Below are positions 1-64,000 of a DNA stretch of 64,000 bases, in pieces. Source of the stretch: an uncultured Fretibacterium sp. GTDB taxonomy: Bacteria; Synergistota; Synergistia; Synergistales; Aminobacteriaceae. Position 1 is the first letter of the stretch. Each line of letters starts with the position of its first letter. Location: positions 62,001 through 126,000 of the forward strand of contig CAMGZM010000002.1 of assembly GCA_946183145.1 (NCBI GenBank). The letters run 5' to 3'. The translations under genes and the position numbers were made by a program. Below the pieces are notes generated by a model. That model ran no database searches. It saw only the letters and a list, made by a program, of their open reading frames with translations, and was not told the origin of the DNA.

Positions 1-652
1 TGCTGTTGACAATCGCCACAACCGCATCAATTCCGCCCGCTACGGTGAAGTCCTGACCCATTACGGTGCTAAGTTTGCGTTCTAACACTCTCTCAACCTC
101 CCGCAAAACTTCCGGCGTAATCCTGTCCATGTTCGCAATACGTTTCGTTACGTCAGCCTGCAATACCGGGTTAAGTCCGCTGAGAATCATTGCTGCCTGC
201 GTAGGCTCTAAGTATGAGAGTATTAACGCGATTGTCTGCGGGTGTTCGTTCTGAATGAAGCCAAGTATCTGGCCTGCGTCTGTATGTCTCATGAAATCGA
301 AAGGCTTGACCTGCAAACTTGCCGTGATTCTCGCAAGCAGACTCTGCGCTCTCTCCGGGCCAAGAGCTTTCTCCAATACATCGCGCGCATATTCGACTCC
401 TCCTCTTGCCATGAACTCGCGGGCCATTAATATCTCTTGCGCTTCTTTAAGCACCGTGAGTTTCACATCGGGCGTTACTTTTCTGAGATTTGCTATTTCA
501 AGCGTGATCAGTTCTATCGTAGAGTCATCAAGTTTCTTGTAGACTTCAGGAGCTATATCACTCCCAAGAGACACCATCAAGACCGCTATTTTCTCGCGCC
601 CTGTGAGTCCCTTTGAAGCGGCTTCAGATTTTTTGTCATTTTTCGGGGGCAT
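1..652 (-). CDS. fliG: flagellar motor switch protein FliG, 3' end cut by window
   Basis: FliG is the rotor protein of the flagellar C-ring that couples the FliF MS-ring to the stator and sets torque. Reading down from the ATG at 652 gives a continuous frame of about 217 residues with the FliG N-terminal and start of the middle domain (MARGGVEYARDVLEKALG; IQNEHPQTIALILSYL, where the EHPQ motif is characteristic). A GAGGAG ribosome binding site lies 8 bases upstream of the ATG. The C-terminal torque domain lies beyond base 1. The gene follows fliF by 63 bases on the same strand, the usual fliE-fliF-fliG order. The frame is open to the window edge. Confidence 0.95.
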   Translation of the reverse strand, partial: MPPKNDKKSEAASKGLTGREKIAVLMVSLGSDIAPEVYKKLDDSTIELITLEIANLRKVTPDVKLTVLKEAQEILMAREFMARGGVEYARDVLEKALGPERAQSLLARITASLQVKPFDFMRHTDAGQILGFIQNEHPQTIALILSYLEPTQAAMILSGLNPVLQADVTKRIANMDRITPEVLREVERVLERKLSTVMGQDFTVAGGIDAVVAIVNS

Positions 653-715
653 CGTCTCATCTCCTCAGAAAAAAATTACTCCCCGCAGATTTTCAGGGAG
701 CAGATTATTTCACCG

Positions 716-2293
716 CTAACTGTCCATTGACAGCCATTCGTTGACCAGAGTCGCAATCTCTTCAGGATGACTCTTCGCGTAAGCCTTGAGCTGTTCCTCA
801 AGCACCGCCATTTCACCCTGGAACGCAAGCAAATCCGGTGAAGTGAGCATTTCTTGTATCGTCGGGACTTTCTTCCCTTCAGCTTCAATCTCTTCAATCG
901 CAAGTCTAGCGCGCTTCATCCTGACCCACGCATAAATCGCGCCGAGAACGATTAACAGCACAATTCCCGCCGCTACAGACCCGTAAATCAGCCGCCACAT
1001 TCTATCCTGCCTCAGCTGTTCAGCCATTGAGTCCGCAAATGCTGTTGAGAATCTCATTGCGCGAACCACTAAGCTGTCTCCTCTTGCCTTGTTGAAGCCG
1101 ATCGCTGAAGATATTACTTCCTGTAAAGCCTCTAATCTTTCGTCGTTAATCTCGTTGTACTTGTCATCAATCAAGACTGAGGCCGATAACCTTCTCACAC
1201 CGCCGGGCGTTACTACCTGATCTCCTTTTCGTGTCGTTATCTCGTAGTTTGTCGTTGAGTCGCTCCTGTTGTACTCGCTTTGTACCTGCGACGAGTTTAT
1301 AGCGTAGCCGGGGATGTTCGTTGTTGTTCCTGGGTTGCCGTTTACGGGATTTCCCTGGCCTGTGTAGCTTTCTTCCTGACGCTGGTTGCTGCGGGGGACT
1401 CCTGTGCCTGTTTCGGGATTAGGCGAATATTCCACGAATGAGCTTGTGCGCTTGTCGAAGTCAAGATCTATTCTCACTCTCACAACCGCAGTGCCGGGGC
1501 CGTAAACCTGCTCAAGCATAACACGCACTTTGTTTTCCAGTTCGCGCTCATGCTGGCGTTCAAGCTCACGCTGCACTGATGTTACGGAGTTCGTGCCGTC
1601 AGGGTTGTACATTATCATCGAGTCTGAAACCATGTCCGACAAGATTCGCCCGTTCGTGTCAACTACTGTTACTGCGTCAGGCTCTAATCCGTCAACCGAA
1701 TGCGCCACAAGATGAATGATAGATTTCACCTGAGTCGGGCCGATTGTCGCGCCGGGTCTGAGCCGCAATAATACGGAAGCTGTAGAGGGCTTCTGCTGTT
1801 CGAGGAAGAGTCTTTGTTCGGGGATTACTACGCTGACTCTTGCGTTCTCTACCTGCTGCATCTGTGAAATTGTACGGGCTAATTCTCCCTCTATTGCGCG
1901 GGTGTATGCGATTCTCTGCTGGAACTCGCTCATTCCCATTGCTGAGTCGTCAAATATCTCAAAGCCCGTTGTGCCTCCCTTAGGAAGTCCCATCTGTGCA
2001 AGTGCTAATCTCGTCTCGTAAACTGCTCCCCCGGGCATCAAGATTGCGTTTGCGTTCGGGTCAAGACGGTACGGGACATTATTCTCCTTCAGGTAGTCAA
2101 CAATTGCGGCCTGGTCTGAGACTTCAAGCCCCGCGTATAGAGGCTCGTAACTTGTGCTGCCGGTCATGAAGATTAACGCTCCCAATCCTCCGAGAACAAG
2201 AAATATCGCAAGGAATATTGACGCTCTCTGCCAGAGTTTAAGCCCAGCCCAAAACGTAAGGAATGAGGCGAACCAGCGTCTTAAACTGTCCAT
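716..2293 (-). CDS. fliF: flagellar MS-ring protein FliF
   Basis: FliF forms the MS-ring in the cytoplasmic membrane, the base on which the flagellum and its export gate assemble. The 525-residue product has the expected plan: a membrane helix near residues 22-43, a periplasmic ring-building region, a low-complexity Gly/Asn/Thr stretch around 300-340, a second membrane helix near 435-456, and a cytoplasmic tail ending EEIATLVNEWLS, the FliG-binding segment. The length is close to the family norm. The start is 7 bases after the fliE stop, so the genes are very probably co-translated from one mRNA. Confidence 0.97.
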   Translation of the reverse strand: MDSLRRWFASFLTFWAGLKLWQRASIFLAIFLVLGGLGALIFMTGSTSYEPLYAGLEVSDQAAIVDYLKENNVPYRLDPNANAILMPGGAVYETRLALAQMGLPKGGTTGFEIFDDSAMGMSEFQQRIAYTRAIEGELARTISQMQQVENARVSVVIPEQRLFLEQQKPSTASVLLRLRPGATIGPTQVKSIIHLVAHSVDGLEPDAVTVVDTNGRILSDMVSDSMIMYNPDGTNSVTSVQRELERQHERELENKVRVMLEQVYGPGTAVVRVRIDLDFDKRTSSFVEYSPNPETGTGVPRSNQRQEESYTGQGNPVNGNPGTTTNIPGYAINSSQVQSEYNRSDSTTNYEITTRKGDQVVTPGGVRRLSASVLIDDKYNEINDERLEALQEVISSAIGFNKARGDSLVVRAMRFSTAFADSMAEQLRQDRMWRLIYGSVAAGIVLLIVLGAIYAWVRMKRARLAIEEIEAEGKKVPTIQEMLTSPDLLAFQGEMAVLEEQLKAYAKSHPEEIATLVNEWLSMDS

Positions 2294-2300
2294 TTTCTAT

Positions 2301-2636
2301 TTAGCCGGTTATGCGTGAAAGTGCCTGATATGCGTCAAGGAACTTGTTGCGGATTTCCATCACAAGACGCAGTGCCGTATCTGCCCTTGATGACGCTAAT
2401 ACTACTTCTGAAATGTCTTCTGCGTCCCCGATTGCTAGATTACGGATTTTTGTTTCTGCTTCAAGCTGGAGATTGTTTACTTTCTTTATTGAGTCGGAAA
2501 GCATATCTTCAAATGACACTTTAGGAGTTTCTTTCTTGTCGCGGCTGTCCGTGTATGTACTGTAAACACTTCTTGCGGCTCTTTGTGTTCCGCTTTGTCC
2601 ATAAACTTGTGAAAAATCTATTAACAGACGCTCCAT
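2301..2636 (-). CDS. fliE: flagellar hook-basal body protein FliE
   Basis: FliE links the MS-ring to the proximal rod. The 111-residue product carries the family C-terminal block (EISEVVLASSRADTALRL-type segment, then RNKFLDAYQ) and the SFEDML segment before it. A GGGAGG ribosome binding site precedes the ATG. It is the first gene of the visible fliE-fliF-fliG run. flgB and flgC, which often sit directly upstream of fliE, are absent here: the upstream 546 bases have no gene. Confidence 0.95.
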   Translation of the reverse strand: MERLLIDFSQVYGQSGTQRAARSVYSTYTDSRDKKETPKVSFEDMLSDSIKKVNNLQLEAETKIRNLAIGDAEDISEVVLASSRADTALRLVMEIRNKFLDAYQALSRITG

Positions 2637-3182
2637 TTATATATAGGCCTCCCGGTTCTGATAATTTATTATTTTCGCTCCGTCGATATGCTTCATAATT
2701 TATGTGATTTATTACGTGGGAAGTCCGTTTGCCGTCATCCTGACATGACACACGGCCATAAATCTTTTCGCCCCTTTATTATTTAACGCCCCTAATTTTA
2801 CACCCACAAAGCTTTTATTTTTACCGCTCATGAATTTTTGACAACAGAAAATTTTTACGCCCTGTCAAATTATTGGCGCAAACGTTTTGTATTATACATT
2901 GAGATTCATCATGCTGTGCAGAAATTAAGCGCGCAGTTTTTTCACGCCAAATCAAAATTGCTGTTGCTGTCCGTAATACATCATTTTGCAATTGAAGTTG
3001 TCAATCCGAAAACATCAAATCGCAGCCGGAAAATTCAGGAGAAAAACGCAGAAAATTTTTCACGTCTTTAACCTCACGCAGGCAAAATATTTTTTGGACA
3101 TACATTATAATAATCGCAATTCACAAGGCACAAAAAACTTTCATAATCCTGTGTCAATTTTTGAAAGGAGAGATTTTATCAC
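2637..3182. other. AT-rich divergent intergenic region (546 bp)
   Basis: This gap separates the divergent fliE and DUF4139 genes and has no convincing gene on either strand. It is AT-rich. At 2837-2869 a perfect 7-bp inverted repeat (TTTGACA / TGTCAAA, 19-bp spacer) puts a TTGACA on each strand, but neither has a good -10 at 16-18 bp. A TATAAT at 3106-3111 is a plausible -10 for the rightward gene, though its -35 is weak. I could not find a clear sigma-28 or sigma-54 promoter for the flagellar genes. Confidence 0.6.
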
Positions 3183-4769
3183 ATGAAACAATTTTTCTTC
3201 CTTCTTCTCTTCGTACTCTCAATTTCCGCAAGACCTTCTGACGCTTTAGAGATCCCGGAAAAATATTCGAGCCAGATTTCAGCAGTAGATTTCTACCCGT
3301 CGGGCGCAAAATTCACATTTGCCGTTCAGCCTGAAGGTGATGACGGAGATTTTACGGCGATAATTCCCGGGGCATTCAGGGCGGACTCGATAAGGCTCGC
3401 GAATCCTGAGAGCGTTTACGGAAATATTTACGTCGCAAGTTACCCGCGAACAAAATGGACTCCATCACAGTTAGAGTCGTTACGTCAGCAGGCAGAGTCT
3501 CAGTCAAGAATCGTGAATGACCTCAACGCAAAGAGGCTTTCACTTGAGCAGACTCTAAGCCTTCTGAAAAATTCAACGCCGGAAAAATCAAATCCCGATG
3601 ACCTTCTGAAGTTCATAAAGGAAGCGCAAAATATCAGGCTTGAGACGGAAAACGAGCTTTCACAGATAAAACTCACTCTTTCAGATGAGCAGGAAAAATT
3701 GAGAATGCTTAACGCTGAACTTAACGCAAAAACTCCGAGCGGCGCGGATAACTTCATCGTTGTTACGGGTCAGGCTGGCGGAGTCGTATACATTGAGGCA
3801 TTCACGAACGCGGCGGCATGGAGTCCGAAATACATTCTCAACCTCTCGACAATAAGCGGCAGTGTTGAAGTCAAAATGTTCATCAGGGCATCACAGCGAA
3901 CGGGACTCGATTACTCCGGGAATATGACACTTCACACAAAAAATCCTGACGAAAGCGTAACAGTCCCGGAAATTTCCCCCCTGAAAGTCGGCATAAAACC
4001 AAAGGAAGAAGTTGTAGCGAAAATGTCGGGCGTAAGTCTCTCACGTACCAACAAGCAATTCAAATCCGCAAGGGCGGCAATGAATGAAGCGGCCATGTTC
4101 ATGGAAGACGCAATGACGGAAGAAGACTCAGTGCCGGAATCACCAAAAGCACCCGCAATACGTGAGACATTAGCAGACAGGACTCTTGACATTGACGGGA
4201 CATTGACGGGCGACGGAACTGAACGGGATTTTGAGGTTCAGATGAGCGATTTGTACCTCGACAGCAAGATAGAGATTACGTTAATCCCTGAACAGAGAAA
4301 TGATGCGTGGATCGTCGCGAGCATGGACGAAAAGAACGAGCATTTGATTCCCGGCGAGGCAGAATTGAGAGTCGATAATCATTCGTCAGGAAAAATATAT
4401 CTCGGTGAATACGGTGAAAGCCAGAGAAGAATCCCATTCGGCTACGCTAATCAGATTACGGCGAAAAAAGAAAGGCTCATAGGCGTAACGGGAGTCTCAT
4501 GGTTCAGCGGAGTGTTCACAAGCGGGTACAAGCTCGAAATCACAAACGGAACGAAAGCAGAGCAGACTCTAATCGTGAGGGATCGTCTTCCTGTTCCGAC
4601 TGACGAGAAAATAAAACTTGACGTAAAACGAATTGAGCCTAAAGAGAAATCACGCGACAAAGAGAACCGACTCACTTGGGAGGTAACAGTTCCGGCGGGA
4701 GAAACATTGCCGATAATTGTCGATTACACATTGAGCTATCCTTCAGGGGAGGAGCTGCAATACAAGTAA
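3183..4769 (+). CDS. secreted DUF4139 (MuiA-like) protein
   Basis: The 528-residue product has a signal peptide (hydrophobic residues 4-16, cleavage near SDA-LEIP). It then shows the layout of the 'mucoidy inhibitor' family: an N-terminal DUF4140-like segment, a coiled coil around residues 95-185 rich in Leu/Glu/Lys, and a C-terminal DUF4139 beta domain ending DYTLSYPSGEEL. The role of the family is not established; an envelope location is likely from the signal peptide. An AGGAG site lies before the ATG. The next gene starts one base after the stop, so this is probably the first gene of the envelope operon. Confidence 0.8.
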   Translation: MKQFFFLLLFVLSISARPSDALEIPEKYSSQISAVDFYPSGAKFTFAVQPEGDDGDFTAIIPGAFRADSIRLANPESVYGNIYVASYPRTKWTPSQLESLRQQAESQSRIVNDLNAKRLSLEQTLSLLKNSTPEKSNPDDLLKFIKEAQNIRLETENELSQIKLTLSDEQEKLRMLNAELNAKTPSGADNFIVVTGQAGGVVYIEAFTNAAAWSPKYILNLSTISGSVEVKMFIRASQRTGLDYSGNMTLHTKNPDESVTVPEISPLKVGIKPKEEVVAKMSGVSLSRTNKQFKSARAAMNEAAMFMEDAMTEEDSVPESPKAPAIRETLADRTLDIDGTLTGDGTERDFEVQMSDLYLDSKIEITLIPEQRNDAWIVASMDEKNEHLIPGEAELRVDNHSSGKIYLGEYGESQRRIPFGYANQITAKKERLIGVTGVSWFSGVFTSGYKLEITNGTKAEQTLIVRDRLPVPTDEKIKLDVKRIEPKEKSRDKENRLTWEVTVPAGETLPIIVDYTLSYPSGEELQYK

Positions 4770-4770
4770 A

Positions 4771-5922
4771 ATGGGACAGAATAATTTTGCCAAATGGATA
4801 ACGATTCCGCCCATTGTCGCAATATTCACTGTGATGCTTGCGCGCACAATGGGAGCAGGAAGCATAGTAGGAGAAGTAGACCTCGCAATATGGGGGCTTG
4901 TCTGGCTTCTGTTTATCGTTATGAGCATACTTTACGGACTTTTTATCGTTCACGGCTTCAATATCGGGCTGATTTCCCTTCAGGCACTCGCACAGGGTGT
5001 ACTGCTTTGTCCGATGTCGATAACTTACGGCGCGAGAATGTTCCAGTGGCTAGGAGTCATCATAGCTGTTTGCGGAGGAGCCGCGCTTCTTGTCGCGTAC
5101 AATCAGGAAGAAAACGAACGCAACAAAGTTATCCCCGTTGAAGTTGAGAATGACGTGAAGAGAATCCCCGCTAATTTTGCGATAACAGACGACACAGGCG
5201 CAATACTCAACATCACAGAAGACATGCTTGACGTATTAGGCATAGACCGTATGTCATCAGTCGGGAAAAATATATCTGAATGGTTCAGCCCCGTCTCAAC
5301 TACAGCCGAAATCAACGGGAAAATCTGGGACATTGAGCGCAAAAGCATAGATGACGGAAAAAGATTCTATTTCGAGCTCCGGCCGAAAGGACTCCCAGTC
5401 TCAAACAATGACAGCAATAACAATGAGCCTTCAGCACCTGTTGAGTTCATAGACCCTGACACACAGCTTCACACGTACCGTTACGGAATGGCGAGAATCT
5501 CCGATGAGCTTTACAGGGCCGGGAGATACAACCATCCTGTCAGCGCGTTCATGATACGCATAGTATTCCCGCAATTACTGCCCGATGACAACATGGACAA
5601 ATACGTGAGTCCTTTCAGGGCATATTGCGCGAGGGTCATGAAGGACACAAGGCAGTCTGACACGGTGATACAGACAGGAGAATTTCAGATTATGGCGGTG
5701 CTTTCGGAATGCCCATATCAGATGGTCGAGAACATAATCGAGCGTCTTTCGTCAATCGTTAATGCGTTATGCCCGACGTTTGAAGAGTTCCTTCACGTTA
5801 CGGTTCTGAATGTCTATGAGACTTTCGAGGGAGGCACAAACCTTCCCACAGCGCAGGAGCTTGTAGACAAACTCACACAGCAGATGACGCGGAAATACTC
5901 CGCCACAGCATTATCACAATGA
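4771..5922 (+). CDS. membrane protein with PAS-like and degenerate GGDEF-like domains
   Basis: The 383-residue product has four predicted membrane helices in residues 1-110, then a PAS-like segment (about 130-200: FAITDDTGAILNITEDMLD), then a region that resembles a diguanylate cyclase domain (DPDTQLHTYRYGMARISDEL, RYNHPVSAFMIRI). The GG(D/E)EF site reads QTGEFQIM, so the catalytic glycines and acidic residues are missing and the domain is probably enzymatically dead. It sits one base after the DUF4139 gene and its stop overlaps the lptF start by 4 bases. I infer a regulatory or scaffolding role at the envelope, with low certainty about the ligand. Confidence 0.65.
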   Translation: MGQNNFAKWITIPPIVAIFTVMLARTMGAGSIVGEVDLAIWGLVWLLFIVMSILYGLFIVHGFNIGLISLQALAQGVLLCPMSITYGARMFQWLGVIIAVCGGAALLVAYNQEENERNKVIPVEVENDVKRIPANFAITDDTGAILNITEDMLDVLGIDRMSSVGKNISEWFSPVSTTAEINGKIWDIERKSIDDGKRFYFELRPKGLPVSNNDSNNNEPSAPVEFIDPDTQLHTYRYGMARISDELYRAGRYNHPVSAFMIRIVFPQLLPDDNMDKYVSPFRAYCARVMKDTRQSDTVIQTGEFQIMAVLSECPYQMVENIIERLSSIVNALCPTFEEFLHVTVLNVYETFEGGTNLPTAQELVDKLTQQMTRKYSATALSQ

Positions 5923-7022
5923 GAAGAAGTTTACTGAATAAATTAATACTCGGCGCATGTTCCGGGCCTTTTCTGTTCGGGATATTGATATTTGTGCTGA
6001 TATTTGTTGCGGGAGATTTACTGTTTCAGGCGGCACGGTTAATCATTGAGCAAGGTGTTTCGTTCAGCGTTGTAACACGGCTGTTCTTTTACCGTCTTCC
6101 TGAAGTAATTGTTATGACGATTCCTATGTCCTCGCTTTTGTCGACTCTTCTGGGAATGTCGACTCTTAACGGAGGGAGCGAGCTTATTGCGTTAAAGTCT
6201 CTTGGGATTCCTTTCACGAGAATATTGCGGCCTGTATTCTTTGCGTCAGTGATGATTTCATTGATAGGTTTCGGGCTGAATGAGACTGTTGTGCCATTCG
6301 GGGCGATTGCGGCGGACAGACTTATGAAGTTTGAGATAATGAAGCATCAGGCATCAGTGATACAAGAGAAAGTGTTTCTGCGTGATGAAGAGGACGGGAA
6401 ATTGAAGCGTGTGCTGTATATTGATGAGCTTGACCCGGATAAAGGTACTCTCAGCGGAATAATGATGCACGAGTTCGACGACAACGGAGCATTATCCCAC
6501 ACTCTTAACGCACGGCGGGGAATGTGGCGGGACTCTCAATGGTGGGTTGAGGACGGAAGAATGTACGACGTAGCAAGAGACGGTGAAATACGCCTGCTTT
6601 TACGTTTTGAGCGTCAGAGGCTTGCGCTGAAGATTTCCCCGGAGCAGTTGCAGAACAGCACAAGGCGGCCGGGAGATATGAGCGCACATGAATTATGGAG
6701 CTACATAAAGCAGATGGACGAAAAGAACTCTCAGCTCTCGCAGCTGTGGGTAATGTTCCACCTGAAGACGGCAGTCCCATGGGCGTGCGTGATAATGGCT
6801 GTGTTAGGTGCTTCATTCGGCGCGACAAGGCGGGGGCGTTCAGGCGGCGGAGTCGGTTTCGGGATAAGCGTTGTGATTGTCTTCGCGTATTATGTCGTTA
6901 TGTCATTGTGCAGGGCATTCGGCGAGGCTGGCGCGATTCCTCCGTTCATAGCGGGATGGGGGCCGAACATCGTATTTCTTTTCGCGGCGTTGTACTTTGC
7001 GCGGAGGGTTGACACGATTTGA
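5919..7022 (+). CDS. lptF: LPS export permease, LptF/LptG family
   Basis: LptF and LptG form the membrane part of the LptB2FG transporter that extracts LPS for transport to the outer membrane. The 367-residue product has the YjgP/YjgQ layout: membrane helices near residues 13-35, 55-77 and 97-118, a long periplasmic beta region (about 120-260), and three more helices near 275-365. The motif MTIPMSSLLSTLLGMS in helix 2 and GFGLNETVVP fit the family. It overlaps the upstream gene by ATGA and lpxI by TTGA. I cannot tell LptF from LptG securely; only one copy is in this window. Confidence 0.85.
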   Translation: MRRSLLNKLILGACSGPFLFGILIFVLIFVAGDLLFQAARLIIEQGVSFSVVTRLFFYRLPEVIVMTIPMSSLLSTLLGMSTLNGGSELIALKSLGIPFTRILRPVFFASVMISLIGFGLNETVVPFGAIAADRLMKFEIMKHQASVIQEKVFLRDEEDGKLKRVLYIDELDPDKGTLSGIMMHEFDDNGALSHTLNARRGMWRDSQWWVEDGRMYDVARDGEIRLLLRFERQRLALKISPEQLQNSTRRPGDMSAHELWSYIKQMDEKNSQLSQLWVMFHLKTAVPWACVIMAVLGASFGATRRGRSGGGVGFGISVVIVFAYYVVMSLCRAFGEAGAIPPFIAGWGPNIVFLFAALYFARRVDTI

Positions 7023-7828
7023 GCATCGCGCTTTTTGCCGGGAAAGGCGTGCTGCCTGTTGAGATTGCGCGTAAACTTTCTGGCGTTCAGGAGCGGGGGT
7101 TGATTCTGACTCTCGGCGCAGATGTTGACTCCCTGACTCCTTACGCCGGGAAGCTCATCATAATGAAGACTCCTAACTTGGGAAAAGCAATCCGCGAAAT
7201 AAAATCATACGGAGCAGACAAAGTAATCATGGCCGGAGTAGTCCCCAAAAAATTCATCTACTGCATACCGTTATTATTCGACTCGTTAAGCCGTAAAGTT
7301 TTACGCAGGACTCTTCATGATGATCATTCGTTATTAGGCTCAATAGTTGAAGCGTGCGAGGAAGCCGGAATAAAAGTTCTCCCGTACTGGCAGATTCTCC
7401 CGGAGTTTATAGCGTCATGCGGAAAATTGTCATCACGTCCGCCGTCAGAAAAAGAAATCTCTGACATAAATTATGCGCGTGAAATATTGCGCGTGATACT
7501 GCCTTGCTCATTCGGGCAGGGGGTTTGTGTTGCTGATGGAGCTGTCGTAGCTGTCGAGGCTATGGAGGGGACTGACAGAATGATTCAGCGTGCGGGCGAA
7601 ATTTCCGGGCGCGGCGTTGTCGTGAAGATGATGAAGCCGGGACAGGATATGCGGTACGATTTGCCGACAGTGGGAACTGTTACGCTTGAGAATATGCACA
7701 AAGCCGGACTCACATGCCTTGCTGTAGAAGCGGGGAAGACGTTAATACTTGAGCCGGATAAATTTTTTGCGCTCGCTGAGAGATATAACATTTCTGTGTG
7801 GGGGATAAATTATGCAGAAGAAATTTGA
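7019..7828 (+). CDS. lpxI: UDP-2,3-diacylglucosamine diphosphatase LpxI
   Basis: LpxI hydrolyses UDP-2,3-diacylglucosamine to lipid X in lipid A synthesis, replacing LpxH in many bacteria. The 269-residue product has the N-terminal FAGKGVLPVEIARKL signature and the C-terminal VAVEAMEGTDRMIQRAG motif, whose Asp is the conserved catalytic acid. The length matches the family. The start is a TTG overlapping the lptF stop (TTGA), a common coupling in this genome. It precedes the two symporters and lpxB, so the lipid A genes are split by transporter genes. Confidence 0.93.
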   Translation: MSIALFAGKGVLPVEIARKLSGVQERGLILTLGADVDSLTPYAGKLIIMKTPNLGKAIREIKSYGADKVIMAGVVPKKFIYCIPLLFDSLSRKVLRRTLHDDHSLLGSIVEACEEAGIKVLPYWQILPEFIASCGKLSSRPPSEKEISDINYAREILRVILPCSFGQGVCVADGAVVAVEAMEGTDRMIQRAGEISGRGVVVKMMKPGQDMRYDLPTVGTVTLENMHKAGLTCLAVEAGKTLILEPDKFFALAERYNISVWGINYAEEI

Positions 7829-9455
7829 CGCTGTGAATAATGACAGGGATTCGGCGTTGTCCAGTGCGCTCGAATATATACATGAACAGCTTGAAGCAAT
7901 GAAGCTGAAAACGAAAGACGCAGTACGCGCTGAATTAATGTGCGAGGAGTCATTAGTGAGCCTGATGAATCACGCAGATTTTTCCGTGCTGCCATATTTC
8001 AGCGTTAATGTGAGAAAAATTTTCGGAAATGTGATTATTGACCTGAAAGTACCCGGCCAAGAGTTTGAATTTTCCGGGACATCTGAAATTTCACCGCTGA
8101 AGGATAATGACGCTCTTCAAGAGTCTTACGAGTCAATTCAGCGTCTTGTGCTTCATTCGTTCATTCAGTACATAAGTTACAGGCATTCGGGGAAAATCAA
8201 CACTGTTCGGATCAATGCGGTTCTCTCTAATTATTCGGGGCTTTTCAAGACACTTACGGCGTTAATTCTCGCTGTTGTTTCGGGATTGCTCCTGAGAAAT
8301 TTTGCGCCTGAGTCTGTATCTTTGTTCCTCAACGATAATATTTTCGCGCCGATTCGCTCGGTGTTCCTTAACGGCCTTAAGATGTGCGTAATTCCAATAG
8401 TGTTCTGCTCTGTCGTTTCATGTATTGCGGACATGGGCGGACTTTCGGGAATCAAACAGGCAGGCGGGAAAATCATCAAGTATTTCATCATTGCCAATAT
8501 TATGGGACTCGCTGTCGGTTTGTGCATAATGTATATATTCAGGCCGGGCACGGGCGCGAACATGACGGCGGCATCATCTGAGACTGTGCAGACTCAAACG
8601 CTTTCATTAGCCGGGAATCTTGTGCACATTGTCGCAGGAAATATCGTCAGGCCGTTCCTTGAAGGTGATATGCTTCAGATAATGGCGATTGCGTTTTTTG
8701 TGGGACTGGCAATATCACTCACTGGCGCGAAAATGATACGGAAATTTTCTGATGAGATTAACATGATATTCATGAAGATAACAGAATTTTTCCTGTACCT
8801 TACGTACATTGTAGTGTTCTGTTCTATTGCCTCGATGATAATCACGACAGGAGCGGGGACTCTCTTTTCGGCGGCGGGCGTAATCTTCACGCTGATCGGC
8901 GGCCATGTCATAATCTTTGTGATTTTCTGTTTGGCCGTGAAATTCTCCGCGAAACTTAATCCCTTCACGATGATACGCAAATCCGTTCCCTTGCTCGCAA
9001 CGTCATTCAGCACATGCTCAAGCATAGCGGCAATTCCTGACGCGCTGAAATGTTCCGATGATATGGGAATACCGTCATCGCTGTATTCTTTCTCTGTCCC
9101 TTTAGGATTGTCATTAGGCAAAGCAGTAACACCGGTTTATTATTGGGTGATGGTTCTTTCGGCGGCAAATCTTTACGGCGTTGATATTGCTCCGTCATTA
9201 ATCGTCTCGCTTTCCGTAACAATTCTTCTTCTGTCAATCACAACTCCTGCGATGCCCGGCTCAGGGATAATATCTCTGTCAGTTCTTTTGACACAAGCCG
9301 GATGCCCCCTTGAGTTTATCGGATTGGCTGTGAGTATTGAGATGCTTACAGATTTTACTGCAACGATGGCAGTATCATTCGGAAATTTAGCCTGCACACT
9401 TCTTGCGGCGGCTGATGACAATATTCTTGACCGCGATAAATATAACCGTCCATAA
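7812..9455 (+). CDS. DAACS-type cation symporter with N-terminal ATPase-like domain (copy 1)
   Basis: The 547-residue product has two parts. Residues about 145-540 form a dicarboxylate/amino acid:cation symporter with many membrane helices, a FSTCSSIAAIPDALKC segment equivalent to the serine-rich re-entrant loop, and a GxPGSGIIS-like C-terminal loop. The usual NMDGT motif is not visible; the matching stretch is AANLYGVD, so the substrate may differ. Residues 1-135 resemble a GHKL/anti-sigma-factor kinase fold (AELMCEESLVSLMNHADF, then DVIIDLKVPG-like strands), but the ATP-binding Asn is not clearly placed. The gene overlaps lpxI by 17 bases and is followed by a paralogue. Confidence 0.8.
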   Translation: MQKKFDAVNNDRDSALSSALEYIHEQLEAMKLKTKDAVRAELMCEESLVSLMNHADFSVLPYFSVNVRKIFGNVIIDLKVPGQEFEFSGTSEISPLKDNDALQESYESIQRLVLHSFIQYISYRHSGKINTVRINAVLSNYSGLFKTLTALILAVVSGLLLRNFAPESVSLFLNDNIFAPIRSVFLNGLKMCVIPIVFCSVVSCIADMGGLSGIKQAGGKIIKYFIIANIMGLAVGLCIMYIFRPGTGANMTAASSETVQTQTLSLAGNLVHIVAGNIVRPFLEGDMLQIMAIAFFVGLAISLTGAKMIRKFSDEINMIFMKITEFFLYLTYIVVFCSIASMIITTGAGTLFSAAGVIFTLIGGHVIIFVIFCLAVKFSAKLNPFTMIRKSVPLLATSFSTCSSIAAIPDALKCSDDMGIPSSLYSFSVPLGLSLGKAVTPVYYWVMVLSAANLYGVDIAPSLIVSLSVTILLLSITTPAMPGSGIISLSVLLTQAGCPLEFIGLAVSIEMLTDFTATMAVSFGNLACTLLAAADDNILDRDKYNRP

Positions 9456-9481
9456 AAATTTTCACAGAAAGAGGCTCTAAT

Positions 9482-11122
9482 ATGCAACAAAAATTTACGG
9501 TGAATGACTCTGACAGCAGGGAAGCCTTAACGGGCGCGCTCGGATTCATTCGTGAAAAGCTCGGTGAAATGAAGCTCAACGAGAAAGACATTAACCGCGC
9601 GGAATTGATGTGCGAGGAGTCGTTATTGACTCTTCTGAAACGCGCTGACTTTTCACGGCTGAAACATTTTGCTGTTGACGTGAGAAAATCATTCGGCGAT
9701 GTGATTATTGACCTCAGAGTCCCCGGTGATGATTTTGATTTTTACGGGAATGCAGAAGTCCCATACCGCTCCGATGATGATGAGCTTCAAGAGACGCAGG
9801 AGGCAGTACAGAGTCTTCTTCTGAGATCGTTCAGCCGCTTCTTGAGGTACAAGCATTACCGGCGGTTTAACTCTGTGAGAATCAAAGCTCTTCTCTCGAA
9901 TTATTCCGGGCTGTACAAGATACTGACAATATCATTCCTCGCAGTTGTTACAGGATTCGCGCTGAGAAATTTTTTCCAGGAGTCTGTATACATGGCCGTA
10001 AACGATAACATATTCGCGCCGATTCGCACTGTATTCATGAACGGCTTGAAGATGTGTGCTGTACCTGTTGTGCTTTTCTCGATAATAACATGCCTTTCAG
10101 GGATGGGAAATGCGTCAGGGATTCGGAAATCGGGCGGAAGACTCTTGAAGTACATTCTTCTGTTTCAAGTCGTAAGCACTGTTATAGCTTTCGGACTCAT
10201 GTACGTATTCAGGCCGGGCGCGGGAGTCGAAATGATTGCGTCAAAAGTTGAGACTGTGCAGGGTGAATCGGTGTCATTGATGGGAATGCTGATGAACTTA
10301 GTCCCGGCGAATCTCATACGGCCGCTGCTTGAAGGCGACATGCTTCAAATTATGGTTATCGCGGTGATTCTGGGAATCTCTGTCGGCATGGCTGGCGCGA
10401 AAATCCTGCGTGATGTTTTCGGGGAACTTACAGCGGTTTTCATGAGGGCGACAAGAATATTCATGATCATCGTTCCTCTTGCTATATTCTGCTCTGTTGC
10501 CTCGATGACAATCACAACGGGGGTTGATACTCTTCTGTCAGTGCTGGGAATAATTCTGACTCTCATTGCCGGGTATATTCTGCTCAACATATTTTTCTGC
10601 ATTGCCGTGAAACTCCGCACAGGATTAAGCCCTTTCGTTATGCTGAGAAAATCAATGCCAATGATAATAACGGCTTTCAGCACATGTTCAAGCATCGCAA
10701 CGATTCCAGACGGAATGAAGTGCTGTGATGACATGGGAATATCACAGAAAATTTACGCCCTCTCGATCCCTCTTTGCACGTCGATATGCAAGGCCGCTTT
10801 TCCCATAACGTTCACAGTATTTACGCTTTCGGCTGCAAATATGTACGGTGTGAATTTGTCCGCGTCAACAATGATTTCTCTTGCGTTCTCAATAATCGTT
10901 CTGACAATCTCAACACCCGGACTCCCCGGCGCGTGTGTAATAGCAATGTCGGCATTACTCACACAGGCAGGCTGCCCGCTCGATTTTATTGGAATAGTTC
11001 TCAGTCTTCAGGCAATAGAAGACTTGTTCAACACTCCCACAACTTGCATGGGAAATATTGCGTGTACGATTATTGCGGCTGACGGAGGGAATCTCATCAA
11101 CAAGGGAAAATATAACTCATGA
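9482..11122 (+). CDS. DAACS-type cation symporter with N-terminal ATPase-like domain (copy 2)
   Basis: This is a tandem paralogue of the preceding gene with the same 546-residue plan. Residues 1-135 repeat the GHKL-like segment (AELMCEESLLTLLKRADF) and the rest is the symporter (FSTCSSIATIPDGMKCCDD, AANMYGVNLS in place of NMDGT). Blocks such as the NDNIFAPIR segment and the DMLQIM segment are nearly identical between copies, while other parts diverge widely, so the duplication is not recent. AAAGAGG precedes the ATG. Its stop overlaps the lpxB start by ATGA, so it belongs to the lipid A operon. Substrate unknown. Confidence 0.8.
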   Translation: MQQKFTVNDSDSREALTGALGFIREKLGEMKLNEKDINRAELMCEESLLTLLKRADFSRLKHFAVDVRKSFGDVIIDLRVPGDDFDFYGNAEVPYRSDDDELQETQEAVQSLLLRSFSRFLRYKHYRRFNSVRIKALLSNYSGLYKILTISFLAVVTGFALRNFFQESVYMAVNDNIFAPIRTVFMNGLKMCAVPVVLFSIITCLSGMGNASGIRKSGGRLLKYILLFQVVSTVIAFGLMYVFRPGAGVEMIASKVETVQGESVSLMGMLMNLVPANLIRPLLEGDMLQIMVIAVILGISVGMAGAKILRDVFGELTAVFMRATRIFMIIVPLAIFCSVASMTITTGVDTLLSVLGIILTLIAGYILLNIFFCIAVKLRTGLSPFVMLRKSMPMIITAFSTCSSIATIPDGMKCCDDMGISQKIYALSIPLCTSICKAAFPITFTVFTLSAANMYGVNLSASTMISLAFSIIVLTISTPGLPGACVIAMSALLTQAGCPLDFIGIVLSLQAIEDLFNTPTTCMGNIACTIIAADGGNLINKGKYNS

Positions 11123-12249
11123 AAATTTTTGTGTCATGCGGTGAAGTCAGCGGAGATATTTACGCGGGGGGATTCATTCGCGAGGCCCTGAAGATTTCAC
11201 CGTCAGCAGAAATTTCCGGCATGTTAGGCCCTGAAAGCGTGAAAGCAGGGGGAGTAATGAGATGGAGTTATGACGAGCTGAAGTTGATGGGACTGCTTGA
11301 GATTATCCCGGCGATTCCGAGAATATTGCGGCTGAAGAAGGAAATTGCACGCGAAATTATGAGGGAAAATCCTGAGTCAGTTGTTCTTGTTGACAGCCCG
11401 GACTTTCATTTGATGTTGGCAAAAACTCTCAGGAAATCGGGGTATTCAGGGAAAATTATTTCTCTGAGTCCTCCTACTGTTTGGGCGTGGCGTTCAGGAA
11501 GAGTACGCAATCTCAAACGTGATTTTGATTTGTGCCTGCCGTTATTCTCGTTTGAGCATGAATATTTACGTGAACACGGCGTAAAATCGCTGTGGAAGTC
11601 CCACCCTCTTGTGCATGAAATGAAGGGCGTGAAAATTTCTGACTCATTCGCAAAACGATTCGGCCATGAAAAAATTATCGCGTTAATGCCTGGGAGCAGG
11701 CACTACGATATACGTTTTCACCTCGATATATTAATCGGAACGGCTGAAATTCTGCGGTCAAAAGGATATTTGCCGGTGTTCTCTGTTGCTGAAGGACTGA
11801 ATACGAATCTTGCTGATGAAGTGCGTGAACGCGTGAGTGATTCGGGCTTTGAGTATTGGGACGGAAGCGGGCGCGAGCTGATGATGGGTTCGCTTGCTGT
11901 TGCGGGCGTATCGGGCACTGTGTCGGTTGAAGCGATGATGCTCGGAAAATTCATGACGGTGATCTACAACATGAGGCGTATAAACTATGCGATTCTGAAA
12001 AGGCTCGTGCGCGTGAAAAACATCTCAATCCCGAACATGCTGACCGACAAAATAATTTACCCCGAACTGCTGTGTGATTCCGCGACTCCTGAGAGAATTA
12101 CGCATGAGCTTGAACGTTATCTTGATGACGAAAATATGAAGCGTGAGATTGACTCTGCACTCCAAAAAGCGCGCGCTTCAATGGGAGATTCAAACGCCGC
12201 GAAATTTTGGGCAGAATGCGTTTTGAGTCGCAAGTGCCTTAATGCTTAA
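11119..12249 (+). CDS. lpxB: lipid-A-disaccharide synthase LpxB
   Basis: LpxB (GT19) joins lipid X and UDP-diacylglucosamine into lipid A disaccharide. The 376-residue product starts with FVSCGEVSGDIYAGG, the LpxB N-terminal nucleotide-binding signature, and has VLVDSPDFHL, SPPTVWAWRSGRV and LMPGSR, all typical. The length fits. Its ATG overlaps the upstream symporter stop. It is the last gene of the envelope operon; the gap after it contains a new promoter for the nickel operon. No clear hairpin terminator was seen. Confidence 0.95.
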   Translation: MKIFVSCGEVSGDIYAGGFIREALKISPSAEISGMLGPESVKAGGVMRWSYDELKLMGLLEIIPAIPRILRLKKEIAREIMRENPESVVLVDSPDFHLMLAKTLRKSGYSGKIISLSPPTVWAWRSGRVRNLKRDFDLCLPLFSFEHEYLREHGVKSLWKSHPLVHEMKGVKISDSFAKRFGHEKIIALMPGSRHYDIRFHLDILIGTAEILRSKGYLPVFSVAEGLNTNLADEVRERVSDSGFEYWDGSGRELMMGSLAVAGVSGTVSVEAMMLGKFMTVIYNMRRINYAILKRLVRVKNISIPNMLTDKIIYPELLCDSATPERITHELERYLDDENMKREIDSALQKARASMGDSNAAKFWAECVLSRKCLNA

Positions 12250-12285
12250 TGTGTAATTAACGCGTAACATTTTTTTCTATATTCG

Positions 12286-12336
12286 TGTTATTATGCCTCC
12301 GTTCCAAAAAAATTTTACAGGGCGGAGGTTTTATTT
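12286..12336 (+). promoter_or_regulatory. promoter and leader of the nickel importer operon
   Basis: An extended -10 (TGT then TATTAT at 12286-12294) lies about 40 bases before the nikK ATG; no good -35 is seen. CCTCCG (12296-12301) and CGGAGG form an inverted repeat that includes the ribosome binding site. If transcription starts near 12301, most of the left arm is not in the RNA, so the repeat may be an operator rather than a leader hairpin. No canonical NikR site or cobalamin riboswitch was recognised. Confidence 0.4.
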
Positions 12337-13119
12337 ATGCCTAAACGTGTAATCATTCTTTCGTTAATTCTCGCGCTTGTATCATTCCCGGCATTTTCAC
12401 ACGAGCTTACGATCAAAGCACACAACACGGCCATGAAGGAAGGCGAGTCATTCCCTGTTACCGTTCAGTCATCGCACAAGTTCATAGTCCCGGAAGAAGT
12501 CGAAATCCTCGAACGCGTAAAAGCAGGAATCATTGAGGACGGAAAATTTGTACCCTCCGAACTCAAAGCGAACGAGAAAAATTTGTGCATAGATTTCACC
12601 GTAACACCAAAAGATTTATCGCAGTCAGTGATTCTTGTTGCGACAAAAGACGGCGAGTCATGGTGCGTAACAAATGAGGGCGGGAAATCAGGAGCGCGAA
12701 AAGATTTAGAGGCTCAAGGACTCAAAGTTTTATCCGCAAACAAATACGACAAGTACGCAAAGGCAATCTTCAACACGTCGCATGATGACAAAAATTTTGC
12801 GTTCGCTGTCGGTCATCCGCTGGAAATTATTCCCGTAACGAATCCTTTTGACGCAAGGCCGGGGGACTTCATGACGGTGAAAATATTGCTGAACGGTCAG
12901 CCTTACACCGGGCCGGTATGGGCGACATATGACGGATTTGTTACGGAGTACGAGAACACATACGCGTATTACACCGAAGCGGAGAACGGAGAAGCGCACG
13001 TGAAAATCACATCACCGGGCTGGTGGGGAATAAGGGCATCGCAGACAGGACTCCCCGGTGTCGAGGGTGATTATGATCATCTCAATTTGCGCTCGTTCCT
13101 TCTGTTTGAAGTGAAATGA
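12337..13119 (+). CDS. nikK: periplasmic DUF4198 component of nickel ECF importer (NikK-like)
   Basis: The 260-residue product has a signal peptide ending at AFS, giving a mature chain that starts HELTIKAH. It then shows the DUF4198 fold seen in proteins encoded beside CbiM/NikM importers (EIIPVTNPFDARPGDFMTVKI-type block; GWWGIRAS near the end). In the comparative genomics of nickel and cobalt ECF transporters, this protein is called NikK and marks a nickel system. The His-rich N-terminus could hold metal. It overlaps the next gene by 4 bases in a five-gene operon. Confidence 0.75.
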   Translation: MPKRVIILSLILALVSFPAFSHELTIKAHNTAMKEGESFPVTVQSSHKFIVPEEVEILERVKAGIIEDGKFVPSELKANEKNLCIDFTVTPKDLSQSVILVATKDGESWCVTNEGGKSGARKDLEAQGLKVLSANKYDKYAKAIFNTSHDDKNFAFAVGHPLEIIPVTNPFDARPGDFMTVKILLNGQPYTGPVWATYDGFVTEYENTYAYYTEAENGEAHVKITSPGWWGIRASQTGLPGVEGDYDHLNLRSFLLFEVK

Positions 13120-13586
13120 AGGGAAAAATTTTCGTCAGGCTGGCTTTCACCGCTGGCCTGTTTCTTTTGCTGACGGGGGAAATTTTTGCGCATGGGACTG
13201 GTTACCGTCATTCGCAGTTTGAAGCCGTTGCGCTTGAGTTCATGTATTCAACCGGGGAAGCAATGAGCTACAGAGAAGCCCGCGTGTTTTCTCCGAACGA
13301 TGAAAAGTTTTCATACCAGTCAGGAAGAACAGACGAGAAAGGGAGATTTGCGTTTGTACCAGATACGCCGGGGAAATGGCGCGTAATCGTCCGTGATGAG
13401 GAAGGCCACCAATGCACAGCCGAAATCAACATTACAGCGGAAAATCTCAATCCCAAAAACGAACCGCAGACTCACAATCAGCAGTCAACAATCTTAAACA
13501 GCTATGAAATTTTCATGCGTTCATTGCTCGGAGTGAGTCTAATCTTCAACATTGCGTTAATCATCAGGAGGAGTCATGCACATTAG
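13116..13586 (+). CDS. nikL: NikL-like membrane-anchored component of nickel ECF importer
   Basis: The 156-residue product has a signal peptide (cleavage likely after IFA, mature start HGTGYRHS), a small periplasmic beta domain (about 30-105) resembling carboxypeptidase-regulatory-like folds, and a C-terminal membrane helix near 132-150 ending RRSHAH. NikL proteins in NikM-type importers have this plan. The gene overlaps nikK by 4 bases, and nikM starts inside its last codons. Like NikK, its predicted mature N-terminus is His, which may be functional. Confidence 0.7.
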   Translation: MKGKIFVRLAFTAGLFLLLTGEIFAHGTGYRHSQFEAVALEFMYSTGEAMSYREARVFSPNDEKFSYQSGRTDEKGRFAFVPDTPGKWRVIVRDEEGHQCTAEINITAENLNPKNEPQTHNQQSTILNSYEIFMRSLLGVSLIFNIALIIRRSHAH

Positions 13587-14175
13587 CGAGGGAATATTAT
13601 CGGGCGGCGTTCTTGCTCTCGGCTGGGCGGGAACAGTCGCGGGAGTCTCTTACGGTCTCAAGAAAACGAATCCCGACAGAATCATTCAGACGGCGTTAAT
13701 ATCGTCAGCGTTTTTCCTTGCGTCCCTCGTGAATATCCGTATAGGCCCGTCATCGACTCACATGACTCTTCTTGCGCCGATGGGACTCATTCTCGGCCAT
13801 GCTGTATTTCCGGCTGTGTTCACGGCGTTATTGCTTCAGGCGTTATTGTTCGGTTTCGGGGGGATTCTCGTTCTTGGCGTTAATACGTTCGTGATGGCTT
13901 CTGCGTCTCTTGCTGTGTATGTGATATTCGGGCGTGCGATTCGTGAAAGCTCAGGAAGGACTCGCGTTATCGTGCTGTCATTCATGGCCGGGGCGTTTGC
14001 TGTGATTATTGCGGCTGTGATTGCGGGAATGTTCCTGATTATGACGGACTCGGATTTTGCCGGAGCTGTGAAAATTTTGCTGATTGCGCATATTCCTGTT
14101 GCAATCGTTGAAGGGGCTGTAACATCATTCCTTGTGATTTGGCTGAAGAGATCAGTGCCCGAATTTCTGTCATGA
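13576..14175 (+). CDS. nikM: ECF importer substrate-binding membrane protein NikM/CbiM
   Basis: NikM/CbiM is the S-component that binds Ni2+ or Co2+ through its extreme N-terminus. The 199-residue product begins MHISEGILSG: Met1 and His2 are the metal ligands of the family. It has about six membrane helices and a GPSSTHMTLLAPMGLILG block typical of the family. AGGAGG precedes the ATG and the start overlaps nikL by 11 bases. Nickel is preferred over cobalt here because NikK and NikL homologues are present and no cobalamin gene is nearby; this is inference. Confidence 0.88.
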   Translation: MHISEGILSGGVLALGWAGTVAGVSYGLKKTNPDRIIQTALISSAFFLASLVNIRIGPSSTHMTLLAPMGLILGHAVFPAVFTALLLQALLFGFGGILVLGVNTFVMASASLAVYVIFGRAIRESSGRTRVIVLSFMAGAFAVIIAAVIAGMFLIMTDSDFAGAVKILLIAHIPVAIVEGAVTSFLVIWLKRSVPEFLS

Positions 14176-14909
14176 CACGAGACATTTACGCCCTCGAAAT
14201 TCCCCGCGAGAATCTTTCAGCGTCAGCAGGACACCACCCCGCAATAGTCCTCATATCGTCAGTCATATACGCACTCGCAGCAACAGCCAGCACTAACGCA
14301 TATTCCCTCCTCACAGCGTCATTATTGCCCGTCTCACTCGTAAAGCGCGTGAAACTTTCAGCCCTCGCAAAACTGAATCTCGTCAACGCCGTAATGATTC
14401 TGACTCTCGCTCTCACATGGCCGACCCCGGCAGGGCGGGGCTTGTACCCGGAAGTGAAAGCCGGTCTCATCATGGGAGTGATAATCTCTTTGCGCGTCAA
14501 CATGATATACATTGCGTTTTCTGCGATGGTATACCCTCTTGGCATCGGCGGAATGTACGAGGCTTTATGCTTTATGCGAGTCCCGGAAAATTTGCGCGTG
14601 ATGATGATTATGACACTGAGAGGGATAAATATTCTGCGCGAGCGTTACGAGTCGGCAATAATTTCTGTGAGACTGAGAGCACCGAACATACGCGGCGTAA
14701 TGAGGCTGAAAATTTTTGCGGCCATGATGGGAAATGTATTGCTTCAGAGCTTGGAGCGTTCCGAGAATATGATGAAGGCTGTGAAATGCCGGGGAGGTTT
14801 TTCGGGCTTCATGCAGTGCGGGACTCACGCGGTGAAATTCGGCGATGTGGTTTACGTGATGTGCTTTGCGTTTTACGGGATAATTATTGCGGTGATGAAT
14901 TATGCTTGA
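14172..14909 (+). CDS. nikQ: ECF importer transmembrane T-component NikQ/CbiQ
   Basis: CbiQ-type proteins couple the ATPase to the metal-binding S-component. I chose the ATG at 14172 because it overlaps the nikM stop (ATGA). The upstream TTG at 14139 would add 11 residues inside nikM. The 245-residue product has five or so membrane helices and the cytosolic coupling helices with R-A/G motifs (SVRLRAPN near 165 and KCRGGFSG near 205). It overlaps nikO by 8 bases. Confidence 0.85.
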   Translation: MTRDIYALEIPRENLSASAGHHPAIVLISSVIYALAATASTNAYSLLTASLLPVSLVKRVKLSALAKLNLVNAVMILTLALTWPTPAGRGLYPEVKAGLIMGVIISLRVNMIYIAFSAMVYPLGIGGMYEALCFMRVPENLRVMMIMTLRGINILRERYESAIISVRLRAPNIRGVMRLKIFAAMMGNVLLQSLERSENMMKAVKCRGGFSGFMQCGTHAVKFGDVVYVMCFAFYGIIIAVMNYA

Positions 14910-15609
14910 GGTTGTGAATCTGAGATATGAATATCCCGGAGGACATGAGGCACTAAGAGGAGTCAATCTGCGAGTTAATGATGGTGAGAAAATTGCTCTT
15001 GTCGGCGCAAACGGTTCGGGGAAATCTACGCTCTTGCTGCACATTGCCGGTGCTGTTGACGTTCAAGAGGGAAAAATATCTTTCAGGGGGCGTGAAGGTG
15101 CTGACGTTCTCCGCAAAAATATAGGCTTAACGTTTCAGAATGCCGATGACGAAATACTAATGCCGACAGTGATCGAGGATGTAGCATTCAGCCTCACAGC
15201 TTCAGGAATGAACGTACAGTCATCACACGAAAAAGCCGGGAAAATTCTCGCGTCATTGGGAATCTCACACCTTGCCTCGCGTCAGCCTCATAAACTTTCA
15301 GGCGGTGAAAAGAGGATTGTTTCATTTGCGGGAGTCCTAGCGTCAAATCCTGAAGTCCTAGCACTTGATGAACCTACAGCGGGGCTTGACCCAAAAGCAC
15401 GGCGGAGAGTCATAAATTTTCTGCGTGAAAGCGGGAAGGCTATAATTCTTGCGACACATGATCTTGATATGGCGATTGATGTATGTGAACGTGCTGTGAT
15501 TCTTCATGACGGTGAAATATCTGCTGAAGGTTTACTGCCCGGACTTTTCACGGACAAAAATATTCTTGAGGCAAATAATTTAGAGCTTCCGTTAAGATAC
15601 TCAGTATAA
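14902..15609 (+). CDS. nikO: ECF importer ATPase NikO/CbiO
   Basis: This is the ATP-binding subunit of the nickel/cobalt ECF importer. The 235-residue product has Walker A (GANGSGKSTLLLHI, about 33-46), a Q-loop at LTFQNADDEI (the ECF-type signature), the ABC signature LSGGEKRIVS, Walker B (VLALDEPTAGLDP) and the switch His in ATHDLD. The start codon lies within the nikQ 3' end. It is the last gene of the nik operon; rtcB follows after 19 bases with a possible promoter of its own (TATAAT at 15605-15610). Confidence 0.93.
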   Translation: MLEVVNLRYEYPGGHEALRGVNLRVNDGEKIALVGANGSGKSTLLLHIAGAVDVQEGKISFRGREGADVLRKNIGLTFQNADDEILMPTVIEDVAFSLTASGMNVQSSHEKAGKILASLGISHLASRQPHKLSGGEKRIVSFAGVLASNPEVLALDEPTAGLDPKARRRVINFLRESGKAIILATHDLDMAIDVCERAVILHDGEISAEGLLPGLFTDKNILEANNLELPLRYSV

Positions 15610-15628
15610 TATTTCTGAGGTGATAGCG

Positions 15629-16825
15629 ATGGAAATAACCGGGCGTTTTGCGACTGCGGTATGTTACGCGGAAATCATAGAGGACGAAGCGCGAGAACAA
15701 ATCCGGCGTATGTGCGATTACCCGTTCACAGAAGGCTCAAAGATTCGCATTATGCCTGACGTACACGCGGGGGCAGGCTGCACAATCGGCACAACAATGA
15801 CCGTAACGGACAAAGCAGTCCCGAATGTTGTCGGAGTCGATATAGGCTGCGGAATGTACACGGTGAACATCGGCCATGATGATATAGATTTCGCGGTTCT
15901 TGACGAGGCGGCGCACTATGTTCCTTCGGGCTTTGACGTTTGGGAAGGAAGACAGGAACGATTCGACCTTACGCGCTTAAAGTGTTACCGTGAATTGAGA
16001 GACACACGGAGAATTGAGAGGAGTCTCGGCACATTGGGCGGGGGAAATCACTTCATCGAGATTGACAAGGACTCAGACGGAACGAATTACCTCGTCATTC
16101 ACACAGGAAGCCGCAATCTTGGCCATCAAGTCGCAAGTTTCTACCAGTCATTAGCAATCGAACTCGACAGGGGTAAAGATGAATATCTCCGCAAAAAAGC
16201 AGAAATAATTTCAACGTACAAAGCTAAGGGAAGACGGCGCGAAATTCAAGCAGTGTTACAGGCTCTCACATGGGAAGCACGAGAAAACACAATGCCGGAA
16301 GATTTATGCTTCGTTTACGGTGATTATCTTGATGATTATATTCATGACGTGAAAATCTGCCAGGAGTTTGCGAGAAGAAACCGCGAGAAAATAGCAGAAG
16401 TCTTGTTATCACGCACAGGACTCACGGCTTATGACTCATTCCACACGACTTACAACTACATCGACACGGACAATATGATTCTCCGTAAGGGCGCAATCTC
16501 GGCGCAAAATGGCGAGCGCGTACTCATTCCCATAAACATGCGTGACGGATCTGTTCTTGCTGTCGGGCGGGGCAATGCGGAATGGAATTATTCTGCTCCA
16601 CACGGCGCGGGGCGTTTGATGTCCCGGAGTACGGCGAAAGAATCTCTCAGCATGTCGGAATATTTAGAGTCCATGAAGGGAATATACACAACGTCAGTGA
16701 ATGAAAGCACGCTTGACGAGTCGCCGATGGCCTACAAGCCTGTTGAAGCGATTATTGATGTGATTGCAGAAAGTGTTGACATTGTGAGCGTGATCAAGCC
16801 TGTGTATAACTTCAAGGCATCATGA
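15629..16825 (+). CDS. rtcB: RtcB family RNA ligase
   Basis: RtcB joins 2',3'-cyclic phosphate or 3'-phosphate RNA ends to 5'-OH ends with GTP and Mn2+. The 398-residue product has PDVHAG (44-46 DVH), the metal-binding DIGCGM with Cys74, GGGNHF (137-142), HTGSRNLG (158-165) and APHGAGR, whose His325 is the site of guanylylation. I chose the ATG at 15629 because GAGGTG lies 6 bases upstream; the earlier GTG at 15620 is part of that site. The length is typical of short bacterial RtcB. No archease or rtcA neighbour is seen. Confidence 0.92.
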   Translation: MEITGRFATAVCYAEIIEDEAREQIRRMCDYPFTEGSKIRIMPDVHAGAGCTIGTTMTVTDKAVPNVVGVDIGCGMYTVNIGHDDIDFAVLDEAAHYVPSGFDVWEGRQERFDLTRLKCYRELRDTRRIERSLGTLGGGNHFIEIDKDSDGTNYLVIHTGSRNLGHQVASFYQSLAIELDRGKDEYLRKKAEIISTYKAKGRRREIQAVLQALTWEARENTMPEDLCFVYGDYLDDYIHDVKICQEFARRNREKIAEVLLSRTGLTAYDSFHTTYNYIDTDNMILRKGAISAQNGERVLIPINMRDGSVLAVGRGNAEWNYSAPHGAGRLMSRSTAKESLSMSEYLESMKGIYTTSVNESTLDESPMAYKPVEAIIDVIAESVDIVSVIKPVYNFKAS

Positions 16826-16826
16826 A

Positions 16827-16870
16827 AAAATGAGGGCTGAAGATTTCTCCACAGTCCTCAAAATTTTTGC
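16827..16870. terminator. bidirectional terminator between rtcB and glutamine-type ABC ATPase
   Basis: GAGGGCTG (16832-16839) pairs with CAGTCCTC (16852-16859) with one G-T pair. On the minus strand the stem is followed by TTTTTTC; on the plus strand by AAAATTTTTG. The genes on both sides converge here. Confidence 0.75.
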
Positions 16871-16872
16871 CG

Positions 16873-17646
16873 TTAATTTTGGCTGTAACGTGAAAGAAAT
16901 TGTTTCGTCCGTTCCTCTTTCGGGTGATTGAAGACTTCCTGCGGGTTGCCTTGTTCGCAGATTACCCCGCTGTCCATGAAGATGACATGACTCGCAACGT
17001 CCCTCGCAAATTCCATCTCATGCGTAACAATAATCATTGTCGTGTTTTTCTCCGAGAGTCCGCGAATAACTTTCAGCACTTCCCCGGTTAATTCGGGATC
17101 TAATGCGCTCGTAGGCTCGTCAAAGCACAGAATATCCGGGTGCATTATCAACGCTCTTGCGATTGCGACTCTCTGCTGCTGACCTCCTGAGAGCTGATGC
17201 GGGTAATTCTGCATTCTGTCAGCGAGTCCGATGTTCGCAAAAAGTTCTTCTGCTTCAGACTTCAGCGCGTTACGGTCAAAATTCTTCACGTGATTTTCTT
17301 TCGACAAGAGTACGGGAGCAAGCATAACATTTTCGAGGGCTGTATACTGCGGAAAAAGGTTGAACGACTGAAAGACGAGTCCAAAATGTAATCGCTTCTT
17401 CCTGATTTGACTCTCGCTCATTGTTGAAGGCTTTGAACAGTCAAGCAATGTTTCTCCGTTCACTGTAATGACTCCCGCGTCAGGGCGTTCAAGGAAATTC
17501 AGACACCGTAATAATGTCGTCTTCCCGCTTCCTGATGAGCCGATGATGGAGAGCGCGCCGCCTTTTTCGAGCGTGAAATCTATTCCTTTAAGCACCTCAG
17601 TTTTTCCGAAAGTCTTGTGTATGTTCCTCACTTCAAGAACCGGCAT
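16873..17646 (-). CDS. polar amino acid ABC importer, ATP-binding protein
   Basis: This is the ATPase of a GlnQ/HisP-type importer. The product has Walker A ([16 protein letters not shown]), the Q-loop [19 protein letters not shown] typical of the amino acid class, the signature [15 protein letters not shown], Walker B ([13 protein letters not shown]) and the H-loop VTHEM. I chose the ATG at 17646 because the GGGAGG site is 8 bases before it but only 2 before the ATG at 17652. It ends at a terminator and is the last gene of a binding protein-permease-ATPase operon. Substrate not determined. Confidence 0.93.
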
Positions 17647-17660
17647 ATTCATTCCCTCCC

Positions 17661-18347
17661 TTAACGGAAATAATCTAACTTGCGTTCAAATTTTGCGAGC
17701 AGCACCGTAACGATTCCATTGAACACAAGATAGTAGAATGCCGTGAAGAAAAGCGGCCATATTGCGCCTGATATGCCGTGAGAGCCTTTCATGAACGCCT
17801 GACCTGCCCAGATGATTTCCTGCAATGCGATAATTCTTGCGAGTGCCGTATCTTTTACGAGGGTAATAATTTCGTTTGAGATCGGCGGAACAATTCGCTT
17901 TATCATCTGCAAAAGTGTTACGTGAAAGAATATCTGCCTGCGTGTCATTCCGAGAACGAGTCCCGCTTCAGTCTGCCCGATTGGGACGCTCTGAATCCCT
18001 CCGCGGTAAATCTCTGAGAAGTAGCACGCATAGTTGATGACGAATGCAATTGCCGCCGCCGTGAATCTTCCCTGCTCGCCTCCGCCCCATATGGGATTAT
18101 GCAGAACGAGTCCGGGAAAATAGTAGACTATCAGCAATTGAATCATTAAGGGAGTGCCGCGAATTATCCAGATTATGAACTGAGTTATGAGACTGATTGC
18201 GCGGATTTTCGAGAGAGTTCCGAAAGCGATAATTAATCCTAAGGGGAAAGCCCCCAGAAGTGTTACGGCGAAAAGTTTTAACGTCTGCAAAAATCCCACG
18301 TTAAGCGCGCCGATTACAACCGGGAGCTGATCGATGAATGTCTGCAT
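17661..18347 (-). CDS. polar amino acid ABC importer, permease
   Basis: The 228-residue product is a HisM/GlnP-type permease with about five membrane helices and the conserved cytosolic EAA-like loop ([19 protein letters not shown]), which contacts the ATPase. The segment [12 protein letters not shown] is the amino acid permease signature. The start is 6 bases after the binding-protein stop, and the ATPase follows by 14 bases. With one permease gene, the transporter is probably a homodimer of this subunit. Confidence 0.92.
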
Positions 18348-18353
18348 ATTTTC

Positions 18354-19121
18354 TTACTGCTTGATTAATGCCGCCTGAATTTTGTACGTCTCAGCAAGTT
18401 TAGCGATTGAGCCATCCGCGTAACCTGCCTCGAAAAACGCATTGAGCATGAATGTCAAGTCCGAGCCTTTGCGGAAACCTACGCCATATTCCTCGCTGTT
18501 GAGTGCGACAGTGTAGGCGAGATTCTCATAGCCCGTTCCTTTACCGACCATCGCCGCGGCCATGAGTGAGTCAATGATTGCTCCGTCCGCTGTTCCTGAA
18601 GCGGTTTCCATTAACGCGGTCGCCTGGTCCTGTACTTCTATGCACTTGAGGCCGTTAGCTTTTGCCTGCTCATTTCCTGCGCTGCCATGCTCAACAGCAA
18701 ACCTTAAGTCCTTTATGGCTTCGAGCGAGTCATACTTTGCTGCTTTTGCTGACGGGACTACGACAATTTGAGCGTTGTTGCAGTAGGGATTTGATGTACT
18801 CATTGAGGATTTCACTTCCGGCGTTAAGGTCATGCCGTTCCAAACGCAGTCGATATTTTTTCCGTCAAGCTCAAGAATTTTGTTGTTCCATTCGATTTCC
18901 TGAAACTCAATTTTGACTCCGAGACTCTCAGCGAATGCACGCGCTAAATCTGCATCGAATCCGATCCATTCGCCTTTTTCGTTCTTGTAGTCCATCGGCT
19001 TGAAGTCAGTTATTCCGACGACGAGAACGCCTTTTGCCTTTACGTATTCCGAGTCGGTCTCGGCGAACGCGCACGAACATAACGCCATAACAACCGCGAG
19101 AACAAGCAATAATTTTTTCAT
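18354..19121 (-). CDS. polar amino acid ABC importer, periplasmic binding protein
   Basis: The product is an SBP_bac_3-type binding protein: signal peptide (MKKLLLVLAVVMALCSCAFA, cleavage before ETD), then KGVLVVGITDFKPMDYKNEK and GFDADLARAFAESLG, the family N-terminal blocks. I chose the ATG at 19121 because GGAG lies about 11 bases upstream and the signal peptide starts with MKK; an upstream TTG frame start would add 7 residues. There is no lipobox. First gene of the operon, with an extended -10 promoter upstream at 19182-19190. Confidence 0.9.
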   Translation of the reverse strand: MKKLLLVLAVVMALCSCAFAETDSEYVKAKGVLVVGITDFKPMDYKNEKGEWIGFDADLARAFAESLGVKIEFQEIEWNNKILELDGKNIDCVWNGMTLTPEVKSSMSTSNPYCNNAQIVVVPSAKAAKYDSLEAIKDLRFAVEHGSAGNEQAKANGLKCIEVQDQATALMETASGTADGAIIDSLMAAAMVGKGTGYENLAYTVALNSEEYGVGFRKGSDLTFMLNAFFEAGYADGSIAKLAETYKIQAALIKQ

Positions 19122-19181
19122 GGGAATTAACATCTCCTGCAAGAAAATTCTTCAACGCTTTAACGTGCTGAAGTGATGAGA

Positions 19182-19190
19182 ATTGTACCA
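19182..19190 (-). promoter_or_regulatory. extended -10 promoter for amino acid ABC operon
   Basis: On the minus strand TGG-TACAAT (19190 down to 19182) lies about 60 bases before the binding-protein ATG, with no clear -35. It sits in the gap after the TIR-Sel1 gene, which is on the same strand. Confidence 0.45.
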
Positions 19191-19209
19191 GAAAGAAAAT
19201 GAAAGTCTA

Positions 19210-20210
19210 TCATTTGTCCTGCTGGGATAATTTCTGAAGCTCTGATTTTGCGTCCTCGTGTCCCTGCTCTGCGGCTTGGGTGAAATACTCGATGGCTTTG
19301 TCGCTGCTTTGAGGAACGCCGAGTCCGTGAAGGTACATCATGCCGAGATTACATTGTGCATGAGCGTTATTTTGGACGGCAGCTTTTTCATAAAATTCTT
19401 TAGCCTTCAAGTAATCCTGCTTTACTCCTTTACCATTTTTATACATTGTGCCAAGATTATTTAGAGCATACACATTACCTTGCGCCGCTGCCTTTTCGTA
19501 CAATTTAATAGCGTTAGCATAATCCCCTTTCTTATGGTATATATCACCACGCTCAAATTGTGATAAAGGACTATATAGAGCCTGATTAATGAGGTCAAAG
19601 TTATACCACACAATCATACCCAACATCACCGCCAGCACAGCCGCAAATGACGCAAATATTTTCAGCCGTCTCTTTCTCTCTTCGTCCTCACGATTCTTGA
19701 AGTACGTGAAGTTCAGCCTCAGCATCGCAGCTATCACCCTCAGAAACGCGCCGTCCCTCCCGAATATCTTCATGTCAATCCCTAACGGTTCACGCTCACG
19801 GTCAAGCGCAAGAATCGCGGGCGGAAAACACTCTATAGACTCGTCCTTTGAGCGCGGAATCCCTCCCACAATAAGCGGAATGATTTTATCTTCACGGTGC
19901 AATGTGTTAATGAAATATTCAACCTCATCATTAACGTACTCAGATTTTGCGCTGCTCGGCGAGCATATCAATTGAGATACTGCGAACGCCTGAGATTGTC
20001 ATGAAGAGTCTCAATCAGAGTCCCTTTCCCGGAAATGTCAGACTCATCACGGAATATCGGACTGAGTTTCTTGGGCAATTCCGGATGAGCCTGCAATAAT
20101 TTCGCCGGCATGTGATAACGTTCAAGACGCTTCTGCAATTTCTGCGCGGTCTCTTTGTCGGCGTGGCTGTAGCTGATGAACGCGAAATAGTCGAAAATTT
20201 CCCCGGCCAT
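19210..20210 (-). pseudogene. TIR domain - membrane helix - Sel1 repeat protein, frameshifted
   Basis: Two reading frames together make one protein. The first (ATG 20210 to a TGA at 19968) has the TIR N-terminal half: FDYFAFISYSHADKE, then SPIFRDESDISGKGTLIETL and RRSQYLN. The second frame picks up directly with LICSPSSAKSEYVNDEVEYF, the second half of the TIR domain with its conserved Ser and Glu. A membrane helix follows (KIFASFAAVLAVMLGMIVWY), then three Sel1/TPR-like repeats (YAIKLYEKAAAQGN-type; NLGMMYLHGLGV). A one-base change near 19971 would restore one 330-residue gene. TIR domains signal or cleave NAD; many bacterial TIR proteins are antiviral. Decay, programmed shifting and assembly error are all possible. 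Confidence 0.75.
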
Positions 20211-20269
20211 GATTTACGCCCTTCCCTGCGAAAATTTTTATGGATGAGGAAATTATATTACACGCAGAA

Positions 20270-21865
20270 TTAATCCGGCTGATTCACTTCCGCACCACGA
20301 AAATAAATAATCTCGGTCGGAGAATGATATATCCCATTAACGCGGGGACTCTTCATCACCGTCGCCGAATAGAAATAAAGAGGGGCGGCAGGCATATCGT
20401 CAATAAGAATCTTCTCGGCCTCGTGCATATAATTTATCCGTTTCACTCTGTCGGGTTCAATCTGAGCTTTCTTCATGAGCGAGTCAAAAATGGGACTGCT
20501 GTACTTCCCGGAATTATTCTGCGAGTCTGACATGAAAGTCTCAAGCAAATTTGACGCGTCAGGATAATCCATCGCCCAGCCCGATTCGGCCATGTCAAAA
20601 TCTCCGTTCCGTCTCGTTGTGAGAAATACTTTCCATTCTTCATTGGCGAGATTCACTTTCACGCCGAGAGCTGTCTTCCACATTCCCTGCAAAACTTCCG
20701 GGATAAGTTTTTTCCCTGAGCTTGAGGAATATTTGTACGTTACCTGCGGGAATCCCTCGCCGTTTGGGTAACCTGCTTCAGCCAAAAGCCGCCGTGCCTC
20801 TTCTACGTTCGCGCTTAATGGGATTAATTCTCCGCCTTCTGTCCTGAAATCCTCAGCGTCAGTTCTTCCGGGAATATTCGTGCATATCATCCCGGACGCA
20901 GGAATATTTCCGCCTAACACAATTTTGTCCGTGATGATTTTGCGGTCAATGGCAAGACAGAAAGCCCGCCGGACTCGCGCGTCATCGAAAGGCTTACGGG
21001 TCGTGTTGAACTCGTAGAAGTAAGCTGTGTATGTCGGACTCGCAACAGCCTCGCCGCGTTTGAGGAGAATGGGAGTCATCAATGAAGGAACGCTCGTCAT
21101 GTAGTCCACGCGCCCCGCCCTGAACGCAGCAAGCGCAGTATTTCCGTCCCCGATTAATACCATGCGAACGCGGTCAATCTTCACGTTATCTGCATCCCAG
21201 TAATATGGATTCTTGACGATCGTAATTTCACCGCCCGGGCCATGTCGCCACGATTCGAGTCTGAAAGGGCCGTTTGAGATTGTCGTCTCAGGTTTTGCAG
21301 CCCAGCCGCGCGAATTTTCGTTCACGATGTCCATTCTTGCTGGCAAAAATTGAGGCTGTGCCATTAAGTAAAGCATGAGGGGATTAACGTGTTCAAGCTC
21401 AATAATTAATGTTCTGTCATCGGGAGCATAGAGTCCAACGTCAGCACTTTGCGTTTTGCCATTGTAGAATGACTCGGCGTTCCTGATGAAGAATCCGAGT
21501 GTCGCATATGCGCTTCCTGTGTGAGAGTCAACAAGCCGCAAAATTCCGTCACGGAAATGCGAGGCCGTTAAGGGGACTCCGTCAGACCACCGCAAATTCT
21601 CGCGGAGATGGAACGTCCATTTGAGTCCGTCTGGTGAAACGTCCCAAGACTCAGCGCATCCAGGCTCCGGGCGGTTGTTGAAGTTCGTACGCAAGAGTCC
21701 CTCAAAGATATTCGAGTCGACTGTTGCACCGTCAAGCGCGAAATTCACAGCAGGGTCTATCGTCTGAGGGTCAATGCCTAAGTTGTAGATTATCTCTTTT
21801 TCCTCAGCGTGTGAAAATGATACAGCCCATAAGATTATGAGCATTGCAGAAATGATTCGCCGCAT
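20270..21865 (-). CDS. oppA: oligopeptide ABC importer, periplasmic binding protein OppA
   Basis: The 531-residue product is an SBP_bac_5 peptide-binding protein: signal peptide (cleavage near SHA-EEK), then IIYNLGIDPQTIDPA, ESWDVSPDGLKWTFHLRENL and WSDGVPLTASHF, the family signatures. A GGAG site lies before the ATG. It is the last gene of the opp run oppB-C-D-(two extra genes)-F-A, which is unusual since oppA is often first. Peptide range is not predictable from the sequence. Confidence 0.93.
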   Translation of the reverse strand: MRRIISAMLIILWAVSFSHAEEKEIIYNLGIDPQTIDPAVNFALDGATVDSNIFEGLLRTNFNNRPEPGCAESWDVSPDGLKWTFHLRENLRWSDGVPLTASHFRDGILRLVDSHTGSAYATLGFFIRNAESFYNGKTQSADVGLYAPDDRTLIIELEHVNPLMLYLMAQPQFLPARMDIVNENSRGWAAKPETTISNGPFRLESWRHGPGGEITIVKNPYYWDADNVKIDRVRMVLIGDGNTALAAFRAGRVDYMTSVPSLMTPILLKRGEAVASPTYTAYFYEFNTTRKPFDDARVRRAFCLAIDRKIITDKIVLGGNIPASGMICTNIPGRTDAEDFRTEGGELIPLSANVEEARRLLAEAGYPNGEGFPQVTYKYSSSSGKKLIPEVLQGMWKTALGVKVNLANEEWKVFLTTRRNGDFDMAESGWAMDYPDASNLLETFMSDSQNNSGKYSSPIFDSLMKKAQIEPDRVKRINYMHEAEKILIDDMPAAPLYFYSATVMKSPRVNGIYHSPTEIIYFRGAEVNQPD

Positions 21866-21887
21866 TAATTCTCACTCCTTAATATTT

Positions 21888-22823
21888 TTACACAAAAGGG
21901 CAGGCGCAAAGATGATTGTTGCCTTTGTCCTGTAAATTTTGAGTTATCGTTTTGCATTCGGGCTTTGCTTTCGGGCATCGCGTATGAAATTTGCACCCTG
22001 AAGGCGGATTTATCGCGCTGGGAATCTCGCCTTTGAGGGGGATAATTTTGCGCTGTGATGATTTCTCCGGGTCGGGGATTGGGACTGATGACAGAAGTGA
22101 TACTGTGTAAGGGTGAAGGGGATTCGTGTAAAGCTCATCGCTTCCAGCAATTTCTACGATACTTCCGAGATACATTACGGCGACCCGCGTGCTTATGTGG
22201 CGAACCATAGACAAATCATGAGCAATGAACAAGTACGTGAGTCCTAACGATTTCTGCAAGTCCTCAAGCATATTCACAATTTGAGCCTGAATTGAAACGT
22301 CAAGGGCTGAGATAGGCTCATCGCAGATAATCATTTCCGGCTCTGCTGCCAATGCGCGCGCGATTCCGATTCGCTGCCTCTGCCCCCCGCTGAACTCATG
22401 AGGATAACGCCCGGCCTGTTCAGTGTTGAGTCCGACGAGTTTCAGCAGATGATTCACGCGGTCGTTGTGTTCGTCTTTCGGAACATGATGAACAATCATA
22501 GGCTCACGGATAATATCTCCTGCTGTCATTCGGGGATTAAGTGAGGCGTAAGGATCCTGAAATATCATCTGGATTCTTTTGCGGAATGGGAGAAGCTCGC
22601 GCTGTGTGATGTGGGTTATGTCATGGCCGTCAAAGATTATGCGTCCTTTGTCGGGTTCGTAGAGTCGTATGATTGTGCGTCCTGTCGTGGTTTTTCCGCA
22701 GCCTGATTCGCCGACGAGTCCGAGTGTTTCTCCGCGTGAAACTGTGAGGCTTACTCCGTCAACAGAATGCACTGTGCCTGACTGCGTGTGAAAATATTTC
22801 GTGAGTCCTTCAACTTTTAGCAT
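21888..22823 (-). CDS. oppF: oligopeptide ABC importer ATPase OppF
   Basis: The 311-residue product is the second ATPase of the peptide importer: Walker A (GESGCGKTTTGRTIIRLY), Q-loop MIFQDPYASLNPRMT, signature FSGGQRQRIGIARAL, Walker B (MIICDEPISALDVS), and the C-terminal oligopeptide ABC extension with Cys residues (GCKFHTRCPKAKPEC), which in OppD/OppF-type ATPases can carry an Fe-S cluster. I chose the ATG at 22823, with AAAGGAG upstream, over the ATG at 22838. Its 5' end overlaps the small Sel1 gene. Confidence 0.93.
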   Translation of the reverse strand: MLKVEGLTKYFHTQSGTVHSVDGVSLTVSRGETLGLVGESGCGKTTTGRTIIRLYEPDKGRIIFDGHDITHITQRELLPFRKRIQMIFQDPYASLNPRMTAGDIIREPMIVHHVPKDEHNDRVNHLLKLVGLNTEQAGRYPHEFSGGQRQRIGIARALAAEPEMIICDEPISALDVSIQAQIVNMLEDLQKSLGLTYLFIAHDLSMVRHISTRVAVMYLGSIVEIAGSDELYTNPLHPYTVSLLSSVPIPDPEKSSQRKIIPLKGEIPSAINPPSGCKFHTRCPKAKPECKTITQNLQDKGNNHLCACPFV

Positions 22824-23149
22824 GATTTCTCCTTTCATTGTGCGTTAAGCGTTTGAGGGCTTCTTTTGCGGCTTCATGTCCTTGATCTGCGGCTTTGCGA
22901 TACCATTTGCGGGCTTCGTCAATATCTTTTGATACACCATCGCCGTTTTCGTACATAAGCCCAACAGTAAATTGTGCGTAAGCATGTCCTTGTTCAGCAG
23001 CGTAGAGATAATTTTGAGATAATATTTTTGAAATCCCTGACATTGCGTATAGGTTTTACATGATGATTGCCTGAGTCTGTAACTGCCAACAGAAAAAGAC
23101 CAAGCAAAATAGCGAAAATAATACCTTTGCGAAATTTACCCCCAATCAT
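22810..23149 (-). pseudogene. small exported Sel1-repeat protein, frameshifted
   Basis: An ATG at 23149 overlaps the 3' end of the coiled-coil gene by 14 bases and encodes a basic start plus hydrophobic helix (FRKGIIFAILLGLFLLAV), then stops at 22994 after 51 residues. A second frame (22810 to about 23043) encodes one and a half Sel1 repeats: YAAEQGHAYAQFTVGLMYENG and ARKWYRKAADQGHEAAKEAL. A one-base shift in the AAAAA run in the 23015-23022 region would fuse them into one exported Sel1 protein of about 110 residues. The gene sits inside the opp operon between oppD and oppF. Function unknown. Confidence 0.55.
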
Positions 23150-23747
23150 AAGAGCTTTGAGATTCGGAAAATCCCCGCATGGCTTCAAGCTGTCTTTGAG
23201 CTTCTTCCCTTTGCCGGGCTTCTTCTGCTTTGCGGGCTTCGGCCTGTCTTAATTCCTCCTGCCTGCGCTGAATCTCCGCTTTTACGCGCTCTTCTTCACG
23301 GCGTTTTTCCTCAAGCTGACGCGCTAATTCTGCGTTTCGCCGGGTTTCTTCCGCTCGTTTTTCTTCAGCCTTCCTCAATTCCTCCTGTTTGCGCTGAATC
23401 TCCGCTTTGACTCTCTCTTCTTCCCTGCGCTGTTCCTCAAGCTGACGCTGTATTTCTGATTTGCGCCGGGATTCTTCTTCCGTTTGAGTCTCCGTGAGCT
23501 TCAAGGCTTCATCATGACGCTGCAAAACTTCTTTCAGGTATGCTAGCTGCTGTTCCTCCTTCTGCAAAATTTCGAGCTGCCTGCGAGTCTCTGATTCCGT
23601 GTCATCTTCATTCCGGGTTTTGTCCCTTCCGAAAAATTTTCTCAGCCCCGGAAAAATCCACAGCGCAACCGCAAACAGAATACCCCCGATAATTTCACCG
23701 CCAAACTGCTTTATTCCCTCAATGATGATTTCTGTTGCGGCTTCCAT
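23136..23747 (-). CDS. membrane-anchored coiled-coil protein of unknown function
   Basis: I do not recognise this gene. The ATG at 23747 comes one base after the oppD stop. The 203-residue product has an N-terminal amphipathic segment, one membrane helix near residues 18-34 (GGILFAVALWIFPGL), and then about 150 residues of charged coiled coil rich in Glu, Arg, Lys and Gln. A repeat of about 43 residues occurs twice, marked by RREEERVKAEIQRKQEEL and RREEERVKAEIQRRQEEL. The predicted topology puts the coiled coil in the cytosol. It is wedged into the opp operon with the Sel1 fragment, which suggests the two form an inserted unit. Confidence 0.7.
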   Translation of the reverse strand: MEAATEIIIEGIKQFGGEIIGGILFAVALWIFPGLRKFFGRDKTRNEDDTESETRRQLEILQKEEQQLAYLKEVLQRHDEALKLTETQTEEESRRKSEIQRQLEEQRREEERVKAEIQRKQEELRKAEEKRAEETRRNAELARQLEEKRREEERVKAEIQRRQEELRQAEARKAEEARQREEAQRQLEAMRGFSESQSSYDWG

Positions 23748-23748
23748 G

Positions 23749-24705
23749 TCAGCACTTTTCACCGAGCCAGCACGAATATTTATGCGTCTCACTCAGCGTT
23801 AAGGCTTCCGGCTTCCTGTGCAAACATATCCTCATGGCCTCGCTGCAGCGTTTCACGAACGGACATCCTTCCGGGGGATTCAGCAAATCCGGCGGCTGTC
23901 CCTCAATCGGTATCAGGCGTTCGCGTTTTCCGTCAGCTTTCGGCAATGAGTGAAGAAGCCCGCGTGTGTATGGGTGAGACGGACTCCCGAAAATTTCCCG
24001 CGATGTTCCTTCCTCCATTATTCGACCGCCGTACATGACGATAACCCTGTCGGACTCGCCCGCAATGACTCCTAAGTCGTGCGTGATCAGTATCATCGAC
24101 ATTCCCGTATCATTCCGAATCTCGCGCAAGAGTCCCAAAATCTGAGCCTGCACAGTAACATCAAGCGCGGTAGTAGGCTCGTCAGCAATCAGCAATTCCG
24201 GGCTGCAAAGTATCGACATCGCAATCATGAGCCGCTGTCTTTGTCCTCCGCTGAACTCGTGAGGGTACTGCCTCATTCTTTCATCAGCAGGAACTATCCC
24301 GACTTTTGTCATCATCTCCGCGACTCTCTCGTGAATATTTCCCTGCCACTTGTGCCGCCTCAATGCCTCCTCTAACTGCCAGCCTACCGACAACACAGGG
24401 TTAAGGCTCGTCATCGGATCCTGGAATATCATCGCTATTTTGTCGCCTCGCAATGTCTTCACGGACTCAGGCGTGAGATTTTCTCCCATGAAGCTGAGAC
24501 TGTCATAACTGATTCGTCCGGCATCGCCTAAGAGTCCCATTATTGAGAGCATTGTTGCAGATTTCCCGCTTCCTGACTCGCCCGCAATTCCTAGAACCTC
24601 GCCGCGATTCACTGTGAATGATACGCCCTCGACCGCTTTCACTTCTCCCGCTGATGTCGTGAATGTCGTGCGCAAATTCTCAACCCGCAAAATTTCTTCT
24701 GTCAT
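23749..24705 (-). CDS. oppD: oligopeptide ABC importer ATPase OppD
   Basis: The 318-residue product has Walker A (GESGSGKSATMLSIMGLL), Q-loop MIFQDPMTSLNPVLS, signature FSGGQRQRLMIAMSI, Walker B (LLIADEPTTALDVT), H-loop ITHDLG, and the oligopeptide C-terminal extension with Cys residues (GCPFVKRC and later MRICLHRK). It works with OppF as the ATPase pair. It is 6 bases after oppC. Its 3' end is followed one base later by the coiled-coil gene rather than oppF. Confidence 0.93.
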   Translation of the reverse strand: MTEEILRVENLRTTFTTSAGEVKAVEGVSFTVNRGEVLGIAGESGSGKSATMLSIMGLLGDAGRISYDSLSFMGENLTPESVKTLRGDKIAMIFQDPMTSLNPVLSVGWQLEEALRRHKWQGNIHERVAEMMTKVGIVPADERMRQYPHEFSGGQRQRLMIAMSILCSPELLIADEPTTALDVTVQAQILGLLREIRNDTGMSMILITHDLGVIAGESDRVIVMYGGRIMEEGTSREIFGSPSHPYTRGLLHSLPKADGKRERLIPIEGQPPDLLNPPEGCPFVKRCSEAMRICLHRKPEALTLSETHKYSCWLGEKC

Positions 24706-24711
24706 TGTGTC

Positions 24712-25626
24712 TCACTTCCTCAATTTCGGGTCTAATGCGTCTCTCAGTCCGTCGCCCAAAAAGTTAAACGCTAATATTGTTACTGAGATTGCACAAGCAG
24801 GAAAGAACAGCTGCCACGGATATATCGCCATCGCAGGAACTGATTCACTGCACAAAACTCCCCAGCTTGCCATAGGTGCGCTAACTCCCAATCCCACGAA
24901 CGACAAAAACGCCTCCGTGAATATCGCTCCCGGCACTGAGAATGTTAATGTTACGAGCACTGCTCCCATTGCGTTCGGGATTATGTGCCGGAATAATATT
25001 CTTGACGGTGAAGCACCCGTAACCCTCGCGGCAATCACAAACTCTTCACTCTTTATACGCATCACTTCAGCGCGTACCATTCTCGCCATCGGTGCCCAGT
25101 ACGATATACCGAGCGTTATGAATATGCTTTTGAGTCCCGGGCCAACAACAACCATCAGCAATATCACATATATCATGGCCGGGACGCTGTAAATCACATC
25201 AACGACTCTCATCATAATGTCGTCAATTTTCCCGCCCTTGTAGCCAGATATACCGCCGTAAACGACTCCGATAAACAGACTTATGAAGCTCGCAATGAAT
25301 CCTACAGCAAGAGATATACGCGCTCCGTATGCAACTCTCACGAACAAATCACGCCCGAACATGTCGCACCCGAAAAAGTGAGTCATAGTCGGAGGGTCAT
25401 TGCTGAAATTGAAATCCATCTCATCATATTCATACCGTGAAAGAATCGGCGCAAATACCGCGAAAAGAATCACAGCCACAATCACAGCGAGTCCGAAAAC
25501 CGCAAGCCTGTCTTCTTTGAGACGCGACCAGACATCAGCCCAATACGTTTTTGACGGCCTCAATGTTTCAGCAGATGATTTTTCCTCATCGCTTAACGGC
25601 AAAAAATCTTCAGCGTTGTACATCAT
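24712..25626 (-). CDS. oppC: oligopeptide ABC importer permease OppC
   Basis: The 304-residue product has the OppC N-terminal segment before the first helix, a helix near 37-60 (VFGLAVIVAVILFAVFAPIL), and the BPD_transp_1 core with the EAA-type loop ARVTGASPSRILFRHIIPNAMG. HFFGCDMFGRDLFVRVAYG is the OppC/DppC signature. GAGGTG lies just upstream; the second ATG (25623) has the better spacing, so the true start may be one codon later. The gene is 3 bases after the oppB stop. Confidence 0.93.
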   Translation of the reverse strand: MMYNAEDFLPLSDEEKSSAETLRPSKTYWADVWSRLKEDRLAVFGLAVIVAVILFAVFAPILSRYEYDEMDFNFSNDPPTMTHFFGCDMFGRDLFVRVAYGARISLAVGFIASFISLFIGVVYGGISGYKGGKIDDIMMRVVDVIYSVPAMIYVILLMVVVGPGLKSIFITLGISYWAPMARMVRAEVMRIKSEEFVIAARVTGASPSRILFRHIIPNAMGAVLVTLTFSVPGAIFTEAFLSFVGLGVSAPMASWGVLCSESVPAMAIYPWQLFFPACAISVTILAFNFLGDGLRDALDPKLRK

Positions 25627-25629
25627 TAA

Positions 25630-26547
25630 TCACCTCAGCTTTATACGCGGGTCAGCGAACGACAAACATACATCCGTTATCATGTTGAACGACACAAGAA
25701 GCGCGCTGTAAAATATCGTTACGCCCATTATCGTTGTGTAATCGCGGTTGTTTATGCTCGTTACGAAAAATGTACCGAGTCCCGGAACGCCGTACACCTG
25801 CTCGATAACAAAACTTCCCGTAACAATTCCCGCCATCAACGGCCCTATGTACGTTATCACCGGGATAACTGCATTCTTCAGAGCGTGAAGATATATCACA
25901 GTCCCTTCACTGAGTCCCTTTGCGCGTGCTGTGCGTATATAATCCTGACTTAATACCTCAAGCATTCCTGAACGAACTAGCCGCGAGATAAACGCAGCAG
26001 GATATAACGCGAGTGTTACAGCCGGCAATATCGCAGTGTTGAGTCCCTCCCAGAATCCTACAGTTACCCAGCCCAATTGCCACGCGAAAACGTAGACCAT
26101 CAGCGCCGCAATCACAAAGCCCGGAATCGTTATGCCGAGAGTCGCGATAATCATTGCGAGTCTGTCAGGCCATTTCCCGCGCTTTAACGCCGAAATCACT
26201 CCCGCAGGAATCCCAATCGCCAATGACATTATCAGCGCGAGTCCCCCGACAGCGAATGAGACCGGGAAACTGTCTGCAATAATTTCGTTGACGCTCATTC
26301 CCTCGTAACGGTATGACGGCCCAAGGTCAAGCCGCAAAACGTTCAGCAAATATTTTCCGTACTGAGTCAGAAGCGAGTCATTGAGTCCGTAACGCTCGTT
26401 CATTTTCTCAATCACAAATTCCGGGATTGCCTTTGCGTCTGTGAATGGCCCGCCCGGAATCGCACGCATCATGAAGAATGTTATAGTGATGACTATGAAC
26501 AAGGTGATGAGACTCGAAATGATACGCCTGAAAATGTAACTGCGAAT
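25630..26547 (-). CDS. oppB: oligopeptide ABC importer permease OppB, irregular start
   Basis: The product is an OppB/DppB permease: RAIPGGPF after helix 1, YGLNDSLLTQYGKYLLNVLRLDLG-type segment (characteristic DLG), the EAA loop ARAKGLSEGTVIYLHALKNAV, and a C-terminal FADPRIKLR. In the open frame the first conventional start is a TTG at 26502, which would cut helix 1 in half. Upstream in frame, an ATT at 26547 gives the family-like start RSYIFRRIISSLITLF with GAGGGAG about 9 bases before it. A GTG at 26557 would also fit if one C were removed. Either an ATT start or a one-base indel is present. Confidence 0.8.
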   Translation of the reverse strand: MRSYIFRRIISSLITLFIVITITFFMMRAIPGGPFTDAKAIPEFVIEKMNERYGLNDSLLTQYGKYLLNVLRLDLGPSYRYEGMSVNEIIADSFPVSFAVGGLALIMSLAIGIPAGVISALKRGKWPDRLAMIIATLGITIPGFVIAALMVYVFAWQLGWVTVGFWEGLNTAILPAVTLALYPAAFISRLVRSGMLEVLSQDYIRTARAKGLSEGTVIYLHALKNAVIPVITYIGPLMAGIVTGSFVIEQVYGVPGLGTFFVTSINNRDYTTIMGVTIFYSALLVSFNMITDVCLSFADPRIKLR

Positions 26548-26600
26548 CTTGAATCACTCCCTCAAAATTTGAATCGCGGATTAAAATTAGAATGCAGAAA

Positions 26601-26633
26601 ATTTTATCACCATCAAAAAATTGAACGTACAAT
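26601..26633. promoter_or_regulatory. divergent promoters of opp operon and type III R-M genes
   Basis: On the minus strand an extended -10 (TGA-TAAAAT, 26609 down to 26601) fits the opp operon. On the plus strand TACAAT at 26628-26633 lies 28 bases before the mod ATG. Neither has a strong -35. The two signals are within 33 bp, so they may interfere. Confidence 0.4.
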
Positions 26634-26660
26634 CATCAATCACCGGGGGAATTTTTGAGC

Positions 26661-28376
26661 ATGAAGAATGAAATTGACTCTTACGGATTCACATGGCCGG
26701 GAAAAATTGAGTCGCTCATAGAAGCAGGAAGGCCGACAGATAAAACTTTGCGCCCTGTTCTTGAAGACAGCGTGAATTTTGACTCGACAGAAAATATTTA
26801 CATTGAGGGCGATAATCTTGACGCTATGAAAATTCTGCTCAAGTCCTACATGCGCCGCGTGAAAATGATCTACATTGATCCGCCTTACAACACCGGCAAT
26901 GATTTTGTCTTCCGTGATGATTTCTCGCAGAGTGAGGAAGAGTCGCAGAGGTCATTAGGCTTTGAGGATGACTCCGGGAGAAATTACAGCTCCGAAATTT
27001 ACCGGGACAACAAGAAAAGCAATCCGCGATTCCATTCCGAATGGTGCAGCATGATTTATCCCCGTTTGAAGCTCGCGCATATGTTATTGAGTGATGACGG
27101 TGTGATATTCATATCGATTGATGACAACGAGCAGGCAAAACTCAGAATGATATGTGATGAGATTTTCGGGGAAAATAATTTTGTGGCGGTGTTTATATGG
27201 CAAAATAAGAAGGGCGGAGGGAATGACTCTAAATATATTGCAATTGAACATGAATATATTGTTGCATACGCTAAGAATCTTTCAGCTTTAGGCGAGCTTT
27301 ACGAAGGATATTCGGAAAATTACACACAAAGATACAATGAGGAAGATGATGAAGGCCGTTACTATTGGGACACATTCAAACGCAAAGCAGGCAAGCAATA
27401 TTATCCGATAACATGCCCGGACGGAACAATACTTCAGAACGACAAGCACGGGAATCCAATAAGCTGGTTACGTTCACGGGAGCGATTCGAATCTGACGTT
27501 AAGAAAGGAGATATACGCTTCATTGAGACAAAAGACGGCTGGTCTGTACAATTCAAACAGAGAATGCCGCAAGGAAAGACTCCCCGAAGCATGATAACAG
27601 ACAAAGGCACAACAAGTACAGGCTCAGCATTATTATACAAACTCTTTAACAAAAATGTATTTCCCCATCCTAAACCTTTAGAGCTTATAGCCTCCCTAAT
27701 GAAATTCGCAACGACTCCCGACTCGATAATTCTCGACTTCTTCGCAGGATCATCAACAACAGCCCACGCAGTAATGTCTCTCAACGCTCAGGACTCAGGC
27801 AAGCGCAAATTCATCATGATACAGATCGCAGAGCCTTGCCCGGAAAAATCAGAGGCACGCAAAGCAGGTTACGCAACAATATCACAGATAGGCCGCGAAC
27901 GAATCCGCCGGGCCGGGGAAAATCTCATGTGCGACAACCAGCAGCTCACCACGAATAATTACACGCTTGATATTGGCTTTCGCGCATTCAGAGTCGAGTC
28001 GTCAAATTATCGCGATATATTCATGTACCCTGACGAGATTTCACAGGAAAATATTTCTGACATGGCCGAAAACATAAAGCATGACCGCTCCGATATGGAT
28101 TTGCTTTTCATGTGCGCGGCAAATTTCGGGCTTCCTCTGTCGCTTCCGTATCACACAGAAATTGTTGACGGATTCACGGTGCATATTTACGGCGAAAATG
28201 ACATAGCCGCGTGTTTCAGTGAAAATATTTCTGAAGAGGCCGTGAAGTTTGTCGCAAAACTCAAGGCGGGACATTCAGTTTTCCGGGAATCATGCTTTGA
28301 CGGTGTATGTTCACGGATAAATCTTGAGCAAATTTTTGACGCTTATTCTGACGGAAAGAAAATGACGATTCTATAG
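26661..28376 (+). CDS. mod: type III restriction-modification adenine methyltransferase (Mod)
   Basis: Mod recognises the target and methylates adenine at N6 using SAM; in type III systems it is also required for cleavage. The 571-residue product has the catalytic DPPYNTGNDF (73-82) upstream of the SAM-binding DFFAGSSTTAHA (about 358-369), the beta-class order typical of Mod. The central region (about 175-340) is the variable target recognition domain. I prefer the ATG at 26661 to the TTG at 26655, because spacing from the GGGGGA site is better. No simple repeat that could phase-vary the gene was seen. Confidence 0.93.
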   Translation: MKNEIDSYGFTWPGKIESLIEAGRPTDKTLRPVLEDSVNFDSTENIYIEGDNLDAMKILLKSYMRRVKMIYIDPPYNTGNDFVFRDDFSQSEEESQRSLGFEDDSGRNYSSEIYRDNKKSNPRFHSEWCSMIYPRLKLAHMLLSDDGVIFISIDDNEQAKLRMICDEIFGENNFVAVFIWQNKKGGGNDSKYIAIEHEYIVAYAKNLSALGELYEGYSENYTQRYNEEDDEGRYYWDTFKRKAGKQYYPITCPDGTILQNDKHGNPISWLRSRERFESDVKKGDIRFIETKDGWSVQFKQRMPQGKTPRSMITDKGTTSTGSALLYKLFNKNVFPHPKPLELIASLMKFATTPDSIILDFFAGSSTTAHAVMSLNAQDSGKRKFIMIQIAEPCPEKSEARKAGYATISQIGRERIRRAGENLMCDNQQLTTNNYTLDIGFRAFRVESSNYRDIFMYPDEISQENISDMAENIKHDRSDMDLLFMCAANFGLPLSLPYHTEIVDGFTVHIYGENDIAACFSENISEEAVKFVAKLKAGHSVFRESCFDGVCSRINLEQIFDAYSDGKKMTIL

Positions 28377-28387
28377 GAGGGTTGATT

Positions 28388-31102
28388 ATGGCTGTGCGGT
28401 TGAGATTCAAGCATCAGGATTTTCAGATGAGGGCGGCGGAGTCAGTCTGCGAAATTTTTACGGGTCAGGAAAGAATCGGGAGTCACTTCGACGAGGAAGG
28501 AACTATACGGGGATTGCTGACAGGATTCGGCAACGGCAATATTACGCTGAGTGAGTCAGAAATTCTTGCGAACCTTCAGAGGGTGCAGAGTGAAAACGGC
28601 CTGAAAGTGTCAGAGTCTCTTGACGGCATGAAGTTTACGGTTGAGATGGAGACGGGGACGGGAAAAACGTACACATACTTCAAGACTATTCACGAGCTAT
28701 ACAGGCGTTACGGATGGAGAAAATACATTATCGTTGTACCAAGCATAGCAATACGGGAAGGAGTCGCAAAAACTTTCCGAATGACAGAGGATCATTTCAG
28801 GGAGGATTACGAGTCGAACGCAAGCGCATTCATATATGACTCGTCGGACATGGGGCGCGTTCGTTCGTTCGTGAATAATCCTGAGATTGACATAATGATA
28901 ATAAACTCGCAGGCATTCAGCGCAAGCAGGGCAGAGTCCCGCAGGATAAAAACGCCGTCTGAAGATTTAAGCTACAGGAAGCCGATTGATGTTATCGCAA
29001 AAGTGAGGCCGGTTGTGATTATTGATGAGCCTCAGTCTGTTGAAGGTGAGCAGACATTGAAGAGCCTTGATGAATTTTCGCCGCTTTTCACACTGAGGTA
29101 TTCAGCGACTCCCCGTCATGATTACAACATGGTGTACAGGCTTGACGCTGTTGACGCATACAATCAGAAGCTCGTGAAGAAAATCTGCGTAACAGGAATC
29201 AGCGTGAAAAATATATCAGCGCAGGGAGGCTATGTATATCTCAAGGGGATAATAAAGAGCGAGAAAGATCCGGCGGCTTTGCTTGAGTTCGATTACAGGG
29301 GCAAAAACGGAACGAGGCGAATCACCCGCAAGGTAAGCGAGGGAATGAATCTCTATGACGAATCCGGCGGGCTTGAGGAATACAAAGCTGGCTATATCGT
29401 GAGAATGATTGACGCGCTGAATATGACGGTGGAATTTCTGAACGGGATAAAGATTTCACCGGGGGAAATTTCCGGCGACCTTAACGGAGAACAGTTGCGC
29501 AGGACTCAGATACGCGAGACGATAGAGCAGCATTTGAGAAAAGAGAGGCAGTTATTTTCGCAGGGGATAAAAGTTTTGTCGCTGTTCTTCATTGACCGTG
29601 TGGACAAGTACAGAGTGTATCAGGATGATGAAGCGTTGCCGGGTATTTACGCGAAAATTTTTGAAGATGAATACCGCGATGCAGTGAGAAATTTTCAGAG
29701 TGAGCTTGAAGGAAGCTACGCGGGATATATTGCCTCAATAAAGCCTGAAGAGACTCACGCGGGATATTTTTCCGTCGACAAAAAGAATCACATGACCGAC
29801 AGCAAGCCGACATCAAAGAAAGATGACACTTCAGACGACATTTCAGCGTTTGACTTAATCATGAGGAACAAAGAAAGACTCTTGAGTCTTGGCGAGCCTG
29901 TGAGATTCATTTTTTCACACTCAGCACTGCGCGAGGGATGGGACAATCCGAATGTGTTTCAGATTTGCGCGCTAAGAAACAGCACGAGTGATATACGCCG
30001 CCGTCAGGAAGTCGGGCGGGGCTTGCGTCTCTGCGTGAATCAGGAGGGAGTCCGAATCGATTCGAGTCTCGTGGGAAATATTGTGCAGGAGATTAACGAG
30101 CTTACGGTGATAGCGGGAGAAAGCTACAGCATATTTGCCGGGGGGCTTCAGCAGGAGTATGACGAAATTTTAGGCGGGCGCGGGAATGTGCCTGTAGTTG
30201 ACACACGAAAGAAGAGAGTCGCTCATCTTAACCGCAGAATTTCAGAGTCTCCTGAGTTCCGGGAATTTATGCGGATAATTAACATCAGGCAGGTTTATTC
30301 CGTGAAATTTGATGAGGGTACATTTATACGCAGGTGTGTTGATGACATTGACACGGAGCTTAACATAGCGCGTACCATGATGATTATTGAGCGCGGGAAA
30401 ATGACTGCTGAAGATTCCGCTGTAACGTTCACGAAAGAGTCCCGGCGCACAATGATTGTTGATCCTGAATCGGGCCGTGTGAAATATGATGTTGTGGGAA
30501 GGCTAGCGGCCATGACGGAATTAACGCGCAAAGTAATCTGTGAGATTCTGAAGAGGATTGACCGCTCGAAATTCGCAATGTACAGAATCAATCCTGAAGT
30601 ATTCATCACAGAGACAGCACGAATAATACGCGGCGCAAAAAATTCTTTGTCATCCGAAAATATTTTCTACAAACCCGTTGACGACTCGAAACCTGCAACG
30701 CTCGCAGAATCATTTGACGTTATGAGATCTGACTCAATGACGGCGGAGACTCCCGAACGCGGACTCTATGACATTACGCCGTGCGACTCGAACGTTGAGC
30801 GTGAATTTGTTTTTGAGGCTGAAAGGGAAGACTCAATCTTTGCTCATGTGAAGCTCCCGGAAAAGTTCAGCGTTCCGACTCCGGGCGGCCGTTATACTCC
30901 TGACTGGGTGATTCTCATGAAAGACGGACGAAAATTCATTGCTGAGACAAAAGGCACAACAGACATGCGGGAAATTAGGCCTTCAGAGAAAGCAAAAAAT
31001 TTATGTGCGAGAAAATTTTTCAGGTCAGCGGGAATCGATTACGAGGTTGAAAATAGTTTTGACGGATTAATGAGTCATATTGCGGGTTGCGTTAAGGGGT
31101 AA
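28388..31102 (+). CDS. res: type III restriction-modification helicase/endonuclease (Res)
   Basis: Res is the ATP-dependent translocating nuclease of the type III system. The product of about 904 residues has the superfamily 2 motifs: Walker A METGTGKT (87-94), motif II IIDEPQS (about 210), motif III LRYSATP, and motif VI REVGRGLR-like (RRRQEVGRGLRLC). The C-terminal PD-(D/E)XK nuclease is visible as TPDWVI...FIAETKG near 838-860. AGGAGG is 7 bases before the ATG at 28388; a TTG at 28382 is less likely. It follows mod by 11 bases and appears intact. Confidence 0.93.
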   Translation: MAVRLRFKHQDFQMRAAESVCEIFTGQERIGSHFDEEGTIRGLLTGFGNGNITLSESEILANLQRVQSENGLKVSESLDGMKFTVEMETGTGKTYTYFKTIHELYRRYGWRKYIIVVPSIAIREGVAKTFRMTEDHFREDYESNASAFIYDSSDMGRVRSFVNNPEIDIMIINSQAFSASRAESRRIKTPSEDLSYRKPIDVIAKVRPVVIIDEPQSVEGEQTLKSLDEFSPLFTLRYSATPRHDYNMVYRLDAVDAYNQKLVKKICVTGISVKNISAQGGYVYLKGIIKSEKDPAALLEFDYRGKNGTRRITRKVSEGMNLYDESGGLEEYKAGYIVRMIDALNMTVEFLNGIKISPGEISGDLNGEQLRRTQIRETIEQHLRKERQLFSQGIKVLSLFFIDRVDKYRVYQDDEALPGIYAKIFEDEYRDAVRNFQSELEGSYAGYIASIKPEETHAGYFSVDKKNHMTDSKPTSKKDDTSDDISAFDLIMRNKERLLSLGEPVRFIFSHSALREGWDNPNVFQICALRNSTSDIRRRQEVGRGLRLCVNQEGVRIDSSLVGNIVQEINELTVIAGESYSIFAGGLQQEYDEILGGRGNVPVVDTRKKRVAHLNRRISESPEFREFMRIINIRQVYSVKFDEGTFIRRCVDDIDTELNIARTMMIIERGKMTAEDSAVTFTKESRRTMIVDPESGRVKYDVVGRLAAMTELTRKVICEILKRIDRSKFAMYRINPEVFITETARIIRGAKNSLSSENIFYKPVDDSKPATLAESFDVMRSDSMTAETPERGLYDITPCDSNVEREFVFEAEREDSIFAHVKLPEKFSVPTPGGRYTPDWVILMKDGRKFIAETKGTTDMREIRPSEKAKNLCARKFFRSAGIDYEVENSFDGLMSHIAGCVKG

Positions 31103-31115
31103 AACTTTTTGCAGC

Positions 31116-31124
31116 TGATATAAT
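31116..31124 (+). promoter_or_regulatory. extended -10 promoter for DUF3798 importer
   Basis: TGA-TATAAT (31116-31124) lies 40 bases before the TTG start of the DUF3798 gene, in the short gap after res. No matching -35 is seen, as is usual for extended -10 promoters. Confidence 0.5.
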
Positions 31125-31163
31125 AATTGTCATCCAAAAAATTTTAGCAAGGAGGACTTACCC

Positions 31164-32393
31164 TTGAAACTGAAACTCACAGTAACATTAATGCTCGTGT
31201 GTTCATTGTTCGTATGCGCGTCATTTGCCGCAGAGCCTGCGAAGTTCCACATCGGAATAATGACCGGGACAGTCTCACAGTCAGAAGATGACCTCAGAGG
31301 CGCGGAGCTTATGATTCAGAAATACGGCGACGCTAAAGACGGCGGAATGATCGTACACATCACTTACCCGGACAATTTCCCCTCAGAGCAGGAAACCACG
31401 ATAAGCCAGATCGTTGGGCTTGCTGATGATCCGTTGATGAAGGTTATCGTCGTCAATCAGGCAGTACCGGGAACGGCTGAAGGCTTCAGGAGAGTCCGCG
31501 AAAAGAGGAACGATATACTTCTTCTTGCGGGCGAGCCTCATGAAGACCCCGGCGTAATCACAGAAGCTGCTGACATTGCGACTCACACTGACCACATCGG
31601 AAGGGGCTACACGATTCCGCTTGGTGCTCAGAAGATGGGCGCAAAAACTTTCGTACACATTTCATTCCCCCGTCATATGAGCTATGAGACACTCGGACTC
31701 AGACGCGCAATCATGGAGGAAGCCTGCAAGGACCTCGGAATCAAATTCGTGTTTGAGACAGCACCAGATCCGACGAGCGATGTAGGCATGGCCGGAGCAC
31801 AGCAGTATATTCTTGAGAACATGCCCGCGTGGATTGAGAAGTACGGAAAAGATGCGGCGTTCTTCTGCACGAATGACGGACATACAGAGCCGTTATTACG
31901 TCAGGTTGCGGCACTTGGCGGTTATTTCGTTGAGGCTGATTTGCCCTCGCCTTTGATGGGTTATCCCGGCGCGTTAGGCATTGACCTCAAAGATGAGCAG
32001 GGTAACTGGCCCGCAATCCTCAAGAAAGTTGAAGACGCTGTAGTGAAAGCAGGAGGCGGCAAACGTATGGGAACATGGGCGTATTCATGGGGCTATACGA
32101 CTACGGCGGCACTTGCTGAATACGGCAAACGCTATGTTGAAGGCACATTCACGAACAAGCTCGGAACTGCTCAGGCGTTGAAGGAAATGCGCGAGGCTTA
32201 CGATGAATTTTGCCCGGGCGCGCACTGGGGTGCAAGCTACTTCACAGAGGCCGCAACAGGTGTGAAGAACACGAAATTTATCCTTCTGAGGCAGGATACT
32301 TACGTGTTAGGCGGAGGGTATCTCGGACTCGCTGATGTCGAAATCCCCGAAAAGTATTTCCATATCCGCATGACCCCTCCCACAGCAGAGTAA
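31164..32393 (+). CDS. periplasmic DUF3798 binding protein of ABC importer
   Basis: The 409-residue product has a signal peptide (MKLKLTVTLMLVCSLFVC, cleavage near SFA-AEP) and then a periplasmic-binding-protein-like alpha/beta fold: FHIGIMTGTVSQSEDDLRGA, VVNQAVPGTAEGF, KTFVHISFPRH, AFFCTNDGHTEP. I recognise it as DUF3798, a family common in anaerobes beside RbsA-type importers. The start is TTG, supported by AAGGAGG 8 bases upstream and by the signal peptide. The ATPase gene and two permease genes follow, so it is very probably the binding protein; the ligand is unknown. Confidence 0.8.
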   Translation: MKLKLTVTLMLVCSLFVCASFAAEPAKFHIGIMTGTVSQSEDDLRGAELMIQKYGDAKDGGMIVHITYPDNFPSEQETTISQIVGLADDPLMKVIVVNQAVPGTAEGFRRVREKRNDILLLAGEPHEDPGVITEAADIATHTDHIGRGYTIPLGAQKMGAKTFVHISFPRHMSYETLGLRRAIMEEACKDLGIKFVFETAPDPTSDVGMAGAQQYILENMPAWIEKYGKDAAFFCTNDGHTEPLLRQVAALGGYFVEADLPSPLMGYPGALGIDLKDEQGNWPAILKKVEDAVVKAGGGKRMGTWAYSWGYTTTAALAEYGKRYVEGTFTNKLGTAQALKEMREAYDEFCPGAHWGASYFTEAATGVKNTKFILLRQDTYVLGGGYLGLADVEIPEKYFHIRMTPPTAE

Positions 32394-32472
32394 GACTCAG
32401 GGAACAGGGATTAGGGGTTAGGGAAGTGGACTGCACACTTTACACTATCCACTTGCCACTGATATTTTCACG

Positions 32473-32510
32473 GGGAGTGCGTTAATTTCCGGCGCATTCC
32501 CTTTTCTTTT
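32473..32510 (+). terminator. terminator or attenuator between binding protein and ATPase genes
   Basis: GGGAGTGCG (32473-32481) pairs with CGCATTCCC (32493-32501), loop of 11, followed by TTTTCTTTTT. It ends 19 bases before the ATPase start, so it likely lowers transcription of the downstream genes relative to the binding protein. A second inverted repeat (AAGTGGA / TCCACTT) lies just upstream near 32426-32455. Confidence 0.75.
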
Positions 32511-32529
32511 TACGCAAGAGGTGATTATT

Positions 32530-34200
32530 TTGTCGGAAAACAATACACCATTATTACGGCTTGACCACATCGGCAAAGAATTTTACGGCAACCGTGTTTT
32601 GTCTGATATATCATTCGACATTAACGCGGGCGAAATCATTGGGCTTGTCGGTGAAAACGGAGCGGGAAAATCCACCCTTCTCAATATACTTTTCGGAATG
32701 CCGGTAATCTCATCGACAGGCGGCCATGAAGGAGCGTTGTTTGTTGACGGGAAAAAGGTAAACTTCACATCCCCGAATCAGGCACTCGCACAAGGAATCG
32801 GAATGGTACATCAAGAGTTCTCACTCATTCCCGGCTTCACAGCAACAGAAAATATTTTGCTGAATCGTGAAGTTCTCAACGGCTCATCATTGAGCTACCT
32901 TTTCAGCGACAGAGTCTCAACGTTAAATCGCGAGGAAATGAACGCAAGAGCAAGCGCGGCGATTAACACATTGGGAGTCAACATCAATCCCGATATGATT
33001 GTGAGTGAGATGCCCGTCGGCTACAAGCAGTTCATAGAGATTGCAAGAGAGATTGACCGAAAGAATACACGCTTGTTGTTCCTCGATGAACCTACAGCAG
33101 TGTTAGCGGAATCAGAAGCTGAAATTTTGATTACAGCCCTCAAGAAGTTAGCGCGTTCGGGAATCGCAATCGTATTCATCTCTCACAGGTTAAGCGAAGT
33201 GAAAGAACTTTGCAGCCGTATTCTTGTCTTGAGAGATGGAAAACTCATAACGGATCAGCCAGCCGAATCACTTTCAGCGCGTCAGATTGCCTCATTGATG
33301 GTTGGGCGTGAGAGTGAAAAGAAAGTTGACCTTCAGAAACTCCCGGAAGAGCCAGAAGACATTGAGAGCGAAAATGCTTCAGACAGTCTCACACAGCAGA
33401 AGAAGAAAAAGAAGATTCGCCCCGCGTTAAAGGTTGAACATTTATGGGTTGATATGCCCGGTGAAACTGTGCGTGATGTTTCGTTCGAGGTAATGAAGGG
33501 TGAAATTTTCGGAATCGGAGGACTCGCGGGTCATGGCAAGCTGGGAATCCCAAACGGCATTATGGGACTCTATCCTGCGGGCGGACGCGTGAGACTCTTC
33601 GGGCGTTCTCTGACTCTCAACAAACCCCGCAAAGCATTAGGCAGAAAGATGGCATTCGTGAGCGAAGACAGGCGCGGAGTCGGACTCTTGCTTGATGAGC
33701 CGTTAGACTGGAATATCACATTTACGGCCATGCAGACGCAGGGAAGATTCTTGCTTGGGATTCCGTATATCTTCCAGATGAGGAACGAACACGCAATGAG
33801 GAAGGAAGCACGCAAATACATTGACAGCCTCAACATAAAATGCACAGGGCCGAGTCAGTTAGCGGGCGAATTATCCGGCGGAAATCAGCAGAAAGTATGT
33901 CTCGCAAAAGCATTCGTGTTACGTCCAAACATATTATTGATTTGCGAACCCACAAGAGGAATCGATATCGGCGCAAAGTCCCTCGTACTTGACACGCTCA
34001 AAGAATACAACCGCGAGAACGGCACAACGATAATCATCACAAGTTCGGAGCTTGAAGAATTGCGCTCAGTCTGCAACCGTGTAGCAATTGTTGACGAGGG
34101 GAAAATCGCGGGGATATTGCCGGCTTCAAGTCCTGCTGAAGATTTCGGAATGCTGATGATGGGTCAGACACATCAAGAGGAGGGAGAAGAGTCAGCATGA
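32530..34200 (+). CDS. ABC importer ATPase with two nucleotide-binding domains (RbsA/MglA type)
   Basis: The product of about 556 residues has two ABC domains. The first has a full Walker A (GENGAGKSTLLNILFG), MVHQEFSLIPGFT and LLFLDEPTAVL. The second has a degenerate Walker A (GGLAGHGKLGI) but an intact LSGGNQQKVCLAKAF signature, as is usual in this class. A Lys-rich linker (QQKKKKKIRP) with an acidic stretch before it joins them. I chose the TTG at 32530, 6 bases after GAGGTG; the GTG at 32521 lies inside that site. Its stop overlaps the first permease start. Confidence 0.88.
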   Translation: MSENNTPLLRLDHIGKEFYGNRVLSDISFDINAGEIIGLVGENGAGKSTLLNILFGMPVISSTGGHEGALFVDGKKVNFTSPNQALAQGIGMVHQEFSLIPGFTATENILLNREVLNGSSLSYLFSDRVSTLNREEMNARASAAINTLGVNINPDMIVSEMPVGYKQFIEIAREIDRKNTRLLFLDEPTAVLAESEAEILITALKKLARSGIAIVFISHRLSEVKELCSRILVLRDGKLITDQPAESLSARQIASLMVGRESEKKVDLQKLPEEPEDIESENASDSLTQQKKKKKIRPALKVEHLWVDMPGETVRDVSFEVMKGEIFGIGGLAGHGKLGIPNGIMGLYPAGGRVRLFGRSLTLNKPRKALGRKMAFVSEDRRGVGLLLDEPLDWNITFTAMQTQGRFLLGIPYIFQMRNEHAMRKEARKYIDSLNIKCTGPSQLAGELSGGNQQKVCLAKAFVLRPNILLICEPTRGIDIGAKSLVLDTLKEYNRENGTTIIITSSELEELRSVCNRVAIVDEGKIAGILPASSPAEDFGMLMMGQTHQEEGEESA

Positions 34201-35321
34201 TAAAGAGATTCATACAGAATGCGGGATGGCCGAGAATAATTATCGCGCTTTTCCTGCTTGCGCTGTTTATTGCTGCTCCGTTCGTGGGAGTGAGGGTTGA
34301 TACATCGCTGTCGAATACTCTCGTTCGTTTCGGCATGAATGGTGTAATGGTGCTTGCGATGATACCGATGGTGCAGGCGGGATGCGGTCTGAATTTCGGC
34401 TTGCCTCTGGGAATTATCGCGGGACTTTTGGGCGCAACGCTCTCGATTGAATGGAACACGGAGATTTTAGCGTGGCTTTCGGGGCTTGGGACTCAGTACA
34501 AAATTTCGTGGCTCAATGATATTTTTGTTACGGCGTGGCGCGAGCCTCTGGGATTCGCTTCAGCAATAATCATAGCGATTCCAATTGCTGCTATACTTGG
34601 CTGGTTTTACGGGAAATTGCTGAACCGCGTCAAGGGCGATGAGATGATGATAGCTACATACGTCGGCTTCTCGTCAGTATCATTCATGTGTATTGCGTGG
34701 CTGCTTCTCCCGTACAAACATCCCACAATGGTATGGGGCTATGCGGGAAAAGGTTTGCGAACAACAATAAGCGTCGAGGGATATTGGCTGCATGTTCTGA
34801 GCGATTCACTTGCGCTTAACATTAAGACTGATGATATACATCTCTACATACCTACGGGAATGTTAATCTTCTTTGCGGTTATGGCAGTTCTTGTCTGGAT
34901 ATTCATGCGTACAAAGACGGGTACGGCCATGACTGCTGTCGGCTCTAACCCTGAATTTGCGCGTGCATCTGGCGTTAATGTTGACAGAATGCGGACGATC
35001 TCCGTAATGCTCTCTACAATTCTCGGCGCGATCGGGATTATCGTGTATGAGCAAAGTTTCGGCTTCATTCAGCTTTACATGGGGCCGTTCTACATGGCTC
35101 TTCCTGCTGTAGCATCAATATTATTGGGAGGCGCGAGCGTCAACAAAGCCGGGATTCTGAATGTCATTGTCGGAACGTTTTTGTTCCAGGGAATTTTGAC
35201 GATGACACCGAGCGTAATCAACAGCTATTTGCAGACTGACATGTCAGAAGTCATACGTTTAATCGTGAGCAACGGAATGATTCTCTATGCTCTCACAAGA
35301 AAGGTGCGTGCCGGAAGATGA
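34197..35321 (+). CDS. ABC importer permease, BPD_transp_2 family (first)
   Basis: The 374-residue product has about nine membrane helices and the BPD_transp_2 conserved core: FMRTKTGTAMTAVGSNPEFARASGVNVDRMR, where the xxGxNxxxAxxxGI-like loop contacts the ATPase, and LLGGASVNKAGI near the C-terminus. It overlaps the ATPase gene and the second permease by 4 bases each (ATGA). It probably forms a heterodimer with the next gene product. Confidence 0.88.
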   Translation: MIKRFIQNAGWPRIIIALFLLALFIAAPFVGVRVDTSLSNTLVRFGMNGVMVLAMIPMVQAGCGLNFGLPLGIIAGLLGATLSIEWNTEILAWLSGLGTQYKISWLNDIFVTAWREPLGFASAIIIAIPIAAILGWFYGKLLNRVKGDEMMIATYVGFSSVSFMCIAWLLLPYKHPTMVWGYAGKGLRTTISVEGYWLHVLSDSLALNIKTDDIHLYIPTGMLIFFAVMAVLVWIFMRTKTGTAMTAVGSNPEFARASGVNVDRMRTISVMLSTILGAIGIIVYEQSFGFIQLYMGPFYMALPAVASILLGGASVNKAGILNVIVGTFLFQGILTMTPSVINSYLQTDMSEVIRLIVSNGMILYALTRKVRAGR

Positions 35322-36493
35322 TTCGCAAACTCTTTGACAAAATCGCAAACAACGCAGTCCCGGCAGTCTTCATAATAATATCGGCGTTCGCTATTCCTCT
35401 TTCGGGATATTCGGCGAGCTATCTCGTTCAGGAATTATTGACACGTATCGGGCGCAACTCGTTCTTGATTCTCTCGCTTCTGATTCCCATCATGGCCGGA
35501 ATGGGATTGAATTTCGGCATGGTACTCGGAGCTATGGCCGGGCAGATAGGATTATTATTCATATGCGACTGGGGAATCGTCGGCATTCCGGGAATGGTTT
35601 TAGCGTGTCTCATAGGGACTCCGATCGCAATAGTTCTCGGAATTTTCTGCGGGTACATCATGAACAGAGCGAAAGGCCGCGAGATGGTTACGGGATATAT
35701 TCTCGGCTTCTTCATCAACGGCGTGTATCAAATGACCGTGCTTTATCTCATGGGCTGGATAATCCCAATCACGAGTCCTACATTGCTTCTTTCACGCGGC
35801 TACGGTGTGCGCAACGCTGTGAGTCTCTTGGGCATTCGCGGCATTCTCGACAACCTCATTCCCACAATCATAACGGGGACGAAAGACGCGGGGCAGTTCC
35901 TCAGCATTAACGGCGCAAAGTCATTCATGATGATTCAGCTACCGTTCATTGAGGGGTCAATACGAGTCCCGTTAGCGACTCTCATTGTGATTGCGTTGTT
36001 CTGCGTGTTCATTATGTGGTTCAGGCGTACAAAGCTCGGTCAGGACATGCGCGCAATAGGACAGAGCCAGAGTGTTGCGGACAGCGCGGGAATCCCCGTC
36101 AACCGTACGCGTATCATCGCCATCGTAATATCAACTGTGCTTGCGTGTTACGGACAAATAATCTACCTTCAGAACATGGGAACTCTTAACACGTACAACA
36201 GCCACGACCAGGCCGGAATGTTCTCAATCGCTGCATTGCTCATCGGCGGCGCAAGTGTCTCACGCGCAACAATCGCAAACGTTTTCGCGGGCGTAATACT
36301 CTTTCACCTGATGTTTATCGTCGCACCAGTTGCGGGGAAAAATCTCATCGGCGACGCGCAAATCGGAGAATATTTCCGTGTGTTTGTGTCTTACGGAATA
36401 ATAGCGATTGCGTTAGTCCTTCATGCGTGGAGAAGAAACCGCGAACGTGAAGCAGCACGCCGGAGTCTTCGCGGGAATAAGGGAGGCGAGTAA
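35318..36493 (+). CDS. ABC importer permease, BPD_transp_2 family (second)
   Basis: The 391-residue product has the same BPD_transp_2 layout as its neighbour: multiple membrane helices, a coupling loop with RRTKLGQDMRAIGQSQSVA and LIGGASVSRATIANV near the end. The tail is basic (RRNREREAARRSLR). It overlaps the first permease by 4 bases and is followed after 2 bases by the small membrane protein gene. Confidence 0.88.
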   Translation: MIRKLFDKIANNAVPAVFIIISAFAIPLSGYSASYLVQELLTRIGRNSFLILSLLIPIMAGMGLNFGMVLGAMAGQIGLLFICDWGIVGIPGMVLACLIGTPIAIVLGIFCGYIMNRAKGREMVTGYILGFFINGVYQMTVLYLMGWIIPITSPTLLLSRGYGVRNAVSLLGIRGILDNLIPTIITGTKDAGQFLSINGAKSFMMIQLPFIEGSIRVPLATLIVIALFCVFIMWFRRTKLGQDMRAIGQSQSVADSAGIPVNRTRIIAIVISTVLACYGQIIYLQNMGTLNTYNSHDQAGMFSIAALLIGGASVSRATIANVFAGVILFHLMFIVAPVAGKNLIGDAQIGEYFRVFVSYGIIAIALVLHAWRRNREREAARRSLRGNKGGE

Positions 36494-36495
36494 TC

Positions 36496-37008
36496 ATGTC
36501 TGTGATGAATGAATATCTTGATGTCGTGAAAACTTTTCTTGACGCTTACGGGATTAGCTATGAGCTTGCGTTTGTAATTGCGCTTGTCGTTTTGTGGCTG
36601 ATTCTGTATATCGGAAAAGGGTTATCGTTCTTCCGTTTTCTCATGCGCTGGTATCAAAGGCTGATTGTGATTGCGGGACTCGTTGCGTTAGGTTTCTGGC
36701 TGTTCTGCATTGGGCGTGAACATAGAATCTTCCTCGACAACAAGACAGTGAACGACTACAAAGCACTTGAGCAAATCAACGTGAGCATTAACGGAGGAGA
36801 ACCCGCCGAGCTTATGCCAAGAGATCGGGACATGCGTAAAGTTGTAGGGCCTGAGTTTGAGCTTAAAGCAGAAATTTTTGACGACAAGGGCGAAATCACG
36901 AACACGATAACGCGGAAAATATTTATAGGCTGCAGCAAGGACATAATGATAAGCCTTCCTGTTTTGGCTGGAGGTGCTGAAGATTTCATAGTGCCTTCAC
37001 CGAGATAA
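36496..37008 (+). CDS. small membrane protein linked to DUF3798 importer (DUF6672-like)
   Basis: The 170-residue product has two membrane helices (about 22-42 and 55-75), then a charged soluble part likely outside the membrane (LEQINVSINGGEPAELMPRD, EFELKAEIFDDKGEITN). It may match DUF6672, a family I associate with this transporter type, but I am not certain of that name. It starts 2 bases after the second permease, so it belongs to the operon. Role unknown; an accessory subunit is the simplest guess. Confidence 0.6.
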   Translation: MSVMNEYLDVVKTFLDAYGISYELAFVIALVVLWLILYIGKGLSFFRFLMRWYQRLIVIAGLVALGFWLFCIGREHRIFLDNKTVNDYKALEQINVSINGGEPAELMPRDRDMRKVVGPEFELKAEIFDDKGEITNTITRKIFIGCSKDIMISLPVLAGGAEDFIVPSPR

Positions 37009-37015
37009 CGCGGCC

Positions 37016-37825
37016 ATGATTACGAGTGAGGAAAAATTTGCGGCATTCCAGAAATTGACGCTGATGGATGATTTCTTCATGCGGATTTTTTTCCGGGATA
37101 ATATTCCCTGTGCTGAAAGAATGCTCCGTGTGATTCTGAACAGGCCGGATCTGACTGTAGAGTCTGTGAAAGTGCAGTATGTTCTTACGGCGGGAGATGA
37201 TTCGCGTTCAGTGAGGCTTGATATTTGGGCGCGTGAAAAGAACGGCACGCAGATAGACGCGGAAATACAGAATGATTCATCAGGTGCGAGTCCGCAAAAA
37301 GCAAGATACAACAGCGCGATGCTTGATGTGAATATCCTGAAGCCCAATGAGCATTACTCAGCCTTGAAGACGCGCAAGAGCATAGTAATATTCATCACGG
37401 AAAAAGACGTATTAGGAGAAGGCGAGCCGATATACATCATTGACCGCGTAATTCAGAAATCGGGAAAACCCTTCAATGACGGTTCGCACATCGTGTACGT
37501 GAATGCGTCATGTCAGGATATTTCTACGGGACTCGGAAGGCTCATGCACGATTTTCACTGCATGAACCCGGAAGAAATGTTTGACCCTGTTTTTGCAGAC
37601 AAAGCAGGAGTAATAAAGGGGGTGAAAGAAGTGGGAGTGCTTGATGAATGGGAGCGTGAAGTTGAAGCCAGAGGTGAAGCCAGAGGTGAAGCAATAGGAA
37701 TAGCCATTCAAAGCGAGAGCATAGCGCAAAATCTCGTAAGGCTGGGAACAATCGCGCTTGACGAAATAGCAAAAGCCTGCGGATTACCTCTTCAGCGTGT
37801 GCAGGAATTAGCCGACGGAAAATAG
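37016..37825 (+). CDS. Rpn-type PD-(D/E)XK nuclease family protein
   Basis: The 269-residue product matches the 'recombination-promoting nuclease/putative transposase' family: LTLMDDFFMRIFF at the start, the nuclease core VRLDIWAREKNG...QIDAEIQ (residues about 61-81, Asp then Glu-x-Gln), KARYNSAMLD, and a helical C-terminus with a short duplicated EARGEARGEA. Members act on DNA during recombination or are mobile-element borne. It starts 7 bases after the small membrane protein gene and ends at a strong terminator. It may be a recent passenger of the transporter operon. Confidence 0.8.
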   Translation: MITSEEKFAAFQKLTLMDDFFMRIFFRDNIPCAERMLRVILNRPDLTVESVKVQYVLTAGDDSRSVRLDIWAREKNGTQIDAEIQNDSSGASPQKARYNSAMLDVNILKPNEHYSALKTRKSIVIFITEKDVLGEGEPIYIIDRVIQKSGKPFNDGSHIVYVNASCQDISTGLGRLMHDFHCMNPEEMFDPVFADKAGVIKGVKEVGVLDEWEREVEARGEARGEAIGIAIQSESIAQNLVRLGTIALDEIAKACGLPLQRVQELADGK

Positions 37826-37840
37826 AATCATAAATTACGC

Positions 37841-37880
37841 GGAGGGCTGACGGAAAATTTTTCGGCCTTCCGTTTTTTTT
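37841..37880 (+). terminator. rho-independent terminator after Rpn-type gene
   Basis: GGAGGGC...CGGAAAATTTTTCG...GCCTTCC forms a long stem (37841-37872) followed by eight T (37873-37880). Confidence 0.85.
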
Positions 37881-37951
37881 GTCCCAAAATTTTTTTGAAG
37901 CTCTGAGTTTTCACTTGCAAGAAATATTTTGAAGTCCTCAGTTTTTGACTG

Positions 37952-38212
37952 TTAATTTTTTTGCTGACGTTTCAATTTTTTGCACGCATCGTAATTCAAA
38001 GCGTAAAATTCTTCCCTCGTCATCTTATCCCTAAAGAAAGCATCATACATCTCATCAACATTGCAGACCAAAGGCCGCGAACCGTAAACAGTGCAGAGAT
38101 TATTTTCACGGTCAAGATAAACGCATGTCCCGCTTCCGTCATCGAACGGCGCAAGAAGTTTTATCCCCTTGATGTTACGGCAGCAGAGTCCGCAGCAGTC
38201 GCACTGAAACAT
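37952..38212 (-). CDS. YkgJ-like cysteine cluster protein
   Basis: The 86-residue product has the CxxCxxCC pattern at its start (CDCCGLCCR), then GTCVYLDRENNLCTVYGSRPLVC, the pattern of the YkgJ/CxxCxxCC zinc- or iron-chelating family. Function in the family is unknown. It is a single gene on the minus strand between plus-strand units. An imperfect direct repeat of about 25 bp (TTTTGAAG...TGAGTTTT / TTTTGAAG...CAGTTTTT) follows its 3' end, around 37895-37950; its meaning is unclear. Confidence 0.82.
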   Translation of the reverse strand: MFQCDCCGLCCRNIKGIKLLAPFDDGSGTCVYLDRENNLCTVYGSRPLVCNVDEMYDAFFRDKMTREEFYALNYDACKKLKRQQKN

Positions 38213-38218
38213 TTTAGT

Positions 38219-38246
38219 TTGTGATCCCCTCCCGTTATGTTAAAAT
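38219..38246 (+). promoter_or_regulatory. promoter of the poly-G HNH gene
   Basis: TTGTGA (38219-38224), a 16-bp spacer and TAAAAT (38241-38246) with an extended TGT just before. It lies 37 bases before the TTG start. Its -35 overlaps the 5' region of the divergent YkgJ-like gene. A well-formed promoter implies that the gene is transcribed even when the frame is closed. Confidence 0.6.
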
Positions 38247-38282
38247 TTTATTATCCATATAGTATATTAATGGGGTGATAAG

Positions 38283-39721
38283 TTGTTCGAGTTCCTGAAA
38301 CGCAGAAAGAAGAAGGAAGATAAAATTACTTGCCCGGGGGGGGGGGGTATGATTCTCAGTCAGCCTCAGCGATAGCCGCCGCCGATTCAGCGCAAACGTC
38401 ATCCGAAAACGCCGCCGCAAAATTCACAAAATCTCAGAATTACACAGGAAGCAGAAATCTCTACGACAGCCCGTCAGCAAAACACCGCGCGAAATTGTCG
38501 CTGTTCAGCAGTGAAGCTACAGTCAGAGACCCTTACACAGGCGAAATATTAACCCTCACAAAGTCAGAAGCAAAAAGATTATACGGTTCAGACTGGCAGA
38601 AACATTCAGCCGAAGCCGACCACATTTACCCCCTCGAACGAATCCACGAGGCGCACAAGGATAACCCCTTTCTCACAAATGACGACATACGGAACGCCGC
38701 CAACAGCCCTGAAAACATCGAGGTAACCTCACGCGCATTCAACAACGCCAAACGCTCCCGGACAAATTCCGAGTTCATGGCCGAAAGGGATTACAGAGAT
38801 GAAAGAGGACTCAGACTTTCACCCGAAGCAGAGCGCAGAGCCTCACAGCGCGGGAAATCTGCTGAAGACTTCGTGAATCGTAATTTGCGGTGGTCGTCAA
38901 CAGCCAGGAACATCACCGGGACATTCCACGAGGCCGGGACTCAGGGTGCATATTACGCCGGAGGGACTGCCCTCACTATGTCGGGAATAATGAACATAAC
39001 AGCAGTCATAAAGGGCGAGAAATCAGCGAGCGAGGCAATCTCCGACACTGTGAAGGACGGCGGGAAAGGAGCTGTTACGGGATATGCCGTGAGCGGGGGA
39101 CTCGCAACATTGTCGCAGGCTCTTTCGTGGTCATCGTCAAAGTTCGTGCAGGGTCTCATGAAGTCCAACGTACCCGCGCAGGTTGTTACGGCGGTTATGA
39201 CATTGGGCGGGGCTGTGAAACGTTACGCTGAGGGTCAGACTAACACAGAAGAATTTATGCTTGAGATTGGGAACAAGGGAGCGGGACTCGCGGGTGCGGG
39301 TTATGGATTCGCGGTTGGGCAGTCTCTTATTCCGATTCCTGTAATCGGCGGGGCAGTCGGCGCGCTTGCGGGGAATCTAATGACGGGCGAGCTATATAAC
39401 ACTCTCATCGGAAAATTGCAGTCAGGTCGGCTTGAGCGTGAAGAGCGTGAGAGAGTCATAGCTGAGTGTGAAGAGGCTGTGAGGCAGGGAAAAGCATTCA
39501 GGGCGGAGCTTGAAGCATACCTGCGTGAATGGTTCAGGGACTGCCGGACTTGTTTTGACGACGCTTTGTCGCAGATGAGATTCGCGCTGGCAAATGATGA
39601 CGCTGACGGGATAATAGCCGCGGCGAACAAAATCACCCGGAAGTTAGGCGGCCAGGTGAAATACGAGAACACGCGGGAGTTCCGTGCTTTTCTGTCAGAC
39701 GGGACTGTTGACGAATTTTAG
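38283..39721 (+). CDS. HNH-domain protein with glycine-rich C-terminal region, frame set by poly-G tract
   Basis: The best start is the TTG at 38283 (GGGGTG 5 bases upstream), giving MFEFLKRRKKKEDKITCP up to a run of 12 G. With 12 G this frame reaches a TAG after about 30 codons; with 13 or 10 G it joins the long frame and yields about 479 residues. In the present state the long frame opens only at 38324, with a TTG at 38330 and no good ribosome site. The product has an HNH nuclease signature (ADHIYPLERIHEA, then SPENIEVTSRAFNNAKRSR) near residues 110-165, then Gly/Ala-rich hydrophobic segments (GAGLAGAGYGFAVGQS, VIGGAVGALAGNL) suggesting membrane insertion. Toxin or defence effector are possible roles; neither is shown. 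Confidence 0.75.
38336..38347 (+). repeat. poly-G tract of 12 bases, likely phase-variation switch
   Basis: Twelve consecutive G follow CCC at codon 18 of the HNH gene. The next longest G run I saw in the window is 7 (near 45764). Slipped-strand mispairing at such tracts switches genes on and off in Campylobacter, Helicobacter and Neisseria. Here 12 G is out of frame (OFF); 13 or 10 would be in frame (ON). Confidence 0.85.
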
Positions 39722-39739
39722 CATGAAGGAGGAATCATT

Positions 39740-41185
39740 ATGCCGGTGCCATGGTTAGTGATAGGAGCAGGGGCAGCCTTGCTCGGAGCATCACAGCACA
39801 GCAAAGCCAAAAAGAAGAACGAGGAAGCGCAGAGCTATCTTCAGAGGGCAGAAAAGAAATACAACAGAGCTAAAGAGTCATTAGAGTCAGCACAGCATGA
39901 GACAGAGTCATCGCTGCTTGCATTGGGAACGTCAAAGAGGGAAGTATTGCAGACATCAGTGAGGCGTTTTCTCCGTTCATGGGAGAAGGTGAAAGACATA
40001 AACCTGAAAGACTCCCCCGGCCTTAACGAGATAAGCAGGTTCGCGATAACTCCGATGGGTGCGCTTGAGCTTGCGGAAATGTCCGACATCTATCAGGACA
40101 AATATTCGGGCGCGGCCAAAGGTGTAGTAACAGGCGGACTAATCAGCCTTGCGGTTAGCGGCTCTCTTCCTGCCGTAACGGGTGCTCTTGCATCTGCTGG
40201 CGGTGCTCTTCTTGCGGGGAATGTCGCAGGTGCGGCGGGATTCGCTGGGTCTGCGCTGGCATTGGGTGCGGCGGTTACTCCTCTTGCGGCAATTGCGGCT
40301 CCTGTAATGCTGTTTACGGGATTCAGCGCGAATGCAAAGGCCGATGAAAATCTGTCGGAGGCGAGGCGTACATACTCTGAAGCGAAAAGAGCCGTCGCGA
40401 AAATGGAGACTCAAGAGACATTATGCCGTGCGATTTCTGAGAGGGCGGAAATGTTCAGCGCGCTTTTGTCTGACGTGAACGCAATATTTTCCCCGGTGGC
40501 CAAGACTATGGAGCGTATAGTCAGCAGCAAGAAGACATCATTCTGGAGCGACAAGATAAATGCTGAAGACCTGACCGAGGACGAGTGCGGAGTGATTGCC
40601 GCGGCGAGGGCTTTGGCGTGTGCTGTGAAGAGCATACTTGACACGCCGATTTTACTGGGCAATGGCAGCATTAATCCGGGGGCTGAAGCTGAGTGTGAGG
40701 ATATACGCGCCGCGATTCCTGCATACACTGAGGGCGTGAGGGCTGCTGAAGAGCGTTACAGGGTTGCGGAAGAAATGAGAGTCGCTGAGAGAAAATCGGA
40801 GGCGGTTGCTGTTGTCGCTGCTGATAATGAGACTGGCGGAAATTCGGGGGCAGTGTCTCAGCCTGAAAAGCCGATGAATGTGCTTGTGGTAACAATAAAG
40901 TGCATAATATCATGCATTGCAGCGGCGGCTTTGTATTTTGCCTTTGAGCGTTCACTGGGAATATTCATCGGGATTTGCGTTGTTTGTCTGATTGTAGGCG
41001 TTTTTATGCTCGAATACCAAGAACGAATCCCTGCGCCACTTCAGTTTATCTCTATGTTGCTGACATTGATTACAGTAAAAATTGGATTCGGGAGTCTGGC
41101 TTTTGGTCTTGCGGCATACTTCATTAATCCTCTTCTCGGTGTAGTTGCCGTACTGGCAGTATTTTGGGAAATGGACACACAGTAA
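39740..41185 (+). CDS. glycine-zipper membrane protein, partner of HNH gene
   Basis: The 481-residue product is not one I recognise. It has a short hydrophobic start (LVIGAGAALLGASQ), a coiled coil (about 22-60, Lys/Glu-rich), a long Gly/Ala hydrophobic block around residues 130-205 typical of glycine zippers, a helical charged region with a second coiled coil (about 215-240), and at least three membrane helices at the C-terminus (from about 380). It starts 18 bases after the HNH stop with GAAGGAGG before the ATG and ends at a terminator. The HNH and this gene make a two-gene unit. Confidence 0.7.
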   Translation: MPVPWLVIGAGAALLGASQHSKAKKKNEEAQSYLQRAEKKYNRAKESLESAQHETESSLLALGTSKREVLQTSVRRFLRSWEKVKDINLKDSPGLNEISRFAITPMGALELAEMSDIYQDKYSGAAKGVVTGGLISLAVSGSLPAVTGALASAGGALLAGNVAGAAGFAGSALALGAAVTPLAAIAAPVMLFTGFSANAKADENLSEARRTYSEAKRAVAKMETQETLCRAISERAEMFSALLSDVNAIFSPVAKTMERIVSSKKTSFWSDKINAEDLTEDECGVIAAARALACAVKSILDTPILLGNGSINPGAEAECEDIRAAIPAYTEGVRAAEERYRVAEEMRVAERKSEAVAVVAADNETGGNSGAVSQPEKPMNVLVVTIKCIISCIAAAALYFAFERSLGIFIGICVVCLIVGVFMLEYQERIPAPLQFISMLLTLITVKIGFGSLAFGLAAYFINPLLGVVAVLAVFWEMDTQ

Positions 41186-41203
41186 CATATTCAGACGGCA
41201 AAT

Positions 41204-41238
41204 ATCCTCCTGAAACACATCGGGGGGATTCTTTTTTT
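41204..41238 (+). terminator. rho-independent terminator after the HNH/membrane pair
   Basis: ATCCTCC (41204-41210) pairs with GGGGGAT (41223-41229) with one T-G pair, then seven T (41232-41238). It closes the two-gene unit. Confidence 0.8.
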
Positions 41239-41265
41239 GCGACTTGTCCCCAAAAATAATATAAT
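41237..41265 (+). promoter_or_regulatory. promoter of the 140-aa unknown gene
   Basis: TTGCGA (41237-41242), a 17-bp spacer and TATAAT (41260-41265). It begins in the T-tract of the preceding terminator and is 24 bases before the ATG. Confidence 0.65.
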
Positions 41266-41288
41266 CCGCAAAAAGGGGGCATTCCGTC

Positions 41289-41711
41289 ATGAGATTCAAA
41301 TATGTACGCATTCAGGGCCGCGAGCTTGCAGAAAACACAATGTACGCAAAGGGTATCTTCTCTATGTGCTGGGCGTTGATTCAGAAAGACATAATGGACT
41401 CTGAAGACGCAGAATTATTCCGTGAGATTGATTTGTGGTTCTCTGAGATTCTTCCGTGGCCGCCTCAGTGCCAGAGACAAGAAAATGTTGTATGCTTCTT
41501 CAAGACCGAGAACACAGAAGAAATGATGAAGCTGATCACTCCGGCAATGAAACTCCTTGAGAAATACAATCACCCTTTCTATGTCGTCTACACAAACACG
41601 CCCGGCGAAATTGTGTATGAGGATGAGTATCAAGTTGCAGTGAAGGCCGGCCATGATTTAATCATTGAGAGCGTACAGCCTTCATGGAGCGATGAGCATA
41701 AGAAGAAGTGA
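41289..41711 (+). CDS. hypothetical protein, 140 aa
   Basis: I do not recognise this protein. It is a soluble alpha/beta product with no signal peptide or membrane helix. A Trp/Pro-rich segment (WFSEILPWPPQC) and a Cys-containing strand (VVCFFKTENTEE) stand out; the end is Lys-rich. It has its own promoter, a G-rich ribosome site about 10 bases upstream and lies 28 bases before the RelA/SpoT-like gene. Base and codon use resemble the neighbours, so it is probably a real gene. Confidence 0.65.
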   Translation: MRFKYVRIQGRELAENTMYAKGIFSMCWALIQKDIMDSEDAELFREIDLWFSEILPWPPQCQRQENVVCFFKTENTEEMMKLITPAMKLLEKYNHPFYVVYTNTPGEIVYEDEYQVAVKAGHDLIIESVQPSWSDEHKKK

Positions 41712-41724
41712 AATTACCGCGTTG

Positions 41725-41733
41725 TGATAAAAT
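41725..41733 (+). promoter_or_regulatory. extended -10 promoter directly before RelA/SpoT-like gene
   Basis: TGA-TAAAAT (41725-41733) ends 6 bases before the ATG at 41740. Transcription would start at or very near the ATG, and no ribosome site lies between. This suggests a leaderless mRNA from this promoter, or translation from read-through of the upstream gene. Confidence 0.4.
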
Positions 41734-41739
41734 TTCCGC

Positions 41740-42813
41740 ATGAACAAGCGCAGAATTGACGAAATCGGAATAAGATACGTAGAGAGCCTCAAACTTTACG
41801 AGGAATACGCCGCAAGAATACGCAACTTGATTCAAGACCTCGTTGAAGTTGAGGGGGTAGAGTTTTACGCGATTGAGGGATGGGCAGAACCTCCCGCGGA
41901 GCTTTTGCGTATGCTGACGACTCTTGAGGAAAAAGATTTAGCGGGTGTTGACCTCGTAACTATACGTGTGCTTTTGCGGTTTCCTGCTGACGTTCTGAGA
42001 ATTGAGTCGCTCATCAAGTCCGAGTTTGACGTTGACCCGTCGCGCTCCCTCCCGTCAAACTCAAGAGTCCTCAAAGACCCCGGAAGATTCGGTTATCCCG
42101 CTGTCGTATACATTCTCTCACTGTCAAAATCACGCTCAACCCTCAAAGAATGGGAGAAGTACAAAGACCTGAATTTCCGTCTCGAACTCCGCACATTACT
42201 CCAAGAGGCATGGGCTACAATCCTCCCGAAAGTGAGTCAGACTGTAGGCACTGAGTCAGAAGACGAATTTACGCGTGAATTGTTTTTGCTCGGTGCTATG
42301 CTTGAGAAGGCCGACAAAGGATTTCTGACACTCCGCGATGAGATAAAGAATGAAGCTCTCTTAGTCCCTCCGTCAGCAAAAAAGCCCCCCGAACCTGTAG
42401 CGGCTGAAACAGTATTCACAGATGAGGAACTCTACAAAGTGTTTCACGATGACCCGTCATTGTTGGGGAAATGGAATACTGCTGCGATTTCTGCGGGATT
42501 TCCTGAGTTTACGCCGAATGCTGATTACTTGCGTGAAAGTTTCTCGTACTTGTGCGAAATTCTGAGGGCTTCAGGGATTGATACTCTGTCGGAGTTCAGG
42601 AAATTTCTTGACGACATGGACAATGACGACAAAGGAGTCCGCCAGCTGAAGACACTTCATGACAGCTTCAGCGATAATAAAACTTGGAGGGTTGATCCGT
42701 TTTCTGCGTTGTTTCTTCTCGTTCTCAATTTCAGGTGGGACATTCTCAAGGACAAAGATTTAACCGCGCTTAACATCAAAAAAGGCTCAGACCGTATCAG
42801 CGGAAAAGATTAA
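41740..42813 (+). CDS. divergent RelA/SpoT-like domain protein
   Basis: The 357-residue product resembles a (p)ppGpp synthetase domain in residues 1-170: EFYAIEGWAEPPAELLRML, the beta strand with metal-binding Asp (AGVDLVTIRVLLRF), GRFGYPAVVYILSL and LNFRLELRTLLQEAWATI. The usual GY-x-S-x-H motif reads GYPAVVY and the Arg/Lys residues of the G-loop are not visible, so synthetase activity is doubtful. The C-terminal 180 residues are helical and unfamiliar. It could be a toxin-type or inactive alarmone homologue. It lies next to the phase-variable module and before plsY. Confidence 0.65.
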   Translation: MNKRRIDEIGIRYVESLKLYEEYAARIRNLIQDLVEVEGVEFYAIEGWAEPPAELLRMLTTLEEKDLAGVDLVTIRVLLRFPADVLRIESLIKSEFDVDPSRSLPSNSRVLKDPGRFGYPAVVYILSLSKSRSTLKEWEKYKDLNFRLELRTLLQEAWATILPKVSQTVGTESEDEFTRELFLLGAMLEKADKGFLTLRDEIKNEALLVPPSAKKPPEPVAAETVFTDEELYKVFHDDPSLLGKWNTAAISAGFPEFTPNADYLRESFSYLCEILRASGIDTLSEFRKFLDDMDNDDKGVRQLKTLHDSFSDNKTWRVDPFSALFLLVLNFRWDILKDKDLTALNIKKGSDRISGKD

Positions 42814-42833
42814 ACCTTAAAGGGGGAAAATTA

Positions 42834-43469
42834 ATGCGAAGTATAATTTTATGGGTAATAGTTTCGTATCTCATCGGCTCATTTCCTACAGGCTACATAG
42901 TAACAAAACTCTTCCACAAAGATTCATCAGGCAAACGCGACTGGCTGGACATTCGTACAATAGGCTCCGGGGCAATAGGGGCGACAAATGTCGGGCGCGC
43001 GATGGGTGCTGCGTGGTCATGGTTTACGGCGGCTGTTGACATGCTGAAGGGTGCATTCGCGCTGTTATTGGCGGCGCATATAGTCCCGAATGAGGAGAAA
43101 GAAATCATCATGGCCGTATCTGCGTTCTCTGTCGTTGTGGGTCATAACTATCCCGTTTGGCTGAAGTTCAAAGGCGGAAAAGGAGTCGCGACAACTTACG
43201 GGACATTGTTCTTCATATGGCCTTATCAGTCATTCGCGGCTGTGTTATTCAGCGGGGGACTCTGGTATATTCTCAGATGGATGACTCGTATCGTTTCTCT
43301 TTCGTCAATGTTATCGCTTTTCTCTATATCGGTATGCTTTGCTATGCTCGGCGCGCCCGTAACTTTCACCGTGCTTGCGTTCCTCCTTGCGTTGCTGTGC
43401 GTTTGGCGGCATCGTACCAACATCGTGCGAATCATCAACGGCACTGAAAACAAATGGAAAGGGTATTAA
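42834..43469 (+). CDS. plsY: glycerol-3-phosphate acyltransferase PlsY
   Basis: PlsY transfers the acyl group from acyl-phosphate to glycerol-3-phosphate, the first step of phospholipid synthesis. The 211-residue product has SYLIGSFPTGYIV, the SGAIGATNVGRAMG motif, VVGHNYPVWLKFKGGKGVAT and about six membrane helices, all typical. AAAGGGGG precedes the ATG. It starts 20 bases after the RelA/SpoT-like gene and ends at a bidirectional terminator. Confidence 0.93.
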   Translation: MRSIILWVIVSYLIGSFPTGYIVTKLFHKDSSGKRDWLDIRTIGSGAIGATNVGRAMGAAWSWFTAAVDMLKGAFALLLAAHIVPNEEKEIIMAVSAFSVVVGHNYPVWLKFKGGKGVATTYGTLFFIWPYQSFAAVLFSGGLWYILRWMTRIVSLSSMLSLFSISVCFAMLGAPVTFTVLAFLLALLCVWRHRTNIVRIINGTENKWKGY

Positions 43470-43488
43470 TCCCGTAACAAGAAAAAAC

Positions 43489-43541
43489 AAGAGACTCCCG
43501 GAAATTCTGAGAGCCTCTTTGTTCGCTTTGTTCGCTTTTTT
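43489..43541. terminator. bidirectional terminator between plsY and class V aminotransferase
   Basis: AAGAGACTC (43489-43497) pairs with GAGCCTCTT (43511-43519). On the plus strand it is followed by TTTGTTCGC repeated and a T run; on the minus strand by GTTTTTTC. The two genes converge here. Confidence 0.75.
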
Positions 43542-43564
43542 GTTTGTGTCTTCCTTCCTGAAAG

Positions 43565-44710
43565 CTATAACGTTTTCAGCGCGTCAATGAACCCATCTAT
43601 TTCCCCCTCCTCTGTGAAATATCCCGGTGATACTCTCAATGCTCCCTGCGGAAATGTCCCTAAAGTTTTGTGTGCTGACGGCGCGCAATGGAGTCCCGGC
43701 CTCGTCTCATATCCCAGCCGTGAAAGCTCGTCCGCTAAAATCCCGTTGTCCTTCCCCGAAATGTTCAGCGCAAATACAGGCAAACGCCCGGTCATCTCAG
43801 GCATTCCCGACAATGAACAACCCGCAATAGTCCTCAAACGTTCGAGGAAGTAACGCCCCGTATCATTCTCACGCTGTGAAATTTTCTGCAAGCCCGTAAC
43901 ATTCAGCCATTCAAGCGCGGAATTTAGTCCTGCAATGCCGGGTAAATTCGGAGTTCCTGACTCAAACTTGTCGGGCATATCTTCCGGCTGTGTCTCAAGG
44001 TGTGAATAGCTGCCTGTCCCGCCCGTGATTATCGGCTCAACTTTCGCGGCAAATTCGGGATTCCAGATTATTCCGCCCGTGCCTTGAGGCCCCATTAACG
44101 ATTTATGACCCGTGAAGCACAATGCAGCGAGTCCCAATTCTGACGCATTAATCGGAATCACTCCGGCTGTTTGCGCAGTGTCAAGCACAAACGGAACGGA
44201 ATGCGCCCGGCAAATTTCTGCGATGTCATTCACAGGCTGAACAGTCCCGCATACATTGCTTGCGTGAGTCATCACAACTAAATCATATTTTGACGACTCA
44301 ATTTCGCGCTTGAAATCGTCAATGTGAATCAGCCCGCGTGAATCCGCATGAACAATCCCGACATTTACGCCGTGAGACTCCAACGCCCGCAGAGGTCTCA
44401 TTACCGCATTATGCTCCATTGATGACGTGAGCACGCTCATTCCAGGACGGAGATAGCCTCTCAATACGACATTAAGCGACTCCGTTATGTTCGCGGTAAA
44501 AGTTACGTTCATCGGGTCATCGTCATATGCTCCGAAAAACTCAGCAAGTTTTATCCGGCAGTCGAGAATGATATTCATCGTATTCATGTCGCGCTGTGAA
44601 TTGCTTCCCCGTGATGAATTTGCGCCGCCTTTGAGCATGAAATCACGCACAGAATCAATCACGCATTCAGGCTTCGGCCATGTAGTCGCCGCGTTGTTCA
44701 GGTAGGACAT
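43565..44710 (-). CDS. class V aminotransferase, cysteine desulfurase-like
   Basis: The 381-residue PLP enzyme has YLNNAATTWPKP, GGANSSRGSN, SSMEHNAVMRPL, the PLP-binding Lys in CFTGHKSLMGPQGTGG, and a Cys in RPGLHCAPSAHKTLG. This is the SufS/CsdB-related 'cysteine desulfurase family protein' often encoded near selenium genes. I chose the ATG at 44710 because the first base overlaps the response-regulator stop (TGATG). It may mobilise sulfur or selenium from cysteine or selenocysteine; the nearby tRNA-Sec, YedE and TusA-like genes support that, by inference. Confidence 0.87.
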   Translation of the reverse strand: MSYLNNAATTWPKPECVIDSVRDFMLKGGANSSRGSNSQRDMNTMNIILDCRIKLAEFFGAYDDDPMNVTFTANITESLNVVLRGYLRPGMSVLTSSMEHNAVMRPLRALESHGVNVGIVHADSRGLIHIDDFKREIESSKYDLVVMTHASNVCGTVQPVNDIAEICRAHSVPFVLDTAQTAGVIPINASELGLAALCFTGHKSLMGPQGTGGIIWNPEFAAKVEPIITGGTGSYSHLETQPEDMPDKFESGTPNLPGIAGLNSALEWLNVTGLQKISQRENDTGRYFLERLRTIAGCSLSGMPEMTGRLPVFALNISGKDNGILADELSRLGYETRPGLHCAPSAHKTLGTFPQGALRVSPGYFTEEGEIDGFIDALKTL

Positions 44711-45348
44711 CAATAGCCCTCCCGTATAGCGTAGCGCACTAATCCGGCCATGCTCGTGCATCCTGTTTTCTCCATGATGTGCCGTCGGTGAACATCTACA
44801 GTGTTCTTGCTGATGGATAAATCGTAAGCGATCTCCTTTGCGTTTTTACCGTCAGCCAAAAGTTTCAGCACTTCCCTTTCACGTTCAGACAACAGGCGCG
44901 CCGAATTTCTTTCATCAGCACGCAATAGCCGCAAATAGTCTTCAACGAGGACTTCAAGCGATGACCTTGCTATGTAGAAATTTCCCATCATCACAGTTTT
45001 GATTGACTCGTAAAGCTCTTCTGACGTGCATTCTTTGAGGATGTAGCCGACCGCGCCAGCTCTGAGACTCTCTACTATCAATTCACGGCTGTTGTACATT
45101 GAGAGCATTATTGCTTTGATTTCGGGGACTTTCGGCAAAATCTGCCTGAGTGCTTTTATCCCGCTTAATTCGGGCATTGCTATATCGAGCAGAATAATAT
45201 CCGGCTTTAACGCGAACGCCTGCCTTACTGCCTCTGCTCCGTCTTTTGCCCGGCCGATTAATTCAATGTCGGGCTTCTTCTTCATGAGTTCTGCTAGTCC
45301 TTCAACAAATAATTCATGGTCATCTGCCAGAAGTATTTTTGTCGTCAT
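44710..45348 (-). CDS. NarL/FixJ-family response regulator
   Basis: The 212-residue product has a receiver domain (ILLADDHELFVEGL, phospho-acceptor Asp55 in ILLDIAMPELSG, switch Lys in GYILKE) and a LuxR-type helix-turn-helix (LSEREREVLKLLADGKNAKEIA, SKNTVDVHRRHI). It overlaps the upstream histidine kinase by 29 bases and the aminotransferase start by one base, so all three are one operon. The stimulus is unknown; a link to sulfur or selenium metabolism is suggested by position only. Confidence 0.93.
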   Translation of the reverse strand: MTTKILLADDHELFVEGLAELMKKKPDIELIGRAKDGAEAVRQAFALKPDIILLDIAMPELSGIKALRQILPKVPEIKAIMLSMYNSRELIVESLRAGAVGYILKECTSEELYESIKTVMMGNFYIARSSLEVLVEDYLRLLRADERNSARLLSEREREVLKLLADGKNAKEIAYDLSISKNTVDVHRRHIMEKTGCTSMAGLVRYAIREGY

Positions 45349-46390
45349 GCAGAATGTCTCCTTTCTTCATTTTCAGGGGGCAAGTCATAACGGCCATAAC
45401 TCCTTCTCCGGGTTCGGATATGATTTTGAGATTCCCGCCCAAAGCAAGCAATCTTTCTTTTATGCTGAAGAGTCCGAATCCCTTTGTGTTACCCTGCAAA
45501 CCTTTTCCGTTATCCTCAACTGCGACCGTAATATTTTCGGGCTTTCGGTTGATTATGATGTTGACGGCTGACGCTCCCGAATGCTTTACGATGTTAATCA
45601 GCAATTCCCGCGCCATTCGGTAGAGAATCACGCAGACTGAATCATCAGCTCTGTATTCTTCTGCGCTTCCTCGTGTGATTACGTGCCATGATATTCCGTG
45701 AGGCTCAAGAATATTCTGCGCTAACTCTTCAAGTGCAGGATTGAGTCCGGCCTCCCTTAACGCGGGGGGGCTGAGCTCAAATATCAAGCTCCTGTTTCCT
45801 GAAATAATGCGTTCGGTGTTTGCGATGAGACTGCGAATCTGAGGGCGGATATTCTCAGCGTCATTCATTGACTCGATCTCGCGCAGCATTCTCAGCTGAC
45901 AGATAAGATCATAGCCGATTCTGTCGTGAAGCTCCGTTGCGACTCTTCTCCGTGTGTCTTCTTCTGAGATTGTGAGTCTTGCGGCAAGCTCGCGCAATTG
46001 TGCCTGATATTTGCGGCGGTCATCTTCTGAGCGTTTGAGCTTTGTGCGGTCAAGGAATATCACTGCGGCCATGTCCGTTGGAATCGGGAACGCTATAGCC
46101 TCAAGGTAGCCGCCAATGTCCGCGCTTTCACCGACACAATGAACTGTGCGATTCTGGGCCAAGCAGTCGCGGATTATGCCGGACCATTTTGACTCGGCGT
46201 TCGGCCAAACGTCATGGAATTTTCTGCCGATGACATTATCGCGTGAGAGCTTCATTACGCGTTCGTATGCTGGATTAATGTCAACAAAAGTAATATTGCC
46301 GTCCTCGATTCTGTGTACTGCAATCGGATCAAAGACGCGCTCGAATAATATCCTGTACGAAAAGTTTTTGCCGGATTCTGAAATTGCCAT
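45320..46390 (-). CDS. PAS-domain histidine kinase of the NarX/DegS type
   Basis: The 356-residue product lacks membrane helices. It has a PAS domain (about 15-115: DPIAVHRIEDGNITFVDINP, IGRKFHDVWP), a HisKA_3 dimerisation segment with the phospho-accepting His in VATELHDRIGYDL, and an HATPase domain (NIVKHSGASAVN N-box, DNGKGL G1 box, GFGLFSIKERLLALGG). The pattern fits a cytosolic sensor pairing with the downstream NarL-type regulator. The start is at 46390, with a modest AGGA site. Confidence 0.92.
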   Translation of the reverse strand: MAISESGKNFSYRILFERVFDPIAVHRIEDGNITFVDINPAYERVMKLSRDNVIGRKFHDVWPNAESKWSGIIRDCLAQNRTVHCVGESADIGGYLEAIAFPIPTDMAAVIFLDRTKLKRSEDDRRKYQAQLRELAARLTISEEDTRRRVATELHDRIGYDLICQLRMLREIESMNDAENIRPQIRSLIANTERIISGNRSLIFELSPPALREAGLNPALEELAQNILEPHGISWHVITRGSAEEYRADDSVCVILYRMARELLINIVKHSGASAVNIIINRKPENITVAVEDNGKGLQGNTKGFGLFSIKERLLALGGNLKIISEPGEGVMAVMTCPLKMKKGDILHDDKNTSGR

Positions 46391-46434
46391 TATGATTTTG
46401 CATGTCCTGATAGATTTTTCGTGATTGTTACATT

Positions 46435-46440
46435 ATAATT
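46435..46440 (+). promoter_or_regulatory. -10 box of tRNA-Sec gene
   Basis: A perfect TATAAT lies 27 bases before the tRNA-Sec 5' end, the right distance for a short leader. The -35 region is weak. Confidence 0.5.
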
Positions 46441-46467
46441 CATGTCGCTGTTTTTCACGCACAAATC

Positions 46468-46565
46468 GGAAGTGAGATTCGTCTGGTGACGGGCACAGGC
46501 TTCAAACCTGATGAGGGGCGGTTATGGCTGTCTCTGGTGGGTTCAATCCCCACACGCTTCCGCCA
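46468..46565 (+). tRNA. selC: tRNA-Sec (selenocysteine, anticodon TCA)
   Basis: A 98-base tRNA with encoded CCA. The acceptor 5' strand GGAAGTG pairs with the CGCTTCC end (one T-G), followed by the discriminator G and CCA at 46563-46565. The anticodon stem CAGG/CCTG closes the loop CTTCAAA, giving anticodon TCA (46502-46504). The T-arm is GTGGG-TTCAATC-CCCAC, and the variable arm is long, as expected for tRNA-Sec. The organism therefore inserts selenocysteine at UGA. selA, selB and selD are not in this window. Confidence 0.95.
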
Positions 46566-46578
46566 AATGATGACAAAA

Positions 46579-46616
46579 AAATTCCCCTGGCCTTTTTCGA
46601 CTGGGGGATTAATTTT
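46579..46616. terminator. possible terminator after tRNA-Sec
   Basis: An imperfect stem of CCCC (from 46583) with GGGGG (near 46605) is flanked by A- and T-runs (AAAAAAATT / AATTTTTC). It could end the tRNA-Sec transcript and that of the opposing pseudogene. Support is moderate. Confidence 0.4.
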
Positions 46617-46620
46617 TCTC

Positions 46621-47065
46621 TCACACGATTGTAATGAACGCGGGATCTTTCTGAACTGCTCTTCTGTAATTCACGGCGGGTATTCCCATCAATAACACAA
46701 AATTAGGCGTGTAGTTTTCTCCCTGTCAACCGAAACAGAAATCATTGACGGTGCGCCGCGAAATATTATGTCCTGCCCTGACGCTGAAAGACTCGTTATC
46801 GTCCGTATCATTGGCGAGTCGGTATCAAGTTTCATGAGTGCTTCATGTGATACTCTGCGCAGCTCGTCCATTTTCGCGCGTGTGCTTACGATTGAGAAGT
46901 GAAGAGCGTCTGTGTTTGTGCCTCTCGGTGAATAGGCTAATACTTCCCATCAGCGTAAACGGGGAATTTCTCACCGTCAAATTTCAGGCATGACACGAAA
47001 CAATCCCGTATGCAGAGTCCGCAGTGAATGCACTTGCTTTTGCTGACTTCTATTTTTCGCTCCAT
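46621..47065 (-). pseudogene. decayed ferredoxin-type nitroreductase
   Basis: Three fragments in order read as a 4Fe-4S-containing nitroreductase. The first (ATG 47065 to TAG 46937, 42 residues) has a cluster motif CIHCGLCIRDC. After an apparent deletion, the next frame has SPRGTNTDALHFSIVST, KMDELRRVSHEAL and FRGAPSMISVSVDR, the nitroreductase core. A third fragment (about 46689-46621) has MGIPAVNYRRAVQKDP, the usual C-terminal end. Two or more blocks, about 40 and 60 residues by comparison with the family plan, are missing. It lies directly next to tRNA-Sec and upstream of nothing on the minus strand. The gene is almost certainly non-functional as nitroreductase. Confidence 0.7.
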
Positions 47066-47083
47066 AGTTTTACCACGTCAAAA

Positions 47084-47305
47084 TTATTTCGTGAGGATTA
47101 ATTTGTAGCCGCCCTCGTCGCGTTCTTCAACATCAACATTCCAGCCCTTATTGTTCGCGAATCGTGATACGTTGTTGCGTGAAGTCGCTGTGTCAACAAG
47201 TATCTCAACATGGCCGTGTTCGAGTCCTGATAACGCTTTCTTGGTGAGCATTACAGGCTGAGGACATGAAAGCCCTGACGCATTAACCGTGATAATGTCG
47301 TTCAT
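47084..47305 (-). CDS. TusA/YedF-like sulfurtransferase
   Basis: The 73-residue product has the TusA fold signature: NASGLSCPQPVMLTKKAL, where Cys14 in CPQP is the sulfur- or selenium-carrying residue, and a basic C-terminal strand pattern. It lies 3 bases after the yedE stop. The pair YedE-TusA/YedF is associated with selenium or thiosulfate handling. YedF proteins are usually longer; this one lacks the extra domain. Confidence 0.88.
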   Translation of the reverse strand: MNDIITVNASGLSCPQPVMLTKKALSGLEHGHVEILVDTATSRNNVSRFANNKGWNVDVEERDEGGYKLILTK

Positions 47306-47308
47306 GAA

Positions 47309-48385
47309 TTATTCTCCTTTCTCCCTGCAGAATATCCCGACGAAAACGCAGAATATCAAGCCGATAATTGTTACGTGAATCCCGTAAGCACCGATTCCCG
47401 CTCCTGATGATGCAGCCGAGAAATTATGCGCGACCGCCGCACCTGCGAGCATTCCGAGAACGAATATTCCTGCGTCTGAGTCGCCTTCTCCGGCCATGAT
47501 TAATTGACGACCAGGACAACCGCCCGCTAACGTAAACGCGAGTCCAGACAAAACCATTCCCAAGAAATTCCATGTTTCATTTGTGTGCGCTACAGGCTGA
47601 TTCTCGAATCCCGGCTTGAACATTCCGAGCGCGTAATTCGCCGCGAACGCAAAAATCATGAATGAGATTATCCCCTTGAGCAAATACCCGTCACCCATCA
47701 TCAGAAAATCGCGTATAGCTCCGACAGTGCAGAACCGTGAACGCTGTGCGAGCCATCCGACAATCAATCCCGCTCCCAATGCCATTAACGCGGGCGCGTG
47801 CTGTGAGCCGGGGCCTTTCTCCGAGAAGAACACGGGCGCATTATCCCCGAATTTAGGCGCAAGAAACAAGAACGCTAAGAGTCCTGCTGCTATCAATGGC
47901 ATTATGAGTCCTGCTGCTTTAGGATTCGACTCAGAAGCTCCGAGGCTGAATCCATTCCACAAAAATATTATGCCGATAAATATCCCGACAATGAGTCCCG
48001 CAACACCGTATAACGCGTTCCAGTCGCCTCCCGAAACACGCAAATACGCGCGCCAAGGACAACCGAGAAACACCAGCGCGCCCAACATAGCGAACATTCC
48101 GAGTCCGAATCGCACAGCAGGTGATGAGCCGCCGCGGGGTGAATATTCACGGAAAAATATTGCTGACAGGAAAGAGCCGAGAATGAAGCCGGGAATCTCA
48201 GGCCGGATATACTGGACGACTCCCGCCCTGTGAAAACCTAACGCCCCGGCAATGTCCCTCGTGAAGCACGCAACACAGAATCCCATATTGCCCGGATTGC
48301 CGAAATGAGCCAGCGCAACAGCAATAAGCCCGATTAACCCTCCTGCGATTAACGGGCCGTTCTTTGACGTTAATGACTTGTCCAT
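47309..48385 (-). CDS. yedE: YedE-type membrane transporter (YeeE/YedE, selenium-associated)
   Basis: The 358-residue product has about nine to ten membrane helices and the family Cys residues: GFCVACFTRDIAGALG near the N-terminus, FLGCPWRAYLR, the RSRFCTVGAIRDF block and GGCPGRQLIMAGEGD. Proteins of this family import thiosulfate or related oxoanions; the YedE subgroup is linked to selenium metabolism. Position beside TusA-like and tRNA-Sec supports selenium use, but the substrate is inferred. CAGGAGG precedes the ATG. Confidence 0.85.
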   Translation of the reverse strand: MDKSLTSKNGPLIAGGLIGLIAVALAHFGNPGNMGFCVACFTRDIAGALGFHRAGVVQYIRPEIPGFILGSFLSAIFFREYSPRGGSSPAVRFGLGMFAMLGALVFLGCPWRAYLRVSGGDWNALYGVAGLIVGIFIGIIFLWNGFSLGASESNPKAAGLIMPLIAAGLLAFLFLAPKFGDNAPVFFSEKGPGSQHAPALMALGAGLIVGWLAQRSRFCTVGAIRDFLMMGDGYLLKGIISFMIFAFAANYALGMFKPGFENQPVAHTNETWNFLGMVLSGLAFTLAGGCPGRQLIMAGEGDSDAGIFVLGMLAGAAVAHNFSAASSGAGIGAYGIHVTIIGLIFCVFVGIFCREKGE

Positions 48386-48464
48386 AACGTTTTAACCTCC
48401 TGAAAATTTTTTGAAGTCTTTATTTTATGGCAGGCAATAACACAACGCACTAACGGAAAAATTA

Positions 48465-49766
48465 TTACAGGCACGAGTCAACATCAACCTTGTCAATCAT
48501 CACGTTCAAGATTTCGCGGTCAGTCTCCTTCATGCCAATTTTGCCGATATAGCCCATGTTCTTTATTGTGCGTTCAACGTCATCTTCTACGAATCCTTCA
48601 CCGCCCCGGAACTCGTCATAATTCATGCTCATGTGATGCGCCAATATTGCCGCGTGGACTGAGGATGCAATTTTAGCCGCGCAGCTCGGTTTAGCTCCGT
48701 CGCAAACGATTCCGCCGACATTAGCGAGGGTGTTTGTGATTGTACGTCCTATGCTCGCGTAATCTCCTCCGGCCATGTACGTTATGCCCGCGCCAGCTCC
48801 TGAAGCAGCACTCACAGCACCGCAGAAAGCAGACAATGAGCCTATGAAGTGCTTGATGTATATCGATACGAGATTGCTTACGGCCAAAGCACGGAACATT
48901 TTTGCGCGTGAAATCCTCCATCGTTCAGCATATTCGACAATCGGCAATGTTACGGTGATTCCCTGATTCCCGCTTCCTGAGTTGATGATTACGGGCAGAG
49001 GGCATCCGCTCATACGGGCATCACTTCCGGCGGCGGCCCGGGCACATGCGCAAGTTCTCACGTCATCGCCCCAAGTCTCAATCATGGTTTTACCGATACA
49101 CGCGCCCCATTTGTTGTCGAGTCCTTCCTGAGAAATTCTCACGTTGTACTCAACCTGACGCGCTAAAATCTCTTCAACGTCCGCAACATTCAGACCGTCA
49201 GCAAATTCGACAATTCCGCGCAATGTCATCATGCTTTTGTCTGCTGTTGACTGTGAATCGACTCTCACTTTTTCGGGAGCATGTTCGCAGATGATTTTTC
49301 CGTCAAGTTTTACGAGCGTGATATTTGTGTGAAAGTTCTCGATTCGGACGAGTGATTTATGATTCTGACTCTCCGCTGTAACCTCAATGAAAAGATTCGG
49401 GACATCCTCAGCGAGTGAGACATCACAAAAATTTTCGCGCACAAGTTTCCGCGTCAATGCTCTTGCGTCATCATCCGCGCCGGAAATTACTTCAAGCTCA
49501 CGTGATGAGTCCCCGCCTACAGCACCAAGAATCGCGGCGGCCTCGATTCCCTTCTGCCCTCCTGAATTTGGGACGATTACGCCCTTGACGTTCTTGATGA
49601 TGTTGCCTGAACACGATACATGAAGGTGTGTTGCTTCACCGCCTAAAGTTTCGCGCGCCTTTGCTGATGCGTAAGCTATTGCTATTGGTTCGGTGCAGCC
49701 CATAGCAGGCACTAATTCTTCACGCAGAATCGCGATGTAATTCTCGTACTGGTCATGTGAAATCAT
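48465..49766 (-). CDS. cyuA: L-cysteine desulfidase family protein (UPF0597, CyuA/YhaM-like)
   Basis: The 433-residue product has PAMGCTEPIAIAYA near the N-terminus, PNSGGQKGIEAAAILG, a Cys-rich central part (CACARAAAGSDARMSGCPLP) and GGIVCDGAKPSCAAKI, matching the UPF0597/serine dehydratase-alpha-like family. Characterised members are Fe-S enzymes that break cysteine to sulfide, ammonia and pyruvate. Position in a sulfur/selenium region fits. It ends 80 bases from yedE and starts 5 bases after the secreted repeat protein. Confidence 0.88.
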   Translation of the reverse strand: MISHDQYENYIAILREELVPAMGCTEPIAIAYASAKARETLGGEATHLHVSCSGNIIKNVKGVIVPNSGGQKGIEAAAILGAVGGDSSRELEVISGADDDARALTRKLVRENFCDVSLAEDVPNLFIEVTAESQNHKSLVRIENFHTNITLVKLDGKIICEHAPEKVRVDSQSTADKSMMTLRGIVEFADGLNVADVEEILARQVEYNVRISQEGLDNKWGACIGKTMIETWGDDVRTCACARAAAGSDARMSGCPLPVIINSGSGNQGITVTLPIVEYAERWRISRAKMFRALAVSNLVSIYIKHFIGSLSAFCGAVSAASGAGAGITYMAGGDYASIGRTITNTLANVGGIVCDGAKPSCAAKIASSVHAAILAHHMSMNYDEFRGGEGFVEDDVERTIKNMGYIGKIGMKETDREILNVMIDKVDVDSCL

Positions 49767-49771
49767 TTTCG

Positions 49772-50974
49772 TTACTTCCGTTTCTTCCCTTTTTTCTGTT
49801 TTGCTGCTTTCTCTCTATTTGTAAGCTCACGCTGAAAGTCTTCCATGTCTTTTTCTGTCATGTCCTCCATTCGTTTTATGCCGTGTCGCTTCATGTAGTC
49901 TTGCAGCAGCGTCATAACCTGAGCGTTTGACCCCTGATTAGTTCGCCGTGTCTGTTCTTCCGCCATGTCGAGAATATCCTCACCGGTCATAGTGTCATAA
50001 GTTTTTCCGTGCCGCCGCATGTAGTCTTCAATGGAGGCTCTCTTATTTTCCGCCAAAGTTTTCATCATGGCCGTGTAATGCTCGCGGTTGATGTCGCAGT
50101 ATTTCATGTTATGGGCTTTCAGGTAATCAGACACGAGATTCCTGTCTTCAGGGTTTGCGGACAGTACAGCCATCTGTAGCATTTTGATTCTGGAGAAAAG
50201 AATAAAAATTTCCCCGTCATCCTCTCGGGATATGCTTTCATAGTTCGGAATACCGTGCTTGCTCATGTAGTCATGCAGGACTGAGGCAGCGAATTTTATC
50301 TCGCTTTGTGAAAGGTCAGGTTTTGAGTCCGTTGTGTTCATTCTGAGGAGGACATAATAATAATACCTTTTGCCGTTGCCCCATTCGAGGCTGAACTCAA
50401 GGTAATAATCCTGTGGAGTATGGGAAATCTTTATTTCTGCTCTGTTGCTGTCATATGTTACTTTACCGAGAGGCTTTCCTTTTGCATCGAGCATTCTCAG
50501 CTCATATACTTGCTCAAACTCTAACTTCTGCTGCTCAATCCACAGAATCACATTGTCTTGGTTAGTTTGGACGATGACAGGATTTCTTGGGTTGAGGAGG
50601 CCGTTTTTTTCTCTGGGGACGGAATTTTTCGCTGCTGGTTTTGCGACAAGCTCGCCTTTCATTTGAACAGTTGTATTCCATAGTCCGCCCTTGTATATTT
50701 TCTGTACGTTCCTCGCGTAGGTCATAACGGGATTTTTTTTGTCATGTGGTGATATGATGTTAAATGATTCGGAATCCATCACCGCGCCTAGTGGCGGCTC
50801 AGGGATTATTACGCTGCTGTTGCCGCCGGAAATTTCCACAATGTTATCAAGCCCGAAATAGCCGGAATAGTTGTCCAGCCTGAAAGAGCCGGAAGATGTC
50901 CCCGCCTCTAAAGTTTCCGCAGAGATAGCTAGAATCATCACAGCGCAAACGGTAAAGCACATCAGCTTCTTCAT
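49772..50974 (-). CDS. secreted protein with four DYMxRHG-type repeats
   Basis: I do not recognise this protein. The ATG at 50974 has AGGAGG about 10 bases upstream and starts a signal peptide (MKKLMCFTVCAVMILAIS, cleavage near ETLEA-GTS). The N-terminal 210 residues are beta-rich. The C-terminal half has four repeats of 34-48 residues starting DYMSKHGI (235), DYLKAHNM (283), DYMRRHGK (317) and DYMKRHGI (359). The end is Lys-rich (KQKKGKKRK). The repeats resemble short helical hairpins. It is divergent from iscR and upstream of cyuA. Confidence 0.75.
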   Translation of the reverse strand: MKKLMCFTVCAVMILAISAETLEAGTSSGSFRLDNYSGYFGLDNIVEISGGNSSVIIPEPPLGAVMDSESFNIISPHDKKNPVMTYARNVQKIYKGGLWNTTVQMKGELVAKPAAKNSVPREKNGLLNPRNPVIVQTNQDNVILWIEQQKLEFEQVYELRMLDAKGKPLGKVTYDSNRAEIKISHTPQDYYLEFSLEWGNGKRYYYYVLLRMNTTDSKPDLSQSEIKFAASVLHDYMSKHGIPNYESISREDDGEIFILFSRIKMLQMAVLSANPEDRNLVSDYLKAHNMKYCDINREHYTAMMKTLAENKRASIEDYMRRHGKTYDTMTGEDILDMAEEQTRRTNQGSNAQVMTLLQDYMKRHGIKRMEDMTEKDMEDFQRELTNREKAAKQKKGKKRK

Positions 50975-51049
50975 TGATATTTTTCCTCCTGTTGTTTGGG
51001 AATGAAAGTAATATATCATTTCGCGCAGACATTCACAACATGATTAAAG

Positions 51050-51078
51050 TTGATAAAAATTATCGGGTATGTTATTCT
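51050..51078 (+). promoter_or_regulatory. iscR: promoter of iscR-iscS-iscU
   Basis: TTGATA (51050-51055), a 17-bp spacer and TATTCT (51073-51078), with an extended TGT before the -10. The spacer and flanks (AATTATCGGGTATG) are candidate sites for IscR autoregulation, inferred only from family practice. Confidence 0.6.
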
Positions 51079-51116
51079 TTGCGCCGTCAAAATTAGTCAA
51101 GGGGGATAAAATTTTC

Positions 51117-51590
51117 GTGAGGCTTTCAACTTCAGCGCGTTACAGCCTGCGTGCGTTGTCAGATTTATGCACGTACCCGCAAGAGCCTGTATCAGTCAGC
51201 GACATTGCAGCCCGTCAGAATATCCCGTCAGCATATCTTGAGCAGTTGTTCGGGAAATTGCGCAGGGCAGGAATCCTTGAGAGCGTGAGAGGTTCACAGG
51301 GAGGCTACATGCTTGCGCGTTCGGAAAACGAGATAACAATCGCCGAAATCTTGCAGGCAATCGGTGAGCCGCTAATATTCGGATCGTGCCAGACGGACAA
51401 AGGCTGCGAGAACGCCGTGAAATGTCCCACGTTCAACTTGTGGCGCAAAGTCAAAGGCTCAGTAGATGAGATTCTGAAGTCAACGACTCTTGAGGACATA
51501 GCAGACGAAACATTAACCCTTCTTGACGCACAGCCTGACCCCGAACGCATAGAGGCCAGGAGAAAAGCACAGAAATCAAAGGGGGAGTAA
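51117..51590 (+). CDS. iscR: Rrf2-family Fe-S regulator IscR
   Basis: IscR senses Fe-S supply and represses the isc genes when it holds a cluster. The 157-residue product has the winged helix (STSARYSLRALSDL; AYLEQLFGKLRRAGIL, SVRGSQGGYML) and three cluster Cys in the spacing C-x5-C-x5-C (Cys91, Cys97, Cys103), the IscR pattern. I chose the GTG at 51117; the longer frame from 51069 adds residues not found in the family. It starts a three-gene operon with iscS after 6 bases. Confidence 0.92.
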   Translation: MRLSTSARYSLRALSDLCTYPQEPVSVSDIAARQNIPSAYLEQLFGKLRRAGILESVRGSQGGYMLARSENEITIAEILQAIGEPLIFGSCQTDKGCENAVKCPTFNLWRKVKGSVDEILKSTTLEDIADETLTLLDAQPDPERIEARRKAQKSKGE

Positions 51591-51596
51591 ATTTTC

Positions 51597-52781
51597 ATGT
51601 TCGTATACTTAGACCACACAGCAACGACTCCGACAAGCCCGGAAGTTTTGCAGGCAATGACTCCTTATTTCGGGGAAATTTTCGGCAACCCTTCAAGCGT
51701 CTATTCATTCTCACGCAAAAGCCGTGAAGCAATCTCAAAAGCTCGCGGGCAGGTAGCAGACGCACTTAACGCAGACTCGTCAGAAATATATTTCACAGGC
51801 TCCGGGACTGAGGCGGATAACTGGGCGTTGAAAGGGACTCTTGAGAAGGGGAAAATTGCCGGGAAAAATCACATCATCACTACAGCGATTGAGCATCACG
51901 CGATACTTCACACATGCGAATATCTGAAGAAAGTAGAAGGTGCTGAAGTAACGTATCTTCCTGTCGACTCAGAAGGCTTTGTGAGTGTTGATGACGTTCG
52001 CAAAGCAATCACCGACAAGACCGCTCTTGTGTCTGTTATGTTCGCGAATAACGAGGTCGGGACAATCGAGCCAGTTGCGGAGATCGGCGCATTATGCCAT
52101 GAGATGAATATACCGTTTCACACTGACGCGGTACAGGCAGCAGCGCACCTCAAAATTGACGTAAAAGCGATGAATATAGATATGCTCTCAATGTCGGCGC
52201 ACAAGATGTACGGCCCTAAAGGTGTAGGAGCGTTGTACATGCGCAAGGGACTCAGGCCGGAAAATTTTGTGCACGGAGGAGCACAGGAACATGGCCGGAG
52301 AGCAAGCACCGAGAATATAGCGGGCATTGTGGGATTCGGCGCGGCAATGGAGATCTTGCAGACGAGACTCGCGGATGACATAGCGGTAAATTCAGCAAGA
52401 AGAGACAAACTCATAGCAGGAATCTTAGAGCGGATTCCTCACGCAAAACTTAACGGCGCAACAGGAAATCACAGACTCCCGAACAATATCAATTTCAGCT
52501 TTATCGGCGTTGAGGGTGAAACGTTATTGCTTGACCTTGACGCAAAAGGAATATCAGCCTCAACAGGCAGCGCGTGTTCATCAGAGAGCCTTGACCCCTC
52601 GCACGTTCTGTTAGCACTGGGACTGAAGCATGAGATGGCGCACGGGTCATTGAGATTCACGATTGGGAGATTGACGGACGACAAGCAGATAGATTACGTT
52701 CTTGACGTTCTGCCGGAAATTGTAGCAAGACGCCGGGCAATGTCGCCATTATGGGAAGACTACATCAAGGGGGAAAAATAG
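51597..52781 (+). CDS. iscS: cysteine desulfurase IscS/NifS
   Basis: IscS takes sulfur from cysteine for Fe-S cluster building and tRNA thiolation. The 394-residue PLP enzyme has YLDHTATTPTSPEV, TGSGTEADNWALKG, the PLP Lys in SMSAHKMYGPKG (about 200), and the active-site Cys in STGSACSSESLDPSH. It lies between iscR and iscU with 2 bases before the iscU ATG. It is distinct from the class V enzyme at 43565, which belongs to another branch. Confidence 0.95.
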   Translation: MFVYLDHTATTPTSPEVLQAMTPYFGEIFGNPSSVYSFSRKSREAISKARGQVADALNADSSEIYFTGSGTEADNWALKGTLEKGKIAGKNHIITTAIEHHAILHTCEYLKKVEGAEVTYLPVDSEGFVSVDDVRKAITDKTALVSVMFANNEVGTIEPVAEIGALCHEMNIPFHTDAVQAAAHLKIDVKAMNIDMLSMSAHKMYGPKGVGALYMRKGLRPENFVHGGAQEHGRRASTENIAGIVGFGAAMEILQTRLADDIAVNSARRDKLIAGILERIPHAKLNGATGNHRLPNNINFSFIGVEGETLLLDLDAKGISASTGSACSSESLDPSHVLLALGLKHEMAHGSLRFTIGRLTDDKQIDYVLDVLPEIVARRRAMSPLWEDYIKGEK

Positions 52782-52783
52782 AG

Positions 52784-53200
52784 ATGGCATTAGATTACAG
52801 CAAAAAGGTAATGGATCACTTCATGAATCCTCGCAACGTAGGAGAGATTGAGAATGCTGACGGTGTAGGCGAGGCGGGAAATCCTAAATGCGGGGACATC
52901 ATGAAGATATACTTGAAGGTGAATCCTGACACGAAAATTATCGAGGATGTGAAGTTCAAGACATTCGGGTGCGCGAGTGCTATAGCTTCGTCGAGTATGG
53001 CAACGGAACTCATCAAGGGACGAACGGTTGAGGAAGCCTGGAACCTGACGAACAGCGCGGTTGCGGAAGCTCTTGACGGACTCCCGCCGATAAAGATGCA
53101 CTGCTCAGTACTCGCTGAGGAAGCAATACACACGGCCTTGAACGATTACAGGAAGAAAAACGGAATGGCAGAGATTCCGATGGAACATCACGAGGATTAA
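52784..53200 (+). CDS. iscU: Fe-S cluster assembly scaffold IscU/NifU
   Basis: The 138-residue product is an IscU-type scaffold with the three Cys that hold the forming cluster: GNPKCGD (Cys36, with Asp38), FGCASAIASS (Cys63) and KMHCSVLAEEA (Cys107). I chose the ATG at 52784, with GGGGG upstream, over a frame start 33 bases earlier inside iscS. It ends the isc operon just before a terminator. No hscA, hscB or ferredoxin gene follows, as in many anaerobes. Confidence 0.95.
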   Translation: MALDYSKKVMDHFMNPRNVGEIENADGVGEAGNPKCGDIMKIYLKVNPDTKIIEDVKFKTFGCASAIASSSMATELIKGRTVEEAWNLTNSAVAEALDGLPPIKMHCSVLAEEAIHTALNDYRKKNGMAEIPMEHHED

Positions 53201-53219
53201 CGGAAGGAAAAATTTTTGT

Positions 53220-53251
53220 CCCTTCTCCGCAAAAGGGGGAGGGATTTTTTG
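53220..53251 (+). terminator. rho-independent terminator after iscU
   Basis: CCCTTCTCC (53220-53228) pairs with GGGGGAGGG (53235-53243) in an imperfect stem, then ATTTTTTG. It closes the isc operon. Confidence 0.8.
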
Positions 53252-53254
53252 TTG

Positions 53255-53263
53255 TGCTATAAT
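53255..53263 (+). promoter_or_regulatory. extended -10 promoter of glycosyltransferase gene
   Basis: TGC-TATAAT (53255-53263) lies 34 bases before the ATG, right after the isc terminator. No -35 is seen. Confidence 0.55.
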
Positions 53264-53297
53264 CCGTGAAAATCCCGCATGAAAGGAACTTTTGACA

Positions 53298-54446
53298 ATG
53301 GCAGGAAATATCCCGGCCGTAAGTTATAAATTGCCCGTGAGAATCGCACACATAATAGGCAAGATGCAGAACGGAGGAGTCGAAGCCGTTGTGATGAATT
53401 ACTACAGGAATATTGACCGCACAAAGATACAATATGACTTCATTATAGACTCTGACTCATCAAATCCCGTATTGCAGGACGAAATAGAATCACTCGGCGG
53501 AAAAGTCATAACGATTCCCCCGTACCAGAAGCCAGTCTCATATCACAAAGCACTGTACAAACTTTTCACGGAAAACAATTACCCGCTTGCATATTCCCAT
53601 CTTAATACGCTTTCAGTATTTCCCCTTTTTGCGGCATGGAAGGCAGGAATCCCGATCCGGGTCGCGCACAATCACAGCACAGCCGGAAAAGGACGCGGCG
53701 AGACAAAACGCAACATGATGAAGTACACTTTGAGGCCGTTCGCAAAAGTTTTCCCGACTCATTTCTGCGCGTGTTCAGAATATGCAGGAAGATGGCTTTT
53801 CGGCAAAAGGGCAATGGACTCCGGGCGCGTAAGAGTCTGGCCTAACGCAATAGACACAGAACGATTCGCATATAATGAGCGAGTCCGCAATGATATCCGA
53901 ATGAAGCTGAATCTGACGGGAAAATTCGTAATCGGCCATGCAGGAAGATTTGTTCACGTAAAGAATCATGATTTCCTGATGGATATATTCTCTGAGATTC
54001 GCAAAAGGCGTGAAAACTCTGTGCTTCTTCTTGCGGGGGACGGGCCATTGTTCAACATGTTCAGGGACAAAGTGAAATCTGCCGGATTAAGTGAGAGCGT
54101 TATATTTTTGGGAAGCGTTCACGACATGGAGAAATATTATCAGGCAATGGACGTATTTATATTTCCGAGCCTTTACGAGGGCTTAGGGATGGCGGCGGTT
54201 GAGGCTCAAATTTCCGGGCTTCCTGTTATTGCATCTACTGAACTTCCTGTTGAAGCAAAAATTTGTGATAACTTTCACTTTATGCCGCTGAGAGATTCTG
54301 CGGTTCGATGGGCTGAAGAGGCACTGAAAATTTCAGACGGCCATGTGAGGCGCGATATGAGTCAGTATGCGCGCAACGCAGGATTTGACATCAAGACTCA
54401 GGCTGAAAAGTTATCCGATTGGTATTGCTCACTTCTCGGAATATAG
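53298..54446 (+). CDS. GT4-family glycosyltransferase
   Basis: The product of about 382 residues has a GT-B fold: RIAHIIGKMQNGGVEAVVMN at the start (nucleotide-sugar enzymes of the EpsF type), VWPNAIDTERF, VIGHAGRFVHVKNHDFLM, LLLAGDGP, VIFLGSVHDMEKYYQAMDVFIFPSLYEGLGMAAVEAQ, where the EGLG..AVEA block binds the sugar nucleotide. I prefer the ATG at 53298 to the TTG at 53292. It probably builds an exopolysaccharide or O-antigen; a Wzz-like gene lies 2.6 kb away, but no full sugar cluster is here. Confidence 0.9.
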   Translation: MAGNIPAVSYKLPVRIAHIIGKMQNGGVEAVVMNYYRNIDRTKIQYDFIIDSDSSNPVLQDEIESLGGKVITIPPYQKPVSYHKALYKLFTENNYPLAYSHLNTLSVFPLFAAWKAGIPIRVAHNHSTAGKGRGETKRNMMKYTLRPFAKVFPTHFCACSEYAGRWLFGKRAMDSGRVRVWPNAIDTERFAYNERVRNDIRMKLNLTGKFVIGHAGRFVHVKNHDFLMDIFSEIRKRRENSVLLLAGDGPLFNMFRDKVKSAGLSESVIFLGSVHDMEKYYQAMDVFIFPSLYEGLGMAAVEAQISGLPVIASTELPVEAKICDNFHFMPLRDSAVRWAEEALKISDGHVRRDMSQYARNAGFDIKTQAEKLSDWYCSLLGI

Positions 54447-54450
54447 CCGC

Positions 54451-54494
54451 AAAAAAACGGGCTGTGCATTTTCACACAACCCGCTTGATTTTTT
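54451..54494. terminator. bidirectional terminator between glycosyltransferase and HMA genes
   Basis: CGGGCTGTG (near 54458) pairs with CACAACCCG (ending near 54484); T-runs follow on both strands (TTTTTT on plus, GTTTTTTT on minus). Confidence 0.8.
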
Positions 54495-54503
54495 CTGTTA
54501 CTG

Positions 54504-54719
54504 TTACGCCGCTTCTATCTTGCTGACATCGTAACCAGCTTCATCAATTGCCGCGATTATCGCCGTGTCCGCAACATCATTCGACATTGTGATTACCGCC
54601 GTGTTGGTGTCGAGGCTAACTTCTGCTGACGTAACACCGTTGAGTCCTTCAAGAGCTTCTTTCACATGAGCGACGCATTTCTCACAGCCCATTCCTACAA
54701 CGTGAATTACTTTCTTCAT
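54504..54719 (-). CDS. heavy-metal-associated (HMA) domain protein, CopZ-like
   Basis: The 71-residue product is a single HMA domain: the metal-binding GMGCEKC (residues 9-15) and the ferredoxin-like fold pattern ending IDEAGYDV. Such proteins carry copper or other soft metals. It lies 11 bases after the cstA stop, so the two are probably one operon. No copper ATPase is adjacent. Confidence 0.9.
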   Translation of the reverse strand: MKKVIHVVGMGCEKCVAHVKEALEGLNGVTSAEVSLDTNTAVITMSNDVADTAIIAAIDEAGYDVSKIEAA

Positions 54720-54730
54720 GATTTCGTCCT

Positions 54731-56242
54731 CTACTCTGCTTTGCGGTAAGTTGTGAAGCAGAAAATCAGCGCGAATAATATTGCGACTCCGATTCCGATT
54801 CCGTAAGCAAGAGTCCTGTCAAGCATCAAGTAGCACTCAGGAGCAATGCAGAAGTATGTTACGCTGACCGCTGACATGAATGTAGCCGGGATTGCGGCCA
54901 TGAGGCTTGAACCCTTGCTGACGTTCCTGCAGAGATACACCGCGCCAGCCCATAAAGCTATCATTGCGAGAGTCTGATTCGACCATGAGAAATAACGCCA
55001 TACGATTCCGTAATCAAGGAACGAAATTGCATAGCCCGCCGCGAGTAACGGAACTGCAAGAAGGAGTCTCGGCGCCATTCCCTTCTGGTCAATCTTGAAC
55101 CAGTCAGCGAGGGTCAATCTTGCGCTTCTGAATGCCGTATCACCTGACGTAATCGGACATGCAACAACGCCCAATAACGCGAGAATACTTCCTACAGGCC
55201 CTAAGAGTCCTACAGAGATCTGATATACGCTCGTTGAGTTTCCTCCGCCTACCGCAAGAAGTCCCGCTGTCGAAAATCCGCCGTCTGTCGCATTGTAGAA
55301 CGCAATACCCGCGCTTGCCCAAATCAACGCGATAATTCCTTCAGCGACCATTGCGCCGTAAAACACGAATCTTCCCTGACGCTCTGACGTTAAGCAGCGT
55401 GCCATTAACGGCGACTGCGTGGCGTGGAATCCCGAAATCGCTCCGCAAGCTACCGTGATGAACATTAACGGCCATATAGGCATCGAGTCCGCTTTAGGGT
55501 GCATGTTGTAGAGGCCTTCCCAAAGCTCAATCATCGGTTTTGTTCCGTTGATATGATTCATGACTGTTACGCCGCCGATTCCGATTGCCATGAATATCAA
55601 GCAAAGCCCGAAAACGGGATAAATCTTGCCGATAACTTTATCGATTGGGAGCAATGTTGCGAGGAAGTAATAGATGAGAATTACGACCGTGAGAATCTTT
55701 GTCCATTCCCCGGCAGTATAGCCCAATGCAGTAGCAGGAGCACCGGCAGCAGCAGCACCAACAGCGCCGCTTGTACCCTGAGTCACCATCAGCGCGAGAA
55801 GTCCGGCAGGCCCTACCATGAAGACGACTCCAACCATAACGAGAAGCACGACAGAGAAGAGTCTCATTACCTGAAGCATGAAGCCTCCGAGATATTTCCC
55901 GGTGATCTCTGATACGCTCGCTCCGTCATTCCTCACTGAGAGCATACCGACGAGATAATCATGAACAGCTCCGGCGAAAATCGTACCGAAAACTATCCAC
56001 AAATAGACCTGAGGCCCCCAGATTGCTCCCGTCAACGCGCCGAATATAGGCCCAAGTCCCGCGATGTTCAGAAGCTGAATCAGGAACGCACGACCCGCCG
56101 AAATAGGCACGAAGTCTACGCCGTCAGGATGAGCTACGCACGGTGTAGGGTTGTCTGTCGGTGCAAAAATCTTGTCGACAATTGCGCCGTAAATCATATA
56201 GCCAAGCACAAGAATCACAAGGCCGCCTAAAAATGAATACAT
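54731..56242 (-). CDS. cstA: carbon starvation protein CstA (peptide/pyruvate transporter family)
   Basis: The product of about 503 residues is a CstA-family membrane protein with many helices: LQLLNIAGLGPIFGALTGA-type segment, GAVHDYLVGMLSVRNDG, FHATQSPLMARCL, and SGDTAFRSARLTLAD, all family signatures. CstA members import pyruvate or peptides. I chose the ATG at 56242; the frame extends to 56320, but the extra residues are not family-like. It faces the divergent racemase gene and precedes the HMA gene. Confidence 0.92.
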   Translation of the reverse strand: MYSFLGGLVILVLGYMIYGAIVDKIFAPTDNPTPCVAHPDGVDFVPISAGRAFLIQLLNIAGLGPIFGALTGAIWGPQVYLWIVFGTIFAGAVHDYLVGMLSVRNDGASVSEITGKYLGGFMLQVMRLFSVVLLVMVGVVFMVGPAGLLALMVTQGTSGAVGAAAAGAPATALGYTAGEWTKILTVVILIYYFLATLLPIDKVIGKIYPVFGLCLIFMAIGIGGVTVMNHINGTKPMIELWEGLYNMHPKADSMPIWPLMFITVACGAISGFHATQSPLMARCLTSERQGRFVFYGAMVAEGIIALIWASAGIAFYNATDGGFSTAGLLAVGGGNSTSVYQISVGLLGPVGSILALLGVVACPITSGDTAFRSARLTLADWFKIDQKGMAPRLLLAVPLLAAGYAISFLDYGIVWRYFSWSNQTLAMIALWAGAVYLCRNVSKGSSLMAAIPATFMSAVSVTYFCIAPECYLMLDRTLAYGIGIGVAILFALIFCFTTYRKAE

Positions 56243-56344
56243 GAAAAATTTTTCTCCCTTCTGAAAAATATGGTAGTATGTGAGAAATTTTATTCCATTC
56301 ATGAATTTAATCAAGCGCAAACATCAAAAGGAGGCGTAAATTTT

Positions 56345-57049
56345 ATGTCAGCATGTCCTGAAAAAGTTTTAGGCGTATTGGGCGGAATGGGTCCGGCTGC
56401 GTGCGCTGAATTTCTCCGCATATTAGCCCGCGACTGCCCCGCAGAAAATGACTCACAGCACCCGAAAATCATCATGCTTTCAGATCCTGAGACTCCCGAC
56501 AGAAGCGACGGACTTATGGGACTCGGCCCTGATCCTCTGCCCGTCATCCGAAGAAATTTATTGCAGCTCGTCAAATGGGGGGCTGATGTTCTCGCAGTTC
56601 CGTGCAACACCGCGCATTACTTCATAGACCGCTTCAGGGATGAATTGCCCGTGCCATTGATACACATCGTTGAAGCTACTGTGAACGCCGCAAAGGAATT
56701 GAGTCGGGGTAATTGCTCGTGGCTTCTTGCGACAGACGGGACTCAGAAGAGCATGATTTACCCCGAATGCGCGCAGAGAATGAGCTATCATTTTCTCAAG
56801 CCCTCACCGAGTCAGCAGGAGCGAGTCCAATTATGTGTGAGAAAAGTTAAAGCCGGAGAAATGAAAACGGCGGGCGAAATAATGAATGACGTTGTGCGTG
56901 AATTATGGCGCGAACGTGATGTGCCTGTTACGATGGGCTGTACTGAATTGCCGCTTGCTTATGCTGTTTCGGGACTCCCGGACGAAAAACAGGTTTCGAG
57001 CCTAAAGGCGTTAAGTGATGCGTGTATCAATGTGCTTTACGGCGGCTAA
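56345..57049 (+). CDS. aspartate/glutamate racemase family protein
   Basis: The 234-residue product has VLGVLGGMGPAACAEFLR, the first catalytic Cys in AVPCNTAHYF and the second in VTMGCTELPLAY, the two-base, cofactor-free racemase pattern. HIVEATVNAA and LATDGTQKSMIYPE fit the aspartate racemase (RacX-like) subgroup. I chose the ATG at 56345, preceded by AAGGAGG. It may supply D-amino acids to the wall or turn over aspartate; substrate not determined. Confidence 0.9.
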   Translation: MSACPEKVLGVLGGMGPAACAEFLRILARDCPAENDSQHPKIIMLSDPETPDRSDGLMGLGPDPLPVIRRNLLQLVKWGADVLAVPCNTAHYFIDRFRDELPVPLIHIVEATVNAAKELSRGNCSWLLATDGTQKSMIYPECAQRMSYHFLKPSPSQQERVQLCVRKVKAGEMKTAGEIMNDVVRELWRERDVPVTMGCTELPLAYAVSGLPDEKQVSSLKALSDACINVLYGG

Positions 57050-57058
57050 TGCTATAAT
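57050..57058 (+). promoter_or_regulatory. extended -10 promoter of Wzz-like gene
   Basis: TGC-TATAAT (57050-57058) starts right after the racemase stop, 39 bases before the ATG at 57097. Confidence 0.55.
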
Positions 57059-57096
57059 CAGCGGAAAATTTCACATGAAGGGATTTGATTCAACAC

Positions 57097-58260
57097 ATGC
57101 CGTATGAAGACGAACAAGAGTTATCACTGCTTGACATATGGAGCATATTATGGAGGAGAAAAGGATTAATTTTTCTGCTTACGTTTCTTTTCGGGGCGGC
57201 TGCTACAATTTATGCGTTCACAGCCCCGTTCATTTACAGGGGGGAAAGCAAGGTTCTTCCTCCCGGGAGCAGAAGCGGCGGTTTAATGGCGCAGCTTGGA
57301 GGAATTGCGGATTTCATGGGGTTCTCAAGCGCGAGTTCAGGCGGGCAGATGTTAATAGGCGTTTTGAAAAGCAACAGTGTAGTTGATGCTGTAATCAAAA
57401 AGTTTAACCTTGAGGAATATTACGAGGAGGAAATACGGCTTCACCTGAGGCGGACTGTGCTTGGCAACCTTGAAGCGACAGAAGACAGAGAAAGCGGAGT
57501 CGTTACGATAGCATATCTCGATGAAGACCCGAAGAAAGCTGCTGACATAGCGAATGAATTTGTTGACCAGCTTCAAGCAAAGATGAGGGATATGTCATAC
57601 AAAGACGCGCTTGAACGGCGTGAATTTTTCGAGAATCAGCTGAAACAGGCAGAAGAGCAGTTACACGACGCAGAACAGGACATGATGAAATATCAGCAGA
57701 ACAGCGGAGTACTTTCGCTTGGTTCACAGACAGCCTCACTTCTCGGATCAATAGCTTCACTCAGGAATCAGATTGCCGCGAAAAACGTAGAAATCTCATC
57801 GCTCGCAAGCTATGCCCGTGAAGATAATCCCCGTCTCAAACTCGCGCGTTCACAGCTTGATGCCATGACTAAAGAGCTTCACAGGCTTGAGGAAGAACAG
57901 AAGCGCACAGAAAGACGGCAGGGAAGAGTCCTCTCAGGGGATATTCTTTCCTCGCTTGGGAATGTCCCGGAACTCAGTGTTGAGTATATGCGCCGTGACC
58001 GTAACTTGAGATTCGCAAACGTGAAATATGATACGATGCTGAGGCAGTACGAGAACGCAAAACTTTCTGAGGCAAGCGACTTCTCAACAGTTCAGATAAT
58101 AGACCGCGCAACCCCGCCCGACTGGAAATATAAACCGCGCCGCGCAGTAATCATGATTATCGGCACAGTGATGGGCTTTTCTCTGGGAGTTTTCATAGCG
58201 TTCATAACAGCCCACATAAAAGCCGTAAAAGAATCCCGCGATGATTATTACGACGATTAA
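57097..58260 (+). CDS. Wzz/chain-length determinant-like polysaccharide protein
   Basis: The product of about 387 residues has the Wzz plan: a short cytosolic start, a helix near 23-43 (LIFLLTFLFGAAATIYAF), a periplasmic region with LTGL-like APFIYRGESKVLPP and long coiled coils (about 165-280), and a C-terminal helix (about 345-368) preceded by ATPPDWKYKPRRAV, the Pro-rich family motif. It sets polysaccharide chain length or acts in export. The start may be the ATG at 57097 or a TTG at 57085. It is not fused to a tyrosine kinase domain. Confidence 0.88.
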   Translation: MPYEDEQELSLLDIWSILWRRKGLIFLLTFLFGAAATIYAFTAPFIYRGESKVLPPGSRSGGLMAQLGGIADFMGFSSASSGGQMLIGVLKSNSVVDAVIKKFNLEEYYEEEIRLHLRRTVLGNLEATEDRESGVVTIAYLDEDPKKAADIANEFVDQLQAKMRDMSYKDALERREFFENQLKQAEEQLHDAEQDMMKYQQNSGVLSLGSQTASLLGSIASLRNQIAAKNVEISSLASYAREDNPRLKLARSQLDAMTKELHRLEEEQKRTERRQGRVLSGDILSSLGNVPELSVEYMRRDRNLRFANVKYDTMLRQYENAKLSEASDFSTVQIIDRATPPDWKYKPRRAVIMIIGTVMGFSLGVFIAFITAHIKAVKESRDDYYDD

Positions 58261-58267
58261 GCGAAAA

Positions 58268-58305
58268 ATTTTCCCCCCGGCATAAAACACCAGGGGGATT
58301 TTTTT
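58268..58305. terminator. bidirectional terminator between Wzz-like gene and comM
   Basis: TCCCCC (near 58272) pairs with GGGGGA (near 58293) and a T-run of seven follows on the plus strand. The flank on the minus strand is also T-rich (AAAATTTTTCGC). The two genes converge. Confidence 0.75.
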
Positions 58306-58311
58306 GTGTCT

Positions 58312-59817
58312 TTACCTTCCTGACTGCTGGCGGTAATTTAATGCTTCAGCGACATGTTTTTTCTGCAAGTCTTCATCACCGGCAAGATCCGCAATAGTCC
58401 TCGAAACTTTAAGCACTCTGCTCATTCCGCGCCCGGACAAGTTGAATCTCGCGGCGGCTTTTGCCAGAAATGAGCGTGTATCGTCGTCAAGAGTCAAACA
58501 TCTTTTCACTAACTTTTCGGGTATTTCAGCGTTGCACGTGTAGCCGTATTCCTTCCAGCGTTCAATCTGAATATTTCTCGCATTGATTACGCGTTTTCGT
58601 ATTGACGCGCTCGGCTCTGATGACATGCCTTTGTTGTCGAGCGACAATAATTCTTCAGGCGTTAATTTCGGCACGGCTATTTGTAGGTCAATCCTGTCCA
58701 TGATAGGCCCGGAAAGTTTGCGTTTGTAGCGTTCAATCTCGTACTGTGAACATTTGCAGGGTGTTACGGGGTCTCCGAGATAACCGCACGCACATGGATT
58801 AGCCGCAAGAATCAGCAGCACACGCGAAGGATATGTTACCGAACCTGAAGCGCGGCTCACAACTATTTGGCCGTCCTCAATCGGTGCGCGCAGACTCTCG
58901 GTCAAATCCCGGTGAAACTCTGTATACTCATCAAGGAACAAAACTCCTCTGTGAGCAAGTGAGACTTCACCCGGGCGCAAGTCAAAACCTCCTCCGCAAA
59001 TTGACACAGTGCTTGCTGTGAAATGTACTGTCCTGAAGGGGCGAGTCCTTCCCGGCTCCGGCTTCATTCCCAAAGTACTGCGTACTAAGAGAGTCTCTAC
59101 AAGTTCGTCATCAGTGAGAGGGGGCAAAATTCCGGCGATAGCTTTTGCGATTAGAGTCTTGCCGCTTCCGGGAGAACCTACAAGCAACAAATTGTGATGG
59201 CCTGCCGCGGCAATTTCTGCTGCTCTTTTTGCCTGCATTTGTCCTTTTATGTCTGCGAAATCAGGATCAGCGTTAATCTTTGCTTCCGGGATATATGCGG
59301 GCGGCAACGGGCGGGGCTTTTCTTCCCCCTTAAGCATCATTACGAGTTCGGACAAATTATCAGCGCAATATGCTTCGACTCCCTGAACTAACGCGACTTC
59401 CTCGGCATTTTCTGACGGGATATAGAGCGGTATATTCTTCTGACGCGCAAGAAACGCGGCCGGAACAGCTCCACGCACGCGCCGTAACCGTCCGTCAAGC
59501 GCAAGTTCTCCCATGTATAACGCCTTGGGACATTGCTTCAACGCGCCCATAGCCGAAATCATTCCCAGCGCAATCGGCAAATCAAGCAATGCGCCTTCTT
59601 TGGGTATGTCAGCGGGAGCAAGGTTGACGGAAATTCTGCCCTTGAGATTCAGTCCCAATGACTTCAGAGCAGACCTTACGCGCTCCTTTGACTCTCTCAC
59701 GGCTGTATCAGGCATTCCGACAATGTTCACCGCAAAAAGCCCCCCGGTGATTTCTACCTCTACTTCAACCGGGATTGCCTCCATTCCCCTTAACGTTACG
59801 CCGGGTATACCGCTCAT
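58312..59817 (-). CDS. comM: ComM/YifB-family AAA+ protein (Mg chelatase-like)
   Basis: ComM is an AAA+ helicase acting in branch migration during natural transformation in some bacteria. The product of about 501 residues starts [21 protein letters not shown] and has [19 protein letters not shown], Walker A ([15 protein letters not shown]), Walker B ([11 protein letters not shown]), the [24 protein letters not shown] block and a C-terminal [17 protein letters not shown] helical domain. I chose the ATG at 59817 because GGAG lies upstream and it overlaps the dedA stop by ATGA. With an octamer enriched in the window, a link to uptake is worth testing. Confidence 0.93.
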
Positions 59818-60425
59818 GATTTGCGCCTTCTCCTGATGTAGAGAATATATCCTCCTGCAATCAGCACAGCGAGTCCGACACATGCAAGCGTTATCACATG
59901 CAGATATTCTTTCAGCAAGTCTTGATGTTCACCGAGAAGATAGCCCGCGAATGTCAGAACTATAACCCACGCGCCCGCCCCGATTGTCGTGAAGAGCATA
60001 AATGTTTTCATCGGCATACGCGCAATCCCCGCAGGAAGTGAGATATACTGACGGATTACAGGCAGCAATCTTCCTACGAGCGTGCTTACATGGCCGTGTT
60101 TCTGAAAAAATTTGTCGGCTTTGTCGATTGATTCCTCTGAGATGAAGAAATATTTTCCGTACTTCAGCAATAACGGCCGGCCTAACTTCACCGCAAGCCA
60201 GTAATTGAACAGCGCGCCCAATAAACTCCCGGCAATACCTGCAAGAAGAACGAGCGTTAAAGACATTTCACCTTTCCACGCCAAATAACCCGCCGGGGGC
60301 ATGACAACTTCACTGGGAAAAGGGAAAAAAGACGATTCAAGGAACATCAGCGATACAATGCCGGTATAGCCCATTCTGCCAATGGTATCAACAAGCCATG
60401 CAGTGAGCGCGCTAAGTATGTGCAT
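59814..60425 (-). CDS. DedA-family membrane protein
   Basis: The 203-residue product has the DedA (SNARE-associated/PF09335) plan: [21 protein letters not shown], the [21 protein letters not shown] segment, [20 protein letters not shown], and several membrane helices. DedA proteins act in lipid flipping and membrane homeostasis. It overlaps glpX by one base and comM by 4 bases. Specific substrate unknown. Confidence 0.9.
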
Positions 60426-61447
60426 CAGAGTCCAAGCTCCTCTTTTACTGACGGATCATAGGCGATATTCCCGCCCATTTCCTCAAGTTTTTTCTGTGAA
60501 TGAGTCGCTGATATGAATCGTATTGTCCCTGAGCTGCTCCTCATGCAAAGAGAACTCGTCTCAATATGCGCGCCGTGATAATGTACCCCGCGCAATAAAT
60601 CACCGTCAGAACCTCCCGCCGCCGCAAAAAATACATTATCGCTCTTCACAAGATCGTCAATCGTCAAGACTGTATCACGTGTCAATCCGCGCTCTTTTGC
60701 CCGCGCTTCATCGTCATCATTCCTGAAATATGGCTGGCACTGCATGTTAGCATCAAGGCACTTCATAGCGCACGCAGTAATCACAGCTTCAGGAGATCCG
60801 CCGATTCCGAGAAGTATATCTGCTGTCTCATGGCCGGGCAGACTCGTCATCAACGCGCCAGCTACATCACCGTCACCAATGAGCCGGACTCTTGCACCCA
60901 TTTTCCTGACGCGCTGAAGTATATCGTTGTTTCTCGGACGGTCAAGCATTACAACAGTAGTCTCTTCTATCTTTTTGCCTTTTGCTTTTGCTACGATTCT
61001 CACGTTAAATTCTATTGGTGCTTGAATGTCGATATATCCGGCTGCCTCAGGGCCTGTAACAATTTTGTTGAGGTAGAATAGATTATCAGGGCTGAACATT
61101 GAGCCTCTCGGAGCCGCGGCGATTACGCTTATTGCGCCGTCCTGCCCTTGCGCCATTAATCGAGTCCCGTCTATAGGGTCAACAGCTATATCAACTTCAG
61201 GGCCTTCACCTGTTCCGACTTCCTCGCCGTTGAAGAGCATGGGAGCTTCATCCTTTTCACCCTCGCCGATAACTACAACGCCTTTCATCGCGACTCCGTG
61301 CAAAACGTAGCGCATAGCCTCAACTGCAGCGCGGTCAACCTCGTTTTTGTCGCCGAGTCCGAACCAACGCCCCGAAGCCATAACAGCAGCTTCAGCAGAA
61401 CGCACTAACTCCATAGCAAGATTCTTGTCCTGTGCGAACAATGCCAT
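60425..61447 (-). CDS. glpX: class II fructose-1,6-bisphosphatase GlpX
   Basis: GlpX removes the 1-phosphate of fructose-1,6-bisphosphate in gluconeogenesis. The 340-residue product has [19 protein letters not shown], the metal-binding [40 protein letters not shown] and a C-terminal [14 protein letters not shown], all GlpX signatures. A GGAG-like site (CGGAGGG) precedes the ATG. It is first in the glpX-dedA-comM run. Confidence 0.94.
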
Positions 61448-61492
61448 GATAAATTTTCCCTCCGTGATAAATATTTTTGTGTGATGAGCCTG

Positions 61493-61498
61493 ATTATA
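61493..61498 (-). promoter_or_regulatory. -10 box of glpX-dedA-comM operon
   Basis: A TATAAT on the minus strand (61498 down to 61493) lies about 46 bases before the glpX ATG. The -35 is weak. Confidence 0.45.
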
Positions 61499-61522
61499 TC
61501 CTAAACAGGATTATATTTGCAG

Positions 61523-61561
61523 AAAAAAAACAGGGCGGGAGTTTGTGAATTTCTCCTGCCC
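61523..61561 (-). terminator. rho-independent terminator of LRR protein gene
   Basis: GGGC-x-GGAG (61533-61541) pairs with CTCC-x-GCCC; on the minus strand the stem is followed by TTTTTTTT (61530 down to 61523). It ends the gene that stops at 61596 and separates it from glpX. Confidence 0.8.
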
Positions 61562-61595
61562 CGGTGATTTATGCTTTGTGTTTGCTGCTTATGAA

Positions 61596-64000
61596 TTACT
61601 CGGTTAAAGGTTCACCCCTGTATTTCATTGTAGCAGCGTAATACTTATACAGAGAAATCACAGCGCGCTTGAGATCGTCATCGATATTTTCGCCGTCATT
61701 TTCAGCCTGCATTACGGCATCAGCATATGAGAGGGCAGAAATTTTCACGGGGAAATTCTCTCCTTTGCCTGTTGTGATTCTAACGCTGTAGACTTTTCCG
61801 AGCTTGTGCGCCGAAATCCCGCCGATTGTGATTACGTACCTGTTATTTTGCGGGTCATATACGGCCATGTTTTTTGTGCCGTCAAATTCGTTGTCACTGT
61901 CCGTAATATATGCGGTGATATTTCCTGTCTCATTTCCGGGCGTTAAGTATATGTTGAGTGTTGTTTCTGATTCAAGCTCAAGGTCAAACATAAGCGACTC
62001 GATTCCTGAGCCTTCAATGTCTTTGCTGAGTGCATACGCTTCAAGTTTGGCTTTGATGTCCGCGCTGTCTGAGTCGATGTTCTTATTCACGCATTCGATT
62101 TCCGCGTGGTCGGTGCCAATGTCCCAGCTGTTATATCTCGAAAGAGGAATCTGCACGTAATGCCCGTAATCTTTTATGGCTTCAGCGAGCGCAACGAGGT
62201 CCGGGGATTTTGCGCTAAGATCCGTGCTTGAGATTATTGCGTCAAGGTAGTCTGTTACCCTGCAATCCTGAACGGCGGCCATGTTTCTCGTGTCATTGCT
62301 GTAACAGAACATTGCGGTGATTGTGTCTGCCATCTGCACGGAATTTATGTAGCATGTGAAGCGGTAATCATCGCCAGCTTTCTCGGCATTGCTGAACATT
62401 TCCGGGCTTCCTGTCTTGCTGTTGACGGTGAAGTCTGTGTATGCTCCTTCTGTGTTGGTGCTTGCGGGTACATTTGCGTAGAAGTCGAGTCCTAACTGCC
62501 CGCTGAGTATGAGCGAGTGTGATGTGAACGAGGGAAGGCCGTCCATATTGCCGTGAATGATTCTGACGTTTGAGTCGGCTGTGATGGAATTGGGCGTAAG
62601 GCTTGGGCAGTTCCGGAGGTCGAGTTCTGAGAGCTGGTTGTTGTTGCATTGCAGACTCTGTAAAGCGGCGTTGTTGCTCAGGTCAAGTGCTGCAATCTGG
62701 TTATTCCCGCAGTACAGACTCGTCAAAGCGGTGTTGCTGTTTAAGTCAAGTGCTGTCAGCTGGTTGCTGTAGCAGGTCAGATACGTTAATTTTGTGTTAT
62801 TGCTCACGTCAAGGGCTGTCAGAGCGTTGCTGTAGCAGTTCAGATACGTTAATTCCGTGTTATTGCTCACGTCAAGGGCTGTCAGCTGGTTGTTGTCGCA
62901 GTACAGATACTCTAACGCGGTGAAATACTCAATCCCCTTCAGGCTTGAAATACCCTGTCCGCTGACATCGATACTTGTTGCCGCCTTTATGCTGAGATAC
63001 CCGTCATTGTCCGTGTCAAGATCATTGCTGATATACGCCCTGAACTTTTCATCCGGGAAAATTGTCCCGTTAATCTCAATGAATAATGAAAAGTCCGAAA
63101 GTGTTACGTCCATAACCTTATCTTCGTAGCTTGTCTTGTAATTGTAGGTTACTTTCGACGGAAATGAGGCAAAACGCGCTGTGCCGTCCGCGTATGATAC
63201 TGTGATTGCCGCGTCGCTTGAGTCTTTTGCCGCAACATCTGAAATATTAGCGATCTTATCCGCTGAAATGTCCCAGCTGAATATATGCTCGTATGGGTAT
63301 GTCGCATCGCCTGTGTAGATGATGTTTGAGCCTGAAGTATTCTGCCCGTTGCAGATCAGATACTCTAACGCGGTGTTTTTGCTCACGTCAAGGGCTGTCA
63401 GCTGGTTGCCATAGCACCGCAGACGCGTTAAAGCGGTGTTGCTGCTCACGTCAAGTTCTGTCAGCTTGTTGTCGAAGCAGAACAGATAGTCTAACGCGGT
63501 GTTTTTGCTCACGTCAAGTGATGTAAGCTGGTTGCTGTGGCAGTATAGATCCTCTAACGCGGTGTTTTTGCTCACGTCAAGGGCTGTCAGCTGGTTACTG
63601 TCGCAGTCCAGATACGTTAAAGCTGTGTTGCTGCTCACGTCAAGGGCTGTCAGCTGATTGCTGTAGCAGGTCAGATACTCTAACGCGGTGCTGCTGCTCA
63701 CGTCAAGGGCTGTAAGCTGGTTGTTGTAGCAGCTCAGATGCGTCAATTTTGTGTTCTTGCTAACGTCAAGGGCTGTAAGCTGGTTGTTGTCGCATTCCAG
63801 ATACTTTAACGCGGTGCTGCTGCTCACGTCAAGGGCTGTCAGATCGTTACTGTAGCATTGCAGATCCGTTAATTCCGTGTTATTGCTCACGTCAAGGGCT
63901 GTCAGAGCGTTGCTGTAGCAGTTCAGATACTCTAACGCGGGGTTGTTGCTAACGTCAAGGGCTGTAAGCTGGTTGTTGTCGCAGTACAGATACTCTAACG
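61596..64000 (-). CDS. leucine-rich-repeat surface protein (BspA-like), 5' end beyond window
   Basis: The frame is open to the window edge, so the start lies beyond base 64000; an internal GTG at 63890 is not the start. More than 800 residues are visible. About 17 leucine-rich repeats of 21 residues follow the pattern LTALDVSxNTALxxLxC in two blocks, split by an Ig-like segment (about 63345-63060) and a FPDEKFRAYISNDLDTDNDG stretch with an EF-hand-like acidic loop, a combination typical of BspA-type proteins. The C-terminal 300 residues are beta-rich and end without a clear anchor. A signal peptide would be outside the window. It is probably surface exposed; ligand unknown. Confidence 0.85.
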   Translation of the reverse strand, partial: LEYLYCDNNQLTALDVSNNPALEYLNCYSNALTALDVSNNTELTDLQCYSNDLTALDVSSSTALKYLECDNNQLTALDVSKNTKLTHLSCYNNQLTALDVSSSTALEYLTCYSNQLTALDVSSNTALTYLDCDSNQLTALDVSKNTALEDLYCHSNQLTSLDVSKNTALDYLFCFDNKLTELDVSSNTALTRLRCYGNQLTALDVSKNTALEYLICNGQNTSGSNIIYTGDATYPYEHIFSWDISADKIANISDVAAKDSSDAAITVSYADGTARFASFPSKVTYNYKTSYEDKVMDVTLSDFSLFIEINGTIFPDEKFRAYISNDLDTDNDGYLSIKAATSIDVSGQGISSLKGIEYFTALEYLYCDNNQLTALDVSNNTELTYLNCYSNALTALDVSNNTKLTYLTCYSNQLTALDLNSNTALTSLYCGNNQIAALDLSNNAALQSLQCNNNQLSELDLRNCPSLTPNSITADSNVRIIHGNMDGLPSFTSHSLILSGQLGLDFYANVPASTNTEGAYTDFTVNSKTGSPEMFSNAEKAGDDYRFTCYINSVQMADTITAMFCYSNDTRNMAAVQDCRVTDYLDAIISSTDLSAKSPDLVALAEAIKDYGHYVQIPLSRYNSWDIGTDHAEIECVNKNIDSDSADIKAKLEAYALSKDIEGSGIESLMFDLELESETTLNIYLTPGNETGNITAYITDSDNEFDGTKNMAVYDPQNNRYVITIGGISAHKLGKVYSVRITTGKGENFPVKISALSYADAVMQAENDGENIDDDLKRAVISLYKYYAATMKYRGEPLTE
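63345..64000 (-). repeat. near-identical 63-bp LRR-coding repeats (first block)
   Basis: Ten or so tandem units of 63 bp, each carrying a GTCAAGGGCTGTCAGCTGG-like core on the plus strand, run to the window edge. A second block lies at about 62620-62925. The near identity between units would allow slippage or recombination and could also collapse in assembly. Confidence 0.75.

Follow-up and report, generated by a model that had tools for sequence, protein, structure and literature searches.

SLC1-type transporters fused to an anti-sigma kinase-like domain at the lpxI–lpxB junction of Fretibacterium: candidate sodium-independent carriers

In a 64,000-nt stretch of DNA (the window) from a Fretibacterium-like genome (Synergistota), two neighbouring genes each encode an SLC1-type elevator transporter preceded by a domain that resembles the SpoIIAB/RsbW anti-sigma kinases and has lost their nucleotide motifs. 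We propose, with a probability of roughly 0.55, that these proteins are SLC1-type carriers that work independently of sodium and are regulated through a pseudo-ATPase domain that binds another protein.

Two fusion genes and their N-terminal domain

Both genes lie on the forward strand in an operon. Upstream is an lptF/lptG permease gene (5919..7022, +), assigned by PF03739 (E 1e-91) and synteny. It is followed by lpxI (7019..7828, +; PF06230 and PF17930), fusion 1 (7812-9455, +, 547 aa), fusion 2 (9482-11122, +, 546 aa) and lpxB (11119..12249, +; PF02684). A preliminary description of this DNA had given the coordinates and strand of both fusions correctly, and the flanking domains bear out its placement of them between lpxI and lpxB. 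Its statement that starts and stops overlap holds for lpxI and fusion 1 (17 nt) and for fusion 2 and lpxB (4 nt, ATGA), but not for the two fusion genes, which are separated by 26 nt. The nearest named record to fusion 1 is from an uncultured Fretibacterium MAG (87% identity). About 143 residues precede PF00375 in each protein, confirming the extra N-terminal stretch reported ahead of a DAACS transporter, and the PF00375 domain is complete (profile positions 3-385 of 387).

The N-terminal regions (residues 1-143; 7812..8240 in fusion 1 and 9482..9910 in fusion 2, both +) are 53% identical to each other, and neither matched a named domain in Pfam or NCBIfam. An AlphaFold model of the fusion 1 domain, built without partners from an alignment of 39 relatives (pLDDT 84), had anti-sigma kinases as its top structural matches: UsfX/RsbW (8ih8_D; Z 13.4, 2.3 Å over 117 residues, VIA-align) and SpoIIAB (1th8_A, Z 12.2, VIA-align; 1tid, Foldseek E 1.7e-5). 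In agreement, PF13581 (HATPase_c_2) was matched by 12 of the 39 relatives taken singly (best 1.4e-6), and a profile of the domain picked up RsbW-type and SpoIIE-linked domains of the same genus (E 1e-11 to 1e-4), with a probability of 97.7 when the two sides were compared profile to profile. Searching PDB sequences with this profile gave no match, nor did an intact RsbW homologue from the same genus, so the structural link of the domain comes from the model. The structural matches, together with the profile link to RsbW-type kinases, support a GHKL fold related to SpoIIAB and RsbW. Such a fold had been suggested beforehand with reference to the motif AELMCEESL, and a fold search had been named as the check; the motif is present in both proteins and corresponds to the N-box, and the search found GHKL proteins.

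To follow the nucleotide motifs, 51 fusions were aligned with intact kinases of the same genus. The catalytic Glu of the N-box (Glu46 in fusion 1; codon 7947..7949, +) and the G1 Gly were kept in 51/51 fusions, and Gly82, like Glu46, is invariant across diverse N-terminal domains. The Mg-binding Asn of the N-box is present in only 2/51, the adenine-binding Asp of G1 in 0/51 and the G2 glycines in 0-4/51, whereas the intact kinases retain all of these. The fusions therefore combine a GHKL fold with loss of the residues expected of an active anti-sigma kinase. With all three motifs lost, the domain is predicted from its sequence to be a pseudo-ATPase that would not bind nucleotide. 'ATPase-like', the term used in the preliminary description, does not hold if it is taken to mean ATP use, and an active ATPase was rejected on these counts.

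Substrate and ion sites of the transporter domain

PF00375 covers residues 145-533 of fusion 1 (E 4e-76; transporter domain at 8241..9455, +) and 146-533 of fusion 2 (E 5e-75; 9911..11122, +). The full-length model of fusion 1 superimposes on inward-facing GltPh (6x13) with an rmsd of 2.3 Å and a Foldseek TMt of 0.87. This half is thus an elevator transporter by fold and a member of the SLC1/DAACS family by PF00375; its best sequence match in the PDB is the reconstructed ancestor AncInt (9bgz, 9bh0).

Site residues were read by alignment to GltTk and from the family alignment, and are given in GltPh numbering. The absence of the NMDGT motif had been noticed previously and stands: the corresponding stretches read GKAVT and CKAAF, so that positions N310, M311 and D312 hold G/C, K and A, respectively. 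The window copies have F/I at Y89, A/F at T92, N/Q at S93, V/T at N401 and N at D405, and hence lack the residues of a sodium-coupled SLC1 protein (Y89, T92, S93, N310, D312, N401 and D405). D394 and T398 are conserved as D and T, and R397 is replaced by A/N. On these alignments, the Na1 and Na3 residues are gone from the window copies, as is Arg397, the arginine that binds acidic side chains, which is usually lost in the fusions. Across the 51 fusions, the canonical residue is retained at N310 in 20, at D312 in 6, at R397 in 7 and at D405 in 5, while the HP1 serine is kept in 50/51. The substrate pocket differs widely among fusion clades, an observation that would also suit loss of transport. 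Among non-fused SDF proteins from the same taxonomic family, the 30 that scored best (frames of 404-519 aa) kept all 13 canonical residues tested (30/30); non-fused copies that diverge further do exist, such as L002 and L033. Proton-coupled SLC1 proteins carry the Ext-H signature T92[A/L/I/V/M/F], M311L and D405N (PMC12668577); the fusions in the window fit it at T92 and D405 but have Lys rather than Leu at 311.

This lysine is present in 38/51 fusions. It is Lys437 in both window copies (codons 9120..9122 and 10790..10792, +), and the residue at the D394 position is Asp514 (codons 9351..9353 and 11021..11023, +), as assigned from the family alignment. An acidic residue occupies position 394 in 38/39 fusions with a basic residue at 311 and in 1/12 without, and D394 ranks first of 536 columns in its association with 311; these counts come from related sequences, and kinship inflates such numbers. 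On the tree, four independent contrasts were available, about 3 in the same direction and 0 opposite (sign test; p 0.25), which are too few for the association to reach significance. M311 of GltPh belongs to the NMD loop, which is located where substrate and ions bind, and the amino group of the substrate is held by D394 (PMC12668577). A Lys437–Asp514 pair at these positions could therefore stand in for the ion and the substrate amine.

Origin and exchange of the fusion genes

The tree of SDF domains places all fusions in a single clade (support 100/99), also after removal of the trait columns. The copies from the lpx locus form a clade of 28 rows within the tree (support 99/97), including one member that is sited elsewhere (L067). 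Near-basal copies and those of a sister genus carry NMDGS or NMHGT and retain R397, N401 and D405; as these are near-canonical, the sodium sites were probably lost inside the fusion clade. Fusions 1 and 2 are 49-50% identical and fall in different supported subclades, each found in several species. The two genes are thus related copies, as the preliminary description had it, but their duplication is old, and a recent tandem event is rejected by the tree.

The N-terminal domain is not a common feature of DAACS proteins. Strong matches to it among 188 Synergistota genomes, many of them draft MAGs, came only from Fretibacterium and one sister genus, and the 30 non-fused SDF loci lack it. Furthermore, 584 plasmids from ∼100 genera contained 745 SDF places, none of which covered 80% of a fusion query.

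A survey of the lpxI–lpxB junction, as suggested in the preliminary description, found 1-3 fusion genes there in about 20 Fretibacterium species. In 16 further Fretibacterium species, and at 21 loci from other genera, the insert is missing and lpxI is directly followed by lpxB; in the sister genus the fusions are sited elsewhere and the junction is empty. We read lpxI–lpxB as the ancestral order, into which the fusion genes were inserted. Fusions outside the locus adjoin unrelated genes (flavodoxin, Fe-ADH, MatE, DnaJ, DcuC-like and radical-SAM), and no conserved neighbour in the fusion gene neighbourhoods pointed to a partner of the GHKL domain. Fusion genes do not accompany lpxI and lpxB constantly across the lineage, as a lipid A gene would, and the tie to LPS synthesis that had been drawn from operon structure is a weak one of position.

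Some inserts hold shortened copies (L036 and L074) or a 148-aa in-frame remnant (L156). The window copies have pN/pS values of 0.16-0.38 in both domains, which shows that they are under purifying selection and are not pseudogenes. Synonymous divergence between L056 and L058 is 0.22 in the insert and 1.15-1.65 in the flanks; between the window and L106 it is 0.18 and 0.36 in the insert compared with 0.80-0.98 in lptF, lpxI and lpxB, and between the window and L056 it is 0.94 compared with 1.13-1.86 in the same genes. Nucleotide identity between L056 and L058 steps from 59-80% to 85-95% over the insert and back to 72-76% in lpxB. The low synonymous divergence and the identity steps near the insert ends indicate that the insert was exchanged among Fretibacterium species more recently than the neighbouring genes. 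Codon bias alone is disfavoured as a cause, because the ratio of insert to flank varies by species pair and identity changes in steps near the insert ends.

Proposed function and its alternatives

The topology of SLC1 proteins is known, and from it the N-terminal domain would lie on the cytoplasmic side. The transporter half would move a small solute by an elevator mechanism that is uncoupled from sodium, acting either as an exchanger or as a facilitator. The Lys437–Asp514 pair would be a built-in source of the positive charge for which GltPh relies on bound sodium and on the amino group of its substrate. The GHKL anti-sigma relatives have STAS antagonists and sigma factors as binding partners, and the dead GHKL domain would be a handle for binding a protein partner that tunes the carrier. 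Placement in the lpx operon would provide for expression, with no role in LPS. Sodium-independent exchange has been shown for an SLC1 protein, AncInt (PMC12668577), and there are precedents in SLC26 and MlaFB for a transporter controlled by STAS, the partner of such kinases (PMC8256260, PMC7367683). A fuller version of the model is tentative: an SLC1 elevator, or receptor, that is independent of cations, has Lys437–Asp514 in its substrate pocket in place of both sodium and the substrate amine, and is steered by a dead anti-sigma kinase domain, so that partner switching acts from the GHKL side as the mirror of STAS on SLC26.

The main rival is that the protein is a receptor, in which ligand binding to the SLC1 fold is not followed by transport but is signalled to the pseudo-GHKL domain, which then lets go of or retains a STAS protein or sigma factor. 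The loss of coupling residues would suit a receptor, GHKL relatives work by partner switching (PMC8256260), STAS proteins and a free-standing RsbW-type protein are encoded in the genome, and one sister-genus fusion adjoins a SpoIIE-GHKL gene (L108). We nevertheless consider a receptor rather unlikely, since the fusions keep the HP1 serines and an inward-facing elevator fold, and near-basal copies hold near-canonical transport residues. Less probable is an N-terminal domain that is a structural appendage only, aiding folding, trimer stability or membrane targeting. The dead nucleotide site fits such a role, and SLC26 carriers reportedly need their STAS domains for stability (PMC8256260), but the invariant Glu46 and Gly82 suggest something more specific, even if structural constraint could also account for them.

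A direct role in lipid A or LPS, for example in moving a precursor or by-product, is very doubtful: although about 20 species hold the gene between lpxI and lpxB and the lpx copies form one clade, the insert is missing from congeneric species and other genera, sister copies lie near the unrelated genes listed above, and the lpx-clade member L067 is elsewhere. Still more doubtful is an insert that is drifting or selfish and does nothing for its host; this would explain the variable copy number (1-3), the shortened copies, the remnant and the exchange between species, but not the low pN/pS in both domains or the conservation of Lys311–Asp394 and Glu46. Least credible is a sensor-transporter, as suggested in the preliminary description, whose ATPase or kinase domain is active, for which the GHKL fold and conserved Glu would speak; the Mg-binding Asn, G1 Asp and G2 glycines are nearly or wholly absent from the fusions, and same-genus kinases keep them all.

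The proposed carriers differ from each of the systems they resemble. They share the fold, HP1 serines and elevator architecture of GltPh and GltTk (PF00375) but have an extra N-terminal domain, have lost Na1/Na3 residues and usually Arg397, and carry Lys in place of Met311. AncInt, their closest sequence match of known structure, was reconstructed from Bacillota sequences and retains the sodium residues, Met311 and Arg397, with no fused domain or Lys311 described; all sodium residues are kept in only 16% of the sequences in its Ext-Int clade (PMC12668577). SpoIIAB, RsbW and UsfX (PF13581, GHKL) have the same fold and N-box Glu as the N-terminal domain, which differs in its lost nucleotide motifs and its attachment to a membrane transporter. 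SLC26/SulP proteins with STAS and MlaFB with its STAS subunit also place a domain of the partner-switching type on a transporter (PMC8256260, PMC7367683), but theirs is the STAS side, whereas the fusions carry the GHKL side on a different transporter fold.

We found no report of a GHKL-SDF fusion in the open-access literature searched, so that the joining of an anti-sigma-type GHKL domain to a secondary transporter is a pairing unreported there. As the domain is dead as an enzyme, judging by its motifs, it would work through binding alone. How sodium coupling is lost in SLC1 proteins is an open and actively studied question, and the fusion clade offers a natural series of graded stages in a single bacterial family, running from NMDGS or NMHGT to fully rewritten sites, in which a lysine may replace the ion.

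Genes and fusion copies at the lpx locus

Low synonymous divergence from the related loci L036 and L106, 0.37-0.50, was also measured for the DUF4198 and CbiM genes that follow lpxB (window 12337-14175), and therefore between-species exchange may not be confined to the fusion genes. Another gene in the region, encoding a 383-aa membrane protein (window 4771-5922), is a constant member of the lpx-region gene order. Its C-terminal part appears GGDEF-like by eye; a Pfam search of the protein gave no match.

Internally shortened fusion copies of 440 aa (L036:7995) and 460 aa (L074:3818) were found at the lpx locus, either alone or with intact fusions alongside. At a further related locus, an in-frame remnant of 148 aa lies between lpxI and lpxB (L156:2515-2961) and consists of the start of the fusion and its C-terminal part.

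Fusions outside the lpx locus

In one off-locus fusion subclade (L040, L041, L042, L043 and L072), residue 311 (GltPh numbering) is Leu, the D405 position is occupied by small or hydrophobic residues, and the strings equivalent to NMDGT are SLDGV and SLDAA. These fusions are closer to the M311L signature of proton-coupled SLC1 transporters. The L043 member has MatE, Fe-ADH and flavodoxin genes as neighbours. A GHKL-SDF fusion of the sister genus (L108:3354-5408) adjoins a HAMP-SpoIIE-HATPase_c_2 gene (L108:5574-7238), whose product is a possible partner for it.

GHKL domains on other transporters

At L116:4418-5797, and at L142:448-1827 (about 189 kb on contig C1 of the window's own genome), an ABC-transporter ATPase of the polar amino acid type carries a C-terminal degenerate GHKL domain, in which the N-box Glu is retained and Asn is replaced by Glu. 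The same architecture occurs at L121, L123, L134, L135 and L136, and the genes adjacent to these ATPase genes encode a BPD_transp_1 permease and an SBP_bac_3 protein. A HATPase_c_2 domain was also identified at the C-terminus of MATE-family transporters (L129:3065-4798, and L140:64-1869 on contig C25 of the window's genome); at L130, a free RsbW-like gene lies upstream of a relative. In Synergistota, GHKL domains are joined to three unrelated transporter families: ABC, MATE and SDF.
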